Below the pieces are notes generated by a model. The model saw only the letters and a list, made by a program, of their open reading frames with translations. It was not told the DNA's origin and made no database searches. A stretch of 64,000 nt of DNA from Opitutaceae bacterium (lineage in GTDB: Bacteria; Verrucomicrobiota; Verrucomicrobiia; Opitutales; Opitutaceae): contig JAIXWF010000012.1 of NCBI GenBank assembly GCA_027482185.1, positions 290,025 through 354,024 of the forward strand, given 5' to 3'. The position numbers and the translations under genes were made by a program. Of this stretch, positions 1 through 64,000 are shown piece by piece (position 1 is the stretch's first letter; each line of letters starts with the position of its first letter).

Positions 1-647
1 GACGTCTCCGCGCCCGCGCGGTAGACCGGCAAAAGCAGCAGGCACCCGGGCGCGGTCGCGGCGCCCTCGACGATGTTGATCTTCCGGGACATCACCGCCG
101 CCCCGCTGCGCATCGCCGCCTCGGCGGCCGCGCGCCGCGTGTTGCCGGAACCGATGTCGCTGCCCAGCGCGCCGCGGTTGCGCTCGTAGGGCTCCAGCTG
201 CGTGACGAGCAACACCGCCGGGTTCGTGCCCGCGCGCTCCGCCTTGAAGTCGGGCCGGCCGTCGGCCCGCATGCGCGCCTCGACGCCGTCGAGCTCGGCG
301 CGCGGCACGCGTTGCGCGTAGCCGATGCCCACCACGCCCTGGTCGAAAAACGTCCGCACGGAATCGACGTAGCGCGCCCATTGGGCGGTCGTCACCGTGC
401 CGTCGGCCCCGATCAGCGCCCGCGCGCCGAACAGCGCGTGCCCGGCCGCGCCGAAGCGCGAATCGATCGCCTCGAACACGCGTTCCTGCAGGCGCTGGAA
501 CCGCGCGGCGTTCTCGCCGTGCACCTGCGCGCGGAACTGCCGGAAAACCAACGCCGTGACCCCAAGCCCGAGGGCGAGCACCAACCAGGGCAGAAAGCGG
601 CTGCGCTGCCGCGACTGCGGCCGGTGCGGGGCGGGGACGGCGGACAT
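1..647 (-). CDS. CHASE-domain sensor protein, N-terminal part (runs off window start)
   Basis: My translation from ATG at 645-647: MSAVPAPHRPQSRQRSRFLPWLVLALGLGVTALVFRQF...FFDQGVVGIGYAQRVPRAEL...LEPYERNRGALGSDIGSGNTRRAAAEAAMRSGAAVMSRKINIVEGAATAPGCLLLLPVYR; N-terminal TM plus CHASE-like motifs. Not in the ORF track because it has no stop inside the window. Confidence 0.8.
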   Translation of the reverse strand, partial: MSAVPAPHRPQSRQRSRFLPWLVLALGLGVTALVFRQFRAQVHGENAARFQRLQERVFEAIDSRFGAAGHALFGARALIGADGTVTTAQWARYVDSVRTFFDQGVVGIGYAQRVPRAELDGVEARMRADGRPDFKAERAGTNPAVLLVTQLEPYERNRGALGSDIGSGNTRRAAAEAAMRSGAAVMSRKINIVEGAATAPGCLLLLPVYRAGAET

Positions 648-720
648 CGAGGGCGAAAATGAGGGTCCGGACGGCTTTGGCGAATCCTTTGCGAAACGAT
701 TCGCTGTCTCCGCGCCGCCA

Positions 721-1878
721 CTACAGCTGCCGCGCCAGCCACTGCGCCGCCGTGCCGGTCGCCGGCACGCTCAGCAGCGCCCGCAGCCGCGCCGCCTGCT
801 CCGCCGTGCACCGTACGCGCGCCGGATCCCGCCGGCTCGCGCGCAGTTCGCCCGCGAGCGCCGCCGGCGATGCCGCCCCCTGCAGGAATTCCGGATACAT
901 CGGCTCGCCGAGCAGGAGGTTCGCGATCCCGAGGTACTCGATCTTCACCAGCATGCGGCCCATGAGGTAGGTCAGCGGGTTTGCCCGGTAGGCGATCGCC
1001 CCGGGAATCGCCGCGAGCGCGCAGTGCATCGACATCGTGCCGCTCGAAGTCAGCACGGCCGACGCCGCGACCGGCGTGCCCGGCGGGAGCAGTTTGACGT
1101 GCGCCGGCGGCCGCGCCGCCTCCAGCACCGCGCGGATATCGGCGCTCGGGTAGAGCACCGCCGCCTCGGCCCCGGGCGACTCCGCCCGCCACGCCGCCAA
1201 GCCGCCGAGCAACACCGGGAAAATCCGGCCCACGGCCTGCCGCCGGCTGCCGGGCAAAAGCAAAATCGGTCCCGCGGGATCGTAGCGCACCGGCGCCGCG
1301 TAATCCGGCGCCACGAACGGATGGCCGACAAACTCCACCGGCAAAGGCGTGTCCGCGTAGCACTGCGGCTCGAAGGGAAAGATCGTCGCCATCGCGTCCA
1401 GGTCCCGCGCCATCGTGAACCGCCGCTTCGCCTTCCAGGCCCAGATCTGCGGCGAAATATAGTAAACCGCGCGGATCGAGCCGCCGCCTTTCACCGACAG
1501 CCCGCGTTCGCGCAGCGCCGCCGCGAGGCGCAAATTGAGCCCCGGATAGTCGACAAAACACACCGTGCGCGGCCGGTGCGTCGCGATCCAATCCAGCGTC
1601 GCGGCGAACAGCGCCTTGAAAAACGGGTAGTTCTTCAGGACCTCGACAAGGCCGACGACCGACGACGCCGTCAGGTCGTGCAACAGCTGCGCCCCCGCCG
1701 CCGCGAGCTGCGGCCCGCCGAGGGCCGCCACGGCCAACCCGGGTTGCTGCGCGCGCAATTCGCGCACCAGCCGCGCCGCGTGTTCGTCGCCGGAATGCTC
1801 GCCGGCCACGACGAGCACGTCGACCCGCCCGCCGGCGGGCGGCGCCAACATCAATTTCGCCGCCGCGTACTCAGCCAT
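721..1878 (-). CDS. lpxB: lipid-A-disaccharide synthase
   Basis: 385 aa; VVAGEHSGDEHAARLV N-terminus, SPQIWAWKAKR and FVGHPF motifs typical of LpxB. Confidence 0.92.
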   Translation of the reverse strand: MAEYAAAKLMLAPPAGGRVDVLVVAGEHSGDEHAARLVRELRAQQPGLAVAALGGPQLAAAGAQLLHDLTASSVVGLVEVLKNYPFFKALFAATLDWIATHRPRTVCFVDYPGLNLRLAAALRERGLSVKGGGSIRAVYYISPQIWAWKAKRRFTMARDLDAMATIFPFEPQCYADTPLPVEFVGHPFVAPDYAAPVRYDPAGPILLLPGSRRQAVGRIFPVLLGGLAAWRAESPGAEAAVLYPSADIRAVLEAARPPAHVKLLPPGTPVAASAVLTSSGTMSMHCALAAIPGAIAYRANPLTYLMGRMLVKIEYLGIANLLLGEPMYPEFLQGAASPAALAGELRASRRDPARVRCTAEQAARLRALLSVPATGTAAQWLARQL

Positions 1879-1914
1879 GGCGCGGCGGGAATTCCGCTTC
1901 CGGCAACGGCGCGC

Positions 1915-2898
1915 TCATTTCGCGGCCCGGCGGATCTGTTCCGTGATCGTGATCGCAACCTCGAGCGCGCTCTTGCCCAGGGCGGCGCCGACCTTGGGCT
2001 GCTTGGCCTTGGCGACGCTCTCGACGAAGTGCGCCAGCTCGAGCGCGAGCGGCTCGCCTTTCTCGATCGGGATTTCCCGGACGGGAATCGCGCTGAGGTC
2101 GCCCGGCTTCACCAGGCCGATCTTCATCTTCAGGCCGTAGGCGATGATGTCGGACTTCTTCACCAAGTGCCCGGCCTGGTTCATGAAATCGAGCGACAGG
2201 TACGCGTCGCCCTGGAAGATCCGGATCTCGCGCGCCTTCTTCGTGCTCATGCGGCTCGCGCTCAGGTTGGCGACGCAGCCGTTCTGGAACTGGATGCGCG
2301 CATTCGCGATGTCCTCGCTCTTGGAGAGCACGGTGACGCCGACGGAATCGATTTTCTCGATCGGCGATTTCACCAGCGCCAGCACGATGCCGATGTCGTG
2401 GATCATCAGATCGAGCACGACGCCGACCTCGGTGCCGCGCGGTTGGTACGGCGCCAGGCGCTCGGCGGTGATGTAGCGCGGCTCGTCGATTTCCTTTTCG
2501 AGGAAACTCATCACCGGGTTGAAATGCTCGATGTGGCCGACCTGCACGAGGCGGTTGCCGGCCCGCGCCGCGGCCAGCACGCGTTCCGCTTCTTCGAGCG
2601 ACGCGCACAGCGGTTTCTCGATCAGCAGGTGCGCGCCAGCGGCGAGCAACGGCAGCGCGACATCGGCATGTTTGTCCGTCGGCACGACCACCGAGACGGC
2701 GTCGCAGGCCGCCCCGAGCTCCTCGAGCGTCGCGAAACGGCGGCAGTTGTACTTCGCGCAGATTTCCGCCGCACGCGCGTCGCTGGTCTCGAAGATGCCG
2801 GCGAGTTCCGCCCCGGGCAGGGCGGCGTAGATGCGCGCATGGTGCTGGCCGAGCGAGCCGACGCCCGCCACGCCGCAACGGATACGAGGTGATGCCAT
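1915..2898 (-). CDS. Gfo/Idh/MocA family oxidoreductase (possibly GnnA-like)
   Basis: 327 aa; Rossmann GVAGVGSLGQHHARIY, EKPLC motif, GHIEHFNP; directly upstream of lpxB in the same direction. Confidence 0.85.
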   Translation of the reverse strand: MASPRIRCGVAGVGSLGQHHARIYAALPGAELAGIFETSDARAAEICAKYNCRRFATLEELGAACDAVSVVVPTDKHADVALPLLAAGAHLLIEKPLCASLEEAERVLAAARAGNRLVQVGHIEHFNPVMSFLEKEIDEPRYITAERLAPYQPRGTEVGVVLDLMIHDIGIVLALVKSPIEKIDSVGVTVLSKSEDIANARIQFQNGCVANLSASRMSTKKAREIRIFQGDAYLSLDFMNQAGHLVKKSDIIAYGLKMKIGLVKPGDLSAIPVREIPIEKGEPLALELAHFVESVAKAKQPKVGAALGKSALEVAITITEQIRRAAK

Positions 2899-2955
2899 GC
2901 CTGCGAGTGTGGGAGCGACCCCGCACGCGGCAAGCGCGCGGTGCGGCCCGCGGGA

Positions 2956-3615
2956 TCAGTCCGGCAGCAACACGCCGTCGCGCAGGAAAACCTGCCGCTG
3001 CGTCTTGGCGGCGTGGGCGGCGTTGTGCGTGACCAGCACGAGCGTCGTCGCCGTCTCCCGGCAAAGATCGAGCAGCAGCCCGATCACGGCGTCGCCCGTG
3101 CGTTCGTCGAGATTGCCGGTCGGTTCATCCGCCAAAATGAGCTGCGGGGAATTCATCAGCGCGCGGGCCACGGCGACGCGCTGGCGTTCGCCGCCGGAGA
3201 GCTGCGTCGGCAAGTGCGCCGCGCGCTCGGCCAGGCCCACGCGCGCCAGCAATTGGTCCGCGCGCGCCCGGTCGCCGGCGCCCGGCGCGCGCAACATGCG
3301 CGCCGCCATCAACACATTCTGCCGCGCGTCCAATTCGGGAATCAGGTAGAACGACTGGAACACCATCCCGAGAAACGCGCCCCGCCGGCCCGCATCCGCG
3401 GCCCGGCCCTGCCATTCGACGGTGCCGCCCTCGGGCGTATCGAGACCGGCGAGCAAATGGAGCAGCGTCGACTTGCCGGAACCGGATTCGCCGCGGATCG
3501 CCACGCTCTCGCCCGCGGCGACCTCGAGCGTCACGCCGCGGAGCACCTCGAGGCGGCGGTCGCCGCTGAGGTAGGTTTTGCGCACGTCGCGCGCGCTGAG
3601 AATCGTTTCGGACAT
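2956..3615 (-). CDS. lolD: ABC transporter ATP-binding protein, LolD-like
   Basis: Walker A GESGSGKST, signature LSGGERQRVAVARAL, Walker B LILADEPTGNLD; ATG at 3613-3615. Confidence 0.88.
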   Translation of the reverse strand: MSETILSARDVRKTYLSGDRRLEVLRGVTLEVAAGESVAIRGESGSGKSTLLHLLAGLDTPEGGTVEWQGRAADAGRRGAFLGMVFQSFYLIPELDARQNVLMAARMLRAPGAGDRARADQLLARVGLAERAAHLPTQLSGGERQRVAVARALMNSPQLILADEPTGNLDERTGDAVIGLLLDLCRETATTLVLVTHNAAHAAKTQRQVFLRDGVLLPD

Positions 3616-3699
3616 CGGGCTGGAGCCAAATCGTTCCCGGCGGCCGCGGCCGAAGCAAGCTTGCGCCGGCCGCGGCGCCGCCGGCACGCTCGACCCTTG

Positions 3700-4596
3700 A
3701 TGCCTTGGATCGTCGCGAGCCTCGTGTCGGCCTTCTTCCTCGGGTGCTACGATCTCTGCACGAAGCACGCGGTGCGCGACAACGCCGTCCTGCCCGTACT
3801 CTTCTTCGCCAACCTGTGCAGCGCCGCGATCTGGCTCGGCCTGCTCGCCGTCGGCTCGCTCTTGCCCGGCGCGCTGCCCGCGGCCTTCGCCGTGCCAGCG
3901 CTGACGTGGACGCAGCACGCGTTGCTCTTGGCGAAGTCCGTCTTGGTCGCCGCGTCGTGGCTGTGCTCGTACTTTGCGGTCAAGCACCTGCCCGTCTCGC
4001 TTGCGGCGCCGTTGCGTGCCACCGGGCCGATTTGGACTTTGTTCGGCGCGATCTTGGTTCTGGGGGAACGCCCCTCGGGGCTCGAGCTCGCCGGCATCGC
4101 GACGACGCTGATTTCGTTTTTCGGACTTTCGCTTGCGGGCAAGGCCGAGGGGGTGGTGTTCCACCGCAATCCGTGGATTGCATGGCTCTTCGCCGGCACC
4201 TTGCTCGGGGCGGTGAGCGGGCTCTACGACCGTTTCCTCCTCGGGCACGTTGGTTTCACGGCATCGACCGTGCAGGCTTGGTTCTCGATCTACCTGGCGC
4301 TCGTTTTTCTCGTCCCGGCGATCGGCTGGAAACTGCGCTGGTGGCCGCGGCAGACGTTCCGTTGGCGCTGGAGCATTCCCTTCGTGTCGCTCGCGCTGCT
4401 GGTCTGCGACTTCATCTATTTCACCGCGCTCACGGATCCGGACGCGCTCGTGTCCGTCGTCGCGAGCCTGCGCCGCGGCAGCATCCTCGTCGCCTTCGTC
4501 GGCGGCCTCTGGTTCTTCGGCGAGGTCAACGGCTGGAAAAAACTCCCCGCCGTGCTCGGGCTCCTCGCCGGCATCGTGCTCACGGTGCTCGGCTGA
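3700..4596 (+). CDS. EamA/DMT family transporter
   Basis: MPWIVASLVSAFFLGCYDLCTK...; about 10 hydrophobic segments; C-terminal part of ORF 2941..4596. Confidence 0.8.
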   Translation: MPWIVASLVSAFFLGCYDLCTKHAVRDNAVLPVLFFANLCSAAIWLGLLAVGSLLPGALPAAFAVPALTWTQHALLLAKSVLVAASWLCSYFAVKHLPVSLAAPLRATGPIWTLFGAILVLGERPSGLELAGIATTLISFFGLSLAGKAEGVVFHRNPWIAWLFAGTLLGAVSGLYDRFLLGHVGFTASTVQAWFSIYLALVFLVPAIGWKLRWWPRQTFRWRWSIPFVSLALLVCDFIYFTALTDPDALVSVVASLRRGSILVAFVGGLWFFGEVNGWKKLPAVLGLLAGIVLTVLG

Positions 4597-4624
4597 AGCG
4601 CGGCGCGGCGCCGCAGCCGGCAAG

Positions 4625-4690
4625 ACTCAAGTTGAAAGTCCCACGTTGAAAGAAACGACTGCGCCGTGGGTCCGGTCTTTCAACTTTCAC
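4625..4690. repeat. heptad repeat family A (TTGAAAG/CTTTCAA), inverted
   Basis: TTGAAAG at 4632 and 4646 (14 nt apart); CTTTCAA/CTTTCAC at 4677 and 4684. Confidence 0.8.
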
Positions 4691-4757
4691 CTGCGCCGCA
4701 GCGGCGCCGACGGCGCCGCCCGCTTGACTCACGCGCACCGGCGCGCAGGTCTGGCGG

Positions 4758-5387
4758 ATGCGCGCTGCGAATTCCGTTTGTCCAATCCGTGGGTTGGTCG
4801 TCCCTTTGCTGCTGGGAGCGGCGGCTTTGTTCACCGCCGGGTGCGGGCCATCCGCAAATCCCAAGGTCCCGCCCGGGGCCAAGAGCTCCGGCGGCAACAC
4901 CGCCGTGCTCGTGACCGAAAAGGGCGAGATCGAGATCGCCCTTCTGGCCCAAGACGCGCCGAAGGCCGCGGAAAATTTCCGCCTGCTCGCCGAGCACGGC
5001 TACTACGACAACCTCACCTTCCACCGGATCGTGAAAGATTTCATGATCCAAGGCGGCGACCCGCGCGGCGACGGCCGCGGCGGCGAGAGCGCGTGGGGCG
5101 GGAGTTTCCCCGACGAAATCGACGCCGCTTCCCCGCTCTACCGCGCCGGTTACCGCCGCGGCATCGTCGCCCTCGCCAATTCCGGCCCCAACACCAACGG
5201 CAGCCAGTTCTTCATCATGCACCGCGACTATCCGCTGCCGCCGAACTACGTCATCTTCGGCCGCGTGACGCGCGGCCTCGACGTCGTCGACGCCCTTGCC
5301 GAATCGCCGGTGCGGCGCGGCCCCGACGGCGGCATGAGTTCGCCGCTGCAGGCGCCGGTCATCCGCACGGTGAAGATCAAGCCGTAG
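4758..5387 (+). CDS. cyclophilin-type peptidyl-prolyl cis-trans isomerase, lipoprotein-like N-terminus
   Basis: TEKGEIEIALLAQDAPKAAENFRLLAEHGYYDNLTFHRIVKDFMIQGGDP, ANSGPNTNGSQFFI cyclophilin motifs. Confidence 0.93.
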   Translation: MRAANSVCPIRGLVVPLLLGAAALFTAGCGPSANPKVPPGAKSSGGNTAVLVTEKGEIEIALLAQDAPKAAENFRLLAEHGYYDNLTFHRIVKDFMIQGGDPRGDGRGGESAWGGSFPDEIDAASPLYRAGYRRGIVALANSGPNTNGSQFFIMHRDYPLPPNYVIFGRVTRGLDVVDALAESPVRRGPDGGMSSPLQAPVIRTVKIKP

Positions 5388-5410
5388 CGCCGAAGACGCG
5401 GCCGTACGAA

Positions 5411-5432
5411 GTTGAACGTTGAAGGATGAAAG
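5411..5432. repeat. heptad repeat family A, single array
   Basis: GTTGAAC GTTGAAG GATGAAA. Confidence 0.75.
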
Positions 5433-5522
5433 ACCGGAGCGCGGTCGGACGACGCGCTTGCTCCGCGGCAATTTCCCTTGCGGCAACGCGCCGCTCCGCC
5501 GGACTGCTCCCCTTCCCTTTCC

Positions 5523-6410
5523 ATGCCCACCCAGGAACTTTCCCTCGAAGCCATCAGCATCTACGGCGGCACGCAGGCCCGCGTGCAGACCACCGACGAA
5601 GCCGTCGAAAGCTACGCCGACGAGATGAACCAAGGCACCGTCTTCCCGCCGATCATCGTTTACTTCGACGGCGCGACGCACTGGCTCGCCGACGGTTTTC
5701 ACCGCTACCTCGCGACCAAGCGCTGCGGCAAAACCGAGATCAAGGCGGACGTGTTCGCCGGCGGCCGGACCGACGCGCTCCGCCACGCCCTCGGGGCCAA
5801 CTCCACCAACGGCGTCTACCGCAACAACGCCGACAAGCGCAACGCGGTCGAAATCGCCCTCGAGGAATGGCCCGACCGCGCCAATCCGGTCATCGCGGAA
5901 ATCTGCCGCGTTTCCCCCGACCTCGTGCGCCGCGTGCGCTCCGAGATGACGCGCAACAACCGGCTCCCGCCCCGCGAGGCGCTCGTCGGCCGCGACGGCA
6001 AGGAACACCCCGCGGCGATCGAACGTCAGCCGCGCGGCAAGACCGAGGCTTCGTCCCGCGACGAAGCCGGCGGCGGCAAGGGCGGCGGCGGTTTTTCCAA
6101 AGGCAAAGGCGACCCCGGCGCCCTCGGCGGCACCGGCACCGAACTCGAGCGCGAGGCCCGCGAGATGGCCCGCAAGGGCGAGCTGAATCCCTTCGAACTG
6201 CAGAAAATGATGACGGCCAACGGCGACGACTACGCCATCACCGTGATGAATCTCCTCGCCACGATGCGCCCCGACTTGCGCCGCCGACGCGAAGGCCTGA
6301 TCCGCATCAAGCAATGGATCGAACGCAATCTCGCGGACGTACCGGAATCCGTGGATACGCCGGCGGCTACGCCGCCGGTTGAGAGTTCGGGGTTTGGAGT
6401 TCAGAGTTGA
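5523..6410 (+). CDS. orphan ParB/Srx-fold N-domain protein with HTH-like segment and Gly-rich linker
   Basis: IVYFDGATHWLADGFHRYLATKRCG ParB-N-like; VIAEICRVSPDLVRRVRSEM HTH-like; GGGKGGGGFSKGKGD linker; last codons lie inside a heptad repeat. Confidence 0.75.
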   Translation: MPTQELSLEAISIYGGTQARVQTTDEAVESYADEMNQGTVFPPIIVYFDGATHWLADGFHRYLATKRCGKTEIKADVFAGGRTDALRHALGANSTNGVYRNNADKRNAVEIALEEWPDRANPVIAEICRVSPDLVRRVRSEMTRNNRLPPREALVGRDGKEHPAAIERQPRGKTEASSRDEAGGGKGGGGFSKGKGDPGALGGTGTELEREAREMARKGELNPFELQKMMTANGDDYAITVMNLLATMRPDLRRRREGLIRIKQWIERNLADVPESVDTPAATPPVESSGFGVQS

Positions 6411-6412
6411 GA
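6378..6412. repeat. heptad repeat family A, five in-phase units overlapping the CDS end
   Basis: GTTGAGA GTTCGGG GTTTGGA GTTCAGA GTTGAGA. Confidence 0.9.
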
Positions 6413-6516
6413 GCGGATCCCGGGGCCGCATCGCCCTTCCCGGCCACCAGGCCCTCACCTTCGTTCGCCTGAATTCCAAAGTTCATCCGGATCAAAAAAC
6501 CTTTGGTTCCGCTGCC

Positions 6517-7062
6517 ATGAAACGCCCCGCTGCGAAAATTCCGAAAGCCCAATCCGCTTCTTTCGCCGGCGAGATCGTCCGGCTCGACTCGGGCCTGCGG
6601 CACCACGTGCTGCCGGTGCCCGACGCCGTCGGCGCCGCCTGGCGGAAAGCCAAGATCCGCCGGCTCGTCGGCACCCTGAACGGGCAACCCGTCAACCGCG
6701 CGCTGCAGAGCCACGCCGACGGCGGCTTTTTCCTGCTGCTCGGCCAGGATCTCCTGCGCCAACTCGGTTTGAAGCGCGGCAGCCGCGTGCAGGCCGTGCT
6801 AGGGCCGGACCCCGAGCCGGATGCGCCCGAGATCCCGGCGGAATTCGCCTTGGTGCTGGCCGAAGACGCCGCCGCCCGCGCGCGCTGGGAATCGCTCACG
6901 CCGGGCATGCGGCGCTCCCTCCTCCACTACGTCGCCAGCGCCAAACAGGAACCGACCCGCATCAAGCGCTCGCTTGAGCTCGCCGTGAAACTGCGCACCC
7001 GCACGCTGCACAGCGACCGTCAGCGGACGAAAACGTCCTCGACCAATCTTGGGTCGGAGTAA
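6517..7062 (+). CDS. YdeI/OmpD-associated (DUF1905-type) family protein
   Basis: RRLVGTLNGQPVNRALQSHADGGFFLLLGQDLLRQLGLKRGSRV...MRRSLLHYVASAKQEPTRIKRSLELA. Confidence 0.7.
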   Translation: MKRPAAKIPKAQSASFAGEIVRLDSGLRHHVLPVPDAVGAAWRKAKIRRLVGTLNGQPVNRALQSHADGGFFLLLGQDLLRQLGLKRGSRVQAVLGPDPEPDAPEIPAEFALVLAEDAAARARWESLTPGMRRSLLHYVASAKQEPTRIKRSLELAVKLRTRTLHSDRQRTKTSSTNLGSE

Positions 7063-7063
7063 G

Positions 7064-7217
7064 TCACAGAGGTCACGGAGCGGAACCCGGAGGTCACGGA
7101 GTGAATCTCCCGGTTCCAGGGAGCGGAAGAAGGGTTCATCGATTGCGCCGACGCTTCGCGGCTTCGATCTTCATTCCTGCTCGGTGGCCTCTCCTATCGC
7201 CTCCGTGACCTCCGTGT
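7064..7217. repeat. CACAGAG/CACGGAG inverted repeat between convergent genes
   Basis: TCACAGAGGTCACGGAG (7064-7080) against CTCCGTGACCTCCGTGT (7201-7217), 15 of 17 complementary. Confidence 0.85.
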
Positions 7218-7226
7218 CCCAAGGCC

Positions 7227-8459
7227 TTACTCGCTGCGCAGCGCCTCGACCGGCTTGAGCGTCGCGGCGCGCCACGCGGGCACGAGCCCGGCCAGGGTCG
7301 AAGCGACGATCGAACCGACGATGATGATCGCGAGGTCCGCGCCGCTCGTGTGCGAGGGCAGATTCACGAAGCCGTAGAACTGCTGGAACACTTCCTCGCC
7401 CATCGTGAAACGCGCGAGCACGCGGACGATGTCGTTGCGGAACGTGATCACGAGCCACGCGATCGCCAAACCCGCGCCGGTGCCGACGACGCCGAGGATC
7501 ACGCCCTGCGCGCAGAAGCACGCCGCCACCTGCCGCGAGCTCCCGCCCAACGCGCCGAGCAGGCCGATCTCGCGCGTTTTCCGGACCACCGAGATCAGCA
7601 GCGAGCTCATGATCGAGAGCGCGGCCACGACGACGATGAAGGTCAGGAGGAAGAACACCATGTACTTCTCGAACCGGATGATGTTCTGGAAATCCGCCTC
7701 GGATTCGAACCACGTCAGCGCCCGCCGCGTGTTCGGCAGCACCGCGTTCAGCGCCGCCGCGGTTTTGAATTCGTCGGTGCCCGGCTGCAGCCGGACGTTG
7801 AGCCCGTGGACGCCTTTGCCGAGGCCGTAGAGTTCCTGCATCAGGCGCATCGGCGCGATCACGAGACTGCGGTCGAGGTGCTGGTGGCCGATGGCAAAGA
7901 TGCCCGCGACCCGCACTTCGCGCGGCAGCAGGACCTCGTCCTGTTTCAATTTCTCGATCAGCAGCGGCGAATAGACTTCGAGTTTCGAACCGACGCGCGC
8001 GCCGAGCGACTGCGCGAGCATCACGCTGAGGATCACGGAATCGTCGTCGAGGTCGTCGAGCCGCCCCTGCACCAGGTACCGGTCGAGCGGGATGACTTTC
8101 GCGACGCGCGCGAGGTCGACGCCGAGGATGCCCGGATAGGCGGGTTTGTTTTCAAAGGCGACGCCGACGACGCCCTTGGCGTAGGGCGTGACGCCGGCCA
8201 CGCCCGACTGCGCTTCCAGTTTCGCCATCAGCGCCGGCGCATCGCCGATCAATCCGTCGAGCGGCACGACCTGGATCTCGCCCTGCATGTCGACGATCAT
8301 GCTGCGGATGCCCTGGCCGAAGCCGCCCATGATCGACGTCGTCACAACCAGCAGCGCGACGCCCACCGCCACGCCGAGCCCGGACATGAACGTGAAAAAC
8401 GGAAACCTCCGCCCCGTCGGAAAGAGCTGCTTGAAGGCGAGGTAGAGGAACCAGGGCAT
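7227..8459 (-). CDS. lipoprotein-releasing ABC transporter permease (LolC/LolE family)
   Basis: 410 aa; FKQLFPTGRRFPFFTFMSGLGVAVGVALLVV N-terminus and C-terminal FtsX-like IGLLGALGGSSRQV. Confidence 0.9.
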   Translation of the reverse strand: MPWFLYLAFKQLFPTGRRFPFFTFMSGLGVAVGVALLVVTTSIMGGFGQGIRSMIVDMQGEIQVVPLDGLIGDAPALMAKLEAQSGVAGVTPYAKGVVGVAFENKPAYPGILGVDLARVAKVIPLDRYLVQGRLDDLDDDSVILSVMLAQSLGARVGSKLEVYSPLLIEKLKQDEVLLPREVRVAGIFAIGHQHLDRSLVIAPMRLMQELYGLGKGVHGLNVRLQPGTDEFKTAAALNAVLPNTRRALTWFESEADFQNIIRFEKYMVFFLLTFIVVVAALSIMSSLLISVVRKTREIGLLGALGGSSRQVAACFCAQGVILGVVGTGAGLAIAWLVITFRNDIVRVLARFTMGEEVFQQFYGFVNLPSHTSGADLAIIIVGSIVASTLAGLVPAWRAATLKPVEALRSE

Positions 8460-8461
8460 CG

Positions 8462-8564
8462 GGATTGCGGAATGCGAATTGGGAAATGCGGATTGGTCCG
8501 AAGGGTGGCGTTTTCCGGGGGTCGGTTCCGATCCGCGATCCGCAATCCGAAATCCGCAATTCTC
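8462..8564. repeat. heptad repeat family B (GCGGATT), inverted
   Basis: GGATTGC GGAATGC GAATTGG GAAATGC GGATTGG ... GATCCGC GATCCGC AATCCGA AATCCGC AATTCTC. Confidence 0.9.
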
Positions 8565-10044
8565 AGGCGCCCGGCCGCAATTGCGGGAAGAGAATCACGT
8601 CGCGGATGCTTTCCGCGCCGGTGAGTAGAATGCACAGGCGGTCGATGCCGACGCCCATGCCGCCGGCGGGCGGCATGCCGTGCTCGAGGGCGAGGAGGAA
8701 GTCGTGGTCGATGTTCTGCTTTTCCTCGCCGGCCTGCGCCTCGAACATCTGGCGCTGCACGTCGGGGTCGTTCTGTTCCGAATACGCCGGCGCCACTTCC
8801 ATGCCGCCGATCGTGAGTTCGAAGACATCGATCGTCGTCGGGTCGTCCGGCGTGATCTTGGCCAGCGGGCAAAGCTCCTTCGGCAGGTGCGTGACGAAGG
8901 TCGGCTGGATCAACGTCGGCTCGATGCGTTTCGAGAAGATCTCGTTCGTGATTTCGAATTCCTCCCAGGCCGGGTTGATGCCGAGCCCCATCGCTTCGGC
9001 CTTGGCGATCTTCTCCGCCTTGGAACGCGCGAACCAATCCGCGTCGCCCGTGGCTTCGCGGATCAGGTCCTTGTACTTCACCTCACGCCATTCGCCGCCG
9101 AAGTCGATGTCCTGCCCGCTCGCGGCGTGCTTGATCTTGAGGGAACCGTCGGCCGGCTTGATCACGTCGCGCACCAGCGAGGTCATCAGGTCGCGGATCA
9201 GCGTCATCATCCCGCGGTAATCGCTGTAAGCCTGGTAGACCTCGAGCATCGTGAACTCGGGATTGTGCCGTCGGGAAACGCCTTCGTTGCGGAAGATGCG
9301 GCCGATCTCGAACACGCGGTCGAAGCCGCCGACGAGCATGCGCTTCAGGCGGAGCTCCGTCGCGATGCGCAGGAAGAAATCGACGTCGAGGGCGTTGTGG
9401 TGGGTGACGAAGGGCCGGGCCGCGGCGCCGCCGGCGGTGGCCTCAAGCACGGGCGTCTCGACCTCGAGAAACTGCCGATCCTCGAGGAAACGCCGCACGT
9501 GCGAGACGACCTTGGAACGCAGCATCAGGCGCGCGCGCGATTCCGGATTCACAATCACGTCGAGGTAACGCTGCCGGTAGACCGTTTCCGGGTCGCTCAG
9601 GCCGTGCCACTTTTCCGGCAGCGGGCGGAGCGCCTTCGCCACGAGCACGTAGCTGTCGACGCGGACCGTGACTTCGCCGGTCTTGGTTTTGAAGAGGGTG
9701 CCGGTGGCGCCGACGATGTCGCCGAGGTCGAGCTTCTTGAAGGCAAGGTAGGCGGCCTCGCCCACGACATCTTTCTTCACGTACAGCTGGATCTGGCCCT
9801 GCTGGTCGAGAATCTTGACGAACTGGCTCTTGCCCATGTCGCGGATGACGACGAGGCGGCCGGCGACCGTGACCTGGACGGTGTTTTCCTGCCCGTCGAC
9901 GTAGGCTTTGAGGGCGTCTCCCGAAAAGTGCGTGGTCGCGACGTTGGCGCGGAACGGATCGGAACCGGCGGCGCGCATTTCGGCCAGCTTCTGCCGGCGG
10001 ACCGCGTGCTGGTCATGGGAGATGTCGGTGGGAAGGTCGCTCAT
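8563..10044 (-). CDS. lysS: lysyl-tRNA synthetase (class II)
   Basis: [40 protein letters not shown] motifs; start [12 protein letters not shown] at 10042-10044. Confidence 0.95.
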
Positions 10045-10135
10045 GGAAACGTAACCCGGCACCGTGAGGCGCCGTCCCGGGCGGGGCAAACGGAAATTCC
10101 GGGCGTCGCCCCGCACGCACCGGATTCCGTCCTGC

Positions 10136-10236
10136 GTAGGGGCGCCGCTTGTCGGCGCCCGCGGGCGTCGGCCAGCGACGCCCCTACGTCAGAGGCGCAA
10201 AGCCGAAACGCAGGCCCAGCGACGCCCCTGCGTCAG
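10136..10236. repeat. REPIN-like cluster: GTAG-headed REP plus two inverted copies
   Basis: GTAGGGGCGCCGCTTGTCGGCGCCC; GGGCGTCGGCCAGCGACGCCCCTAC; third copy ends GACGCCCCTGCGTCAG. Confidence 0.85.
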
Positions 10237-11582
10237 TCCACGGCCTTCTTCGCCGCGGCGCGGTCGATCGGCTTGAGCAGATGCGCCGGCCGCGCGGTGC
10301 GGAAACGGTCCAGCTCGGCCTGCAACTTGGCCGCCTCGGCCGCCGCGGCGCCCGTCTGCTGCTCGGCGCGGAGCGGGCGCTCCTCGAACGGATCCGCCCG
10401 CAGGTCGACGAAGGTGCCGTCGCGGTAAAGTTTGTGCGTGCGACTCATCGCGAATTCCCACTGCGGCGTCGGCCCGCCGTTGCGCACGTACCACGTGTAG
10501 AGGGCCGCGCGCGGCGTACCCTTCTCCCCGCGGGCCTGCGGCCAAAAACTCACGCCGTCGGTCGCGAAGTCTTTGGCCAACGGAATGCCCGCGGCCGCAC
10601 AGAGCGTCGGGAGGAAATCCACGCTCGCGACGAGGTCGGCGTTGACGGTGCCCGCCGGGACGCGCCCGGGCCAATTCACGATCAAGGGCACGTGGTTGCC
10701 GCGCGCGGTGCGCCCGCCTTTGCCGCCTTGGTAGGGTTTGCCCTTGAACTGCGAGGTAACGGTCGGATGCGTGCCGTTGTCGCCGAGGAAGACGAGCAGC
10801 GTGTTGTCCCGCAGGCCGAGGGACTCGAGTTTGGCGACCAGTTCGCCGATGTGCTTGTCCATGTGCGCGGTCATGTCGGCGAAATGCTTCAGGTCCCGCT
10901 TCTCGCGCTCGCCCGTCGTCTTCGGGTCCCAGTCGGCGCTGTCCGGGGTCGGCTGGAATGGGTCGTGCGTCAGGATCATCGGATAGTAGAGGAAGAACGG
11001 CTGCCCGCGGTGCCGCGTCACAAAATCGACCGCAAAGGCCTGCACCAGATCGGGACCGTATTCGCCGCGCGTGAAATCGAGGGGACGGCCGTTGTGCTCG
11101 AGGCCCGGGTTGGCATAGCGCGCGGGCTTCGCGTTCCCCTCGCGCGTGTGCTGCCAGAGATACGATTCGTCGAAGCCGAAATGCTGCGGCAGGTCCGGGC
11201 GGGCGCCGAGCTGCCATTTGCCGGCGACGCCGGTGACATAGCCCGCGCGCTTGAACAAATGGCCGAACGTGGTCGCCTGCGGGTCGAGGGTGCCGAAATC
11301 GATGTAGTTGCGGACATTGTACAGGCCCGTCATGAGCTGCGCCCGCGTCGGCGTGCACAGCGGCTGCACGTAGCAGTGCTCGAACCGCGCACCCGTCGCC
11401 GCCAGGCGGTCGAGGTGCGGCGTGCGGTAGGATTCGCCGCCGTTGGCCGTGACGCATTCGTAGCCGAAATCGTCGGCCATGATCAGAATGACGTTCGGGC
11501 GGCGCTCGGCCGCGGAAGCGGCAACGGCCGCGGAGCAAGCGGCGGCGGCAAGGATCGAAAACAGGAAACGGCGCAGGTTCAT
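10233..11582 (-). CDS. sulfatase (arylsulfatase family)
   Basis: RPNVILIMADDFGYECVTANGG; CTPTRAQLMTG sulfatase signature with Cys nucleophile; signal peptide. Confidence 0.93.
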   Translation of the reverse strand: MNLRRFLFSILAAAACSAAVAASAAERRPNVILIMADDFGYECVTANGGESYRTPHLDRLAATGARFEHCYVQPLCTPTRAQLMTGLYNVRNYIDFGTLDPQATTFGHLFKRAGYVTGVAGKWQLGARPDLPQHFGFDESYLWQHTREGNAKPARYANPGLEHNGRPLDFTRGEYGPDLVQAFAVDFVTRHRGQPFFLYYPMILTHDPFQPTPDSADWDPKTTGEREKRDLKHFADMTAHMDKHIGELVAKLESLGLRDNTLLVFLGDNGTHPTVTSQFKGKPYQGGKGGRTARGNHVPLIVNWPGRVPAGTVNADLVASVDFLPTLCAAAGIPLAKDFATDGVSFWPQARGEKGTPRAALYTWYVRNGGPTPQWEFAMSRTHKLYRDGTFVDLRADPFEERPLRAEQQTGAAAAEAAKLQAELDRFRTARPAHLLKPIDRAAAKKAVD

Positions 11583-11619
11583 GGCGGGGTAAGCGGGTTT
11601 TTCCGGGGAGAAAGAAGGA

Positions 11620-11725
11620 CCACGGATTTCACGGAGCGCACGGATCGATCTCTCAATTCTCAACGTTCGAATCTCAACGGCCCGAACCCGGCTCGTGCCG
11701 GGTCCAGGCCGTGCCATCCGTGGTC
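11620..11725. repeat. composite: CACGGAT array and TCTCAAC heptads enclosed by an inverted CCACGGAT pair
   Basis: CCACGGATTTCACGGAGCGCACGGAT GATC TCTCAAT TCTCAAC GTTCGAA TCTCAAC ... ATCCGTGG. Confidence 0.8.
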
Positions 11726-11737
11726 AAAAGTCCGAAA

Positions 11738-13321
11738 TCAGGATTTCGGCGCGACCGCGGCGGGCGCCGGCGGCTTCGGCTTGGTCGTGTAGTCGAAATC
11801 GTCGGTGCGGAACGGCGTCACCGGCAGGCCGTCGGCGGAGAACAGGTTGCAGACCGGGTTGTCGGCCCAGGCGTAGCGCACGGCGACCGGGGCGGCGACT
11901 TTGTCGCTCGTGACCTCGACTTGGTTGGGGCCGACGAGCTTGCCCGTCGCCCAATGCCAGACGCGGTCGGCGCCGCAGACGGCGAAGCCGCGGGCCTCGG
12001 TGACATCGAAGGTGCGCAGCGTGCTGCCGAAGGTGTCGAGCGTGACGGTCGCCTTGGCGCCGTCGAAGGCGACGCTCTTGTATTCGGGACTGCGGTACGG
12101 GAACTTCAGGCCGTAGTCATGCACGAGGGCCCAGCGGACGAGGCGGGAAGCGACGTCGTACTTGTTGCGCGGGTGGATGTCGCGGCCCTCGCCGACGTCG
12201 ATGATGACGGCCTGACCGGTCTTGGGCAGGCGCAGGGTCTTGGTCTGGGATTCGCGGAGCTCGGCCCAGTCGCTCTCGCCGGGCTCGGCCTTCTCGGCGC
12301 GGTAGTCGGCGAGCTGGACCCAGTAGAAGCTGAAGTCGCCCTGGCCCTGCTCCTTGCGCCACTGCTCGATCAGGAACGGGAAGAGCTCGCCGTGCTCGTG
12401 GGCGCGGGAGGCGTTGGATTCGCCCTGGTACCAGATCACGCCGCGGATGCCGTAGCCGAGCGTCGGATACACGACGCCCGCGAAGATATTGCCGGGGCGG
12501 GCGTTGCCGGTGAGCCACGCGGTCGGGGCGACGGGCGCGGCCGGGGCGGCCTTCTTCTCGGCCTTGGCCTTTTCGGCGTTCACTTTCCACTTCGCCTGCG
12601 CGGCAGCGAAGTCGGCCTTGGACTTCTCCGTCTGGACGTCGGCCTCGCGCTTGCGCGTGTTGGCCATGAGGGTCGCGAAACGCGGATCTTTCTCGATCGT
12701 CTCGCGGCGGATCCAGGCCTCGGCGGCGGAACCGCCCCAAGCGTTGTCGATCAGGCCGACGGGGACGTCGAGGATGTCGTGGAGGTAGCGGCCGTAGAGG
12801 TAACCAATGGCGCTGAAGCCCTTCACGTTGTCCGGATTCGCGATTTCCCACTGGCCCTTGAAGTCGGTCTTCAGCTCCTGCGTGCCGACCTGCGGCACGG
12901 AGATGATGCGCAGGTGGCTGCGGCGGGCGGAGGCGCCTTCGAGGTCGCCGGTGTAGGTCTGGCCCAACGACCACTGCATGTTGGATTGGCCGGAGCACAT
13001 CCAGACTTCGCCGATGAGCACGTCTTTGAATTCGCGTTTCTGTTTCGCGGTCGCGACGGCGAGCACCTGGCCGTTCTTGTTGGCGGGCGCGGCGGCGAGC
13101 TTCACCTGCCAACGGCCGTCGGCGCCCGCGGTGGCGGTGTAGGTCTGGCCGGCGAAGGTGACGGTGACTTTGGTACCGGGATCGTCCCAGCCCCAGACCG
13201 GATTGGCCTGCTTTTGCTGCAGGACCATATAGTCGCCGAAGACGGCGGGCATTTTCAGTTCGGCGCGGGCGGCGAGCGCAAGCAGCAGCCACACGGCCGC
13301 GAGGAAGGCGGATTTTTTCAT
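11738..13321 (-). CDS. sialate O-acetylesterase-like SGNH esterase
   Basis: GEVWMCSGQSNMQWSL, GVIWYQGESNA motifs; signal peptide; ATG at 13319-13321. Confidence 0.9.
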   Translation of the reverse strand: MKKSAFLAAVWLLLALAARAELKMPAVFGDYMVLQQKQANPVWGWDDPGTKVTVTFAGQTYTATAGADGRWQVKLAAAPANKNGQVLAVATAKQKREFKDVLIGEVWMCSGQSNMQWSLGQTYTGDLEGASARRSHLRIISVPQVGTQELKTDFKGQWEIANPDNVKGFSAIGYLYGRYLHDILDVPVGLIDNAWGGSAAEAWIRRETIEKDPRFATLMANTRKREADVQTEKSKADFAAAQAKWKVNAEKAKAEKKAAPAAPVAPTAWLTGNARPGNIFAGVVYPTLGYGIRGVIWYQGESNASRAHEHGELFPFLIEQWRKEQGQGDFSFYWVQLADYRAEKAEPGESDWAELRESQTKTLRLPKTGQAVIIDVGEGRDIHPRNKYDVASRLVRWALVHDYGLKFPYRSPEYKSVAFDGAKATVTLDTFGSTLRTFDVTEARGFAVCGADRVWHWATGKLVGPNQVEVTSDKVAAPVAVRYAWADNPVCNLFSADGLPVTPFRTDDFDYTTKPKPPAPAAVAPKS

Positions 13322-13430
13322 CGGGGGTAGAATCCCGAGATTCGCCGACCTTCCGGGCGCATAGCAAGTCCATGCACGGCGGAAGCCGCGGAACGGTCCC
13401 GCCCGCCCGCGGTCGCAGGCTGCGCGCCCC

Positions 13431-13898
13431 ATGCGAATCCTGTCCGCGTTCCTACTGCTCGCTCCGATCGCCAATGGAGCCGAGTCATCCGGAGCCGGCA
13501 CCATCCGCGAGACACTCCGCGCCCGGATTCGCGCGGCCGCCCCGCCCCCGCCGCCGGCGGATCCTGCCGGGCAGGCCGCCCCGCCGGCCCCGCCCCCGAT
13601 CATTCTGCAGCCGGTGGTGGTTGCGGAGTCGAAGCTGGTCCAGGCCGCCGGCGCCGTCATCGCGCGGGCCGAACAGGACCGGCGCGACGGCGAGTTCGCC
13701 GGCGGCGACGGCGGCCGCATCGCCAAGCTCGGGCCGCTGCACTTGGGTTCATGGTTCGACCGGGAGAGCGGCTGGACATTTCTCAGCCTGAACCCGGCCC
13801 CGACCCGTCGCCAAACCGAGGCCGCCGCCGAACGGCTCCGGGATCTCGAGGGCCTGCTGCGGATCGGCACGGGGAAGGGCGCGGACCGAAAACCGTGA
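13431..13898 (+). CDS. hypothetical exported Pro-rich protein
   Basis: 155 aa, signal-peptide-like start, APPPPPADPAGQAAPPAPPP. Confidence 0.55.
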   Translation: MRILSAFLLLAPIANGAESSGAGTIRETLRARIRAAAPPPPPADPAGQAAPPAPPPIILQPVVVAESKLVQAAGAVIARAEQDRRDGEFAGGDGGRIAKLGPLHLGSWFDRESGWTFLSLNPAPTRRQTEAAAERLRDLEGLLRIGTGKGADRKP

Positions 13899-13980
13899 CG
13901 GGCCCGCGAGCCCGAGGCTGCGCAATTTCCGTCCGAGGTCGCGACTTGCGGCCCGCGCGCGCGGGCGCCAACGTCCGGCC

Positions 13981-14826
13981 ATGAGCGGATTCGGCAACGC
14001 GTACTCGCAGGAACAGCAGCCCGTCACCTGGGTGCGCGGCTATCCCCTGTACACCGCGCACGTGATCGTCGCCGTCCTCGTCGCGTCGATGCTGGCCTCG
14101 ACGGTTTTGCTCGCGACCAACTTCGGCGGCGTCCTGGCATGGCTGTCGTTTTCCAGCGACGCCGTCCTCCGCGGCCAAATCTGGCGGGTGCTGACGTACG
14201 GGCTGAACAATCCCCCGAGCCTCTGGTTCGTCATCGATATGTTCATGATCGTCTGGTTCGGCCGCGAACTGGAACGCTTCTTCGGCCGCCGCGTTTTCCT
14301 CACGCTGTACGGCAGCATCTACCTGCTCACGCCCGTGCTGCTCACGTTGCTCGGTTTCGTGCGCCCCTCCCAGCTCGCCGGCCAGACCGGCGCCTTCGCC
14401 CTCTTCATCGCGGTGGCGACCCTGCATCCGGACCTCCCGATGCTGTTCAACCTGCTCGCGAAGTGGGTCGCCGCGATCTTGGTCGCGACGTTCGCGCTCA
14501 TGGCCGTCGCGGCCCGCGATGTCGTCGGCCTCATCACACTGCTCGGCACCTCCGGTTTCGCGTGGGCCTTTGTCCGCCACCAGCAGGGTCTGCTTGCGCT
14601 GCCGAAATTCCGCCTGCGCCGCCGCACGCCCAAGCTCACCGTGATTCCCGGCTTCAAGACCGACCCGGCGCCGACCGCCGGCGCCGCCGAAGCGCCGACC
14701 TCGATGGCGGAGATCGACGCCCTGCTCGACAAGATCGCGACCTCGGGGATCAACAGCCTCACCAAGCAGGAACGCGCCAAGCTCGAAGCCGCGCGCGAAG
14801 GCTTGATGAAGCGCGGCGGAAAGTAA
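13981..14826 (+). CDS. rhomboid-family membrane protein, probably catalytically inactive
   Basis: Six-TM rhomboid-like layout; GQTGAF at the usual GxSG position; C-terminal MAEIDALLDKIATSGINSLTKQERAKLEAAREGLMKR tail. Confidence 0.75.
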   Translation: MSGFGNAYSQEQQPVTWVRGYPLYTAHVIVAVLVASMLASTVLLATNFGGVLAWLSFSSDAVLRGQIWRVLTYGLNNPPSLWFVIDMFMIVWFGRELERFFGRRVFLTLYGSIYLLTPVLLTLLGFVRPSQLAGQTGAFALFIAVATLHPDLPMLFNLLAKWVAAILVATFALMAVAARDVVGLITLLGTSGFAWAFVRHQQGLLALPKFRLRRRTPKLTVIPGFKTDPAPTAGAAEAPTSMAEIDALLDKIATSGINSLTKQERAKLEAAREGLMKRGGK

Positions 14827-14968
14827 CGCCGCACGGCCGCCAACGCGTCGTCGCGCCGTCGGGAAACCGGTCCTTGCCACTGCCGGCCGCACGGTTGCCG
14901 GAGGCTTGACGCCCTGCCGCAGCGGCAACATCGACCTCTCTCCGTCAGGTCAACCCCGCCCCTCCGAC

Positions 14969-17900
14969 ATGTTTCACCTTCTGCCGCGGCTTGCCGGTGC
15001 CCTGTTGCTGGCATCTCCCGTCGCCCTTTCCGCCCAAACCTACACATGGTCCGGCCTGGCGGGTTTGCCGCCCCAATGGGGCACGACCAACGGCACCGGC
15101 TCCGCCGCCCGCTTCTTCGCCCCCGGCGGTCTGATCGGCTCCGTCGCCGGCAACTTCTACGTCGCCGACACGGGCAACTTCACGATCCGCGTGATTTCCT
15201 CGACGGGCGATGTCGGACTTCTGTCCGGCACCCCGGGCGTTCGCGGCGCCGCCGACGGCCCCGCCTCCGCCGCGCGCTTCAGCCTGCCGATGGGCATCAC
15301 CCTGACCCGCGGACTGCTCTTTGTCGCCGACGCCGGCAATCACGCGATCCGCCAAATCGGCGGCAACGGTGCCGTCGTCACCTTCGCCGGCCAACTCGCC
15401 CTTGCCGGCACCTCCGACGGCATGCGCAACGCCGCCCGTTTCAACAATCCCTACGGCATCACGGCCGACCAGGCGGGCAACCTCTACGTCGCCGACCGCG
15501 GCAACCACGCGATCCGCAAAATCAGCCCCGAGGGCGAGGTCACCACGCTCGCCGGCGAAATCGGCGTCCCCGGCACGTCCAACGGCAACGGCACCGCCGC
15601 GAGATTCAACAGCCCGAGCGCCGTCACCCTCGGCCCCGACGGTTCCCTCTACGTCGCCGACACCGGCAACCACTCCATCCGCCGGATCGCCGTGAACGGC
15701 ACCGTCTCCACCTATGCGGGCGTCCCGGGCAGCGCCGGCGCCGTCAACGGTGCCGCCGCCCTTTCCCGCTTCCGCTTTCCCCGCGGCGTCCTCGCCTTCA
15801 GCAACGGTTCCCTGCTGGTGGCGGATCAGGCCCACGCCATCCGTCTCATCACCGCCGACGGCATCGTGTCCACCTACGCCGGCCGCCTCGATGTGCAGGG
15901 CTCGCGCGACGGCCCGTACAGCGATGCCCGCTTCAATCTGCCCAACGCGATTTCGGCGTCGGAGGACGGCGCCGTCGTCGCCGACTCCGCCAACCACACG
16001 ATCCGCAAACTCAATTTCACCACGCGCGCCGTTTCCACGATCGCCGGCGGTCCCGGCAGTTTCGGCCGCCGCGACGGCCGCGGCACGGAAGCGCTCTTCA
16101 ACTACCCGAACGGCGTGGCGATCCATGCTTCGGGCGACCTGTACGTCGCGGATTCGCGCGGCAACACGATCCGCCGCATCTCCCCGGACGGCACCGTCGT
16201 GCAGATCGCCGGGGGCGCCGACGACAGCTACGTCGACGGCCCGGCCGGCACCGCCAGCCTCAACTACCCGTTCGGCATCGCCGTGGCGCCGGACCGCACG
16301 GTCTATTTCACCGAACAGCAGCGCCACACGGTCCGTGTGCTGCGGCCCGACGGCTCCGTCGCCACCCTCGCCGGCCGCGAAAATCTTCCGGGCGTCGGCA
16401 ACGGCACCGGCCAGGCCGCGCTGTTCAACCTGCCCTCCGGGGTCGCGCTCGACCGCGACGGCAACCTCTATGTCGCCGACACCGGCAACCATGTGATCCG
16501 CCGTCTCAACGTTTCCACCGGTGCCGTCACCAGTTTCGCGGGCTTCTTCGAGAATCCGGGTTCCGCCGACGGCAACGGCACCGCCGCCCGTTTCCGGTTC
16601 CCGCGCGGCGTCGCGATCGATGCCGAGGGCAACGTCTTGGTGGCCGATTCCAACAACCACACGATCCGCCGGATCTCGCCCGCCGGCGACGTGACGACGG
16701 TCGCCGGCGCCCCGGGCAGCCAGGGCACGGCCAACGGCAACGCCGGCACCGCCCGTTTCTCGTTTCCCTTCGGCATCGCGGTCGACCAAGCCGGGATCAT
16801 CTACGTTTCCGACACGGGCAACTTCACCATCCGCCGGATCGCCGGCGAGACCGTCGCCACCATCGGCGGCACGGCCGGAGCCTCCGGCTACCTCGACGGC
16901 ACGTTCTCGTTTTTCAACGATCCCACCGGCATCGCCGTCGACCGCGCCGGCATCATCTACGTGGCCGAAGCCAACAACAACGTCGTCCGGCGCGGCGAAT
17001 CCGTCACGGCCCCCGCCATTTCCGTCCAGCCGCAGGCCGTCGCCGCGACAAACGGCGGCACCGCCACGTTCACCGTCACCGCCGCCGGCGGCGACCTGTC
17101 CTACCAATGGCGCTTCCGCGGTCTGCCGATCATCGGCGCCAACACCGCCACCCTCACCTTGCCGAACGTCAACGAGAGCAGCGCGGGCGACTACTCCGTC
17201 GTCGTCACCAACTCCCTCGGCACCGTCACAAGCCGCAACGCCGCGCTCACGATCGTCGCGGCCTCCGATGCCGGCCGCATCGTGAATCTTTCGATCCTTA
17301 CCGGCCTCACGGAACCCGGCGACTCGTTCACCATGGGCTTCGTGGTCGGGGGCACCGGCACCGCCGGCGCCAAGCCGCTCGTCCTCCGCGCCGTCGGCCC
17401 CTCGCTCGGCGCCCTCGGTGTCGCCGATACCGTCGCCGACCCGCGGCTGGAGCTTTTCAGCGGCGCCACCGCCGCCGGCGGCAACGACAACTGGGGCGGC
17501 GGCGCCGAACTCGCGGCGGCCATGAACCGGGTCGGCGCCTTCGCCTATTCCGGCCCCGCGTCGCGCGACGCCGCGACCGCCGGTTCCTTCCCGCCCGGCA
17601 ACAACTCGATGAAGGTCTCCACGACCGACGCCGGCACCGGCACGGTGATCGCGGAAATCTACGACGCCACTCCGGCCGGCACGTTCGTCGCGACGACGCC
17701 GCGGCTCGTCAACGTCTCGGTCCTGAAACAGATCGGCCGCGGCCTCACCGCCGGTTTCGCGATCGGCGGCCTCGCCCCCAAAACCGTGCTGATCCGCGCC
17801 GTCGGCCCCACGCTCGGCGCGGCTCCCTTCGGCGTCGGCGGCGTGGTGGCCGACCCGCAATTGACGCTGTTTTCCGGGCAAACCTCCATCGGGACCAACG

Positions 17901-18085
17901 ACAACTGGGGCGGCGGCGCCGCCTTGCGCACCGCGTTTTCCCGCGTCGGCGCCTTCGATCTGCCTGCCGATTCGAAAGACGCCGCGCTGATCGCAACCCT
18001 CGCCCCCGGCAGCTACACGGTGCAGGTCGCGGGCGCCGGCGGCGCGGGCGGTATCGCGCTGGTTGAAATCTACGAAGTGCCGTGA
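14969..18085 (+). CDS. secreted NHL-repeat / Ig-like protein with duplicated C-terminal module
   Basis: About 12 NHL-type repeats (VADTGNHxIRRI), Ig-like SYQWRFRGLPIIGANTATLTL, two copies of RAVGPSLG...NDNWGGG module; signal peptide MFHLLPRLAGALLLASPVALSAQ. Confidence 0.9.
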   Translation: MFHLLPRLAGALLLASPVALSAQTYTWSGLAGLPPQWGTTNGTGSAARFFAPGGLIGSVAGNFYVADTGNFTIRVISSTGDVGLLSGTPGVRGAADGPASAARFSLPMGITLTRGLLFVADAGNHAIRQIGGNGAVVTFAGQLALAGTSDGMRNAARFNNPYGITADQAGNLYVADRGNHAIRKISPEGEVTTLAGEIGVPGTSNGNGTAARFNSPSAVTLGPDGSLYVADTGNHSIRRIAVNGTVSTYAGVPGSAGAVNGAAALSRFRFPRGVLAFSNGSLLVADQAHAIRLITADGIVSTYAGRLDVQGSRDGPYSDARFNLPNAISASEDGAVVADSANHTIRKLNFTTRAVSTIAGGPGSFGRRDGRGTEALFNYPNGVAIHASGDLYVADSRGNTIRRISPDGTVVQIAGGADDSYVDGPAGTASLNYPFGIAVAPDRTVYFTEQQRHTVRVLRPDGSVATLAGRENLPGVGNGTGQAALFNLPSGVALDRDGNLYVADTGNHVIRRLNVSTGAVTSFAGFFENPGSADGNGTAARFRFPRGVAIDAEGNVLVADSNNHTIRRISPAGDVTTVAGAPGSQGTANGNAGTARFSFPFGIAVDQAGIIYVSDTGNFTIRRIAGETVATIGGTAGASGYLDGTFSFFNDPTGIAVDRAGIIYVAEANNNVVRRGESVTAPAISVQPQAVAATNGGTATFTVTAAGGDLSYQWRFRGLPIIGANTATLTLPNVNESSAGDYSVVVTNSLGTVTSRNAALTIVAASDAGRIVNLSILTGLTEPGDSFTMGFVVGGTGTAGAKPLVLRAVGPSLGALGVADTVADPRLELFSGATAAGGNDNWGGGAELAAAMNRVGAFAYSGPASRDAATAGSFPPGNNSMKVSTTDAGTGTVIAEIYDATPAGTFVATTPRLVNVSVLKQIGRGLTAGFAIGGLAPKTVLIRAVGPTLGAAPFGVGGVVADPQLTLFSGQTSIGTNDNWGGGAALRTAFSRVGAFDLPADSKDAALIATLAPGSYTVQVAGAGGAGGIALVEIYEVP

Positions 18086-18115
18086 CCTCGCCTCCGGCCC
18101 CGGCGCCGGCGGCGT

Positions 18116-21100
18116 TTACTTCAAGGCTTCGATGAAGGTCAGCAAGTCGGCCATGTCCTGCACGGACATGCCGGCCTCGAGTCCTTCGGGCATCAGGCTC
18201 TTGCCGGCGGACTGGCTGCCTTTGACGTTGGCCCGCGGGATCGCGATTTCGGCCCCGCCCATGATCTTCAGCGTCAGGCTCGTCGCGTCGTCGCGGGCGA
18301 TCATGCCGGTGTAGGATTGGCCGTCTTTGGTCGTGACGTCGTAGGCCACATACTGCGGCGCGACTTCCTTGTGCGGCTCGAGGATCGCCGTCAGCAGGCC
18401 GTCGCGGCCGCGGGTTTTCACCGAAATGAGATCCGGGCCGAGCTCCATGCCCATGCCCTCCGCCTTGTGGCAAATCAGGCAGCGCGCCTGGTACTGCGCG
18501 CGGCCGCGCGCGGCATCGCCGTTCGCCGCCGCGGCCGGCTTGAATTTGGCCGCGACTTCCTCGCGCGAAGGCGGGATCACGCTCGCCAGCGCCTGTTTGG
18601 CCAACGTCGCGATCGCCGGCGTCCGGTGCCGCACCAGCGCCTGCACCTGCGACGGACTGAACAACGTCGCCGCCACCTTGCCCGCTTGCACCGCCTGCAA
18701 CAGCGCCGTCGTGCGATCCTCGCGCCCGAGCAACGCGGCCAAGGCCGCCGCCCGCGCGGGTTCGCCAAATCCGGCCCACGCCGCGAGCAACGCCGTCGTC
18801 ACTTCCGGCCGCGCGTGCGTTGCCAACGTGCGGACGGCCGCCGCCTGCACGTCCGCCGGTTGACCTGCGCCGAACGCGGCCGCCAAGGCCGCGCGGCTCT
18901 GCGCATACGCGGCCGTCGCCAAAACTTCGATCGCCGCCAGCCGCGCCGCCGCCGGCGCCGCCGCATCGGCCGCGGTCGTCGCCGCCCGCGCAAACACCGC
19001 CGCCAAGGTGCCGCCCGTGTCCGCCTGCTCGACGGAACTGCCCGCGCGCCGCAGGCCGTCGCCGAGCGCGCGCAACCACGCGGGACTCGCGCCCGGGCGG
19101 CCGACGAGCTCGAACACCGGCCGCAGCGCCTCGCCGCGCCGGCTGGCCGCGGCCGTTTCGATGAGTTTCGCGACAAAGTCCGCCGCCTTGCCCGCCGTCG
19201 CGGGATCGCGCGTCACGGCGGGAAAGACCACGGCGTTCAGCACCGCCGGCGGCGCCGACAGCAACGCCGCCGCGATCCACGTGTCGCCGGCATCGCGCAA
19301 CGCGAGCTTCACGAGCGCCGCCGCCAAGGGCGCCGGACCGCTGCCGTCCTGGGCGCTCAGGCCCGTGGGCAGGGAAAACGCCAACTGGAAACGGATCCGC
19401 GCGTCGGCGTCGTCCGCCAGCGCGGCCAACGCCGCGTGCAGCCGCGCCGAGGTTTTGCCCGCCGCGAGCAGTTTCTCCGCCGACACGATGCCGCGCTCGC
19501 GCACGCGCGGGTGCGCATCGCCGAGCGCCGCCAGCACCGCGGCTTCGTCGAGCGCACGCTGGCCGTCCAGCACGCCGAGTGCCTGGTGGCGGGCGACGGG
19601 CGACTTGGTCGTCGCAACCAATTTCGCCAGCAGCGCCGGCGCCGCCGGATCCTGGCGCTCATAGAGGAGGCGCGAAGCCGTATCGCGGTGCCAACCGTTC
19701 GGGTGCTCGAGCGTCGCGACCAAGTCCGCAGTCGGGGCGCGGCCGAGTGCGACTTGGTTCCGACGCGACCAACCCGGATGGTCCGGCACGATCCGGTAGA
19801 TGCGGCCGCGTTCGCGGCCGTTGTTCAGGTCGAGGTGCTTCTTGATCTCTTCGGGCAGGCTCCACGGATGCTCGATCACTTCGCGGTACATATCGCACAC
19901 GTGCAGCGTGCCGTCGGGTGCATTCGCGAAGTTGACGACGCGGACCCACGTGTCGCGGCTCGCCGCGAATTCCACGCCCTGCTCGTCCGCGGGGCGCCGG
20001 CCGACCAACGTCACGCCGTCGGCGGAAATCTGTTTGCGGTGCACCAATTGGCCGCCCGCGTCGCCGGTGAACGAATTGTTCACGAACTCCGGACCGTAGG
20101 CGTCGCCGCGGAAGATCATCGTGCCGGTCGCGCCGGTGAAGTAGCCGCTGACGCGCCCGCCGCCCTCGACGACGCCCTTGACCACGCCGCCGATGCGCCA
20201 ACGCGTGCGGATGATGCGCCAGGGTTCGTCAGGGCTGATGCGGAAGACCTCGGCGGCGCCGCCGTCGGCCGCGATGCTCTGGCGCGGACCGGGCAGATTG
20301 AAGAACGGGTTGCGGCCGGCATAGCGGTCGTCGAAGAGCCAATACTGCAGGTGGTCGGAATTGGAGCAACCGAACTTCCGGCCCCAGTCGTCGAAGCTCA
20401 TCCCGTATTGCGCGCCGCCCGCCTCGAAACCGAAGTCGTAGGTCTTCGGATCGAACCAGAAATCCCGCGCCGCCAATTCAGTTTCCGGCAGGTCCGGGCG
20501 CTTCGGCGAACGGATCTTGCCGCGGTTGCCGACGGAGCTCTGGACGTGGATGCGGTTGTCCTGCCCCCACTGGAAACTGTTCAGCATCGCCTGCACGTTG
20601 AGCCGCGCGAGGCCGCTGCCGAAGCCCGTGTACACCACTTCGCGGAACTCGGCGACGCCGTCGCCGTCGCGGTCCTCGAGACGCCAGATATCGGGCGTCG
20701 CGCCGACGAAGAGCCCGCCGTTGGCCCAGATCAGGCCCGTGGGCCAGGGCAGGTTGTCGGCGAACACCTTGCTCGTTTCATAGTAGCCGTCGCCGTCGCG
20801 GTCCTCGAGCACCGAGATCCGGCCGAGGTGCGGCTTATGGTCCCGCTCCTCGGAGTAATCGATCATCTCGCACACGAACATGCGGCCGTTCTCGTCGAAA
20901 CTGATCGCGATCGGATCGCGCACCTGCGGCTCGTGGGCGGCGAGCTGCAGTTTGAAGCCGCGCTTCACCTGCCACGTGCCGATCGCGTCCTTGGGCTCCA
21001 CCGGCGGATACTTGGGCAGATCCTTCGCCGGATCGACCGCGAGCGCGCCCTTCGATTCGCCGTAGGCCTGGGTGTAGGAATTGAGATGCTCGACCTTTTT

Positions 21101-21166
21101 CTCCGCCGCGAACGCCGCCGCCGCCAGTCCGCATCCCGCCGCGATGAGAGCCGTTTTGAAAGCCAT
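18116..21166 (-). CDS. PVC-type dehydrogenase-like propeller + HEAT + heme-binding CxxCH protein
   Basis: ISFDENGRMFVCEMIDYSEERDHKPHLGRISVLEDRDGDG propeller; CLICHK heme motif; C-terminal MPEGLEAGMSVQDMADLLTFIEAL. Confidence 0.9.
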   Translation of the reverse strand: MAFKTALIAAGCGLAAAAFAAEKKVEHLNSYTQAYGESKGALAVDPAKDLPKYPPVEPKDAIGTWQVKRGFKLQLAAHEPQVRDPIAISFDENGRMFVCEMIDYSEERDHKPHLGRISVLEDRDGDGYYETSKVFADNLPWPTGLIWANGGLFVGATPDIWRLEDRDGDGVAEFREVVYTGFGSGLARLNVQAMLNSFQWGQDNRIHVQSSVGNRGKIRSPKRPDLPETELAARDFWFDPKTYDFGFEAGGAQYGMSFDDWGRKFGCSNSDHLQYWLFDDRYAGRNPFFNLPGPRQSIAADGGAAEVFRISPDEPWRIIRTRWRIGGVVKGVVEGGGRVSGYFTGATGTMIFRGDAYGPEFVNNSFTGDAGGQLVHRKQISADGVTLVGRRPADEQGVEFAASRDTWVRVVNFANAPDGTLHVCDMYREVIEHPWSLPEEIKKHLDLNNGRERGRIYRIVPDHPGWSRRNQVALGRAPTADLVATLEHPNGWHRDTASRLLYERQDPAAPALLAKLVATTKSPVARHQALGVLDGQRALDEAAVLAALGDAHPRVRERGIVSAEKLLAAGKTSARLHAALAALADDADARIRFQLAFSLPTGLSAQDGSGPAPLAAALVKLALRDAGDTWIAAALLSAPPAVLNAVVFPAVTRDPATAGKAADFVAKLIETAAASRRGEALRPVFELVGRPGASPAWLRALGDGLRRAGSSVEQADTGGTLAAVFARAATTAADAAAPAAARLAAIEVLATAAYAQSRAALAAAFGAGQPADVQAAAVRTLATHARPEVTTALLAAWAGFGEPARAAALAALLGREDRTTALLQAVQAGKVAATLFSPSQVQALVRHRTPAIATLAKQALASVIPPSREEVAAKFKPAAAANGDAARGRAQYQARCLICHKAEGMGMELGPDLISVKTRGRDGLLTAILEPHKEVAPQYVAYDVTTKDGQSYTGMIARDDATSLTLKIMGGAEIAIPRANVKGSQSAGKSLMPEGLEAGMSVQDMADLLTFIEALK

Positions 21167-21221
21167 GGCGGCAACTTGGTAACTCATCGGTTACCCGTCA
21201 ACTCCGCCGCGGCCGCGGCCC

Positions 21222-24200
21222 TCACGGCAGCGCGAACGCGACCTCGCCGGCCAGCCGCACCGCCGCCGGCAGCGGATCCGCCGGCAACTGGAGGACGATG
21301 GTGTTCGTCCCGGCGCGCACCTTGGCGGCGAACTCCGGGCCCGAGCGGACCTTCTCGCCGTTGACCCAAGCGGCGACGGCGGTACCGGCGAGGCGGAAGA
21401 CGGTTTCGCCGGCCTTGGCGGCCTCGAACTGCGTCGCCGCGAACAAGCCGCGGCTGTTGCCGCGGTTGGGATAGGCCGCCTCGATCAGGTCGCGGGAAAC
21501 GCTGCCGTTCACGAGCGAAACGACGGGCACCCACGACTCGAGCGTCGGGTCGCCCTGGATCACGCGTTCGACCCCGAGATGCTGGTTGGCGCTGACCACG
21601 AGATAGAGTTTCCACCCGCGGGCCACCCCGCCCTTGCCGGCGTCGTAATCGCCGGGTTTGCCGAGCTGGGACAGGAACTTGAAGAGATCGGCGCGTTCCT
21701 CGGGCACGAGGCCGTCGATCAGGCCGGCGGGCATCAGCGAGCCCACGCTCGCGCGGCGCGCAATCGACGCCGCGGGGATGGAGACTTCCTGGTTGGCCGC
21801 GTCGCGCAACAGCACCTCGGTGCCGGTCTCGCGCACGATCATGCCGTTCAATTCGCGGCCGTCCTTCGTCGCGATCATGACGGAGTGGTAGCCTTCCTTG
21901 ATCTTCGCGTTGGGGTACAGCAGCGACTCGACGAGGTAGTCCGAGGGCGCGCTGGCGCCGATGCTGGTGAGATCGGGCCCGAGCTTGCCGCCCGCACCGC
22001 CGATGGCGTGGCAGGCAACGCAGGCGAGTTCGGTGCGCCGGTAGATGCGTTCGCCGCGCGCCGCGTCGCCCTGCGCCAGCGCGTCGCGGGCGAGCTGCTG
22101 CAATTCGGCCGGCGACAGCTGCGTATCCGAAAGCGTGAGACCCGCCAATTTCACCAGCACGGGCACGAGGGCCTGGTGCTGCGTGCCTTCGCGCGCCGGA
22201 CGCAGACCCGCGCGGGCGACCTCCTTCGGCAGACCGGCGGCCGGCAAATCGGCCGCCAGCCGCGCGCTCACGCCGCGCACGCTGAGCAAAGCACGCCACA
22301 GCGCCTGCGCCGCGGCTTCGTCGGTCGTCGCCTGCAACACCGCCACAATCTCGGGCGCCGCCGTCGGCAATTCCAGCGCCGCCAGCACCACCACGGCCTC
22401 GCGCCGCGCCGCCGGCAGCGTTGCCGTGCGGGCCAATTGCTTCAGCGCCGCAATGGTCGGCGCGCCGCCGAGGTCGCGCAGCGCCGCGAACGCCGCGGTC
22501 CGCACCGCCGCCTTCGTGTCCGCCCCGCCGGCGAGTTCGAGCAACGCGGGCCGCACCGCCCCGAGTTTCCAGGCGCCGGCGACGCCGAGCGCCGCCAATT
22601 GGATCTTCTCGTCCGCCGACCGCAGCCACGGCGCGATGCCGGCCAGATCGCCGGTCGGCCGCGTCGCGCGCAGCCGGGCCGCCGCCGCCAGCGCCTCGAG
22701 CGCGCGGCCGACCACCGGCTCCGCCAGACCGCCCTTGAGCGCCGTATCGAGGAGCAACCGCAGTTCCGGCGGGCCGCCGGCCGCGCCGATCAATTCGATC
22801 CACGGGCCGCTGCCATCGCGGGCCAGGCCGCGCGCCGCCAGCAATTGCCCGAGCACCTCGCTCGCACGCGCCGGCTCGACCGCCTTCAGGGCAAACTCGA
22901 GCTGCTTCTCCCGGCCCTCCGTCTTCCATGCGCCCGATTTCACGGCCGCGATCCACGGATCGGTCAGTTCGTTGAGCGTGAGCCACACTGCGTAGTCGAG
23001 ATACACATCCATCGGACGCTCCAGCACGCCGAGGGCGAGTTCGGCGGCCCGCGCCGTGCCGAGGCGCCCGAGCGCGCGCACGGCCTCGAGCCGAACCCGC
23101 GGGTGCGGATCCGCCACGAGCCGCTCCAGCGCCGCTGCGGCGTCCGCGGGAGCAAGCGCGCGCACCGCCGCGGCGCGCACGCGGGCGTCCTTGGCGGCGA
23201 GCAATTCGGCGACCAGGCCGGCCGGCACGGCATTGAAAGTCTGATACAGCCAAAGGGCGTTGAGCCGGGCGCGTTCGTACGTGCGCGGCAGCGCTGCGAA
23301 CCAGCGGTCCAGTTCCGGCCGCACGGCCGCCGCCCCGCGTTCGGTCAGGAGGCGGCGCGACTGTTCGGCGACATAGCCTGCCGGCGAGAGCACGCCCTGC
23401 AGGAGTTCGGCGGTCGTCCGCGCGGCCAGATCCGTGCGGGGCGCCGCTCTTTTTCCGACCGGCGCGATGCGCCAGATGCGGCCGTGGGCCTTGTCGCGGC
23501 GCGGATCGCGGAAATCGACCTCGCCGTGCTGGATGATCGGGTTGCTCCAGTCCGCGATGTAGAGCGCGCCGTCGGGCCCCATGCGCAGGTCGATCGGGCG
23601 GAACGTCGACGTCGTCGTGCGGATGATGTCCGGCATTTCCTTGGTCACGTAGCCGGAGCCCTGCTCGGTGATCTTGAATCGCACGATACGGTGCGCGCGG
23701 AAATCCGCCGTCACCATGTCGCCCTGCCAATCGGCGGGAAACAACGGGCTGCGCACGATCTCGAGGCCGCAGAATTTCGGATACGTGCCCGGGCTCACGC
23801 TCTCGAGTTGGCGGCGCGCCGGCGCGAGGGTGCGGAAGGTCGCGCCGAGGACGCCCCAGTTGATGCCCTGGAAGCCGGCGCCGTCGGTCATGAACGACTG
23901 GCCGTAGTCGTCGAACTGGTGGCCCCAGCCGTTGATCAGGCCGCGGAACAGGATCTCCATCCGCTGGTCGCGCGGGTCGAAACGGAAAATGCCGCCCGCC
24001 TTGAGCCGAACCACGCCGTGGGGCGTCTCCGTATCCGTGCGCGTGTACACGGACTGGTTGAAATTCAGCCGGCCGTCCGGGCCCCAGCGCAACGTGTGCA
24101 GGTTGTGGTGCGTGTCCTCGGTGCCGAAGCCGCTCAGCACCGTCGTGCGCAGGTCGGATTTCCCATCGCCGTCCGTGTCCTTGAAATGGATGAGCTCCGT

Positions 24201-25520
24201 GCTCTGCGCGACGTAGGCGCCGCCGTCGCCGACTTCGATGCCGGTCGGAATGAGCAGGCCGTCGGCAAACACCGTCGCCTTGTCCGCCCGGCCCGCGCCG
24301 GTCGTGTCCTCGAGGACGATGATCTTGTCCGTCGCCGCCTGCCCCGGCTCGATCTGCGGATACAGTTCCGAGCTCACGACCCAGAGGCGGCCGCGGGCGT
24401 CGAAGTTCATCTGGATCGGTTTGTTCAGCATCGGGTTCTCGGCCCACAGCGTGACCTCGAAACCCTCGGCGACCTCGAATTGCGGGTGCGGCTGCGGCGT
24501 GAACTTGGCGCCGACGTTGCCGATGCGGCGCGGGATCTCGGGCACGTTGACCAACTGCAGGCCGCGCAGCTGCGCGATGCGCTGTTCCTCGCGGGCAATC
24601 GCCTCGTCGAATTGCAGGACCTCGGCCGCGTTCTTGCCCTGCTCGCGTTTCCGGAAGCCGAAAATGTACGCCATATTGGCCGGACGGGACCGGTGGAAAT
24701 ACCATTCGTTCTTCAGCACGATCGCGCGGCGCAGCGCCTCGGTCTGCGTGCTCGTGCGCCACGGCCCCGGCTTCCCCGCACCGAAGAGCGAATCCTCCAA
24801 CGTCTCCGCGATCGCCCGGTAGCCCGCCGGCGTCGGATGGATGCCGTTGGCCGTGAGCGGGGCGGCGCCGGCCGCGGACGCCCGCGCCTTCAGCAATTCG
24901 AAGAGCGGCACGACGGTCGCGCGGCGCTCGGCGGCGAGTTCGGCCACGGTGCGCGCATAGGCGGCGATCTCGGTGTTGCGCGCCGCGGCAGCGGGCCACG
25001 GGGCCCCGAGGGATTCCTGCGGCAACGGCGTCAGCAGCACCAGCCGCACGCCGGGCGAAACGCGGTTCAGCGTGTCGAGCAGGCGGCCGTAGTCGGCCTT
25101 GAACTTCGCGAGGCCGGCCTCGCCGTCGAACGAACTCGCCATGCCGTAGCCGAGAAACGCCACCGTCGGTTTCGTTTCCTCGATCTGCTTCACGAGATTC
25201 TGCCAGCCCTCGTCGGCCGGCTCGCGGCCCGCCTGCAGCAGGCTGAGGCCGAAACGCGAATCGCCCGCGGGTGTGTCCGCACTCCACCCGAGATTGCGGA
25301 ACGTCACCGCGCGGTCCGGGAACCGCGCCGTGAGCATCAGCTCGATCCAACCCTGCTGCTGCTCGCGCTCGACGACGGTGTCGCCGAGGAACACCACGCG
25401 GTCGCCCGCCCGCAATTCGAACGGCGCCGCGGTCTCGGCCGCACGCATCGCGGGCATAGCAGCCGCGACCAACGCAGCCAGCAGGAACGACAGAACCGGG
25501 GGCAATCGGAGGGAAAGCAT
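21222..25520 (-). CDS. SGNH/GDSL hydrolase + PVC-type propeller + HEAT + heme-binding CxxCH protein
   Basis: VVFLGDTVVEREQQQGWIELML SGNH block, EDTTGAGRADKATVFADGL propeller, CVACHAIGG heme motif, SLMPAGLIDGLVPEERADLFKFLSQLG. Confidence 0.9.
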   Translation of the reverse strand: MLSLRLPPVLSFLLAALVAAAMPAMRAAETAAPFELRAGDRVVFLGDTVVEREQQQGWIELMLTARFPDRAVTFRNLGWSADTPAGDSRFGLSLLQAGREPADEGWQNLVKQIEETKPTVAFLGYGMASSFDGEAGLAKFKADYGRLLDTLNRVSPGVRLVLLTPLPQESLGAPWPAAAARNTEIAAYARTVAELAAERRATVVPLFELLKARASAAGAAPLTANGIHPTPAGYRAIAETLEDSLFGAGKPGPWRTSTQTEALRRAIVLKNEWYFHRSRPANMAYIFGFRKREQGKNAAEVLQFDEAIAREEQRIAQLRGLQLVNVPEIPRRIGNVGAKFTPQPHPQFEVAEGFEVTLWAENPMLNKPIQMNFDARGRLWVVSSELYPQIEPGQAATDKIIVLEDTTGAGRADKATVFADGLLIPTGIEVGDGGAYVAQSTELIHFKDTDGDGKSDLRTTVLSGFGTEDTHHNLHTLRWGPDGRLNFNQSVYTRTDTETPHGVVRLKAGGIFRFDPRDQRMEILFRGLINGWGHQFDDYGQSFMTDGAGFQGINWGVLGATFRTLAPARRQLESVSPGTYPKFCGLEIVRSPLFPADWQGDMVTADFRAHRIVRFKITEQGSGYVTKEMPDIIRTTTSTFRPIDLRMGPDGALYIADWSNPIIQHGEVDFRDPRRDKAHGRIWRIAPVGKRAAPRTDLAARTTAELLQGVLSPAGYVAEQSRRLLTERGAAAVRPELDRWFAALPRTYERARLNALWLYQTFNAVPAGLVAELLAAKDARVRAAAVRALAPADAAAALERLVADPHPRVRLEAVRALGRLGTARAAELALGVLERPMDVYLDYAVWLTLNELTDPWIAAVKSGAWKTEGREKQLEFALKAVEPARASEVLGQLLAARGLARDGSGPWIELIGAAGGPPELRLLLDTALKGGLAEPVVGRALEALAAAARLRATRPTGDLAGIAPWLRSADEKIQLAALGVAGAWKLGAVRPALLELAGGADTKAAVRTAAFAALRDLGGAPTIAALKQLARTATLPAARREAVVVLAALELPTAAPEIVAVLQATTDEAAAQALWRALLSVRGVSARLAADLPAAGLPKEVARAGLRPAREGTQHQALVPVLVKLAGLTLSDTQLSPAELQQLARDALAQGDAARGERIYRRTELACVACHAIGGAGGKLGPDLTSIGASAPSDYLVESLLYPNAKIKEGYHSVMIATKDGRELNGMIVRETGTEVLLRDAANQEVSIPAASIARRASVGSLMPAGLIDGLVPEERADLFKFLSQLGKPGDYDAGKGGVARGWKLYLVVSANQHLGVERVIQGDPTLESWVPVVSLVNGSVSRDLIEAAYPNRGNSRGLFAATQFEAAKAGETVFRLAGTAVAAWVNGEKVRSGPEFAAKVRAGTNTIVLQLPADPLPAAVRLAGEVAFALP

Positions 25521-25608
25521 GACGATGGCGAAGAGGGGAAGCGGAGAACTTGCGGTTCGTCGGCACGATGGGAAGCCCCGACTGCGCCGCGGCCTTCCGA
25601 TTTCACCC

Positions 25609-25710
25609 GTAGGGGCGCGCCTCGTGCGCGCCCTCCGGCCCGCCACGCGCGCCCTCCGCCCCACGATCGCCCCCGCGCCGCCTTCGGGCGCGGTCGAGCC
25701 GCGCCCCTAC
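25609..25710. repeat. REPIN-like pair of inverted GTAG-headed REPs
   Basis: GTAGGGGCGCGCCTCGTGCGCGCCC ... GGGCGCGGTCGAGCCGCGCCCCTAC. Confidence 0.85.
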
Positions 25711-25836
25711 GCGGATGAAAAGCCCGCGCGTTTTCCGGCCGCGGACCGAGTTTCGGTTTGCGGTGCCGAGGTAACCGCCTAGTCACTTGCGGACCCGGCC
25801 TTTCCCCTGCGGCCGTCCCCGGAAAACCTTTCTTCT

Positions 25837-27231
25837 ATGCCCAGCCTGTTCACCCGTCTGCTCGTCCTCGGCTCCGTTTCCCTGCTCGCGCTCGCGGCCC
25901 GCGCCGCCCAGCCGCCGGCCGGCTTCACCGCTCTCTTCAACGGCCGCGACCTGTCCGGCTGGCGCGGCGGCACGACTTACGATCACCGCAAGCTCCTCGA
26001 GTTGCCCGCGGCCGAACGCGCCGCCCTGATCGCCAAGTGGACCGCCAGTCTCACCGAGGTGAAAGACGGCCAACCGCACTGGCGCGCCGAGGGCGGCGTG
26101 CTCGTCAACGACGGCCTCGGCGGCTACGCGACCACCGAAAAGGACTACGGCGATTTCGAGCTGCAGCTGGAATACAAGATCGCCAAAGGCGCCGACTCCG
26201 GCGTCTACCTGCGCGGCGTGCCCCAGGTCCAGATCTGGGACACCGCGATTCCCGACACCAAGGACATCGGCTACGCCAAGGGCTCCGGCGGCCTCTGGAA
26301 CAACCCCAAGGGCACGCCCGGCCGCGATCCGCTCGTCAAAGCCGACAAGCCCGTCGGCGAATGGAATCACCTCCGCGTGGTCATGGTCGGCAGCCGCGTC
26401 AGCGTTTGGCTCAACCAAAAGACCGTCGTCGACCACGTCGTCCTCGAAAACTACTACGACAAGAACGACAAGAAGCTGAAGCCCGCCGAACGCCGCCCCG
26501 TGCCCGCCCGCGGCCCGATCCAACTTCAAACCCACGGCGGCGCGACGCATTGGCGGAATATCAACATCCGCGAACTCGGCACCGACGAAGCCAACCGCTG
26601 GCTCGCCGACCGCGGCCAAGCCGGCTTCAAGCCCATCTTCGACGGCAAATCGCTCGCCGGTTGGGTCATCGAGGAAAAGGCCCCGGTGAAGACCCCGGCC
26701 GATGTCATGGACATCAAAGACGGCACCCTCGTCTGGCGTGCCGGCCGCGGCGGCACCCCGTATTGGAACCAGGAACTCGGCGACTTCCAGGCCCGCCTCT
26801 TTTTCAAGCTGCCCCCCGGCGGCAACAACGGCCTCGCCATCCGCTACCCCGGCAAGGGCAACACCGCCTACGACGGCATGACCGAGCTGCAGATCATCGA
26901 CGAAAACTACTACGGCGCGCGCAAGCAGCCGGACAAGAAACTCGATCCGCGCCAGCAGCACGGTTCGGTCTACGGCATGGTCGCGGCGTTCACCGGTTAC
27001 CAACGCCCGATCGGCGAATGGAATTTCGAGGAGGTCACCGTCAAGGGCTCGACGATCCGCGTCGAACTCAACGGCACCGTCATCCTCGAAACCGACCTGA
27101 GCCAGGTCGATCTGGCCACCGTGATGGACAAGAAGACGCACCCCGGCAAAGACCGCACCCGCGGTTTCTTCGGCCTCGCCGGCCACACGGATCCGGTGCA
27201 ATTCAAGGATCTCGCGATCAAGGAACTCTGA
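25837..27231 (+). CDS. tandem DUF1080 (3-keto-disaccharide hydrolase family) protein
   Basis: FTALFNGRDLSGW and FKPIFDGKSLAGW motifs; signal peptide. Confidence 0.92.
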   Translation: MPSLFTRLLVLGSVSLLALAARAAQPPAGFTALFNGRDLSGWRGGTTYDHRKLLELPAAERAALIAKWTASLTEVKDGQPHWRAEGGVLVNDGLGGYATTEKDYGDFELQLEYKIAKGADSGVYLRGVPQVQIWDTAIPDTKDIGYAKGSGGLWNNPKGTPGRDPLVKADKPVGEWNHLRVVMVGSRVSVWLNQKTVVDHVVLENYYDKNDKKLKPAERRPVPARGPIQLQTHGGATHWRNINIRELGTDEANRWLADRGQAGFKPIFDGKSLAGWVIEEKAPVKTPADVMDIKDGTLVWRAGRGGTPYWNQELGDFQARLFFKLPPGGNNGLAIRYPGKGNTAYDGMTELQIIDENYYGARKQPDKKLDPRQQHGSVYGMVAAFTGYQRPIGEWNFEEVTVKGSTIRVELNGTVILETDLSQVDLATVMDKKTHPGKDRTRGFFGLAGHTDPVQFKDLAIKEL

Positions 27232-27236
27232 GCCCC

Positions 27237-28145
27237 ATGCACCGCCGCACGTTTCTCCGTTCGTCCGCCGTTCTCGCCGCCGCCGGCGCCGTGTCGCTCC
27301 GCGCCGCCGACGGCGCCGCCCCGGCCCGCAAGCTGAAGAAGGGCTTCATGTACTCCACGCTCAACAGCCCCACGGCTAAGAACCTGAGCGTCGACGAAAA
27401 GTTCAAGCTGCTCCGCGCCGCCGGATTCCACGGCGTCGAGGTCATGAGCGCCATGAACCAGACCGAGGTCCTCGCCGCCCGCGACGCCCACGGTCTCGAA
27501 ATTCCGAGCGTCGTCATCAGCACGCACTGGGCGAAGCCCCTTACCCACCCCAGCGTCTCCGAACGCCAGGTCGGGCTCGACGGCCTGCTCCACGGCCTGC
27601 GCGACGCCAAGGCCTACGGCGCCAAGTCCGTCCTCCTCGTGCCCGGCGTCGTCAACAAGGACGTCGCCTACGCCGACGCCTACGCCCGCTCCGTCGCCGA
27701 GATCCGCAAGGCCGTGCCGCTCGCCGAAGAACTCGGCGTCGCCATCGCGATCGAGAACGTCTGGAACAGTTTCCTCCTCAGCCCGCTCGAGGCCGCCGCC
27801 TACGTCGACCAATTCAAGTCGCCGTTCGTGCGCTGGCACTTCGACGTCGGCAACATCGTCAACAGCGGCTGGCCCCAGCATTGGATCGACGTCCTCGGCG
27901 CCCGCATCGCCGCCGTCCACGTGAAGGAATTCAGCCGCAAGCTCGCTTCCGAAAAAGGCGCCCGCGCCGGTTTCCAGGCCGACCTCATGACCGGCGACAG
28001 CGATTGGCCCAGCGTCATGGCCGCCCTCGACCGCGCCAAGTACGCCGGCTGGATGATCACGGAACAATACCGTTCCCCCAATCTCACCGACGAACAGTAC
28101 CTCGCCGAAATCTCCGGCAAACTCGACCGCATCCTCGCGCTCTGA
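27237..28145 (+). CDS. Tat-exported sugar phosphate isomerase/epimerase (xylose isomerase-like TIM barrel)
   Basis: MHRRTFLRSSAVLAAAG Tat signal; AIENVWNSFLLSPLEAAAYVDQF...WHFDVGNIVNSG. Confidence 0.9.
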   Translation: MHRRTFLRSSAVLAAAGAVSLRAADGAAPARKLKKGFMYSTLNSPTAKNLSVDEKFKLLRAAGFHGVEVMSAMNQTEVLAARDAHGLEIPSVVISTHWAKPLTHPSVSERQVGLDGLLHGLRDAKAYGAKSVLLVPGVVNKDVAYADAYARSVAEIRKAVPLAEELGVAIAIENVWNSFLLSPLEAAAYVDQFKSPFVRWHFDVGNIVNSGWPQHWIDVLGARIAAVHVKEFSRKLASEKGARAGFQADLMTGDSDWPSVMAALDRAKYAGWMITEQYRSPNLTDEQYLAEISGKLDRILAL

Positions 28146-28188
28146 CCGCGATTCCCGTTTTCCGATTTTCCACTTTTCTTCTTTTCCT

Positions 28189-29481
28189 ATGCATCCCTCC
28201 CAGCCCCAACCCCGCCGCGAATTCCTGAAATCGTCCGCGACTCTCGCCGCCGGCGCCGCCCTCGCCGCCGGCACGCCCTTCGGCCTCAGCGCCGCGGAAA
28301 ACAAGCGCGTCATCGGCGCCAATTCCCGCATCCGCATCGCCCAACTCGGCTGCGGCAGCCGCGGCCAGACCGCCCACATGACCGGCATCCACAAGCATGC
28401 CGCCGCCGCCAACTTCGATGTCGTCGCCGTCTGCGACACCTGGAAAACGCACCGCGACCAGGCCGCCGCCAAGGCCAAGGAATGGTACGGCAAGGAGCCG
28501 AAGAAGTTCACCGATTACCGCGAGTTGCTCGCCATGGACGGCATCGACGCCGTCATGGTCGCCACCCCCGACCATCTCCACACCGAGCACCTCGAAGCCT
28601 GCGCCAAGGCCGGCAAACACATCTACATCGAGAAGCCGCTCGCCACGGAAATGGACAAACTCGTCCGCGCCTTCGACGCCGCCAAGGCCGCGCAGGCCCA
28701 GGGCAGCATCATCCAGGTCGGCACCCAGCTCCGCAGCCTCCCCGGCATCGCCGGCGCCCGCGAACTCGTGAAGAGCGGCATCCTCGGCAAAATCACGCGC
28801 GTCGACGAAACCCGCAACGCCGAGAAGCCCTACTGGTACGGCTACCTCGGCCGCGACGTGAAGGAGGCCGATGTCGACTGGAAGGCCTTCCTCGGCGACC
28901 GCAAGCCCCGCGCCTTCGACGCCCGCCAATACGCCGCCTGGTACGGCTACTATGAATTCTGCCAGGGCCCCGTCCCGCAGTGGGGCGCCCACTTCCTCGA
29001 CCTCATGCACTACGTCACGGATTGCGGCATGCCCGAGTCCTGCATGTGCATCGGCGGCGTCACCTATTGGAAGGACGACAACAAATTCACGACCCCCGAC
29101 AACGTCATGGCCACCTGGATGTACCCGGGCGGCATGATGGTCACGAGCTCGAACAACTTCGGCAACAGCTCCGGCAACCTGCGGAAATTCTTCGGCGACA
29201 AGGGCACCCTCGACGTCGGCAATTGGAACGCCCCGACCTACAGCGCCGAAGGCGGCCCGAAGCGCGACGGCAAGATCCGCGGCAAACAGGAAGTCGTGCC
29301 CGTCGAGCGTCCCGACCACTTCCTCAATTGGCTCCAGTGCATGCGCAGCGGCGAGACGCCGCACGCGTCCATCGACGCCGGTTACCAGCACGCCGTCGCC
29401 GTCCTCATGGCCGTCATTTCCTACGACACCGGCAGGAAGACGACCTACGACGCCAAGCAGCGCAAAATCCTCACGGCGTAA
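28189..29481 (+). CDS. Tat-exported Gfo/Idh/MocA family oxidoreductase
   Basis: RREFLKSSATLAAGAALAAG Tat signal; AQLGCGSRGQTAHM Rossmann; IEKPLATEMDKLV. Confidence 0.92.
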   Translation: MHPSQPQPRREFLKSSATLAAGAALAAGTPFGLSAAENKRVIGANSRIRIAQLGCGSRGQTAHMTGIHKHAAAANFDVVAVCDTWKTHRDQAAAKAKEWYGKEPKKFTDYRELLAMDGIDAVMVATPDHLHTEHLEACAKAGKHIYIEKPLATEMDKLVRAFDAAKAAQAQGSIIQVGTQLRSLPGIAGARELVKSGILGKITRVDETRNAEKPYWYGYLGRDVKEADVDWKAFLGDRKPRAFDARQYAAWYGYYEFCQGPVPQWGAHFLDLMHYVTDCGMPESCMCIGGVTYWKDDNKFTTPDNVMATWMYPGGMMVTSSNNFGNSSGNLRKFFGDKGTLDVGNWNAPTYSAEGGPKRDGKIRGKQEVVPVERPDHFLNWLQCMRSGETPHASIDAGYQHAVAVLMAVISYDTGRKTTYDAKQRKILTA

Positions 29482-29492
29482 GCCGGTAGAGG

Positions 29493-29690
29493 GAGTTGAG
29501 AATCGAGAGTTGAAAAATCGGGCAGTCGCGGCGGCAAAACGCCGCGGCCCCCGCGGTCACCCTCAGGCGCCGATGCATCGGCGCCTTTTTTGCGCCCGTC
29601 CCCAAGCAACCGGCCTGTCCCTCGCGCGGCAACCTAAGGCTGCGCTCGCCACAGATCGATCTCTCAACCCGCAACGCTCGGCTCTCAACT
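29493..29690. repeat. heptad repeat family A, inverted arms flanking a terminator
   Basis: GAGTTGA GAATCGA GAGTTGA ... GATCGAT CTCTCAA CCCGCAA CGCTCGG CTCTCAA. Confidence 0.85.
29565..29591 (+). terminator. rho-independent terminator candidate
   Basis: Perfect palindrome AGGCGCCGATGCATCGGCGCCT followed by a T-run; 83 nt downstream of the Gfo/Idh stop. Confidence 0.75.
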
Positions 29691-29709
29691 GCCGGCAACC
29701 CCCGGCACC

Positions 29710-30348
29710 TCAGCTCGCCTTCCGCACCGTCTCGCTGTGTTTCGGCACCGGCGGCTTGGCGGGAAACGGCGGCGTGGAGCCGTCGAGCGGCGGCCGCGAA
29801 TCCGACTCGCCGAGCAGGAAATCCGTCCCCGTGTCGCTGCGCCGGCGCACGCGCGGCTTGTCTTTCCACGTGCTCTGCAAAATCGCGTAGCCCGCCGCGC
29901 CGACCACGATGCCCAGCACCGCCGCGCCCAGATACAACGACGTCACCGCATGCCCGGTCAGCAAATGCGCCGGCTTGCTCCGCACCTCGCGCCACACCGC
30001 CTTCGGGCTCGCGCCGCGCACGACCTCGCCGATGAAGTAGCAGGCCGGCAGGTGCACCGGCGCCGTCAACGGCGTCGAAAGAAACTGCAACGCGATCGCG
30101 AGCAGCAGATTGCCCCGCACGCACAGCGCCGCGATGCACGCGAACACCGATTGCCCCGGCAAAAACGGAATCACCGTGATCGGCCAGCCCACGAGCCACG
30201 CCCGCGCCACCGAACCGCGGGTCGGAATCCAAAGCGACTTGTCGAGGATCTTGTCGCCCAGCCAATTGTGCAGAAAGGTCCCCCGCAACCGACTCCGCGA
30301 GAGCCGCCCGCGGTGCATGTAGCGCAAGATCCAAAGGGGTAGACGCAC
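29710..30348 (-). CDS. DUF2062 membrane protein
   Basis: GTFLHNWLGDKILDKSLWIPTRGSVARAWLVGWPITVIPFLPGQSVFAC; GTG start at 30346-30348 or ATG at 30318, uncertain. Confidence 0.7.
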   Translation of the reverse strand: MRLPLWILRYMHRGRLSRSRLRGTFLHNWLGDKILDKSLWIPTRGSVARAWLVGWPITVIPFLPGQSVFACIAALCVRGNLLLAIALQFLSTPLTAPVHLPACYFIGEVVRGASPKAVWREVRSKPAHLLTGHAVTSLYLGAAVLGIVVGAAGYAILQSTWKDKPRVRRRSDTGTDFLLGESDSRPPLDGSTPPFPAKPPVPKHSETVRKAS

Positions 30349-30405
30349 GCCCCACCTTCCGCCCAGCCGCCCCCGCGAGGCAAGCTCGGCGTGAACCGAC
30401 GGATA

Positions 30406-30565
30406 AATTGCGGATTGCGGAATCCGGGAAGACCGGAATGCGGAGACCGGAAACCGGAAACAATCTCCCAAGCCACCCTCACTGTCGCCGGCTTCAGTCT
30501 CGGGCCAACGGTTTCCGAGGCCTGTCTTCAAACTCCGGTTTCCGGTCTCCGCACTCCTGTTTTCA
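30406..30565. repeat. heptad repeat families B+C (GCGGATT / CGGAAAC), inverted
   Basis: Eight in-phase units 30406-30461; perfect 20-nt inverted arms TGCGGAGACCGGAAACCGGA (30439-30458) / TCCGGTTTCCGGTCTCCGCA (30534-30553). Confidence 0.93.
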
Positions 30566-31627
30566 TCACCCCGCCGGCTCGAACTTCAGCGGGTACGTCT
30601 TGCCGGAGGCGAATTGCGCCACGTACACGCAGCCGTCGCGGTCCACCGTCACGTCGTGCGGATGGTTGAAGATCCCGCCTTCGTTCCGCATCGGCCGCAG
30701 TTTGCCGTCGTCGCCGTACTCCGGCGCCGAGCCCGCCAGGTTCGAAACCACGCGCAAATCCGCATCCAAGATCGAGACGAAGCCCCGGCTGGCGCGGTCC
30801 TTCGGCCAATTGTCCGCCAGGTGCGCCACGTAGAAATGCCCTCCGTGCATCCGGATCTGCCGCGGATTGCCGCCGGGCAAATCCGTCTGCGCCAACTTCG
30901 TCCCGTCCAAGCCCAACCGCAGCAGGTGCTGCTGGTCGCTCATCGCGATCAGCAAGGTCGGCGCCTCCGGCCGCCGCGCGTCCACCATCCCGCCGTGCGG
31001 CCCCCAGTGCACGATGCCGCCCTCCGCCCCGCCGAAAATCCGACGGAACGAACCGTCCGCCGCATGATGCGCGATGTAGTCCCGCCCATACCCGTCGAGG
31101 ATGAAGAAATCGCCGTTCGGCAGGTGCAAGGTCCACGACGGACGGTACTGGTTTTCCTTCTCGTACTTCCCCGTGTGCTCCGGCCAGCGCCATTCGTTGA
31201 GGACCGTGCCATCGAGCGTCGTCTTGATCACGCGGTAGCTCGCGAGGTCGGTCGCGTAGAGCACTTCGCGCGCGCCTTCGGTCACGATCGACAAACCGTG
31301 CGCCCCCGCCCAACCGCGCGTCCATTTGTGCACGAGTTTCCCGGCGCGGTCGTAGACGATCACGTTGTTCGCGACGTGGTTCGTGAGCAGAATCACGTGC
31401 CCCTCGCGGTCGCACACCAGCCCGTGGCAATCGTTCACCGGCGTCGCCTCGCCGAGCTGGCCCCAGCCGGTCACTTGCCGGAAACGGAACTTGCCCTGGC
31501 CCAACACCGGCGACGCCGTCACCGGCTGCGCCTTCATCCCCAGCGCCGCCGCCCCCGCCGCCGCGGCTCCGGCGGCCAGAAAACGACGTCGGTTCAGCTT
31601 GGGGAAACGCGGGGCGGGCGGATTCAT
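30566..31627 (-). CDS. Tat-exported beta-propeller (NHL-like) protein
   Basis: RRRFLAAGAAAAGAAALG Tat signal; DREGHVILLTNHVANNVIVYDRAGKLV, HPHDVTVDRDGCVYVAQFASGKTYPLKFEP. Confidence 0.85.
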   Translation of the reverse strand: MNPPAPRFPKLNRRRFLAAGAAAAGAAALGMKAQPVTASPVLGQGKFRFRQVTGWGQLGEATPVNDCHGLVCDREGHVILLTNHVANNVIVYDRAGKLVHKWTRGWAGAHGLSIVTEGAREVLYATDLASYRVIKTTLDGTVLNEWRWPEHTGKYEKENQYRPSWTLHLPNGDFFILDGYGRDYIAHHAADGSFRRIFGGAEGGIVHWGPHGGMVDARRPEAPTLLIAMSDQQHLLRLGLDGTKLAQTDLPGGNPRQIRMHGGHFYVAHLADNWPKDRASRGFVSILDADLRVVSNLAGSAPEYGDDGKLRPMRNEGGIFNHPHDVTVDRDGCVYVAQFASGKTYPLKFEPAG

Positions 31628-31686
31628 TTTTCCAACTTGGAGCGAAAAAACATCGAAGACCAGATTTCCCCCGGTATCCCCGAAGC

Positions 31687-32853
31687 ATGCGTTCCCTGCC
31701 CCTGCTCGCGTGCCTGCTCCTGCTGTGCTCCTGCCGCGCCGTCACGCCCGCCGCCGATGCCGACGGTTTCGTCCCGCTCTTCAACGGCCGCAACCTCGAC
31801 GGCTGGATCAACATCAATTGCGCCCCGGAAACGTGGTCGGTGCGCGACGGCGTCATCGCCTGCACCGGCAAACCCGTCGGCGCCCTTCGCACCGTGCGCC
31901 AATACGAAAACTTCATCCTCGAGGCCGAATGGCGCCACCTCGAGCGCAGCGGCAACTCCGGCATCTTCGTCTGGGGCACGCCCATCAGCGCGCCCGGCGT
32001 GCCCTTCCTCCGCGGCATCGAGGTCCAGGCCCTCGACCACGGCTACGCCGAAGATTTCGAAAAGAAGAACGGCAAGAAATCCGATTGGTTTACCGTACAC
32101 GGCGACGTGTTCGCGATCCACGGCGCCTCGATGAAACCGCTCCCGCCGACCAACGGCAAACGCAGCTTCCCGCGCGAGAACCGCAGCAAACCCTCGCCCG
32201 GGTGGAACCACTACCGCATCGAGGCCCGCAACGGCTCCCTCCGCCTCCACGTCAACGGCCGCGAAGTCAGCGGCGGCGACGACATCGTCTACCGCAAAGG
32301 CTACCTCGCCCTCGAATCCGAAGGCGCCCGCGTCGAATTCCGAAATCTCAAGATCAAGGAACTGCCCTCAACCGGCGCCGGTCCCGATGTCACCGCGCCC
32401 CTCGACCCGGGCTGGCAGCCGCTGTTCACGGGCCTTGATCTGCGCGGTTGGACGCCACCCGCGTCCGCCGCCGCGCTGTGGTCGGTCGCCGGCGAAAAGA
32501 TCGCGCACGCCGCCAATGCCGCCGCGGCCCCGCTCTGGACCGTCGCCGAGTACGGCGCCGCGGAATTCGTCTTCGACTACCGCGCGGAAAAAGGCGCCGC
32601 GGGCGCGCTCACCGTCCTGGTCCGCGGCGACGGCGGTGCACCCCCCGCCGTCGCGCTACCCGTGCCCGACGACGCCAAGTTCCACCGTTACACCGTGACC
32701 GTGCAGGGCGCGTCGATCCGTTGGCAGCGCGGCGACGCCGACGCCGTCGAAGTCCCGCTCCCCGCCGGCACCCCGCCCCGCGGCCACTTCGGCTTGGCCC
32801 CCGCCGCCGCCAAGGGCGTGTTCATGAACCTGCACGTCCGACAGCTCCCATAA
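31687..32853 (+). CDS. lipoprotein with tandem DUF1080 domains
   Basis: LLLLCSC lipobox-like; FVPLFNGRNLDGW and WQPLFTGLDLRGW. Confidence 0.9.
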   Translation: MRSLPLLACLLLLCSCRAVTPAADADGFVPLFNGRNLDGWININCAPETWSVRDGVIACTGKPVGALRTVRQYENFILEAEWRHLERSGNSGIFVWGTPISAPGVPFLRGIEVQALDHGYAEDFEKKNGKKSDWFTVHGDVFAIHGASMKPLPPTNGKRSFPRENRSKPSPGWNHYRIEARNGSLRLHVNGREVSGGDDIVYRKGYLALESEGARVEFRNLKIKELPSTGAGPDVTAPLDPGWQPLFTGLDLRGWTPPASAAALWSVAGEKIAHAANAAAAPLWTVAEYGAAEFVFDYRAEKGAAGALTVLVRGDGGAPPAVALPVPDDAKFHRYTVTVQGASIRWQRGDADAVEVPLPAGTPPRGHFGLAPAAAKGVFMNLHVRQLP

Positions 32854-33129
32854 GATTGCGGAGCGCGGATTGCGAATTGCGGATTGGAAATCCCGGAAAT
32901 CCGAAATCGGCCTTGGCAGCGCGATGCCCTTTGGAATGCGCCAACGTTAACCGATCCGAAATTCGTCCCCGCCCCTCACGAGCAATCTTCGAATTGAGAA
33001 TCTTCAAATTGCGGATCGCGAATTGCGAATTGCGGATTGGAAAACCGGAATTGCCCAAACCTGATTCAGCCCCGGCCCTCGGACGGCCTTGAACAATCCG
33101 CATTCCGCAATCCGCAATTCCCAATTATA
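32854..33129. repeat. heptad repeat family B, three arrays between convergent genes
   Basis: 32854-32902 GATTGCG GAGCGCG GATTGCG AATTGCG ...; 32991-33053 nine units; 33095-33129 AATCCGC ATTCCGC AATCCGC AATTCCC. Confidence 0.93.
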
Positions 33130-34450
33130 GAAACAGCCATCCGCCGAGGGCCAAGATCGGCAGCAGGATCGGCAGGCTGAAACGGAACACGTAGCCGAAG
33201 AAGCTCGGGCAGTGCACCCCGGCGTCCTGCGCGATCGACTTCACCATGAAGTTGGGACCGTTGCCGATGTAGGTCATCGCGCCGAAGAACACGGCGCCCA
33301 GGCTCACGGCCACGACGTAGAGCGGTTGCTGTTCGAGCAGCACGCGCACCGCGGCCGGGCCCGATGTCCCGGCAAACGCCGCCGGATTCGCCGCCGTCGC
33401 CGTGGTCTGCGCCAATTGCAGAAAGTTCACGTAGGTCGGCGCATTGTCGAGGACCGCCGACAGCGAGCCCGACGCGAAGTAGTACTGCAACGGCTTCGTG
33501 AAACCGAATTCCGTGCCGTGCTGCGCGAGATAACCGAGCGCCGGCATCATCGTGGCGAAAATACCGACGAAGAGAAACGCCACCTCCTTGATCGGCCCGA
33601 AGCCGAACGCGTTTTCCTCGTGGATGCGTTTCGGCGTCAGCCGGTAGCTCGCGGCGGCCGCCGCCAGCATCGTGAGTTCGCGGATGAAGTAAGTCTCCGG
33701 CAGAAACACCGCCCCGATGATCGCGAGCAGGAAGACGACGTTGATCGCGCCGCCGATCTGCCACACGTCCTCGCCCTCCGCGGAACGCTGCAGCGGCGCG
33801 GGCAGGCGCGCGAAGCTGCGGCGGTCGAAAACCCAGAACGCCGCCAGCACCGCCCCGAGCGTGAAGAGCCACTCCGCGACCACATGTTCGAGCAGCCAGA
33901 AAAACGGCACCCCGCGCAGATACCCCAGAAACAAGGGCGGATCGCCGATCGGCGTGAGCGCGCCGCCGATATTCGAGACAATGAAGATGAAAAAGACGAT
34001 GTGGTAGGCGCTGATGCGCACCTTGTTCATCCGGATCCACGGCCGGATCAGCACCATCGACGCCCCCGTCGTGCCGATGAGATTCGCCACGACGGCGCCG
34101 ACCGCGAGGAAGACCACGTTTTCCCAAGGCGTCGCGCCGCCCTTCACCTTCAAGTGGATGCCGCCCGCGACGACGAAGAGCGATCCGATCAAGACGATGA
34201 AGGAAACGTACTCGAGCATCGTGTGCCCGAGCACCGCGCCGCCGCCCGGCATCCGCAGCAGGTAATACGCCGCCACCGCCGCGCCGAGCGCGATCGAGAT
34301 GTGCGGGTAGTAGTGCTCCCAGAGGTGTTTGATCCGCGGCGGCGTCAGCGGCATCGTCGCGATCAGCAGCAGCAGCAGCGCGAACGGCCCGATCAGCCAG
34401 AGGGGAACATCGCCGCTCGCCGCGGCGGCCAGGGGAAACGGGGGCAACAT
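33125..34450 (-). CDS. NhaD-like / IT-superfamily sodium:proton antiporter
   Basis: Multi-TM; ANLIGTTGASMVLIRPWIRMN, SNIGGALTPIGDPPLFLGYLRGVPF. Confidence 0.85.
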   Translation of the reverse strand: MLPPFPLAAAASGDVPLWLIGPFALLLLLIATMPLTPPRIKHLWEHYYPHISIALGAAVAAYYLLRMPGGGAVLGHTMLEYVSFIVLIGSLFVVAGGIHLKVKGGATPWENVVFLAVGAVVANLIGTTGASMVLIRPWIRMNKVRISAYHIVFFIFIVSNIGGALTPIGDPPLFLGYLRGVPFFWLLEHVVAEWLFTLGAVLAAFWVFDRRSFARLPAPLQRSAEGEDVWQIGGAINVVFLLAIIGAVFLPETYFIRELTMLAAAAASYRLTPKRIHEENAFGFGPIKEVAFLFVGIFATMMPALGYLAQHGTEFGFTKPLQYYFASGSLSAVLDNAPTYVNFLQLAQTTATAANPAAFAGTSGPAAVRVLLEQQPLYVVAVSLGAVFFGAMTYIGNGPNFMVKSIAQDAGVHCPSFFGYVFRFSLPILLPILALGGWLFL

Positions 34451-34481
34451 GGGAGGCCGGCAGCGAAACGCCGGCCCCGGC

Positions 34482-35981
34482 TCACAGCAACATAAACGCC
34501 AAGCCCATCGCGATCGTCGGGAGCAGCGCGCCCGCCAGCAGGCCGAGCGGGTTCACGCCCTCGGGGAAAAAGCGCTGGAGAATATTCTGCCCCGCCGGAT
34601 TCGGCGCGTTGGCGATCACGGTCAGGCCGCCGCCCGTCACCGCGCCGGCCACCACGGCGTATTTCAGCGGGTCGGTGAAGCCGGGCACCAGTGTCGCAAG
34701 GTACGTGATCGCGGCGTTGTCGTTGAACGCCGTCAGCACCGTCGCGCCGAGAAACAGCGGCACTTCGCCGAGCCGCGTCAGCACCGGCTCGATCCACCAG
34801 CCCTGCAGCCCGCCGTGCACCACGAGGCCCGCGAGGAAGAACCCGACCAGCAGCGGCGACTTCAGCTCCAGCTTGCCCTGGTGGTGCGCCGTCGCCTGCG
34901 AGAACGCCAGGAAGAACAGGAACCCGCCGATGAAGAGCGGCGGATAGTGCGCCACGAAGACCGTGAACGCCATGAACCCGAGCTGCACCCCCGTGATCCA
35001 CACCGGCACCGGCCGATCCGGCTCCGCCGGGGCCGCCGCCGCGGCCGCCAGCCGGTTCCGCTCCAGGGCCGCGAACTCGCCGCGGAAGAAAAGGTAGTAC
35101 CCGACGGTCGAGACGACGATGCCGATCAGCGCCTTCCAGCCGAAATGCGCGAACATGAACGCCGTATCCCAATTCCAAGGACCGGCCACCATCAGCACCG
35201 GCGGCGCCGCGAAATGCGTGAACGTGCCGCCGACCGAAATGTTCGTGAACAGCAGGCCGAGCGTCGCGTACGCGAATCGCGGCGATGGCTTCAATTCGTA
35301 GAATTGCCGCGCCAGCAGCAGCGCGCCGATCGTCATCGCCGCCGGCTCCGTGATGAACGAACCCAGCACCGGCGCCACAATCAGGATCGAGAGCCACCAC
35401 GCCGCCGCCGTGCCGCGGCCGAGCTGCGCGAATACCCGCAGGCAGGCCTCCGCGACCCGCAGCACCGGGCGTGTCGCCGCCATCGCCATGATCACGACAA
35501 CGAACATCGGCTCCGTGAAATTCACGCGGTGCCCCACGTAATCGAGCACCGTGCCCCAGCCGTGGAACCATGTGATCGCCGCGACCAGCGCCAGCGCCCA
35601 GAGCCCGAAGATCGCCTCCACCTCGCCGAAGAAATGGTACACCTGCCCCTTGAAACTCACCTCCTCCGGCCGCCCGCCCCGCGCGGCCACGGCGCGCCCG
35701 TGCGCCTCCTCGGCCTCATGCGCCAGGTGCCGGAACTTGCCGGCGAGAAACGTATGCCCGATCGCGAGCAGGAAGATGAGGGTAGCGACGACGTTGAACG
35801 GTTCCGCCTGCGCCCGCGCGAGCAACGTCGCGGCCAATTCCGGCCGGTCCGTCGCCGCGTATCCGGCCAGCGGACGCGGGAACGGCGCCGCGTCGCCCGC
35901 CGGCTGCGCCGCCCAGGCCGAAGCCGCCAAGAGCCAGCCGGCCAGCCACCAACGGATCCGAGGGAAGAGCGCGCGGTTCAT
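34482..35981 (-). CDS. putative Na+/H+ antiporter (Na_H_antiport_3-like)
   Basis: Multi-TM; FTNISVGGTFTHFAAPPVLMVAGPWNWDTAFM; signal-like start MNRALFPRIRWWLAG. Confidence 0.8.
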   Translation of the reverse strand: MNRALFPRIRWWLAGWLLAASAWAAQPAGDAAPFPRPLAGYAATDRPELAATLLARAQAEPFNVVATLIFLLAIGHTFLAGKFRHLAHEAEEAHGRAVAARGGRPEEVSFKGQVYHFFGEVEAIFGLWALALVAAITWFHGWGTVLDYVGHRVNFTEPMFVVVIMAMAATRPVLRVAEACLRVFAQLGRGTAAAWWLSILIVAPVLGSFITEPAAMTIGALLLARQFYELKPSPRFAYATLGLLFTNISVGGTFTHFAAPPVLMVAGPWNWDTAFMFAHFGWKALIGIVVSTVGYYLFFRGEFAALERNRLAAAAAAPAEPDRPVPVWITGVQLGFMAFTVFVAHYPPLFIGGFLFFLAFSQATAHHQGKLELKSPLLVGFFLAGLVVHGGLQGWWIEPVLTRLGEVPLFLGATVLTAFNDNAAITYLATLVPGFTDPLKYAVVAGAVTGGGLTVIANAPNPAGQNILQRFFPEGVNPLGLLAGALLPTIAMGLAFMLL

Positions 35982-36062
35982 TGCCGCGGAGCAAACCGCC
36001 GGACCGGCCTTCTGCAAGCCGACCCGGCCGATCCCGCGGCGATTTTCCGCCGCGCCGGGCGG

Positions 36063-36101
36063 ATCGATCTCTCAACTCTCAGCACTCAACTCTCAACTGC
36101 G
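36063..36101. repeat. heptad repeat family A, single array with GATCGAT header
   Basis: GATCGAT CTCTCAA CTCTCAG CACTCAA CTCTCAA CTGC. Confidence 0.9.
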
Positions 36102-36108
36102 CCCCGAC

Positions 36109-37323
36109 TCAGAACGTGTGCACCACGAGCCCCGAGCGCAGCTTCGGTTCGAACCACGTGCTCTTCGGCGGCATGATCTGGCCGGCATCGGCGATATCCA
36201 TGAGCTGCGCCAGCGTCACCGGATACATCGAGAACGCCACGCCGCCGTCGGCGTCGACGCGCTTCACCAGTTCGCCGGGGCCGCGGATGCCGCCGACGAA
36301 GTCGATGCGCTTGTCCGTGCGCACATCGTGGATACCGAGGACCGGGGCCAGCAGGCGGTCCTGCAGCACGCTGACGTCGAGGCGCGACACCGGATCCGCC
36401 TTCGGGTCCACCGGCATCGTCAGGCCGTACCACTTTCCGCCGAGATACATGCTCACCTGCCCGACCGCGGTCGGCGCGGGCGCGGCGTTTTCCTGCAGGC
36501 CGAAGAGCGCCTTCACCTTCGCGAGGAAGTCGGCCGGCGCGAGGCCGTGCAGGTCGACGACGATGCGGTTGTACGGGAGGATCTTCAGTTCGCTCGCCGG
36601 GAAGAGCACGCAGAGGAACCAATTGTAATCCTCATGGCCCGTGTGCGCCGGATTGCGCTCGCGGCGCAGGCGGGCGACGCGCGCCGCGCTGGCCGCGCGA
36701 TGATGGCCGTCGGCGATGTACGTGACGGGCACGGCCGCGAAGGCCTGCACCCACTCCGCGCCGCCCGGAATCCGCCAAACGGTGTGCCGGATGCCGTCCG
36801 GCGCGGTGAAATCGTGCAGCGGTTTTTCCTGCGTCTTCGCGTTCACCAGCGCCGTGACGGCGGCGTTGTCCCGGTAGGTGAGGAAAACCGGGCCCGTGTC
36901 GGCGCCGAGGGTGTCGATCAGCTTCGTGCGGTCGTCCTCTTTGTCCTTCCGGGTCTTCTCGTGCTTCTTGATCAGCTCGCGGTCGTAGTCCTCGACGTGG
37001 CAGCCGGCGATCAGCCCGCGCTGCACGTGGTTGCCCATTTGCTGTTGGTAAACGTAGAGGCAGGGCTCGGTCTCGCGCACGAGCGCCCCGCGCCGCTGGA
37101 GACCGAGGAAGTTTTCCCGGGCTTTGGCGTACACCGCGTCGGAATACGGATTGGTGTCCGGCGGCAGATCGATCTCCGCACGGTCGACATGCAGCAGGCT
37201 GTCCGGCTTGCCCGCGGCCAAGGCGGCGGCCTCGGCGGCGTTGACCACGTCGTAGGGGACGCAGGCGACTTCGGGCGCGTGGGCCGGCGGGGGAACGAGA
37301 CCTTGGAACGGATGGATGCGCAT
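36109..37323 (-). CDS. DUF1015 family protein
   Basis: MRIHPFQGLVPPPAHAPEVACVPYDVVN; YIADGHHRAASAARV. Confidence 0.92.
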   Translation of the reverse strand: MRIHPFQGLVPPPAHAPEVACVPYDVVNAAEAAALAAGKPDSLLHVDRAEIDLPPDTNPYSDAVYAKARENFLGLQRRGALVRETEPCLYVYQQQMGNHVQRGLIAGCHVEDYDRELIKKHEKTRKDKEDDRTKLIDTLGADTGPVFLTYRDNAAVTALVNAKTQEKPLHDFTAPDGIRHTVWRIPGGAEWVQAFAAVPVTYIADGHHRAASAARVARLRRERNPAHTGHEDYNWFLCVLFPASELKILPYNRIVVDLHGLAPADFLAKVKALFGLQENAAPAPTAVGQVSMYLGGKWYGLTMPVDPKADPVSRLDVSVLQDRLLAPVLGIHDVRTDKRIDFVGGIRGPGELVKRVDADGGVAFSMYPVTLAQLMDIADAGQIMPPKSTWFEPKLRSGLVVHTF

Positions 37324-37424
37324 GAGGAAGGGAAAGCGGTCAGGATTGCCCGCCCCGGCGCGCGAAGACACGGAAAAAATCCGCGGCGGCGACAGCGCGC
37401 CGCGTCATGCCGGCCCGCCCGGGC

Positions 37425-37458
37425 AAAAAAAAGCGGCCCGCCGGCAAAGGCGGGCCGC
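37425..37458 (-). terminator. rho-independent terminator downstream of rpmE
   Basis: On the minus strand: GCGGCCCGCCTTTGCCGGCGGGCCGC followed by 8 T. Confidence 0.85.
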
Positions 37459-37481
37459 AAAACGGAAAAACGGGCGACGGC

Positions 37482-37736
37482 TTACTTTTTGCCGGTGCCG
37501 CGCTTGAACTTGGTCGTGAACTTCTCGACGCGGCCGGCCGTGTCGACCAGGCGCTTCTCGCCGGTGTAGGCGGGATGCGAGTCCATCGTCACATCGCGGG
37601 CGATGACGAAGTACTCCTGACCGTCGATCTGCTCCTTGCGGGCGGACTTCATGGTCGACTTGGTGAGGAAACGACGGCCGGTTCCGATATCGAGGAAGCA
37701 GACGTTGTTGAGAGTGGGATGGCCTTCGGCTTTCAT
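37482..37736 (-). CDS. rpmE: 50S ribosomal protein L31 (Cys-poor form)
   Basis: MKAEGHPTLNNVCFLDIGTGRRFLTKSTM...SHPAYTGEKRLVDTAGRVEKFTTKF. Confidence 0.93.
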   Translation of the reverse strand: MKAEGHPTLNNVCFLDIGTGRRFLTKSTMKSARKEQIDGQEYFVIARDVTMDSHPAYTGEKRLVDTAGRVEKFTTKFKRGTGKK

Positions 37737-37751
37737 CGCGGTAGGAGGAGG

Positions 37752-37877
37752 TTAACCTTGGCGAGCCTTGTAGCGCGGCTCGACCTTGTTGATCACGTAA
37801 ATCTTGCCCTTGCGGCGGACCACCTGGCACGCCGGGTGACGCTTCTTGGCCGACTTGATGGAGGAAACGACTTTCAT
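37752..37877 (-). CDS. rpmJ: 50S ribosomal protein L36 (YkgO-like, Cys-poor form)
   Basis: [42 protein letters not shown]-terminal part of ORF 37752..37991. Confidence 0.92.
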
Positions 37878-38047
37878 AAAAGGCGTCAAAGCATCGCTCG
37901 GCCTCGCCCCTGTCAACGGAATTTCTCCGCGATTCCTCCGCGTCGTTTGCCGCGGGAGATTTTCGGGCGGCGGAGCGACGGTTTTCGGCAATCTCGAAGC
38001 TGCGCTTGCGGCCCGCCGGACCGTGCCTCATTGACCACCCTTCGCCC

Positions 38048-38830
38048 ATGGCCACCACTGTCTTTACCATCGCCAACCAGAAGGGTGGCGTCGGCAAAAC
38101 CACCACCGCCGTCAACCTCGCCGCCGCCTTGGCCGAGAAGAAGATCCACACGTTGCTGATCGATCTCGACCCCCAGGCCAACGCCACGAGCGCCGTCGGC
38201 GTGGAGAAGCAGGCCGGCCGCAGCCTCTACGGCCCGCTCCGCGGCGAAGGCAGCGCTTTCGAGATGATTGTGCCCACGGCCTACGAGCACCTCGCCTTGA
38301 TCCCGAGCGAGGAAGACCTCGCCGCCGCCGAGATCGAACTGGCCCAGACGGAAAACTACCTCGCCCGCCTCCGCACCGTCCTCGACCCGGTCCGCCGTTC
38401 CAACGGCTACCGCGCCATCATCATCGATTGCCCGCCCGCCCTCGGCATGCTCTCGATGAACAGCCTCGCCTTTGCCGACCACCTGCTGATCACGCTGCAG
38501 TGCGAGTACCTCGCCCTCGAGGGCCTCGGCCAGATCCTGCGCAACCTCGAGCGCCTCAAGGAGGCCCACGTGAACGACAACCTTCAACTCGGCGGCGTCA
38601 TCATGACGATGTTCGATTCCCGCATCAATCTGGCCAAGCAGGTCGTCGACGAGGTAAAGCAGCACCTGCCCGACAAGGTTTTCAAATCGGTCATTCCGCG
38701 CACGGTCCGCCTGAGCGAAGCCCCGAGCTTCGGCAAACCCATCCTCGCCTACGATCCCAACGGCCCCGGCTCCGTCGCCTACCGCGCCCTCGCCGCCGAG
38801 GTGATCGAACGCTTCGGCCTCAAGGCCTGA
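38048..38830 (+). CDS. parA: ParA family ATPase
   Basis: MATTVFTIANQKGGVGKTTTAVNLAAALA deviant Walker A; LLIDLDPQANATSAVG. Confidence 0.93.
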   Translation: MATTVFTIANQKGGVGKTTTAVNLAAALAEKKIHTLLIDLDPQANATSAVGVEKQAGRSLYGPLRGEGSAFEMIVPTAYEHLALIPSEEDLAAAEIELAQTENYLARLRTVLDPVRRSNGYRAIIIDCPPALGMLSMNSLAFADHLLITLQCEYLALEGLGQILRNLERLKEAHVNDNLQLGGVIMTMFDSRINLAKQVVDEVKQHLPDKVFKSVIPRTVRLSEAPSFGKPILAYDPNGPGSVAYRALAAEVIERFGLKA

Positions 38831-38859
38831 GCCCGCCGGCCGCGCGCCGCTTCCGGACG

Positions 38860-39669
38860 ATGTTTCCCGCCCTCGAAAAATACCGCCAGGCCTTCCTCGT
38901 CGGTCTCCAGAGCAATCTGGTCTATCGTTGGAACTTCGCCATCCGCGGGTTCTTCTCCCTCTTCCATCTCGCGGTCGTTTTCATTCTGTGGGGCGCGGCG
39001 TTCGAGGGCGCGGGCAACATCGGCGGCTTCGACCTGCGGCAGACGCTCACCTACTTCATCACGATCCTCGCGCTGCAGTTTCTCGTCAGCGCGTTCAACG
39101 AGGACTACCAGATCAGCGAGGAAATCCGCAACGGCCTGATCAACCAGTTCCTCCTCAAGCCGATCAACTACTTCGCCTACCGCTTCAGCATCTTCGTCGC
39201 GGCGCGGCTCGTCTCGGGTTCGCTCATTTTGATCCCGTTGCTCGTCGCCCTGCCCGTCATCGGCGAATACCTCACCTTCCCGCTCGAGCCCTGGCGCCTC
39301 GCCGTCGGCCTGCCCGCGGTGCTGCTGTCGGCGTTGATCCAGTTCTGCATCGCCTACTGCTTCGGCATGCTGACGTTCTGGTTTCTCGAGATCCAGGGCT
39401 TCGTCATCCTCTCCCTCGCGATCGAGGCCGTGCTCGGCGGCCAGATCTTCCCGCTCGACCTGATGTCGCCCGACGTGTTCGCGGCCTCGATGCTCCTGCC
39501 GTATCCGTACCAAATGTACTTCCCGGCCGCCATCTTCACGGGCCGCTTCGGCTTCGAGGAATCGCTCTGGTGCCTCGGTATCCAGGCCTGCTGGGTCGGC
39601 ATTCTTCTCACCGTCGGCCACGGCCTCTGGCTCCGCGGCCTGCGCCGCCACACGGCGGTGGGAGGCTGA
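38860..39669 (+). CDS. ABC-2 type transporter permease (DUF990-like)
   Basis: Six-TM; YRWNFAIRGFFSLFHLAVVFILWGAAFEG; NGLINQFLLKPINYFAYR. Confidence 0.85.
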   Translation: MFPALEKYRQAFLVGLQSNLVYRWNFAIRGFFSLFHLAVVFILWGAAFEGAGNIGGFDLRQTLTYFITILALQFLVSAFNEDYQISEEIRNGLINQFLLKPINYFAYRFSIFVAARLVSGSLILIPLLVALPVIGEYLTFPLEPWRLAVGLPAVLLSALIQFCIAYCFGMLTFWFLEIQGFVILSLAIEAVLGGQIFPLDLMSPDVFAASMLLPYPYQMYFPAAIFTGRFGFEESLWCLGIQACWVGILLTVGHGLWLRGLRRHTAVGG

Positions 39670-39673
39670 ATGG

Positions 39674-39781
39674 ATAATTGCGAAATGCGGATTGCGGAAT
39701 GCGGATTGACCGACCGACCGACCAACTACGCCTTTCCGAATTAGCGCCTTTCCCAATCCGCAATTCGCAATCCGCAATTCG
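39674..39781. repeat. heptad repeat family B, inverted, between two permease genes
   Basis: ATAATTG CGAAATG CGGATTG CGGAATG CGGATTG ... CAATCCG CAATTCG CAATCCG CAATTCG. Confidence 0.93.
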
Positions 39782-39785
39782 ACCG

Positions 39786-40583
39786 ATGCTTTACTACCTC
39801 CGGATCTGGCTCGCGAGCGCGCGGTACTCGGTGACGCGGACGCTGATGTTCCGCGGCGACTTCATCGTCTGGTCGCTGGTCGAGCTCTTCTGGATGACGG
39901 TCAACCTGCTCCTCGTCTCCGTCATCTACCGGCACACCGATTCCATCGCCGGCTGGAACCAATACGAGATGATGCTCCTCGTCGGCACCTCGATGCTCAT
40001 CCAGCGCTTCCTGATGGGCTTCTTCTGGAGCAGCATTTTCGAGATGGGCCGCAACGTCCGCACCGGCAACTTCGACTTCTTTTTGGCCCAGCCCGGCAAC
40101 GTCATGTTCATGGCCACGACGCGGAAGCTCGACCCCGACGGCCTCGTCAACGCCGTGATCGCCGTCGGCGTCATCGTCTACGCCGCCGGCAAGCTCAACC
40201 TGCAGCCCGGCGTTTCCGACATCCTCCTCTACGCCGCGATGGTCGGCTGCGGCCTCGTCATCCACTACAGCGTGCTCGTGATCTCGATCTCGCTCGTGTT
40301 CTGGCTGACGAGCGCGCAGGGCGTCGAGGGCACGTACTTCACGCTGACGGAATTCTCCCGCCTGCCCCGCGAGGCCTTCAAAGGGGTCGTCAGCCAGATG
40401 CTGTTCGTCTGGCTGCTGCCCGTCGTCGTGGTGAGCAACGCCCCGGCCCGCGTGCTGATCGGGCGCTTCGGCGAGGACTGGCACTGGGTCGCCGGCCCCT
40501 TCCTCTTCGCCGCGCTGTGGTTCGCCCTCGCGGTCTTCGTTTTCCACCGCGGGCTGCGCCGCTATTCGAGCGCCAGTTCATGA
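39786..40583 (+). CDS. ABC-2 type transporter permease
   Basis: Six-TM; MFRGDFIVWSLVELFWMTVNLLLVSVIYRH; VRTGNFDFFLAQPGNVMFM; ATGA overlap with rnc. Confidence 0.85.
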   Translation: MLYYLRIWLASARYSVTRTLMFRGDFIVWSLVELFWMTVNLLLVSVIYRHTDSIAGWNQYEMMLLVGTSMLIQRFLMGFFWSSIFEMGRNVRTGNFDFFLAQPGNVMFMATTRKLDPDGLVNAVIAVGVIVYAAGKLNLQPGVSDILLYAAMVGCGLVIHYSVLVISISLVFWLTSAQGVEGTYFTLTEFSRLPREAFKGVVSQMLFVWLLPVVVVSNAPARVLIGRFGEDWHWVAGPFLFAALWFALAVFVFHRGLRRYSSASS

Positions 40584-41293
40584 ACGCCGACCTCGCCGCC
40601 CTTGAAGCCCGGCTCGGTCACCGCTTCGGCGACCGCACGCTGCTGCAGCGCGCCCTCACCCATCCGTCGATTCTGTCCGACCGCCCCGACATCGGCGAAA
40701 CGAACCAGCGGCTCGAGTTCCTCGGCGACGCCGTGCTCCAGCTCGTGCTCACGGAAACGCTCTTCACCCTGTACCCGGCCGAACGCGAAGGCGTGCTGAG
40801 CAAACGCCGCGCCGCGCTCGCCAACGGTGCCTGCCTCGCGGGCCTCGCGCGGCAAATCGGGATCGATGCCGCGTTGCTCCTCGGCACCAGCGAGGAATCC
40901 ACCGGCGGGCGGCAGCGCTCCGCCGCCCTCGAGGACGCGTTCGAGGCCGTGCTCGGTGCGGTCTACCTCGACGCCGGCCTCGCGGCCGTCACCGCCGTCG
41001 TGCTCGGCCTCTACGGTCCGTTGCCCGAGCGCCTCGCCGCCGTCGAAGATTTGGAGAATCCGAAAGGCCGGCTCCAGGAACTGGTCCAACCGCGCCACGG
41101 CAACCAGGCCCTGCGCTACGACGTGCTCCAGTTCACCGGCGAGGACCACGCCCGCGAATACGAGGTCGCCGTCTCGCTGCTCGGCCGCCGCCTCGGCACC
41201 GGCAAAGGTTCCTCCAAGAAGAGCGCCGAGGAAGCCGCCGCGCGCGCCGGTCTTGCGACCCTGCGCGCCGAGGAAGCCGGACCGGCCGCCTGA
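40580..41293 (+). CDS. rnc: ribonuclease III
   Basis: NQRLEFLGDAVLQLVLTE signature; ALEDAFEAVLGAVYLD; dsRBD GKGSSKKSAEEAAARAGL. Confidence 0.96.
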   Translation: MNADLAALEARLGHRFGDRTLLQRALTHPSILSDRPDIGETNQRLEFLGDAVLQLVLTETLFTLYPAEREGVLSKRRAALANGACLAGLARQIGIDAALLLGTSEESTGGRQRSAALEDAFEAVLGAVYLDAGLAAVTAVVLGLYGPLPERLAAVEDLENPKGRLQELVQPRHGNQALRYDVLQFTGEDHAREYEVAVSLLGRRLGTGKGSSKKSAEEAAARAGLATLRAEEAGPAA

Positions 41294-41361
41294 GCCGCCG
41301 CCCGAGGTTCCCGCCGCGGAGCTTGTGCGCCGCCGGCCGCGGCCTACGTTTCCCGCCCCGC

Positions 41362-44300
41362 ATGTCCGCCGCCGCCACGTTGCCCCGCCGCAAACTCACC
41401 GGCGTCTGCCCGCCCGCCCGCGGCGCCGTCATCGCGGAACTCTGCCGCGCGCACCCGGCGCCGGTCTGGCTCGTCGTCGCCGAGAACCTGCGCACCGCCG
41501 AACACCTCGCGGACGACATCGCTTTCTTCCAGGCCGACGGCGCCGCGCGCAAGGTGCAGACCTTGGTCTTTCCGGAATCGATGCCCGACACGCGCGACAT
41601 GCGCGAAGCCTTCGCCGCGTCGAGCGACCGGCTCACCGTGCTCTCGCGCCTGCGCGCGATCCGCGGCCTGCGCAGCACGCCCGACACCGTCGTCGTCGTC
41701 GCGACGCCCGCCGCGCTGCTGCAGCCCGTGCCCGCCCTCGAGGAATTTGCCACCCGCGAGCTCACGTTGACGCGCGGGCAGACGCATCCGTTCCAGGAGC
41801 TGCTCGGGCAATTGCAGAAACTGGATTACGACTCCGAAGCCGTGTGCGAGGCACCCGGCCACTACGCCGTGCGCGGCGGCATCATCGATGTCTACCCGGT
41901 CACGGCCAACCAGCCCTACCGGCTCGATTTCTTCGGCGACGAACTCGAGTCGATCCGCGAATTCGATCCCGTCACCCAGCGCTCCGGCGCCGCCGTCGAA
42001 TCGATCAGCCTCTCCGCCACACCGCGGGTGAAACTCGATCCTTCGAAGACCGGCATTGCCGACTATCTTTCCGCCGGCACGCACCTCGTCTTCGTCGAGC
42101 CCGCCGCGCTCGAGGCGGAGTTCAGCCTCTTCGCCCGCGAGGGCACCGACGGGCTCAATCCCCTGCTCGACCGCTGCGCCGCCGCCTTCGCCGTCGCCGA
42201 CATCGACGAGGCCAGCGGACTTTTCGACGGCGTCGCCGAGGAAACGACCTGGGACACCGAGAGCCTCTCGCACCACCGGCGCTATCCCGACGACGCGCTC
42301 GTCGCCCAGGAGCGCCTCGTCGTCGAGGAGGAGGCGCGGCACGAATTCCTCCGGCGAGTCGCGGCCTGGCGGAAAGCCGGCTACGCGGTGATGTTCGTCG
42401 CAGCGAAAGAGGGCGAGGAGCAGCGCGCCCAGGAAATCCTCGCCGCCGATCCCGCGCTCAAGGGCGTGAAACCGCAGTGGCGCCGCGGCTCGCTCAACGA
42501 GGGCTTCCGCGTCACCGCGCGCGAGGGAGCCCGCCTCGGGCCGCACGCCGGCCTTGTCGTCGTCACGGAAACGGAAATCTTCGGCCGCCAGCGCCAGCGC
42601 CGCCCGGCGCTCAACCAACGCGCCACCGCCCAGCGCGCGCAGGTCGACCAGCTCCTCGATTTTTCGGAATTGGTGGAAGGGGATTTCGTCGTCCACCTGC
42701 AGCACGGCATCGCGCTTTACCGCGGTCTCACCCGGCTGGATACGGCCCAGGGCATCAAGGAGGTCATCTCCCTCGAGTTCGACGACCATGTGACTCTGCA
42801 CGTGCCGCTCCAGGAATCGCACCTGATCAGCCGCTACGTGGGCCTGAGCAAGGCCAAGCCCCAGCTCGGACGCATCGGCTCCGGCCGTTGGGAAAAAGCC
42901 CGCCAGGCCGCGGAGCGCGCCACGATCGACCTCGCGGCGGAATTGCTCCGCATCCACGCCGCGCGCGAGGCCCAGCCCGGCCACGCCTTCCCGCCGGACA
43001 ATACTTGGCAGAAGGAGTTCGAGGCGTCGTTCGCGTTCACCGAGACCCGCGACCAGCTCAAGGCCATCGAGGAAACGAAGGCCGACATGGAACGCACGCG
43101 GCCGATGGATCGCCTGATCTGCGGCGACGTCGGCTTCGGCAAGACCGAGGTCGCGATCCGCGCCGCGTTCAAGGCCGTGCAGGGCGGCCGCCAGGTCGCG
43201 GTCCTCGTGCCGACGACGGTGCTGGCGCAACAGCATCTGAACACGTTCCGCGAACGCATGGCCGGCTACCCGATCGCGATCGAGATGCTGAGTCGTTTCC
43301 GCAGCCGCGGCGAACTGGCCAAGATCACCGCCGCAACCAACGCCGGCCAGGTCGACATCCTCATCGGCACGCACCGGCTGCTGCAGCGCGACGTCGTCTT
43401 CAAGGACCTCGGCCTCGTGATCATCGACGAAGAGCAGCGCTTCGGCGTGAAGCACAAGGAAGTGTTCAAGACGATGCGCGCCACGGTCGACGTACTCTCG
43501 ATGAGCGCGACGCCGATCCCGCGCACGCTCTACATGGCGCTCACGGGCGCCCGCGACCTCAGCGTGATCGAGACGGCGCCGACCAACCGCCACCCGATCC
43601 AGACCATCGTCAAAACCTACGACGAAAAAATCGTCGTCGACGCGATCCGCCACGAGCGCCGCCGCGGCGGCCAGGTTTTCTACCTGCACAACCGCGTCCA
43701 GACCATCGACCTCGTCGCCGCGCGGCTCCGCGAGCTCATGCCCGAGCTCAGCGTCGGCGTGGGCCACGGCCAGATGGACGCGGACGAACTCGAGGAAGTG
43801 ATGACGGAGTTCGTGGCGGGCCGGTACCACGTGCTCGTTTCCACGACGATCATCGAGAGCGGCCTCGATATCCCGAACAGCAATACGATCATCATCGAGG
43901 GCGCGGACCGTTTCGGACTCTCGCAACTGTACCAGCTGCGCGGCCGCGTGGGCCGATTCAAGCACCAGGCCTACGCCTACCTGCTCCTGCACCGGCACAC
44001 CAAGCTCCTCGAAGTCGCCCGCCAGCGCCTGACAGCCATGCGGCAGCACAACCAATTGGGCGCGGGCTTCCGCATCGCGATGCGCGATCTCGAACTGCGC
44101 GGCGCCGGCAACCTTCTCGGCGCCGAGCAAAGCGGCCACATCGTCGGCGTCGGCTTCGAGCTCTACTGCCAATTGCTCCGCCAGTCCGTCGCCCGCCTGA
44201 AGGGCGAGAAATCCGCCGCGGCCATCCGCGCGAGCGTGAAACTGGATTTCGTGTTCGTGGGCGACGGCGTCATGCCCGGCGGCGGCGCGACCGACGCCTC

Positions 44301-44742
44301 CCGCGGCCGCCATGTCGACGGCTACAAGGCGATCAAAGATGCGGAGGACGAACACATTGTCGAAGTCCCGAAGATCCAGGCCCGCATCCCCTCGGCCTAC
44401 CTGGCCGAGACCCGCCTGCGGATCGATTTCTACCGCAAATTGGCCCTGGCGGATGCGTTGCCCGCCCTGAAACAGATCGAATCGGACCTGCGGGACCGTT
44501 TCGGCCGCTTCGGCGACGAGATCAAAGCCCTCCTTCTGATCACCGAGATCCGGATCCGCGCGGAACAAAAGGGCATCGTCTCCGTCGAAACCGACCTGAG
44601 CCGCCTGAAGTGCCTGCGCCACAGTGGTCGTCGCGACGATTGGGTGCAGGTCGGCACGCGGTTTCCAAGGTTGACCGCCCCCAAGCCCCTCCTACGTTTG
44701 AGGGAAATTATCTCGTTTCTGAACAATTTGCCGAACCCATGA
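41362..44742 (+). CDS. mfd: transcription-repair coupling factor
   Basis: 1126 aa; GDVGFGKTEVAIRAAFKAV, IIDEEQRFGVKHKE, RGRVGRFKHQAYAYLL. Confidence 0.96.
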   Translation: MSAAATLPRRKLTGVCPPARGAVIAELCRAHPAPVWLVVAENLRTAEHLADDIAFFQADGAARKVQTLVFPESMPDTRDMREAFAASSDRLTVLSRLRAIRGLRSTPDTVVVVATPAALLQPVPALEEFATRELTLTRGQTHPFQELLGQLQKLDYDSEAVCEAPGHYAVRGGIIDVYPVTANQPYRLDFFGDELESIREFDPVTQRSGAAVESISLSATPRVKLDPSKTGIADYLSAGTHLVFVEPAALEAEFSLFAREGTDGLNPLLDRCAAAFAVADIDEASGLFDGVAEETTWDTESLSHHRRYPDDALVAQERLVVEEEARHEFLRRVAAWRKAGYAVMFVAAKEGEEQRAQEILAADPALKGVKPQWRRGSLNEGFRVTAREGARLGPHAGLVVVTETEIFGRQRQRRPALNQRATAQRAQVDQLLDFSELVEGDFVVHLQHGIALYRGLTRLDTAQGIKEVISLEFDDHVTLHVPLQESHLISRYVGLSKAKPQLGRIGSGRWEKARQAAERATIDLAAELLRIHAAREAQPGHAFPPDNTWQKEFEASFAFTETRDQLKAIEETKADMERTRPMDRLICGDVGFGKTEVAIRAAFKAVQGGRQVAVLVPTTVLAQQHLNTFRERMAGYPIAIEMLSRFRSRGELAKITAATNAGQVDILIGTHRLLQRDVVFKDLGLVIIDEEQRFGVKHKEVFKTMRATVDVLSMSATPIPRTLYMALTGARDLSVIETAPTNRHPIQTIVKTYDEKIVVDAIRHERRRGGQVFYLHNRVQTIDLVAARLRELMPELSVGVGHGQMDADELEEVMTEFVAGRYHVLVSTTIIESGLDIPNSNTIIIEGADRFGLSQLYQLRGRVGRFKHQAYAYLLLHRHTKLLEVARQRLTAMRQHNQLGAGFRIAMRDLELRGAGNLLGAEQSGHIVGVGFELYCQLLRQSVARLKGEKSAAAIRASVKLDFVFVGDGVMPGGGATDASRGRHVDGYKAIKDAEDEHIVEVPKIQARIPSAYLAETRLRIDFYRKLALADALPALKQIESDLRDRFGRFGDEIKALLLITEIRIRAEQKGIVSVETDLSRLKCLRHSGRRDDWVQVGTRFPRLTAPKPLLRLREIISFLNNLPNP

Positions 44743-45755
44743 CGCTCCGCCGCCGCCTCGTTACCCTGCTGCTTGGTGCCGCGTCCGCCGTCTCCGCTTT
44801 TGGCCAAGCCGCCCCCGCCCCGGCCGAAAAGGCCATCGCCAGCGACCTGAACCTGCGTTTCGCCAACGGCATCGTGGCCGTCGCCGAGGAAAAGATCATC
44901 ACCGTCGCCGACGTGATGCAGTACATCGGGCCCCTCCTGCCCCAGCTCCGCAACGAAGCGAAGAACGAGAAGGAATTCCAGGAACGACTCGAACAGCTGC
45001 AGGACAGCGCCATCCAGGACCTCATCGACCGCGTCCTGATCGTGAAGGAATTCCGCAAGGACGAGAAACGCCAGATCCCGCAGAGCTACGTCGACAACGC
45101 GATCGCCGACGAAATTGCCGAGCGCTTCGAGGGCGACCGTTCCAAGTTCCTCGCCTACCTCAAATCCAAGGGCCAGACGCAGCGCGATTACCGCCGCGAG
45201 ACGGAAGAAAACATCATCTTCCAGTACATGCAGGGCCAGCAGCGCAAATCGCAGAGCGTGATCAGCCCCGTCCGCATCGAGACGTTCTACAACGAGAACA
45301 AGGACCGTTTCTACGAGGAGGACAAAGTGTACCTCCGCCTCATCCACCTCACCCGCACCAACGGCGAGACCGACGAGCAGCTCAAGGCCCTCGCCAACCA
45401 GGTCCAGGCGCGCGTCAAGGCCGGCGAGAAATTCGAGGACATTGCCAAATCGGAAATCAACCGCGACATGCGCCGCACCAAGGGCGGCGACTGGGGTTGG
45501 CAGAAACGCTCCGACTTCCGCAAGGAATTCAGCGACGTCGCCTTCGCCCTGAAGAAGGGCGATGTCTCCGAGCCGATTCTGCTCCCCGAAGGTTGCTTCA
45601 TTCTCTTCGCCGAAGACCGCAAGTACGCCGGCATCCAGTCGATCGACGAAGTGCGCGACCAGATCGAGCGCATCCTCGTCCAGCAGATGGGCCGCGCGAG
45701 CCAGGAGCGTTGGCTCGAACGCCTCCGCCGCAACGGCTACATCAAGCACTACTGA
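44739..45755 (+). CDS. SurA/parvulin-like periplasmic peptidyl-prolyl isomerase
   Basis: Signal peptide; VRIETFYNENKDRFYEEDKVYLRLIHL; KGGDWGWQKRSDFRKEFSDVAFALKKGDVSEPI; ATGA overlap with mfd stop. Confidence 0.88.
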   Translation: MTLRRRLVTLLLGAASAVSAFGQAAPAPAEKAIASDLNLRFANGIVAVAEEKIITVADVMQYIGPLLPQLRNEAKNEKEFQERLEQLQDSAIQDLIDRVLIVKEFRKDEKRQIPQSYVDNAIADEIAERFEGDRSKFLAYLKSKGQTQRDYRRETEENIIFQYMQGQQRKSQSVISPVRIETFYNENKDRFYEEDKVYLRLIHLTRTNGETDEQLKALANQVQARVKAGEKFEDIAKSEINRDMRRTKGGDWGWQKRSDFRKEFSDVAFALKKGDVSEPILLPEGCFILFAEDRKYAGIQSIDEVRDQIERILVQQMGRASQERWLERLRRNGYIKHY

Positions 45756-45870
45756 GCGACGGCCGGCCCCGCCGGCGTTCGTCCATCCTTGAACGAATTC
45801 GTGCCGCCCGGCGCGAATTCGTCGTTTTCGGACCTTGGCAAACCCCGCCGCGGCCCCTGCCTCGGGCGGC

Positions 45871-46596
45871 ATGACGAACGCGGACGCCTATCCCCTGCCC
45901 AATCGCCTGCGTGAAACGGCCGTCGGCGAGCGGCCCCAGGAACGCCTCGAACGCTGCGGCCCCGAGGCCCTGAGCGACACGGAACTGCTCGCCCTCCTCC
46001 TGCGCAGCGGCACCCGCGGCCACGACGTGCTCACGGTGGCCGCCCGCCTCATCGGCGAGGCCGGTTCGCTCGCCGGCCTGATCGCCTGGCAACCGGCCGA
46101 CTTCCTTAGGCTCAAGGGCATCGGCAAAATCAAAGCCGGGCAATTGGTCGCCGTCATGGAGGTCGCCCGCCGCGTTCTCGGCCACCGGCCTGCCGAAGCG
46201 CCGCTGCTCGGCAGCCCCGATGCCATCCACGACTACGTGCGGCCCTTTGCGACCGGCCTCGAGGTCGAGAAATTCTGGGTGCTCTGCCTGAACCGGAAAA
46301 ACCGGCTGCTGAAGCATGTCGAGGTTTCGTCGGGCACCGCCACCGCCGCCCTCGCCCACCCGCGCGAGGTCTTCCGCACTGCGCTGCGCGAAGGGGCGAT
46401 CGCTTTGGTCTGCGTGCACAACCATCCGAGCGGCGACCCCGCGCCCAGCGCCGCCGATGTCCAAGCCACGCGCCAGCTCCGGGAGGCCGCCCGCGCCGTC
46501 GATATGGCGCTCATCGACCACGTGATCGTCGGCCGCCCCGCCGCCGACCCGACAGGCCGCGGCTACTACAGTTTCCGGCAGGCGGGGATGCTGTGA
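45871..46596 (+). CDS. radC: RadC family JAB-domain protein (alternative start 45835)
   Basis: RERPQERLERCGPEALSDTELLALLLRSG; VHNHPSGDPAPSAADV. Confidence 0.93.
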   Translation: MTNADAYPLPNRLRETAVGERPQERLERCGPEALSDTELLALLLRSGTRGHDVLTVAARLIGEAGSLAGLIAWQPADFLRLKGIGKIKAGQLVAVMEVARRVLGHRPAEAPLLGSPDAIHDYVRPFATGLEVEKFWVLCLNRKNRLLKHVEVSSGTATAALAHPREVFRTALREGAIALVCVHNHPSGDPAPSAADVQATRQLREAARAVDMALIDHVIVGRPAADPTGRGYYSFRQAGML

Positions 46597-46703
46597 GCGA
46601 AAAGGAAATCCCGTCGAACCAAGGACAGGACGGACAGGAAGGGAGGCGGCGGATGCACCGGACGAATTGCAGGAACGGCAACGAAACATTTCGCCGAAAG
46701 ACT

Positions 46704-46815
46704 GCTGACCGCTGAAAGCTGACTGCTGATCGCTGAAGGCCGATCGCTGACCGCTGAACGCTGATCGCTGCCGGCTCAACGCTTTGAGCTTACCGCTTTC
46801 AGCTTAAAGCTGCGC
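46704..46815. repeat. heptad repeat family D (GCTGATC), 16 in-phase units
   Basis: GCTGACC GCTGAAA GCTGACT GCTGATC GCTGAAG GCCGATC GCTGACC GCTGAAC GCTGATC GCTGCCG GCTCAAC GCTTTGA GCTTACC GCTTTCA GCTTAAA GCTGCGC. Confidence 0.95.
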
Positions 46816-46837
46816 GCCGCGCACGCGCCCCGCCCGC

Positions 46838-47785
46838 TCACAACCTGCCCGTCACGCTCGACCGCGCGATCGCTTCCAGCCACTCGCCGGTCTCGAGCAC
46901 GACGCGCTCGGTGTCGCCGGGGAAAATCTGCGGGGCGATCTCGGCGCGGAACTGTTCCCACGCGCGCAGCAGGAAATTGCGGATGTCGGCATCCTGCTCG
47001 AACTGCACGCGGTCGGCCTGGTTCTTGAGTTCCGGGATGCCGGCTTCGTGCAACTTCTTCGTGCTCGTGATCAGCGTGTCGAATTCGATCTGCGCCTCGG
47101 CGAGCGGCAACGTGCGGATCTTCGCGACCCAGGTGGCGTAGTTCGTTTCCACGAGCCGGGGCAACGGCTTTGTCTCGACGCCGCTCTTCTGGAACAGCGC
47201 GAGCTGGGCGTCGGCGATCTTGTTGGCGAAACGCACTTCGTTCTGCACGTGCTCGGCGGCCTCGACGGCGAGCTGGAAGCCCTGGATCGCGCCGGCGGAG
47301 TAGAGCTTGGTTTCGCGGTTGTAGCCGGAGCAGGCGAGGTTGCGCACGTTGCCGAGCGAGCGCGTGAACTCGAAGATCTTGCCGCCGAAACGTTCGAGGC
47401 AGCGCAGCCAGTCTTCCTTCTGCCGGCGCGCGGCCAGGGCCTGAACGTACTCGGGACAACTGTCGCGCAGGAGGACTTCGATGGCGTCCTCGATCTGGCG
47501 TTGGATATGCGGTTCGCAGCGGTCGAGCAGGTCGAGGCGTTGCCGGAGGCCTTGGACGCGTTCGCGGGCGGCGGCCAGTCCGGCGGCCCGTTCGTCGCGT
47601 TTCTTCGGGGACAACAGCGCCAACAGGGACGGACGACGCGCCTCGAGGGCCCGCAGTTCGGCTTCCCGTTGTTCCCAGAGCGGTTTGATCTGCGCCCGAC
47701 CCAGCTTGAGATGCGCTTCCCGGACCAGCAGGTTATGCAGGATTTGGCCGGGATCGGTCTCGGGATTGGCGGGAACAGCGGTCAT
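46838..47785 (-). CDS. conserved-looking hypothetical coiled-coil protein
   Basis: 315 aa; no recognised family. Confidence 0.65.
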   Translation of the reverse strand: MTAVPANPETDPGQILHNLLVREAHLKLGRAQIKPLWEQREAELRALEARRPSLLALLSPKKRDERAAGLAAARERVQGLRQRLDLLDRCEPHIQRQIEDAIEVLLRDSCPEYVQALAARRQKEDWLRCLERFGGKIFEFTRSLGNVRNLACSGYNRETKLYSAGAIQGFQLAVEAAEHVQNEVRFANKIADAQLALFQKSGVETKPLPRLVETNYATWVAKIRTLPLAEAQIEFDTLITSTKKLHEAGIPELKNQADRVQFEQDADIRNFLLRAWEQFRAEIAPQIFPGDTERVVLETGEWLEAIARSSVTGRL

Positions 47786-47936
47786 CTGGGCTCTTCAATC
47801 GGCCAGACTGGGGCAAAACCGAAATGGCGCAACCTCGGGAATCACCCGGCTGCGTCAGCGGTACTGCGTAAACCGGTGCGACGCGAGGCCATCGCCCCCG
47901 GATGGGTCGCCGGCCTCGGCCGAAGGCGGCGGAACT

Positions 47937-48022
47937 TGGTGGTAGGACCTGGATTCGAACCAGGGAAGGCGTAAGCCAGGAGATTTACAGTCTCCCCTCG
48001 TTGGCCACTTGAGTATCCTACC
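47937..48022 (-). tRNA. tRNA-Tyr (GTA)
   Basis: Reverse complement GGTAGGATACTCAAGTGGCCAACGAGGGGAGACTGTAAATCTCCTGGCTTACGCCTTCCCTGGTTCGAATCCAGGTCCTACCACCA; acceptor stem, TTCGAAT T-loop, long variable arm, GTA anticodon, encoded CCA. Confidence 0.95.
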
Positions 48023-48128
48023 GAACAAGGAGGGCGGAACGTCGCGACTTCCGGCGGCAGCGGCAAGGATTTTTTTGCGGAGCGAAGCGGTTGCGTTTCT
48101 TTGCTCCGTCGGCGGCCCGGACGGGCGC

Positions 48129-48156
48129 AAAAAAGGCGGACCTGGCGGTCCGCCTT
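48129..48156 (-). terminator. rho-independent terminator downstream of tpiA
   Basis: Minus strand AAGGCGGACCGCCAGGTCCGCC followed by T-run. Confidence 0.8.
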
Positions 48157-48181
48157 GGGGCAAAAAACGCCGGCCTGGGCC

Positions 48182-48952
48182 TTACTTGATCGCCGCGGCG
48201 GCGGTCACGAGTTCGACAAAGCTGCGGGCCTCGAGGCTCGCGCCGCCGATCAAACCGCCGTCGATGTCCTTTTGGGCGAGCAGTTCGGGCGCGTTGGCCG
48301 GCTTCATCGAGCCGCCGTAGAGGATGCGCACCTTTTGGGCGACGGCGTCGCCGAAGAGCTTCACTAGGAGGCCGCGGATGAAGGCGTGCACTTCCTGCGC
48401 CTGCTCGGTCGTGGCGACCTTGCCGGTGCCGATGGCCCAGACGGGCTCGTAGGCGACGACGATCTGGGTCGCGAGTTCCTTGCTGACGCCGTCGAGGCCG
48501 CGCTCGACCTGGGTCTGGACGACCTTGAGGGTCGCGCCGCTTTCGCGTTCGGCGAGGGTCTCGCCGATGCAGAAGATCGGGCGGAGCTGGTTCTTCAGCG
48601 CGGCGAGGACCTTCTTGTTCACGACCTCGTCGGTTTCGCCGAAGAGCGTGCGGCGCTCGCTGTGGCCGAGGATGACGTGGGTGGCGAAGATCGAACGGAG
48701 CATCGCGGCGGAGACTTCGCCGGTGAAGGCGCCGCTCGCTTCGAAGTGCATGTTCTGGGCGCCCAACTTGACGTTGGAGCCGTCGAGGGCTTTGCCGGCG
48801 GACTCGAGGCCGGTGAAGGGCGGGCAAACCACGACGTCGACGTCGGACTGCTTGCCGACGGCGGCGACGATGTCGTTGACGAGGGCGACGCCGTCGGCGG
48901 GCGTCTTGTTCATCTTCCAATTGCCGGCGATAAATTTTTTGCGGGAGGACAT
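48182..48952 (-). CDS. tpiA: triosephosphate isomerase
   Basis: FIAGNWKMNKT, AYEPVWAIGTGKVAT, LYGGSMKPANA. Confidence 0.97.
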   Translation of the reverse strand: MSSRKKFIAGNWKMNKTPADGVALVNDIVAAVGKQSDVDVVVCPPFTGLESAGKALDGSNVKLGAQNMHFEASGAFTGEVSAAMLRSIFATHVILGHSERRTLFGETDEVVNKKVLAALKNQLRPIFCIGETLAERESGATLKVVQTQVERGLDGVSKELATQIVVAYEPVWAIGTGKVATTEQAQEVHAFIRGLLVKLFGDAVAQKVRILYGGSMKPANAPELLAQKDIDGGLIGGASLEARSFVELVTAAAAIK

Positions 48953-48955
48953 GGT

Positions 48956-49100
48956 GATAGTAGCGCGTAGCGAGTAGTGAGTAGCGGGTAGTGAGCAGGA
49001 CAGCCGATAGGCGAAACGTAGGTTTTGCGCGACCGGAGTGGTGCGGGAGCGAAGCGAAGATGGTTTGCTGCTCGCTACCCGCTACTCACTACTCGCTACC
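48956..49100. repeat. heptad repeat family E (GTAGCGA), near-perfect inverted repeat between tpiA and pgk
   Basis: GTAGCGAGTAGTGAGTAGCGGGTAGTGAGCAG (48967-48998) / CTGCTCGCTACCCGCTACTCACTACTCGCTAC (49068-49099), 31 of 32 complementary. Confidence 0.95.
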
Positions 49101-49111
49101 GCAGATTGGCA

Positions 49112-50362
<1,251 letters not shown>

Positions 50363-50376
50363 GGCGGTAAAAAGCA

Positions 50377-50445
50377 GAACCACAGAGACGCGGAGGTCAC
50401 AGAGGGTTGGAAAATGCCTCCGTGCGCTCCGTGCCTCTGTGGTTC
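50377..50445. repeat. CACAGAG/CACGGAG inverted repeat between pgk and gap
   Basis: GAACCACAGAGACGCGGAGGTCACAGAGG / CCTCCGTGCGCTCCGTGCCTCTGTGGTTC; outer 11 bp perfect. Confidence 0.9.
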
Positions 50446-50472
50446 AATCGAGGTTCGGAATCTGGGATGGGC

Positions 50473-51633
<1,161 letters not shown>

Positions 51634-51681
51634 TTATTGGCATATTGCCCGGGGCGCCGCGCCCGCCCCGCGCCGCCCCGT

Positions 51682-51818
51682 GCAGTTGAGGGCGCTTGGT
51701 TGGGGGTTGAGAGCAAAACCATCGGGTTTCGCACGGACCGAGGGGGCCGGGCTGCGATGGAGTTTTCCGGACCTCGGCAGATCGGTCTCTCAACTTTCAA
51801 CTCTCAGCTTTCAACTGC
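51682..51818. repeat. heptad repeat family A, inverted, between gap and the GH13 gene
   Basis: GCAGTTGAGGGCGCTTGGTTGGGGGTTGAGAG ... TCTCAAC TTTCAAC TCTCAGC TTTCAAC TGC. Confidence 0.9.
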
Positions 51819-51829
51819 GCTATCCCGCC

Positions 51830-54301
51830 TCAGCCATGGTTGACCCAGAGGCTGCAGCCGAGCGGCGGCAGGTAGAGGTCGGGCTCGACCGGCATCGCCA
51901 CGCCGTGCCGGTTGGAGAAATAGAACCGCTCGTGGTCGGCCAATTGGTCCCAGGCGGACGGATCCGGGCCGACGACGTCGGGGCCGACCGGGATCGTGAC
52001 CTCCCGGGGCGTCGGGTTGACGGCGAAGAGGAGGCGTTCCGGGCCTTGGCTGAGGTCGGCATTGAGCAGGACGGCGAGGGCCGGCGAGCCCGGCGCGAAC
52101 GCGAAGCGGAAAAAGCCTTCGCTCGGCCGCGAGCCCTGGCGCAGCAGCCGGCCGAGTTTGCCGCGGCGGAACGCGATCCAGTCCGCGAAGTACGCGTGCG
52201 TGCCGTGGTAGCGGTACATGCGGCGGTAATCGAGGGCGTTGAGGTCGCCGCGCAGGTAGGTGTTGTTGACGCCGTGCTTGGAGCGGAGGAAGTCCTGGCC
52301 CGCGGCGAGCATCGGGACGCCGAGCGACATGAAGAGCAGCGCCGCCATCAAATGCGTGCGCCGGCGGTCGCGGGGCGTCGGGCCGAAGCCGTTGCCGCCT
52401 TCGTTCTCGGTGATCACGTCGATCCAAGTGCGGTCGTCGTGCGATTCCGTGTAGTTGATCGTCTGCGCGGGCCACTTGGCGAAGTACCACGGCGAGCCGC
52501 GCAGGAAATACTCCATGCGTTCCGGCGCGCCGTTGCCGCGGACGTAGTCGCGGAGGAAATCGCGGTAGCCGTCGTTCCACGAGGCCCAGCCCGTGTCGCG
52601 CAGCGCGCCGGCGATGTGTCCGCGGAAACTCCACGGCTCGGCGATCAGAATCACGTCGGACTTCACGCGCTTGAGCGCCGCCTCGATGTCGCGCAGCACC
52701 TCGACGCCGAGCAATTCGGCGAGGTCGAAACGGAAACCGTCGACGCCGTAGGCCTCGATGAAATGCGTGCAGCTGTCGATGATCAGCCGCCGCGCCATCG
52801 CGGAACGCGCGCGCAGGTCGTTGCCGCAGCCGCTCCAGTTGGTCAGCTGGCCGGCGGCGTCCTGCTCGAAGTAATACAGCCGGTCGATGAACATCAGGTG
52901 CGCCGGCACGCCGACATGGTTGAACACGACGTCGAGCACCACCGCCATGCCGCGGCGGTGGAACGCCGCGACCAGCTGCTGCAGCTCGTGCACGCCCGAG
53001 GCCTTCGCCGGCTCGAGCGCGTAGCTGCTCTCCGGGGCGAAGAAATTGTTCGTCATGTAGCCCCAGTGGTATTCCTCGGTCGTGACGTTATCGAATTCGT
53101 GGACCGGCTGCAGCTCGACGCAGTTCACGCCGAGGTGGTGGAGGTAGAACGCGTCGCTCTCGACCCATTTGCGCAGGCCGGTGAACCCGAGCCGTTCCGC
53201 CGGCGCGGCGGCGACGGGGGCGTTCGCGGCGAGGTCGCGCACGTGCGCCTCGGCCATGACGAGGTCGTGCCAAGCCGGGGTCTTGAAACCGCGGTCGCCC
53301 TGCCCCACCCAAGCGCGGTCCAGCACAATCCCGGGACCGTCGCGGCCAATGGCGGCCAACGCATACGGATCGAGCACCTTGAACGTCGAATCGAAACCCG
53401 AGGGCCCGGGGCCGCCGCGCGCGCCGTCGACGGTGTACCAGTAGCACCAGCCGTGGAGGTTGCGGTCGAGGGCGATCTCCCAGACCGCGGCCTGGCCCGG
53501 CGACGCCTTTTTCTCGAGGGCAAAGGCCTGCGGCGTCGCGAGGTCGAAGGCGTCCGCCGAGGGCGCGATGAAGAGCGTGACCGCCTTGGCCCGCGGGGCG
53601 AAGAGCCGGAACAGCGTTTCGTCGCCGCGCACGATGGCCCCGAGCGGCAGGTCGGTGCGCAGTTCGTAGAAATAGGGCCCGGGCACGAGCGGTACGGTTT
53701 CCGCCGGCGTCGCGGCAAAGCCCGCGACCCAAGCGTCGGCCAAACTCAGCTCCTCGGCCACGGTGAAACGCCAGAGATGCCAACCGGTGCGGGCCGGATC
53801 GACGAAACGGTTCACGTTGCCTTGGCCGTCATGGACGAGGTTCGGGGCATCGGTCGGCGGCACGAGCCACTGGTGTTCGCCGGTGACGAACTTGAAACGC
53901 AGCCCGCCGGTCAGAAACCGCGCCGCGTCGCCGCGCCAGCGCAGCACGCGCTCCCCTTCGACCTCGGCCGGGGCCAGCTGCCACTCCGATCGGCCGACCG
54001 CTTCCTGCCAGCCGTTGAAATCGCCGGCCAGAAAGACGGTGTCGCGCGCCGGGTCGATGTCGCAGCCGTGCTCCAGCGGCAGCAGGAAAACGATTTCCGC
54101 GGCCGGCGCGTCGAGGTAGTAGCCGAAGGTCAACCCGGCGGGCAAAGGCGGCGCGGGCAGCAGCGCCCCCGGTGCCGGGCACTGTTTGCCGAGCGTGAAA
54201 CGGGGCTCGGACCGGCCCGTCCAATCGCGATCCAGCTCGATCACCCCGGAGCGGGGCGACTCGAGCCACGCGCGGACAATGCGGTGCGGAGATTCGGCCA
54301 T
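51830..54301 (-). CDS. GH13 alpha-glucan-active enzyme, pullulanase/debranching-like
   Basis: VVLDVVFNHVG, YGVDGFRFDLAELLG, ILIAEPWSF, NYTESHDDRTWIDV; N-terminal early-set domain. Confidence 0.88.
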   Translation of the reverse strand: MAESPHRIVRAWLESPRSGVIELDRDWTGRSEPRFTLGKQCPAPGALLPAPPLPAGLTFGYYLDAPAAEIVFLLPLEHGCDIDPARDTVFLAGDFNGWQEAVGRSEWQLAPAEVEGERVLRWRGDAARFLTGGLRFKFVTGEHQWLVPPTDAPNLVHDGQGNVNRFVDPARTGWHLWRFTVAEELSLADAWVAGFAATPAETVPLVPGPYFYELRTDLPLGAIVRGDETLFRLFAPRAKAVTLFIAPSADAFDLATPQAFALEKKASPGQAAVWEIALDRNLHGWCYWYTVDGARGGPGPSGFDSTFKVLDPYALAAIGRDGPGIVLDRAWVGQGDRGFKTPAWHDLVMAEAHVRDLAANAPVAAAPAERLGFTGLRKWVESDAFYLHHLGVNCVELQPVHEFDNVTTEEYHWGYMTNNFFAPESSYALEPAKASGVHELQQLVAAFHRRGMAVVLDVVFNHVGVPAHLMFIDRLYYFEQDAAGQLTNWSGCGNDLRARSAMARRLIIDSCTHFIEAYGVDGFRFDLAELLGVEVLRDIEAALKRVKSDVILIAEPWSFRGHIAGALRDTGWASWNDGYRDFLRDYVRGNGAPERMEYFLRGSPWYFAKWPAQTINYTESHDDRTWIDVITENEGGNGFGPTPRDRRRTHLMAALLFMSLGVPMLAAGQDFLRSKHGVNNTYLRGDLNALDYRRMYRYHGTHAYFADWIAFRRGKLGRLLRQGSRPSEGFFRFAFAPGSPALAVLLNADLSQGPERLLFAVNPTPREVTIPVGPDVVGPDPSAWDQLADHERFYFSNRHGVAMPVEPDLYLPPLGCSLWVNHG

Positions 54302-54392
54302 GAAGGGGTTACAGCATTTTCGCGGCCACCACGGTCACAAGCGGGAAAATGCGGGATGCCGCGCTCCGCCGCGGCAGATCTGTTTGCCTTGC

Positions 54393-54477
54393 GTAGGGGC
54401 GCGGCTGGTCCGCGCCATTTTCGCCGGGATCAGGGCAACCGGCTCGCAGCCAGGGCGCGCACAAGGCGCGCCCCTAC
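54393..54477. repeat. REPIN-like pair of inverted GTAG-headed REPs
   Basis: GTAGGGGCGCGGCTGGTCCGCGCC ... GGGCGCGCACAAGGCGCGCCCCTAC. Confidence 0.88.
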
Positions 54478-54479
54478 GA

Positions 54480-55637
54480 TCAGACTTTCCGCGCCGCGGC
54501 TTCCGCCGCGCGGTAGAGGCGCAGCGTGTTGCCGCCCCAGAGTTTCGCGAGGGCGTCGTCGCCCCACCCGCGTTGGCGCAACGCGGCGGTGACTTGCGGG
54601 TAATCGGTGACGTCGCGCAGGCCCTCCACCCCGCCGCCGCCGTCGAAATCGCAGCCGATGCCCACGTGGTCGATGCCGGCCACGGCCACGGCGTGTTCGA
54701 TGTGCTGCACGAAATGCTCGAGGGTCGCGCGCGGGTTCGGGTGGGCGGCGCAAACGCGGTCGTAGTCCTTGTCCTCTTCCGCCATCGTCTCCGGCGTCAG
54801 CTCCGCGTCCTGGTACTTCAGCAGAATCTCCGCGATCCCGGCGGTCCGGCCGCTGCCGGGCAGCTCGGTGACCGCGATCGCCAGGGCGTTGATCTGGATC
54901 ACCCCGCCCTGCTTCGCCAGCGCCCGCAACAGGTCGTCGCCGATGTTGCGCGGGTGATTGCAGACCGCGGTGCAGCCGCTGTGCGACAAAATCACGGGCG
55001 TGCGGGAAATCTCGAGCAAGTCGCGCAGGACGGCGTCGCTGGCGTGCGAGGCATCGAGGATCATCCCGAGGCGATTGGCTTCGGCGACGAACTCGCGGCC
55101 GAGCGGGCTGAGGCCGCCCCACTCCGCGCCGCGCGGGTCGGTCGAGGAATCGGCGGCGTCGTTGTTGAGCATGTGGGTGAGGCCGAGCATGCGGACGCCG
55201 AGGGCGTGGAATTTGGCGACGTTGGCGACGTCACGCCCGAGCGAATACGCGTTCTCGATGCTGAGGAAAAACGCCTTCTTGCCCTGCGCCTTGAGCTGCA
55301 GCGCTTCGTCCGCGGTGCGCGCGAGCCCGCAGGCGGCGGCGTTGGCCGCGAGGGCAGCGTGCGTGCGTTCGAAGTGCGCGAGCGCGAGCTCGTGCGCGCG
55401 GCGGAGGGCGGACGGCGACCGGCCCATTTGCCCGACGTAGACGGCGAAAACCAGCGCGTCGATGCCGCCCTCGGCCATGCGCGGCAGGTCGCACTGCGTG
55501 CCGTCGGCGGCGTAGTCGTGCCGCGCCCCGAGATCCCAGCCCGGGCGCCGCAGCGACGCCGTGGGAGTGTCGATGTGCGTGTCGATCGTGAAGAACGGAC
55601 CGTGAGGGGTCGGGGACGAAGGCAGCGGCGCAGGCAT
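54480..55637 (-). CDS. membrane dipeptidase (peptidase M19)
   Basis: TIDTHIDTPTASLRRPGWDLGARHDYAADGTQCDLPRMAEGGIDALVFAVYV; VILSHSGCTAVCNHPRNIGDDLL; DHVGIGCDFDGGGGV. Confidence 0.93.
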   Translation of the reverse strand: MPAPLPSSPTPHGPFFTIDTHIDTPTASLRRPGWDLGARHDYAADGTQCDLPRMAEGGIDALVFAVYVGQMGRSPSALRRAHELALAHFERTHAALAANAAACGLARTADEALQLKAQGKKAFFLSIENAYSLGRDVANVAKFHALGVRMLGLTHMLNNDAADSSTDPRGAEWGGLSPLGREFVAEANRLGMILDASHASDAVLRDLLEISRTPVILSHSGCTAVCNHPRNIGDDLLRALAKQGGVIQINALAIAVTELPGSGRTAGIAEILLKYQDAELTPETMAEEDKDYDRVCAAHPNPRATLEHFVQHIEHAVAVAGIDHVGIGCDFDGGGGVEGLRDVTDYPQVTAALRQRGWGDDALAKLWGGNTLRLYRAAEAAARKV

Positions 55638-55742
55638 GGAACGGCGAAGGTGGACGGCGGACGCGGCGTCCGCAAACGGGAACCGCGGCTGCAACCGGGC
55701 GGCATCGGCCCGGCGGCATTTCCCCACTCCACCCCGCGCCCC

Positions 55743-58700
55743 TCAGAAGTTGCCTTTGACGCCGACCTGGAACGTGACGCCGTATTCGCCTTCCGCGGCG
55801 TACTTCACGTAGCGCGGGCTGCCGGGCGCGTAGGCTTCGTTGCTGTCGCGGTTGTTGAACAGATTGCGGCCGGCGAAATAGAGGGCGTAGCGGCGGTTGA
55901 GGCGGTAGTCGACGGAGGCGTCGAAGCGCAGACGCTCCTGCTGGTAATTCCAGCCGGGGGCACCGAGGTTGCCCGCGCCGACGGTGCCGACGCGTTTCTT
56001 GCCAACGAGGGTCCAGCGACCGTTGAAGACGATCGGGTTGCGGTTGTAGGTGAAGCCCCAGTTGATGAGCTTCGGGGTGAAGCCGCGGAAATCGGCTTCG
56101 GCCGGGCCCTTGTTGCGGACGAGCGTCGAGTTGGCGAAGACGCGGAAGTAGCGCGCGAACGCGGCGCGGGTGAAGAACGAGAGCGGTTGGCTGACGTTGA
56201 ATTCCCAACCGTTGATGTGGGCGATGCCGTCGATGTTGCCCGGGGCGTTGACCTGGTAATCGACGTACTCGTCGCTCAGGCCGATCGATTCGAGGAATTC
56301 CGCGGTCGCGAGGAAATTGCGGGTGGCGAAGAAATTCTTGATCTCCTTGCGGTAGAAACCGACGGAGAGCTCGCCGCCGTTGGGCGTGTAATATTCGAGC
56401 CGCAGATCCATGCTGCGCGCGGTCCAGGGGATGAGCGCGGGATTCTTGGTCGTGATGGTGCCGAGCGCGGTGCCGGTGGCGTTGCTGTCGGGCGCGAAGT
56501 CGACCTGGTTGACGTTGGTCGCGCCGAGGATGTTGCCGAAATCGGGACGCCCTAGGGTGCGCGCGAGGCCGAGGCGGCCGAGGACGTTGGGCGTGAAATT
56601 GTAGGTGGCGTTGAGGCTCGGGTAAAAGCCGTCGTACTCCTTCTGCATGCGCGCCCCGAGTTTCCGGTAGATCAATTGGTCGAGGGCGATGCCGTCGGTC
56701 GTGATGGGAATCGGGCGGCCCTGCGCGTTGAGGATGAAGGCGCCCGTCGCCGGGTTGCGCTGGTACTGCGCGGCATTGTCCTGGAGCACGGTGCGGCCGT
56801 CGTCGACCGTGCGCTCGTAGCGCACGCCGCCGAGGAGCCGGAGGCGGTTCGCGAAAAACGAAGCGTCGGCGAGCACGTAGGCGGCGTCGATGCGCTCGGT
56901 GATCTGCTCGGTGTTGAGCGCGTCGGCGCGGAGGTCGGTGCGGCGGTTGGTCTCGGTGTTGAAGTACGCGGGATATTGCTCGTAGAGCTCCCAGGCGCGG
57001 CGGCCGCTGACGAAGGTCGGCTGCGGCGCGTTGCGCGGCATGTGGAAATCGCGCAGCGCGTAGTTCGAGAGGTCGATCGGCGCGAGGGCGACGCTGTCGT
57101 CGGCGTTGTTGGCGATGCCGTCGCGCCCGACATAGACCGGATTGAAGGAGGAGGCGCGGCGGGCGCGGTACTGCTCGTTGGTCGAGACCCCGGACTTGAG
57201 GGAGAAATTGGCGGCGGCGGAATAGAATTTCCGCTTGGCGTCGAAGCGCGCGCTCTTGGCGGTGCCGTCGTTGTCGCGGGTGCCGTTGGCGCCGTTGAGG
57301 AAGAAATTGTAGTTCCGGACGTCGAGCGGATCGACGATCTGGCCGGCGGCGTTGCGGACGGTGATGCGGCCGGGGAGATGGTCGGTGAAGCCCTCGAAAT
57401 CGATCGTCGCGCCCTGGATGCGCGCCGAGGCCGTCTCGAACTGGCGGTGCGAGATCGCGCGGTAGCTCTGGTCGGAGAAGTTGTAGCCGAGCCCGCCGGT
57501 GAAATCCCAAAGCGCGCCGATGTGCCGGTAATTGAGGCGGAAGATATTGTTCCGGACGCGGACGTAGCGGGCGGTATTGTTGACGTTGACGGTGCCGGAG
57601 CCGGGCCGGCCGCGGGTGAAGTCGGGGCCCCACGCGAGCGGGTTGGTGCCCGTGTTGAGGATGAAGTTGTGCTGCTCGTAATCCTGCACGAGCCAGTTGC
57701 CGGAATAGGTGAACGACAGCGTGTCGTAGGGCGAAGCCTTCCAGTCGAGCCGCGTGCCGAGCGAGTAGCGGTGTTCGTAAACCGGGAAGACGTTGTACTG
57801 GTAGGTCGTGAGGTACGGGTTGTCGACGGTGGCGCGGAGCGGATTGGCGGCGGTGGTCGCGGTGTTGAACGTGCGGTTGATCCGGCGGGCGACGCCGAAT
57901 TGGTCGTTCTTCACCGCGTTGACGGAAAAGCCGAACGTCTTCGAGACCGGCACGGTGTAGGCGAAATCGAAGTCGGGCTGGTAGTGGAACGTCTTCTTCT
58001 GGTCGTCGCCGTCGCCGCCACCGGGCTGTTTGTTGAACGGCAGGTCGTGCTTGTTCTTGTTCACGTAGGCCTTGAACCGGAACTCCGGGCGCGCGACCTC
58101 GAACGCGGTGCGGCTGACCATGTTGATCGAGCCGCCGAGGCTGGCGGCGGACATGTCGGGCGTCGGCACCTTGAAGACCTCGACGCGCGCGGCGTTGTTG
58201 AGCGAGAAGGCCTGCAGAAGCGTATTGCGCGTGGGGCCGCCGGATCCGGCGGCGTTCACGTCGTCGCCGTCGAGGGCGATGTTGGTGTACGCGGACGGTA
58301 GGCCGCGGAGGCCGATCTGCACGGCGTTCATCTGGTCGGTGCCGACGTCGACGCCGGGCAGGTACTTCACGAACTCGCCGAGATTGTTCTGGATCACGTC
58401 GCCGAGGGCGTCGGTGTGGAGCACGGTCTTGATGTTGCCGGCGAAGCGCTGCTCGTTGATCGCGATCGAGGCCGCGGAGGTGTCGCGGCCCGAGCCGACG
58501 ACGAACGCATCGAGCTGCACGGTGCCGGATTCGTTCTTCGCGCCCGTCGCGCCGACGGGCACGAGGACAAAATCGCGCCGCGCGGCCGCGCCGGGGGCGA
58601 GTTTCACCGTCGCCGTTTGCGGCGCCATGCCGGTGAAGAAAACGGTGATCGCGACTTCGCCGGCGGGCAGGTTGCCGAAACGGAATTCGCCGAACGCATC

Positions 58701-58898
58701 GGTGAAGCTCTCGAAGTTCGTGCCGGCGACGGTGACGCGGGCGTTTTCCAAGGCGGCGCCGGCGACGCTGTTTTGCACCCGTCCGGCCAATGTCGCGGTC
58801 GCCGCGGCCTGCGCGCGGAGCCCGACGGCGCCGAAGGCAAAGCAACAAATGAGGGAAAGCACGGCGCAGCCGCGCAGCCGAGAGAGGGGCAGGTTCAT
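55743..58898 (-). CDS. TonB-dependent receptor with N-terminal carboxypeptidase-like domain
   Basis: LAGRVQNSVAGAALENARVTVAGTNFESFTDAFGEFRFGNLPAGEV; GLPSAYTNIALDGDDVNAAG; SLGGSINMVSRTAFE; aromatic C-terminus VGVKGNF. Confidence 0.95.
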   Translation of the reverse strand: MNLPLSRLRGCAVLSLICCFAFGAVGLRAQAAATATLAGRVQNSVAGAALENARVTVAGTNFESFTDAFGEFRFGNLPAGEVAITVFFTGMAPQTATVKLAPGAAARRDFVLVPVGATGAKNESGTVQLDAFVVGSGRDTSAASIAINEQRFAGNIKTVLHTDALGDVIQNNLGEFVKYLPGVDVGTDQMNAVQIGLRGLPSAYTNIALDGDDVNAAGSGGPTRNTLLQAFSLNNAARVEVFKVPTPDMSAASLGGSINMVSRTAFEVARPEFRFKAYVNKNKHDLPFNKQPGGGDGDDQKKTFHYQPDFDFAYTVPVSKTFGFSVNAVKNDQFGVARRINRTFNTATTAANPLRATVDNPYLTTYQYNVFPVYEHRYSLGTRLDWKASPYDTLSFTYSGNWLVQDYEQHNFILNTGTNPLAWGPDFTRGRPGSGTVNVNNTARYVRVRNNIFRLNYRHIGALWDFTGGLGYNFSDQSYRAISHRQFETASARIQGATIDFEGFTDHLPGRITVRNAAGQIVDPLDVRNYNFFLNGANGTRDNDGTAKSARFDAKRKFYSAAANFSLKSGVSTNEQYRARRASSFNPVYVGRDGIANNADDSVALAPIDLSNYALRDFHMPRNAPQPTFVSGRRAWELYEQYPAYFNTETNRRTDLRADALNTEQITERIDAAYVLADASFFANRLRLLGGVRYERTVDDGRTVLQDNAAQYQRNPATGAFILNAQGRPIPITTDGIALDQLIYRKLGARMQKEYDGFYPSLNATYNFTPNVLGRLGLARTLGRPDFGNILGATNVNQVDFAPDSNATGTALGTITTKNPALIPWTARSMDLRLEYYTPNGGELSVGFYRKEIKNFFATRNFLATAEFLESIGLSDEYVDYQVNAPGNIDGIAHINGWEFNVSQPLSFFTRAAFARYFRVFANSTLVRNKGPAEADFRGFTPKLINWGFTYNRNPIVFNGRWTLVGKKRVGTVGAGNLGAPGWNYQQERLRFDASVDYRLNRRYALYFAGRNLFNNRDSNEAYAPGSPRYVKYAAEGEYGVTFQVGVKGNF

Positions 58899-59050
58899 GG
58901 GGTTGGGGTAAGGTGTCCCTGAAGGGAAGGCGGCGCGGCGGACTTGGCCACGGCAAAATCGCCGCGCGGCCATTTCCGCCGGTCGCCGGGCCGGACCGAT
59001 AACGGAGTTGCAGTCCCCAACTTCCGCGGCTCTTTGGAGTCTTTCCCGCC

Positions 59051-59998
59051 ATGTCGAACCCCACCGTCGAAAACGTCGTCATCATCGGCACCGGCTGCGC
59101 CGGTCTGACCGCCGCCATCTACACGGGCCGCGCCAGCCTCGGTCCGCTCGTGCTCGAGGGCTCGTTGCCCGGCGGCCAGCTCACGACGACCAGCGAGGTC
59201 GAGAATTTCCCCGGCTTCCCCCACGGCGTCGACGGTTTCCAGCTCACCCAGAACATGCGCGAGCAGGCGACGCGCTTCGGCGCGCGCTTCGAACAGGCGA
59301 TGGTGACGTCGGTCGATTTCTCCGTCATGCCGCGCAAGCTGGTCTGCGCCGACCGCGTCATTTTCGCCAAGACCGTCATCATCGCCACCGGCGCCTCGCC
59401 GCGCATGACCGGCATTCCGGGCGAAAAGGAACTGTACGGCGGCAAGGGCGTGACGACCTGCGCGACCTGCGACGGCGCGTTCTATCGCAAAATGGAAGTC
59501 GCCGTGATCGGCGGCGGCGACAGCGCGGCGGAAGAGGCCCTGTTCCTCACGCGTTTCGCCAGCAAAGTTTACCTCGTGCACCGCCGCGATTCGCTGCGTG
59601 CGTCCAAGATCATGGCCGACCGCGCCACCTCGCACGAAAAGATCCAGTGTGTCTGGGACAGCGTCCCGGTCGAAGTGCTCGGCGTCGACGCCGGCGCCGT
59701 CAGCGGCCTCAAAGTGAAGCACGTCAAGACCGGCGCCGAAACCATTTTGCCCGTCAAAGGTATCTTCGTCGCGATCGGCCACGTGCCGAACACGGGCCCC
59801 TTCGCCCCGCCGCTCGAGGTCGACGAGGGCGGTTACTTCAAGCCGAAGGCCGGCTCCCAGGTGCAGACCAACGTCCCCGGCGTCTACGTCGCGGGCGATT
59901 GCTCCGACCACGTTTACCGCCAGGCCATCACCGCGGCCGGCATGGGTTGCGCCGCGGCGATCGAGGCCGAGCGCTGGCTCGCCGAGCACGGCGGCTGA
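59051..59998 (+). CDS. trxB: thioredoxin-disulfide reductase
   Basis: [29 protein letters not shown] redox Cxx[35 protein letters not shown]. Confidence 0.96.
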
Positions 59999-60021
59999 AC
60001 GCGTTCCCTTCCCGGTCCCCT

Positions 60022-60576
60022 GTGCCTTGGTCGGAGGAATTGCGGTCGCGCCTCGCGACCCTGCACCGTGAACTCGGCATCCCCGCTGACTACGCCTCCG
60101 TGCGCGGCCTCGCCGCGCACGGCGAGGCGGACGAAAGAACGTTGGTCGCGCTGGGAACGAATTCCGACGGCCGCACCGTCGCCGTGATTCCCGCCGCCGC
60201 CGCCGCCTGGCAGCGGATGCGCGCCGCCGCGGCGGCCGACGGCATCGAGCTTCGCGCCGAGTCCGGCTTCCGCTCCGTCGCACGGCAGGCCGAGATTATC
60301 CGTCACAAATTGGCCACCGGCCAAGCGCTGCCGGAAATCCTGCGCTATGTCGCCGCCCCGGGTTTCAGCGAACACCACACGGGCCGCGCGATCGACATCA
60401 CCTCGCCCGAGCACATCGACCTCGACGAGGACTTCGAACGCACCGCGGCGTTCAAATGGCTGGACCAGTATGCTTTGCGATTCGGCTTCCGCCTGAGCTA
60501 CCCGCGCGGCAACACGACGGGGATCGGCTACGAGCCGTGGCATTGGTGCTGGCGCGAGGCCGAGGCATCGACCTGA
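60022..60576 (+). CDS. D-Ala-D-Ala carboxypeptidase / VanY-like M15 peptidase (GTG start)
   Basis: ESGFRSVARQAEIIRHKLATGQ...SEHHTGRAIDITSPEH...YEPWHWCW. Confidence 0.85.
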   Translation: MPWSEELRSRLATLHRELGIPADYASVRGLAAHGEADERTLVALGTNSDGRTVAVIPAAAAAWQRMRAAAAADGIELRAESGFRSVARQAEIIRHKLATGQALPEILRYVAAPGFSEHHTGRAIDITSPEHIDLDEDFERTAAFKWLDQYALRFGFRLSYPRGNTTGIGYEPWHWCWREAEAST

Positions 60577-60604
60577 AACGCCGGCGGATTGCGCCCGCCG
60601 TCGG

Positions 60605-60692
60605 CTACCAGCTAGGGGTTTTCCTTAGTACAGGGAAATCTGATCCCGCCGATTAGGCCTAATAACAGAACCGCAATTTTTGCGAGGTTCTG
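60605..60692 (+). promoter_or_regulatory. AT-rich candidate regulatory region upstream of the porin gene
   Basis: ATTAGGCCTAAT 12-bp palindrome (60652-60663), hairpin CAGAACCGCAATTTTTGCGAGGTTCTG (60666-60692), GGTTTTCCTTAGTACAGGGAAAT imperfect dyad. Confidence 0.5.
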
Positions 60693-60794
60693 TCGCAGGC
60701 TTTCCGGCCACCCGAATCCAGCCGCCTTCGCGGCCAAGTCCGGGCGGCACGTCGGGACAGCGGCGACGGGCCCCCGCCCCTTTTCGAACCTGCC

Positions 60795-62024
60795 ATGAAA
60801 TCCGTCCTGCTCTGCACGCTCGCCTCGTTGCTCGCCACGTCCTTCGCCCGCGCCGCGGAAACCGCTCCGGCTCCCGGCTGGGAAACCGGCCTCGATCTCG
60901 TCCTCGAAGGCTCGGCCCGCCTCCGCGGCGACGGCCCGCAGCGCACCGCCTTCCAGGGCCTCGGTCTCGCCAAGGTCGGTTATCGCCAGGCGGAAAACGC
61001 CGACCGCACCGTCCGCCTCGAGGCCTACGCCAGCGTGCTGGGCCTCTTCGGCCGCGGCCCGACCGAGCGCGTGCTCGGCGACGCCCTCGCCGCCAGCAAC
61101 ATCGAGGGCCACCGCAGCGCCCGCCTGTATTCGTGGTGGTTGGACGCCACCCTCGGCGACTGGTCGCTCCGCGCCGGCGCGCTGCTCGCCGACGAGGAAT
61201 TCGCGGGCACGGACGGCGGCGGCAATTTCTTCAATTCCGCCTTCGGCTGGCCGGCCTTCGTCTCCGCCAACACGCTCAACACGGGTCCCGCGTTCTTCGT
61301 CGCCGCGCCCGGTCTCCGGCTCGAGCGCCGCCTCGGCGAAACCGCCGCCTGGCGCACCGGCATCTACGACGGCGACAGCTTCGACTCGCCCGCCGGCGAT
61401 CCCGGCGCGACGCGCCACGGGCTGCACTACCGTCTCGGCGGGAGCCAAGGCTGGTTTGTGATCACCGAGGCCGCCCTGACGCCGGCGGACAGCGCCAACC
61501 GTTACAAGGCCGGCGCGTGGGTGCACACGGCCGACTTCGACGACCGGCGCGACGACGCCACCGGCCGGCCCTTCGCGACGACCGGCGCCGATCCCCGCCG
61601 CCACCGCGGCAACCGCGGCTACTACGCCGCGTTCGAGCGCACCCTCGCGGGCAAGCCCGGCGAAGCCGGCAACATCGAGACGTTTGTCCGCGGCGGTTTC
61701 TCCCCGGTCGACCGCAACGATCTCGGCTGGGCCGCCGACGCCGGCCTCGCCTTCACCGGCCTGATCCCGGCGCGCCCCGCCGACGTCCTCGCCTTCGGGA
61801 TCGCGCACGCCGCGTTCGGCTCCCGGCTGCGCGACCACGCCCGCCTCGCGGACCCGGCCGCCGCGGCGCCGGACTATGAGCAGGTCATCGAAGCCAACTA
61901 CCGGTTCGAAGTCACCGAACGCCTTTCGGTGCAGCCGGACTTCCAATTCATCCGCCATCCCGGCGGCACCGCCGACCGTCGCTCCGCGCTCGCATTCCTG
62001 CTGCGCGTGAACGCGTCGTACTGA
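60795..62024 (+). CDS. OprB-like carbohydrate porin
   Basis: Signal peptide; LRAGALLADEEFAGTDGGGNFFNSAFGWPAF; VIEANYRFEVTERLSVQPDFQFIRHPGG. Confidence 0.88.
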   Translation: MKSVLLCTLASLLATSFARAAETAPAPGWETGLDLVLEGSARLRGDGPQRTAFQGLGLAKVGYRQAENADRTVRLEAYASVLGLFGRGPTERVLGDALAASNIEGHRSARLYSWWLDATLGDWSLRAGALLADEEFAGTDGGGNFFNSAFGWPAFVSANTLNTGPAFFVAAPGLRLERRLGETAAWRTGIYDGDSFDSPAGDPGATRHGLHYRLGGSQGWFVITEAALTPADSANRYKAGAWVHTADFDDRRDDATGRPFATTGADPRRHRGNRGYYAAFERTLAGKPGEAGNIETFVRGGFSPVDRNDLGWAADAGLAFTGLIPARPADVLAFGIAHAAFGSRLRDHARLADPAAAAPDYEQVIEANYRFEVTERLSVQPDFQFIRHPGGTADRRSALAFLLRVNASY

Positions 62025-62058
62025 GCCGGCCGGTTGCCTTTCCCGTTCTCCCGTCCCC

Positions 62059-62610
62059 ATGAAACCCATCGTCCTCCTGCTCGCGGCCTGCGCCGCGTTC
62101 ACCGCCGCGGCCCGCGCCGCCGACAAGGCCCAGATCGAATCCCGTTACCTGAGCTACCACGCCGCCGGCAAAGCCGTCGTCACCATGGCCGTCGCGAAAA
62201 ACATCGATCCCGCCGCGATCGAAAAGCACGTCAACACGATGGTGGCGGACGCGCTGTGGTTCGCCGCCGAGTACGCCAAGGCGCATCCGAAGGGCGCCAA
62301 GCTGCTCAAGATCGTCGCCGACCATGTCGACGATATGCGCAGACTTACCTTCGACCAGCTCGAGAGCGAATGGCACGACCTCGGCTATTTCGCGAAACCC
62401 GGCCATGACGCCGGCCTCGATCTCAAGGCCGAGGAAAACGAGCACTTCACCGACCCGATCCACACCTTGGTGCATCCGTTGCTCGTCCTGAAGGCCGCCC
62501 AGGCCTACGCCGCCGGCAAAAAGGACGAAGACCTCAAGTCCCTGAAGGAAGAAATGGAAGAGGGGCTCGAGCAGGCGGAGAAGCAGAAGCTCGCGTTGCT
62601 GAAAATCTGA
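62059..62610 (+). CDS. hypothetical periplasmic His-containing alpha-helical protein
   Basis: 183 aa, signal peptide; FDQLESEWHDLGYFAKPGHDAGLD, HFTDPIHTLVHPLLVLKAA. Confidence 0.75.
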   Translation: MKPIVLLLAACAAFTAAARAADKAQIESRYLSYHAAGKAVVTMAVAKNIDPAAIEKHVNTMVADALWFAAEYAKAHPKGAKLLKIVADHVDDMRRLTFDQLESEWHDLGYFAKPGHDAGLDLKAEENEHFTDPIHTLVHPLLVLKAAQAYAAGKKDEDLKSLKEEMEEGLEQAEKQKLALLKI

Positions 62611-62648
62611 CGGAAACGGCCGGTCTTCGGCCCTTCCCCGGCATTGCC

Positions 62649-64000
62649 ATGTTCAAACGCATCCTGCTGGCCGTCGGCATCGTCGTCGCCGGCTTCGTCG
62701 CCGTCGTCGCCGCGGTGGCTTGGCAGCTCACGCGGGTCGCCGACACGGCGCACGCGAGCCGGCAGGTCGATCTCCCGGTCTACCGCGCCGCGGTCGGCAT
62801 CAGCGACGAGACGCGCCGGCTCGAACTCGGGGTGACGGCTGCGTTTCTCCTGCTTCAGCAAGGCGACCTTGCGGCCTCCCGGACGGCCGCCGAGGCCTCG
62901 CTGGACAAGATCCGCGCCGCCGTTGCGGAACTCGCCGGCCCGCGCTTCCGCGACGTCCACCTCTCCGTCATCCCCGCGCCCCCCGCGCCACCCTCCCCTG
63001 CCGGCGCGCCGCCGCCGCCCGCCCCCGCCCCGGTCAAGGTCGGCGAACTCCTCCAGTCGCTGGCCCGCGATCACGAGGGCCTCGTCCGCGCCACCCGCCA
63101 GACCCTCGATCTGGCCGAGCAACGGATTCTCCTGCGCCAGGCACTCGACGCCGACCGCGAGGAACTGTCCCGGGTCCTGCGCAAAGCCGCCCCGCTCGCC
63201 GCCGTCAACGAGTCCGCCTACGCCAACCTCAACCGCGCCAGCCTCGCCGTCCTCTACTCCAATTCCACGCGCGACCTGAACTTCGTCGGCCGGGCCAAGT
63301 TCAAGGAAGGCGCCGCCGCCCTGGCCAAGGCGAAACTCGAACCCGCCCAGCGGGAGCTCTTCGAGGGCCTGCGCACGCAGTTCGAAAAGACGATCGAGCG
63401 GGCGCTGGCCGTCTCCGCCAGCAAGGCCGACTCCGCGTATTTCTCCGAGGTCGCCGCCAGCATCAAGACCCGCACGGCGAGCCTGCGGCGCTTCGCGGAA
63501 AACGAATTCGACGCCGGCCAGGCCGGTCTGGCTTCGATCACCGCCGACACCCTGCGCCTCAGCCTCTGGCTTTCCGGCGCCACGATCGTGCTCGGCACCC
63601 TCGCCGCCTGCTTTTTCGCCCGCAACCTGACCCGGGGAATCGCCGGCATCGTCCGCGAACTCTCCGCCAATTCCGCCGCGGTCTCCGCTGCGTCGCACCA
63701 AGTCTCCGCTTCCGCGCACGAACTCGCCGACGGCTCCAGCAGCCAGGCGGCCTCCCTCGAGGAAACGGGCGCTTCCCTCGAGGAAATCGACCGCATGACC
63801 CGCCGGAACGCCGAGCACTCCCGCCGCGCCAAGGACCTGGCGGCCGAAACCCGCGCCGTCGCCGAGGCCGGCACCGCCGAAGTCGCCGCGATGAACGAGG
63901 CCATGGCCGCGATCAAAACGTCGAGCGACGGCATCGCCAAAATCATCAAGACGATCGACGAGATCGCCTTCCAGACGAACATCCTCGCCCTCAACGCGGC
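62649..64000 (+). CDS. methyl-accepting chemotaxis protein, truncated at window end
   Basis: My translation MFKRILLAVGIVVAGFVAVVAAVAWQLTRV...SAHELADGSSSQAASLEETGASLEEIDRMTRRNAEHSRRAKDLA...IIKTIDEIAFQTNILALNA; absent from ORF track because it has no stop in the window. Confidence 0.93.
   Translation, partial: MFKRILLAVGIVVAGFVAVVAAVAWQLTRVADTAHASRQVDLPVYRAAVGISDETRRLELGVTAAFLLLQQGDLAASRTAAEASLDKIRAAVAELAGPRFRDVHLSVIPAPPAPPSPAGAPPPPAPAPVKVGELLQSLARDHEGLVRATRQTLDLAEQRILLRQALDADREELSRVLRKAAPLAAVNESAYANLNRASLAVLYSNSTRDLNFVGRAKFKEGAAALAKAKLEPAQRELFEGLRTQFEKTIERALAVSASKADSAYFSEVAASIKTRTASLRRFAENEFDAGQAGLASITADTLRLSLWLSGATIVLGTLAACFFARNLTRGIAGIVRELSANSAAVSAASHQVSASAHELADGSSSQAASLEETGASLEEIDRMTRRNAEHSRRAKDLAAETRAVAEAGTAEVAAMNEAMAAIKTSSDGIAKIIKTIDEIAFQTNILALNA

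Follow-up and report, generated by a model that had tools for sequence, protein, structure and literature searches.

The heptads at 46704-46815 belong to a class of degenerate 7-nt repeats found genome-wide at gene 3′ ends in an Opitutaceae-like lineage, and their array is one of well over a hundred loose repeat patches that mostly lie just 3′ of genes. Within the window (the whole stretch of 64,000 nucleotides that was analysed), the array comprises 16 consecutive in-phase heptads, every one opening with GCT except for a GCC at 46739; when units starting with either GCT or GCC are counted, the run amounts to 17, the additional GCC unit standing at 46816. Elsewhere in the window such runs reached at most 4 units, whichever strand was read, and the maximum in 100 dinucleotide shuffles was 5. 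TRF reported periods of 7, 14, and 21 for the array (scores of 64, 78, and 97, respectively). The strict 7-nt phase, in which a core is fixed while other positions vary, had been claimed in the sequence-only reading and was confirmed, as were the single GCC among the GCT starts and the nine opening units of the type GCTGANN (more precisely, GCTGANN or GCCGANN). The same reading had taken the last five units to be GCTTNNN, which was incorrect; only units 12-15 begin with GCTT (Table 1), and unit 16 reads GCTGCGC. These four units are of the same word class as the GCTTA/AAGC arms present at other loci.

That the second half of the array resembles a reverse complement of the first, as had also been noted, is only weakly true. 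One clear complementary core is present (GCTGAAAGC at 46711-46719 and GCTTTCAGC at 46795-46803), a proper inverted copy is not, and a repeat search of the array yielded no inverted repeat of at least 10 bp. The RNA of the array folded no better than shuffled sequences on either strand (z = +0.86 on the radC strand and -1.13 on the opposite strand). Its order is atypical, with GCTGA units first and GCTT units after, which is the opposite of that in all 13 inverted GCTGANN pairs of the genome (see below). The array is, hence, a weak or decayed example of its class and not a model case.

Table 1. Positions in the window of the array, its parts, its neighbouring genes, and comparable loci
Feature	Position	Strand	Remarks
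radC, convergent left neighbour	45871..46596	+	Start codon provisional; Pfam RadC PF04002, E=2.2e-39
Nine heptads GC[T/C]GANN (units 1-9)	46704..46766	+	
Two transition heptads (units 10 and 11)	46767..46780	.	GCTGCCG, GCTCAAC
Four GCTTNNN heptads (units 12-15)	46781..46808	+	GCTTTGA, GCTTACC, GCTTTCA, GCTTAAA
Tail of the in-phase run (unit 16 and GCC unit)	46809..46822	+	GCTGCGC, GCCGCGC
Unnamed protein gene, convergent right neighbour	46838..47785	-	315 aa; no Pfam match
Comparable locus	33008..33126	.	ATTGCGG arm 33008-33039, inverted CAATCCGC arm 33094-33126
Comparable locus	39669..39781	.	ATTGCGG arm 39669-39708, inverted CAATCCGC arm 39754-39781
Comparable locus	48960..49099	.	GTAGYGA arm 48960-48998, inverted GCTACTC arm 49067-49099
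Copy of the ~151-bp element	51678..51827	-	CTYTCAA array 51787-51816; E=1.3e-26
Partial copy of the ~151-bp element	36041..36100	-	CTCTCAA array 36069-36098

The array lies, as had been stated beforehand, between two convergent genes, radC and the gene of the unnamed protein. It begins 107 bp beyond the stop of radC and approaches the stop of the unnamed gene to within ~20 bp. The only terminator-like site in this gap was found on the minus strand at 46631-46608, outside the array, and no stable GC hairpin followed by a U-tract, that is, no intrinsic terminator, was present within the array. The gap holds a second repeat at 46615-46665 (ccaaggacaggacggacaggaagg), copies of which, 77-89% identical, occur in some twelve further intergenic regions. 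A gene for tRNA-Tyr(GTA) is located at 47937-48022 on the minus strand, upstream of the unnamed gene.

The source genome (6.43 Mb in 24 contigs), probably of Opitutaceae (Verrucomicrobiota) since a relative of the neighbouring gene is known from a Verrucomicrobia MAG, was searched for further arrays. The pattern GCTGANNGCTGANNGCTGA, i.e., GCTGANN three times in succession, matched 228 times and the reversed control pattern not once, so the array is not unique. A scan independent of any word counted the segments that resemble a copy of themselves shifted by a set number of bases (the lag). In C3:1-1200000 of the source genome, 95 such segments were found at lag 7, compared with 0-2 at lags 4, 5, 10, 11, 13, 17, 19, and 20; lags divisible by 3 were also raised, as is expected for coding DNA. 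Lags 8 and 16 showed a small excess in the same region (12 and 9 segments, respectively, versus 0-2 at most neighbouring lags), from which an octad repeat class may be surmised. The words repeated with period 7 include CTYTCAA, AACYCCR, AATYCGC, ACCGGAR, AAAACCC, GTAGYGA, and the GCTGANN/GCTTANN class, and the same few words reappear at unlinked loci. Near-perfect arrays of GCTGACC or GCTGAGA, with ~12 to 20 units, were observed at or near the starts of contigs (G000:C8:2-146, G000:C1:538-619, and, in the sister species G006, G006:C31:138-233), which fits array expansion that breaks the assembly.

The period extends beyond the source genome. Five relatives, of which 60-93 kb each were scanned, likewise peaked at lag 7, in agreement with the expectation that relatives would be periodic, and their words were partly different (e.g., GGCTTCC/GGCCTCT in G022; CTTCACC and TCATTGG in G030). 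Among 57 genomes, the source genome included, GCTGANN three times in succession was frequent only in the source genome and in G006 (66 matches), the others having 0-11 matches. A scan of the phylum with three successive GTTGARR gave counts well above the control chiefly within the family of the source genome; outside it, the forward and control patterns were often about equally frequent. GCTGANN is, therefore, one word among several, and it is the period and not the word that is common to the family. An Rfam search of the window, L083, and L041 returned no match above the gathering score.

Arrays were strongly biased with respect to genes, the boundaries of which are approximate because they were called with a simple codon-usage caller. 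Of 117 lag-7 arrays, 101 were intergenic. Among gaps of up to 300 bp, an array was present in 45 of 143 convergent, 59 of 503 co-directional, and only 1 of 159 divergent ones (Fisher p = 9e-16 for convergent versus divergent gaps). The nearest gene end was a 3′ rather than a 5′ end for 86 of 113 arrays, compared with 52 ± 5 after random placement, and purine-rich arrays near a 3′ end mostly started within ~20 nt of the stop codon. Strand was similarly constrained: downstream of the stop in convergent gaps, arrays that are purine-rich on the coding strand outnumbered the others 29:1, and arrays with a 5′ end as the nearest gene end were pyrimidine-rich in a ratio of 18:4. In 31 of 34 GCTGANN arrays in convergent gaps, TCAGC was on the strand of the gene with the nearest 3′ end, a rule that the array at 46704-46815 follows with respect to the unnamed gene. 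Convergent gaps were again richest in arrays in G006 (27/53), where divergent gaps (10/72) carried them less rarely than in the source genome; in four other relatives, with small numbers, arrays occurred in 5/39 convergent, 6/111 co-directional, and 1/40 divergent gaps.

A typical locus consists of one or two arms, each with ~3-9 copies of a 7-nt word having a fixed core of ~5 nt plus variable positions. Where there are two arms, they are inverted and ~10-100 nt apart. Pairing of arms was assessed by ungapped inverted matching within each gap, with swapped gaps as the control. The best inverted match in an array's own gap averaged 11.6 versus 8.0 for swapped gaps, and a score of at least 14 was reached by 52 of 139 arrays versus 12.3 expected. 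Thus, ~37% had an inverted partner of the same word in their own gap, whereas ~60% were without a clear one at the cut-off used. Direct matches in the own gap were not in excess for these 139 arrays (8.0 versus 8.06 for swapped gaps). All 13 inverted GCTGANN pairs ran TCAGC first and GCTGA second, and a single pair was on the same strand. The variable NN bases of the two arms were not complementary (13 matches versus 14.6 for swapped arms); any pairing is, therefore, core to core and not visibly selected at the NN positions. RNA duplex energy was also tried as a pairing test and rejected, as it was swamped by the GC-rich background, with control segments scoring equally. Folding was compared with shuffles on samples of gaps. 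Co-directional gaps folded markedly better with arrays than without (z of -2.96 versus -0.64), convergent gaps folded about equally well with and without them (-2.67 versus -2.59), and divergent gaps did not fold beyond shuffles (+0.15). Terminators with a U-tract were found in 7 of 46 gaps with arrays versus 26 of 89 without, a lower frequency that was not significant (p = 0.09).

Retention was followed between the source genome and G006, one genome per species, which share 144 reciprocal best hits with a median protein identity of 87%. For 63 adjacent gene pairs, arrays were present in both species at 8 junctions, in one only at 3, and in neither at 52 (p = 1e-7); that is, 8 of 11 array-bearing junctions carried them in both. 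Where GCTGANN arms occurred in both species, the core, phase, strand order, and position were kept, and the number of units and the NN bases differed (e.g., at C3:1034164 of the source genome). Adjacent units shared their NN bases slightly more often than shuffled ones (45 versus 37 ± 3.5), which is consistent with unit duplication. At the radC junction, for which six loci were compared, the gene pair was seen to be kept among the relatives only in L021 (62% identical), with a convergent gap of 55 bp that contains no array. Either a gain of the array in one lineage or its loss in the other must, accordingly, have taken place.

A dispersed palindromic element of ~151 bp (GCCGGGATCATGCAGTTGAG...CTCAACTGCATGAGTTCGGC) came to light when arrays were masked and the gaps compared among themselves; its arms carry CTYTCAA heptads, and the best-defined CTYTCAA copies are located there. 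Copies or fragments numbered 73 in 1.95 Mb of the source genome, where many intergenic regions of contigs C3 and C7 carry them, and 33 in 0.48 Mb of G006. Convergent and co-directional gaps hold most of them, and some begin right at a stop codon. Nine of 17 full copies were flanked by identical triplets (TGA, TCA, or TAA), compared with 4.2 expected by shuffling (p = 0.002). Duplication of a TNA target occurs with some insertion sequences, and the triplets are compatible with it; they are suggestive only, since in many cases such a triplet coincides with the stop codon and is embedded in a palindromic context. Neither a clean empty site nor a transposase gene associated with these ends was found. 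The whole element at high identity was confined to the source genome and G006; in other genomes, either matches of ~70% were found or, for the most part, only the heptads matched, in several instances as an inverted pair. The GCTGANN loci that were read have no common interior or ends. Bacteria carry REP/BIME and MITE-like elements, which are palindromes dispersed in intergenic DNA (cf. PMC3733652 and PMC2229807). The ~151-bp element would be of this kind; the GCTGANN loci are devoid of a common interior.

Many bacteria have an excess of heptameric repeats, the role of which is unexplained (PMC4692102). The closest known system is that of the Xanthomonas GGGAATC and Nostoc GGGGA(C/T)T (or GGGGATT) repeats, heptads of intergenic DNA that are fixed at some positions and variable at others. 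These lie mostly at a distance of 0-50 bp from a gene, downstream of its stop if on the coding strand and upstream of its start if on the opposite one; they are rare between divergent genes and recur at the same junctions in related species with varying length and sequence, their function being unknown (PMC4692102). The arrays described here share the tandem 7-nt units in intergenic DNA, the position near stop codons, the strand rule, the shortage in divergent gaps, and the conservation of junctions combined with variation in length and sequence. In contrast to the single G-rich word of those systems with its G-quadruplex potential, several words occur here, GCTGANN has no G-run, and arrays are often inverted pairs of arms. 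Several heptad words in one genome are also a trait of the heptanucleotide STRRs of the cyanobacterium Calothrix. A report of three such Calothrix words is cited in PMC4692102. TAACTGA direct repeats of Beggiatoaceae, Cyanobacteria, and Bacteroidetes are, like the present arrays, abundant, intergenic, and variable in array length (PMC4679880). They are, however, a single exact word, which in a Beggiatoaceae genome stands mostly just upstream of start codons, with one indirect repeat in the draft (PMC4679880), whereas different words are found here, mostly at 3′ ends. With regard to terminators, most of the intrinsic termination sites that PMC8355165 identified correctly are no more than 80 nt from the stop, and one of its sections is entitled 'Presence of poly A/U trails is not necessary in genomes'. 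By forming hairpins soon after the stop, the arrays would resemble the U-tract-less or clustered terminators of that source, the abstract and section list of which make no mention of heptad-built arms. The openly available literature that was searched contained no description of heptads in Opitutaceae. What appears to be novel is the multiplicity of words, the inverted pairing of arms, and the ~151-bp element.

A role at transcript ends is quite possible, if somewhat short of probable: judged from sequence, the arrays would be fast-evolving, putative 3′-end elements of a terminator- or stabiliser-like kind. In the RNA, the cores of the two arms would pair with each other, as GCUGA does with UCAGC, and the NN positions would form 2x2 internal loops; such core-to-core pairing would work in any 7-nt register and, hence, tolerate the gain or loss of units. 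The long 3′ hairpins, mostly without a U-tract, would act in termination or in 3′-end stabilisation, those between convergent genes being usable from both sides, and copies would arise via slippage of units and dispersal of palindromic elements. The position of the arrays, the strand rule, the inverted partners, and the retention at shared junctions favour this role, and the lack of covariation in the variable bases together with the weak folding of the array at 46704-46815 calls for caution. The better folding of co-directional gaps with arrays, the sharing of NN bases by adjacent units, and the terminator positions given in PMC8355165 also favour it; the ~60% of arrays that have no clear partner, the equal folding of convergent gaps with and without arrays, the non-significant difference in U-tract terminators, the divergent gaps of G006, and the array-free radC junction of L021 count against it. 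Neutral slippage, by which heptads would expand everywhere and survive only after stops, where nothing is broken, is a somewhat unlikely account, though several observations agree with it. Avoidance of promoters would explain why short divergent gaps are nearly free of arrays (1/159), and template switching would yield inverted arms; the variable bases do not covary between arms, identical neighbouring units are slightly in excess, the near-perfect arrays located where contigs begin or shortly thereafter (C8:2-146, C1:538-619) suggest active expansion, and the radC junction of L021 has no array. However, slippage alone would not be expected to produce strand rules of 29:1, 31:3, and 13:0, nor an excess within gaps of inverted but not of direct matches, and arrays retained at 8 of 11 array-bearing shared junctions and the recurrence of the same few words at unlinked loci speak against it as well.

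The readings overlap. The 73 copies or fragments of the ~151-bp element in 1.95 Mb, with CTYTCAA heptads in the arms and the same triplet on both sides of 9 of 17 full copies (4.2 expected), could mean that heptads represent the arms of small non-autonomous palindromic elements, which would use TNA, stop codons included, as their insertion site and have spread through the genome, other words being older families. As an explanation of the arrays this is unlikely, given that the triplet is often the stop codon in its palindromic context, that an empty site and a matching transposase were not found, that the GCTGANN loci read share neither interior nor ends, and that in other genomes it is mostly the heptad part alone that matches; such debris may be the origin of the arrays rather than an alternative. 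By analogy with the proposal for TAACTGA repeats (PMC4679880), a protein might instead read one word per 7 nt on DNA or mRNA. The fixed core with free positions, the strict phase, the conserved strand relative to the gene, and a core that is conserved where pairing partners do not covary would suit such binding. Yet several unrelated words in one genome, other words in relatives, and a location mostly after stops, as opposed to the placement of Beggiatoaceae TAACTGA mostly just upstream of start codons, render it very improbable.

Returning to the putative transcript-end elements, it is doubtful, though conceivable, that the 7-nt period is conserved across the family while the word drifts because inverted arms make slip-tolerant, self-repairing, fast-evolving 3′ hairpins that are usable from both sides. 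This lineage combines several words with a strand rule, inverted arms, and a sister species that shares junctions but differs in units, so that the retention of the period can be tested against that of the word, and the same material allows a test of whether the arrays end or protect transcripts.
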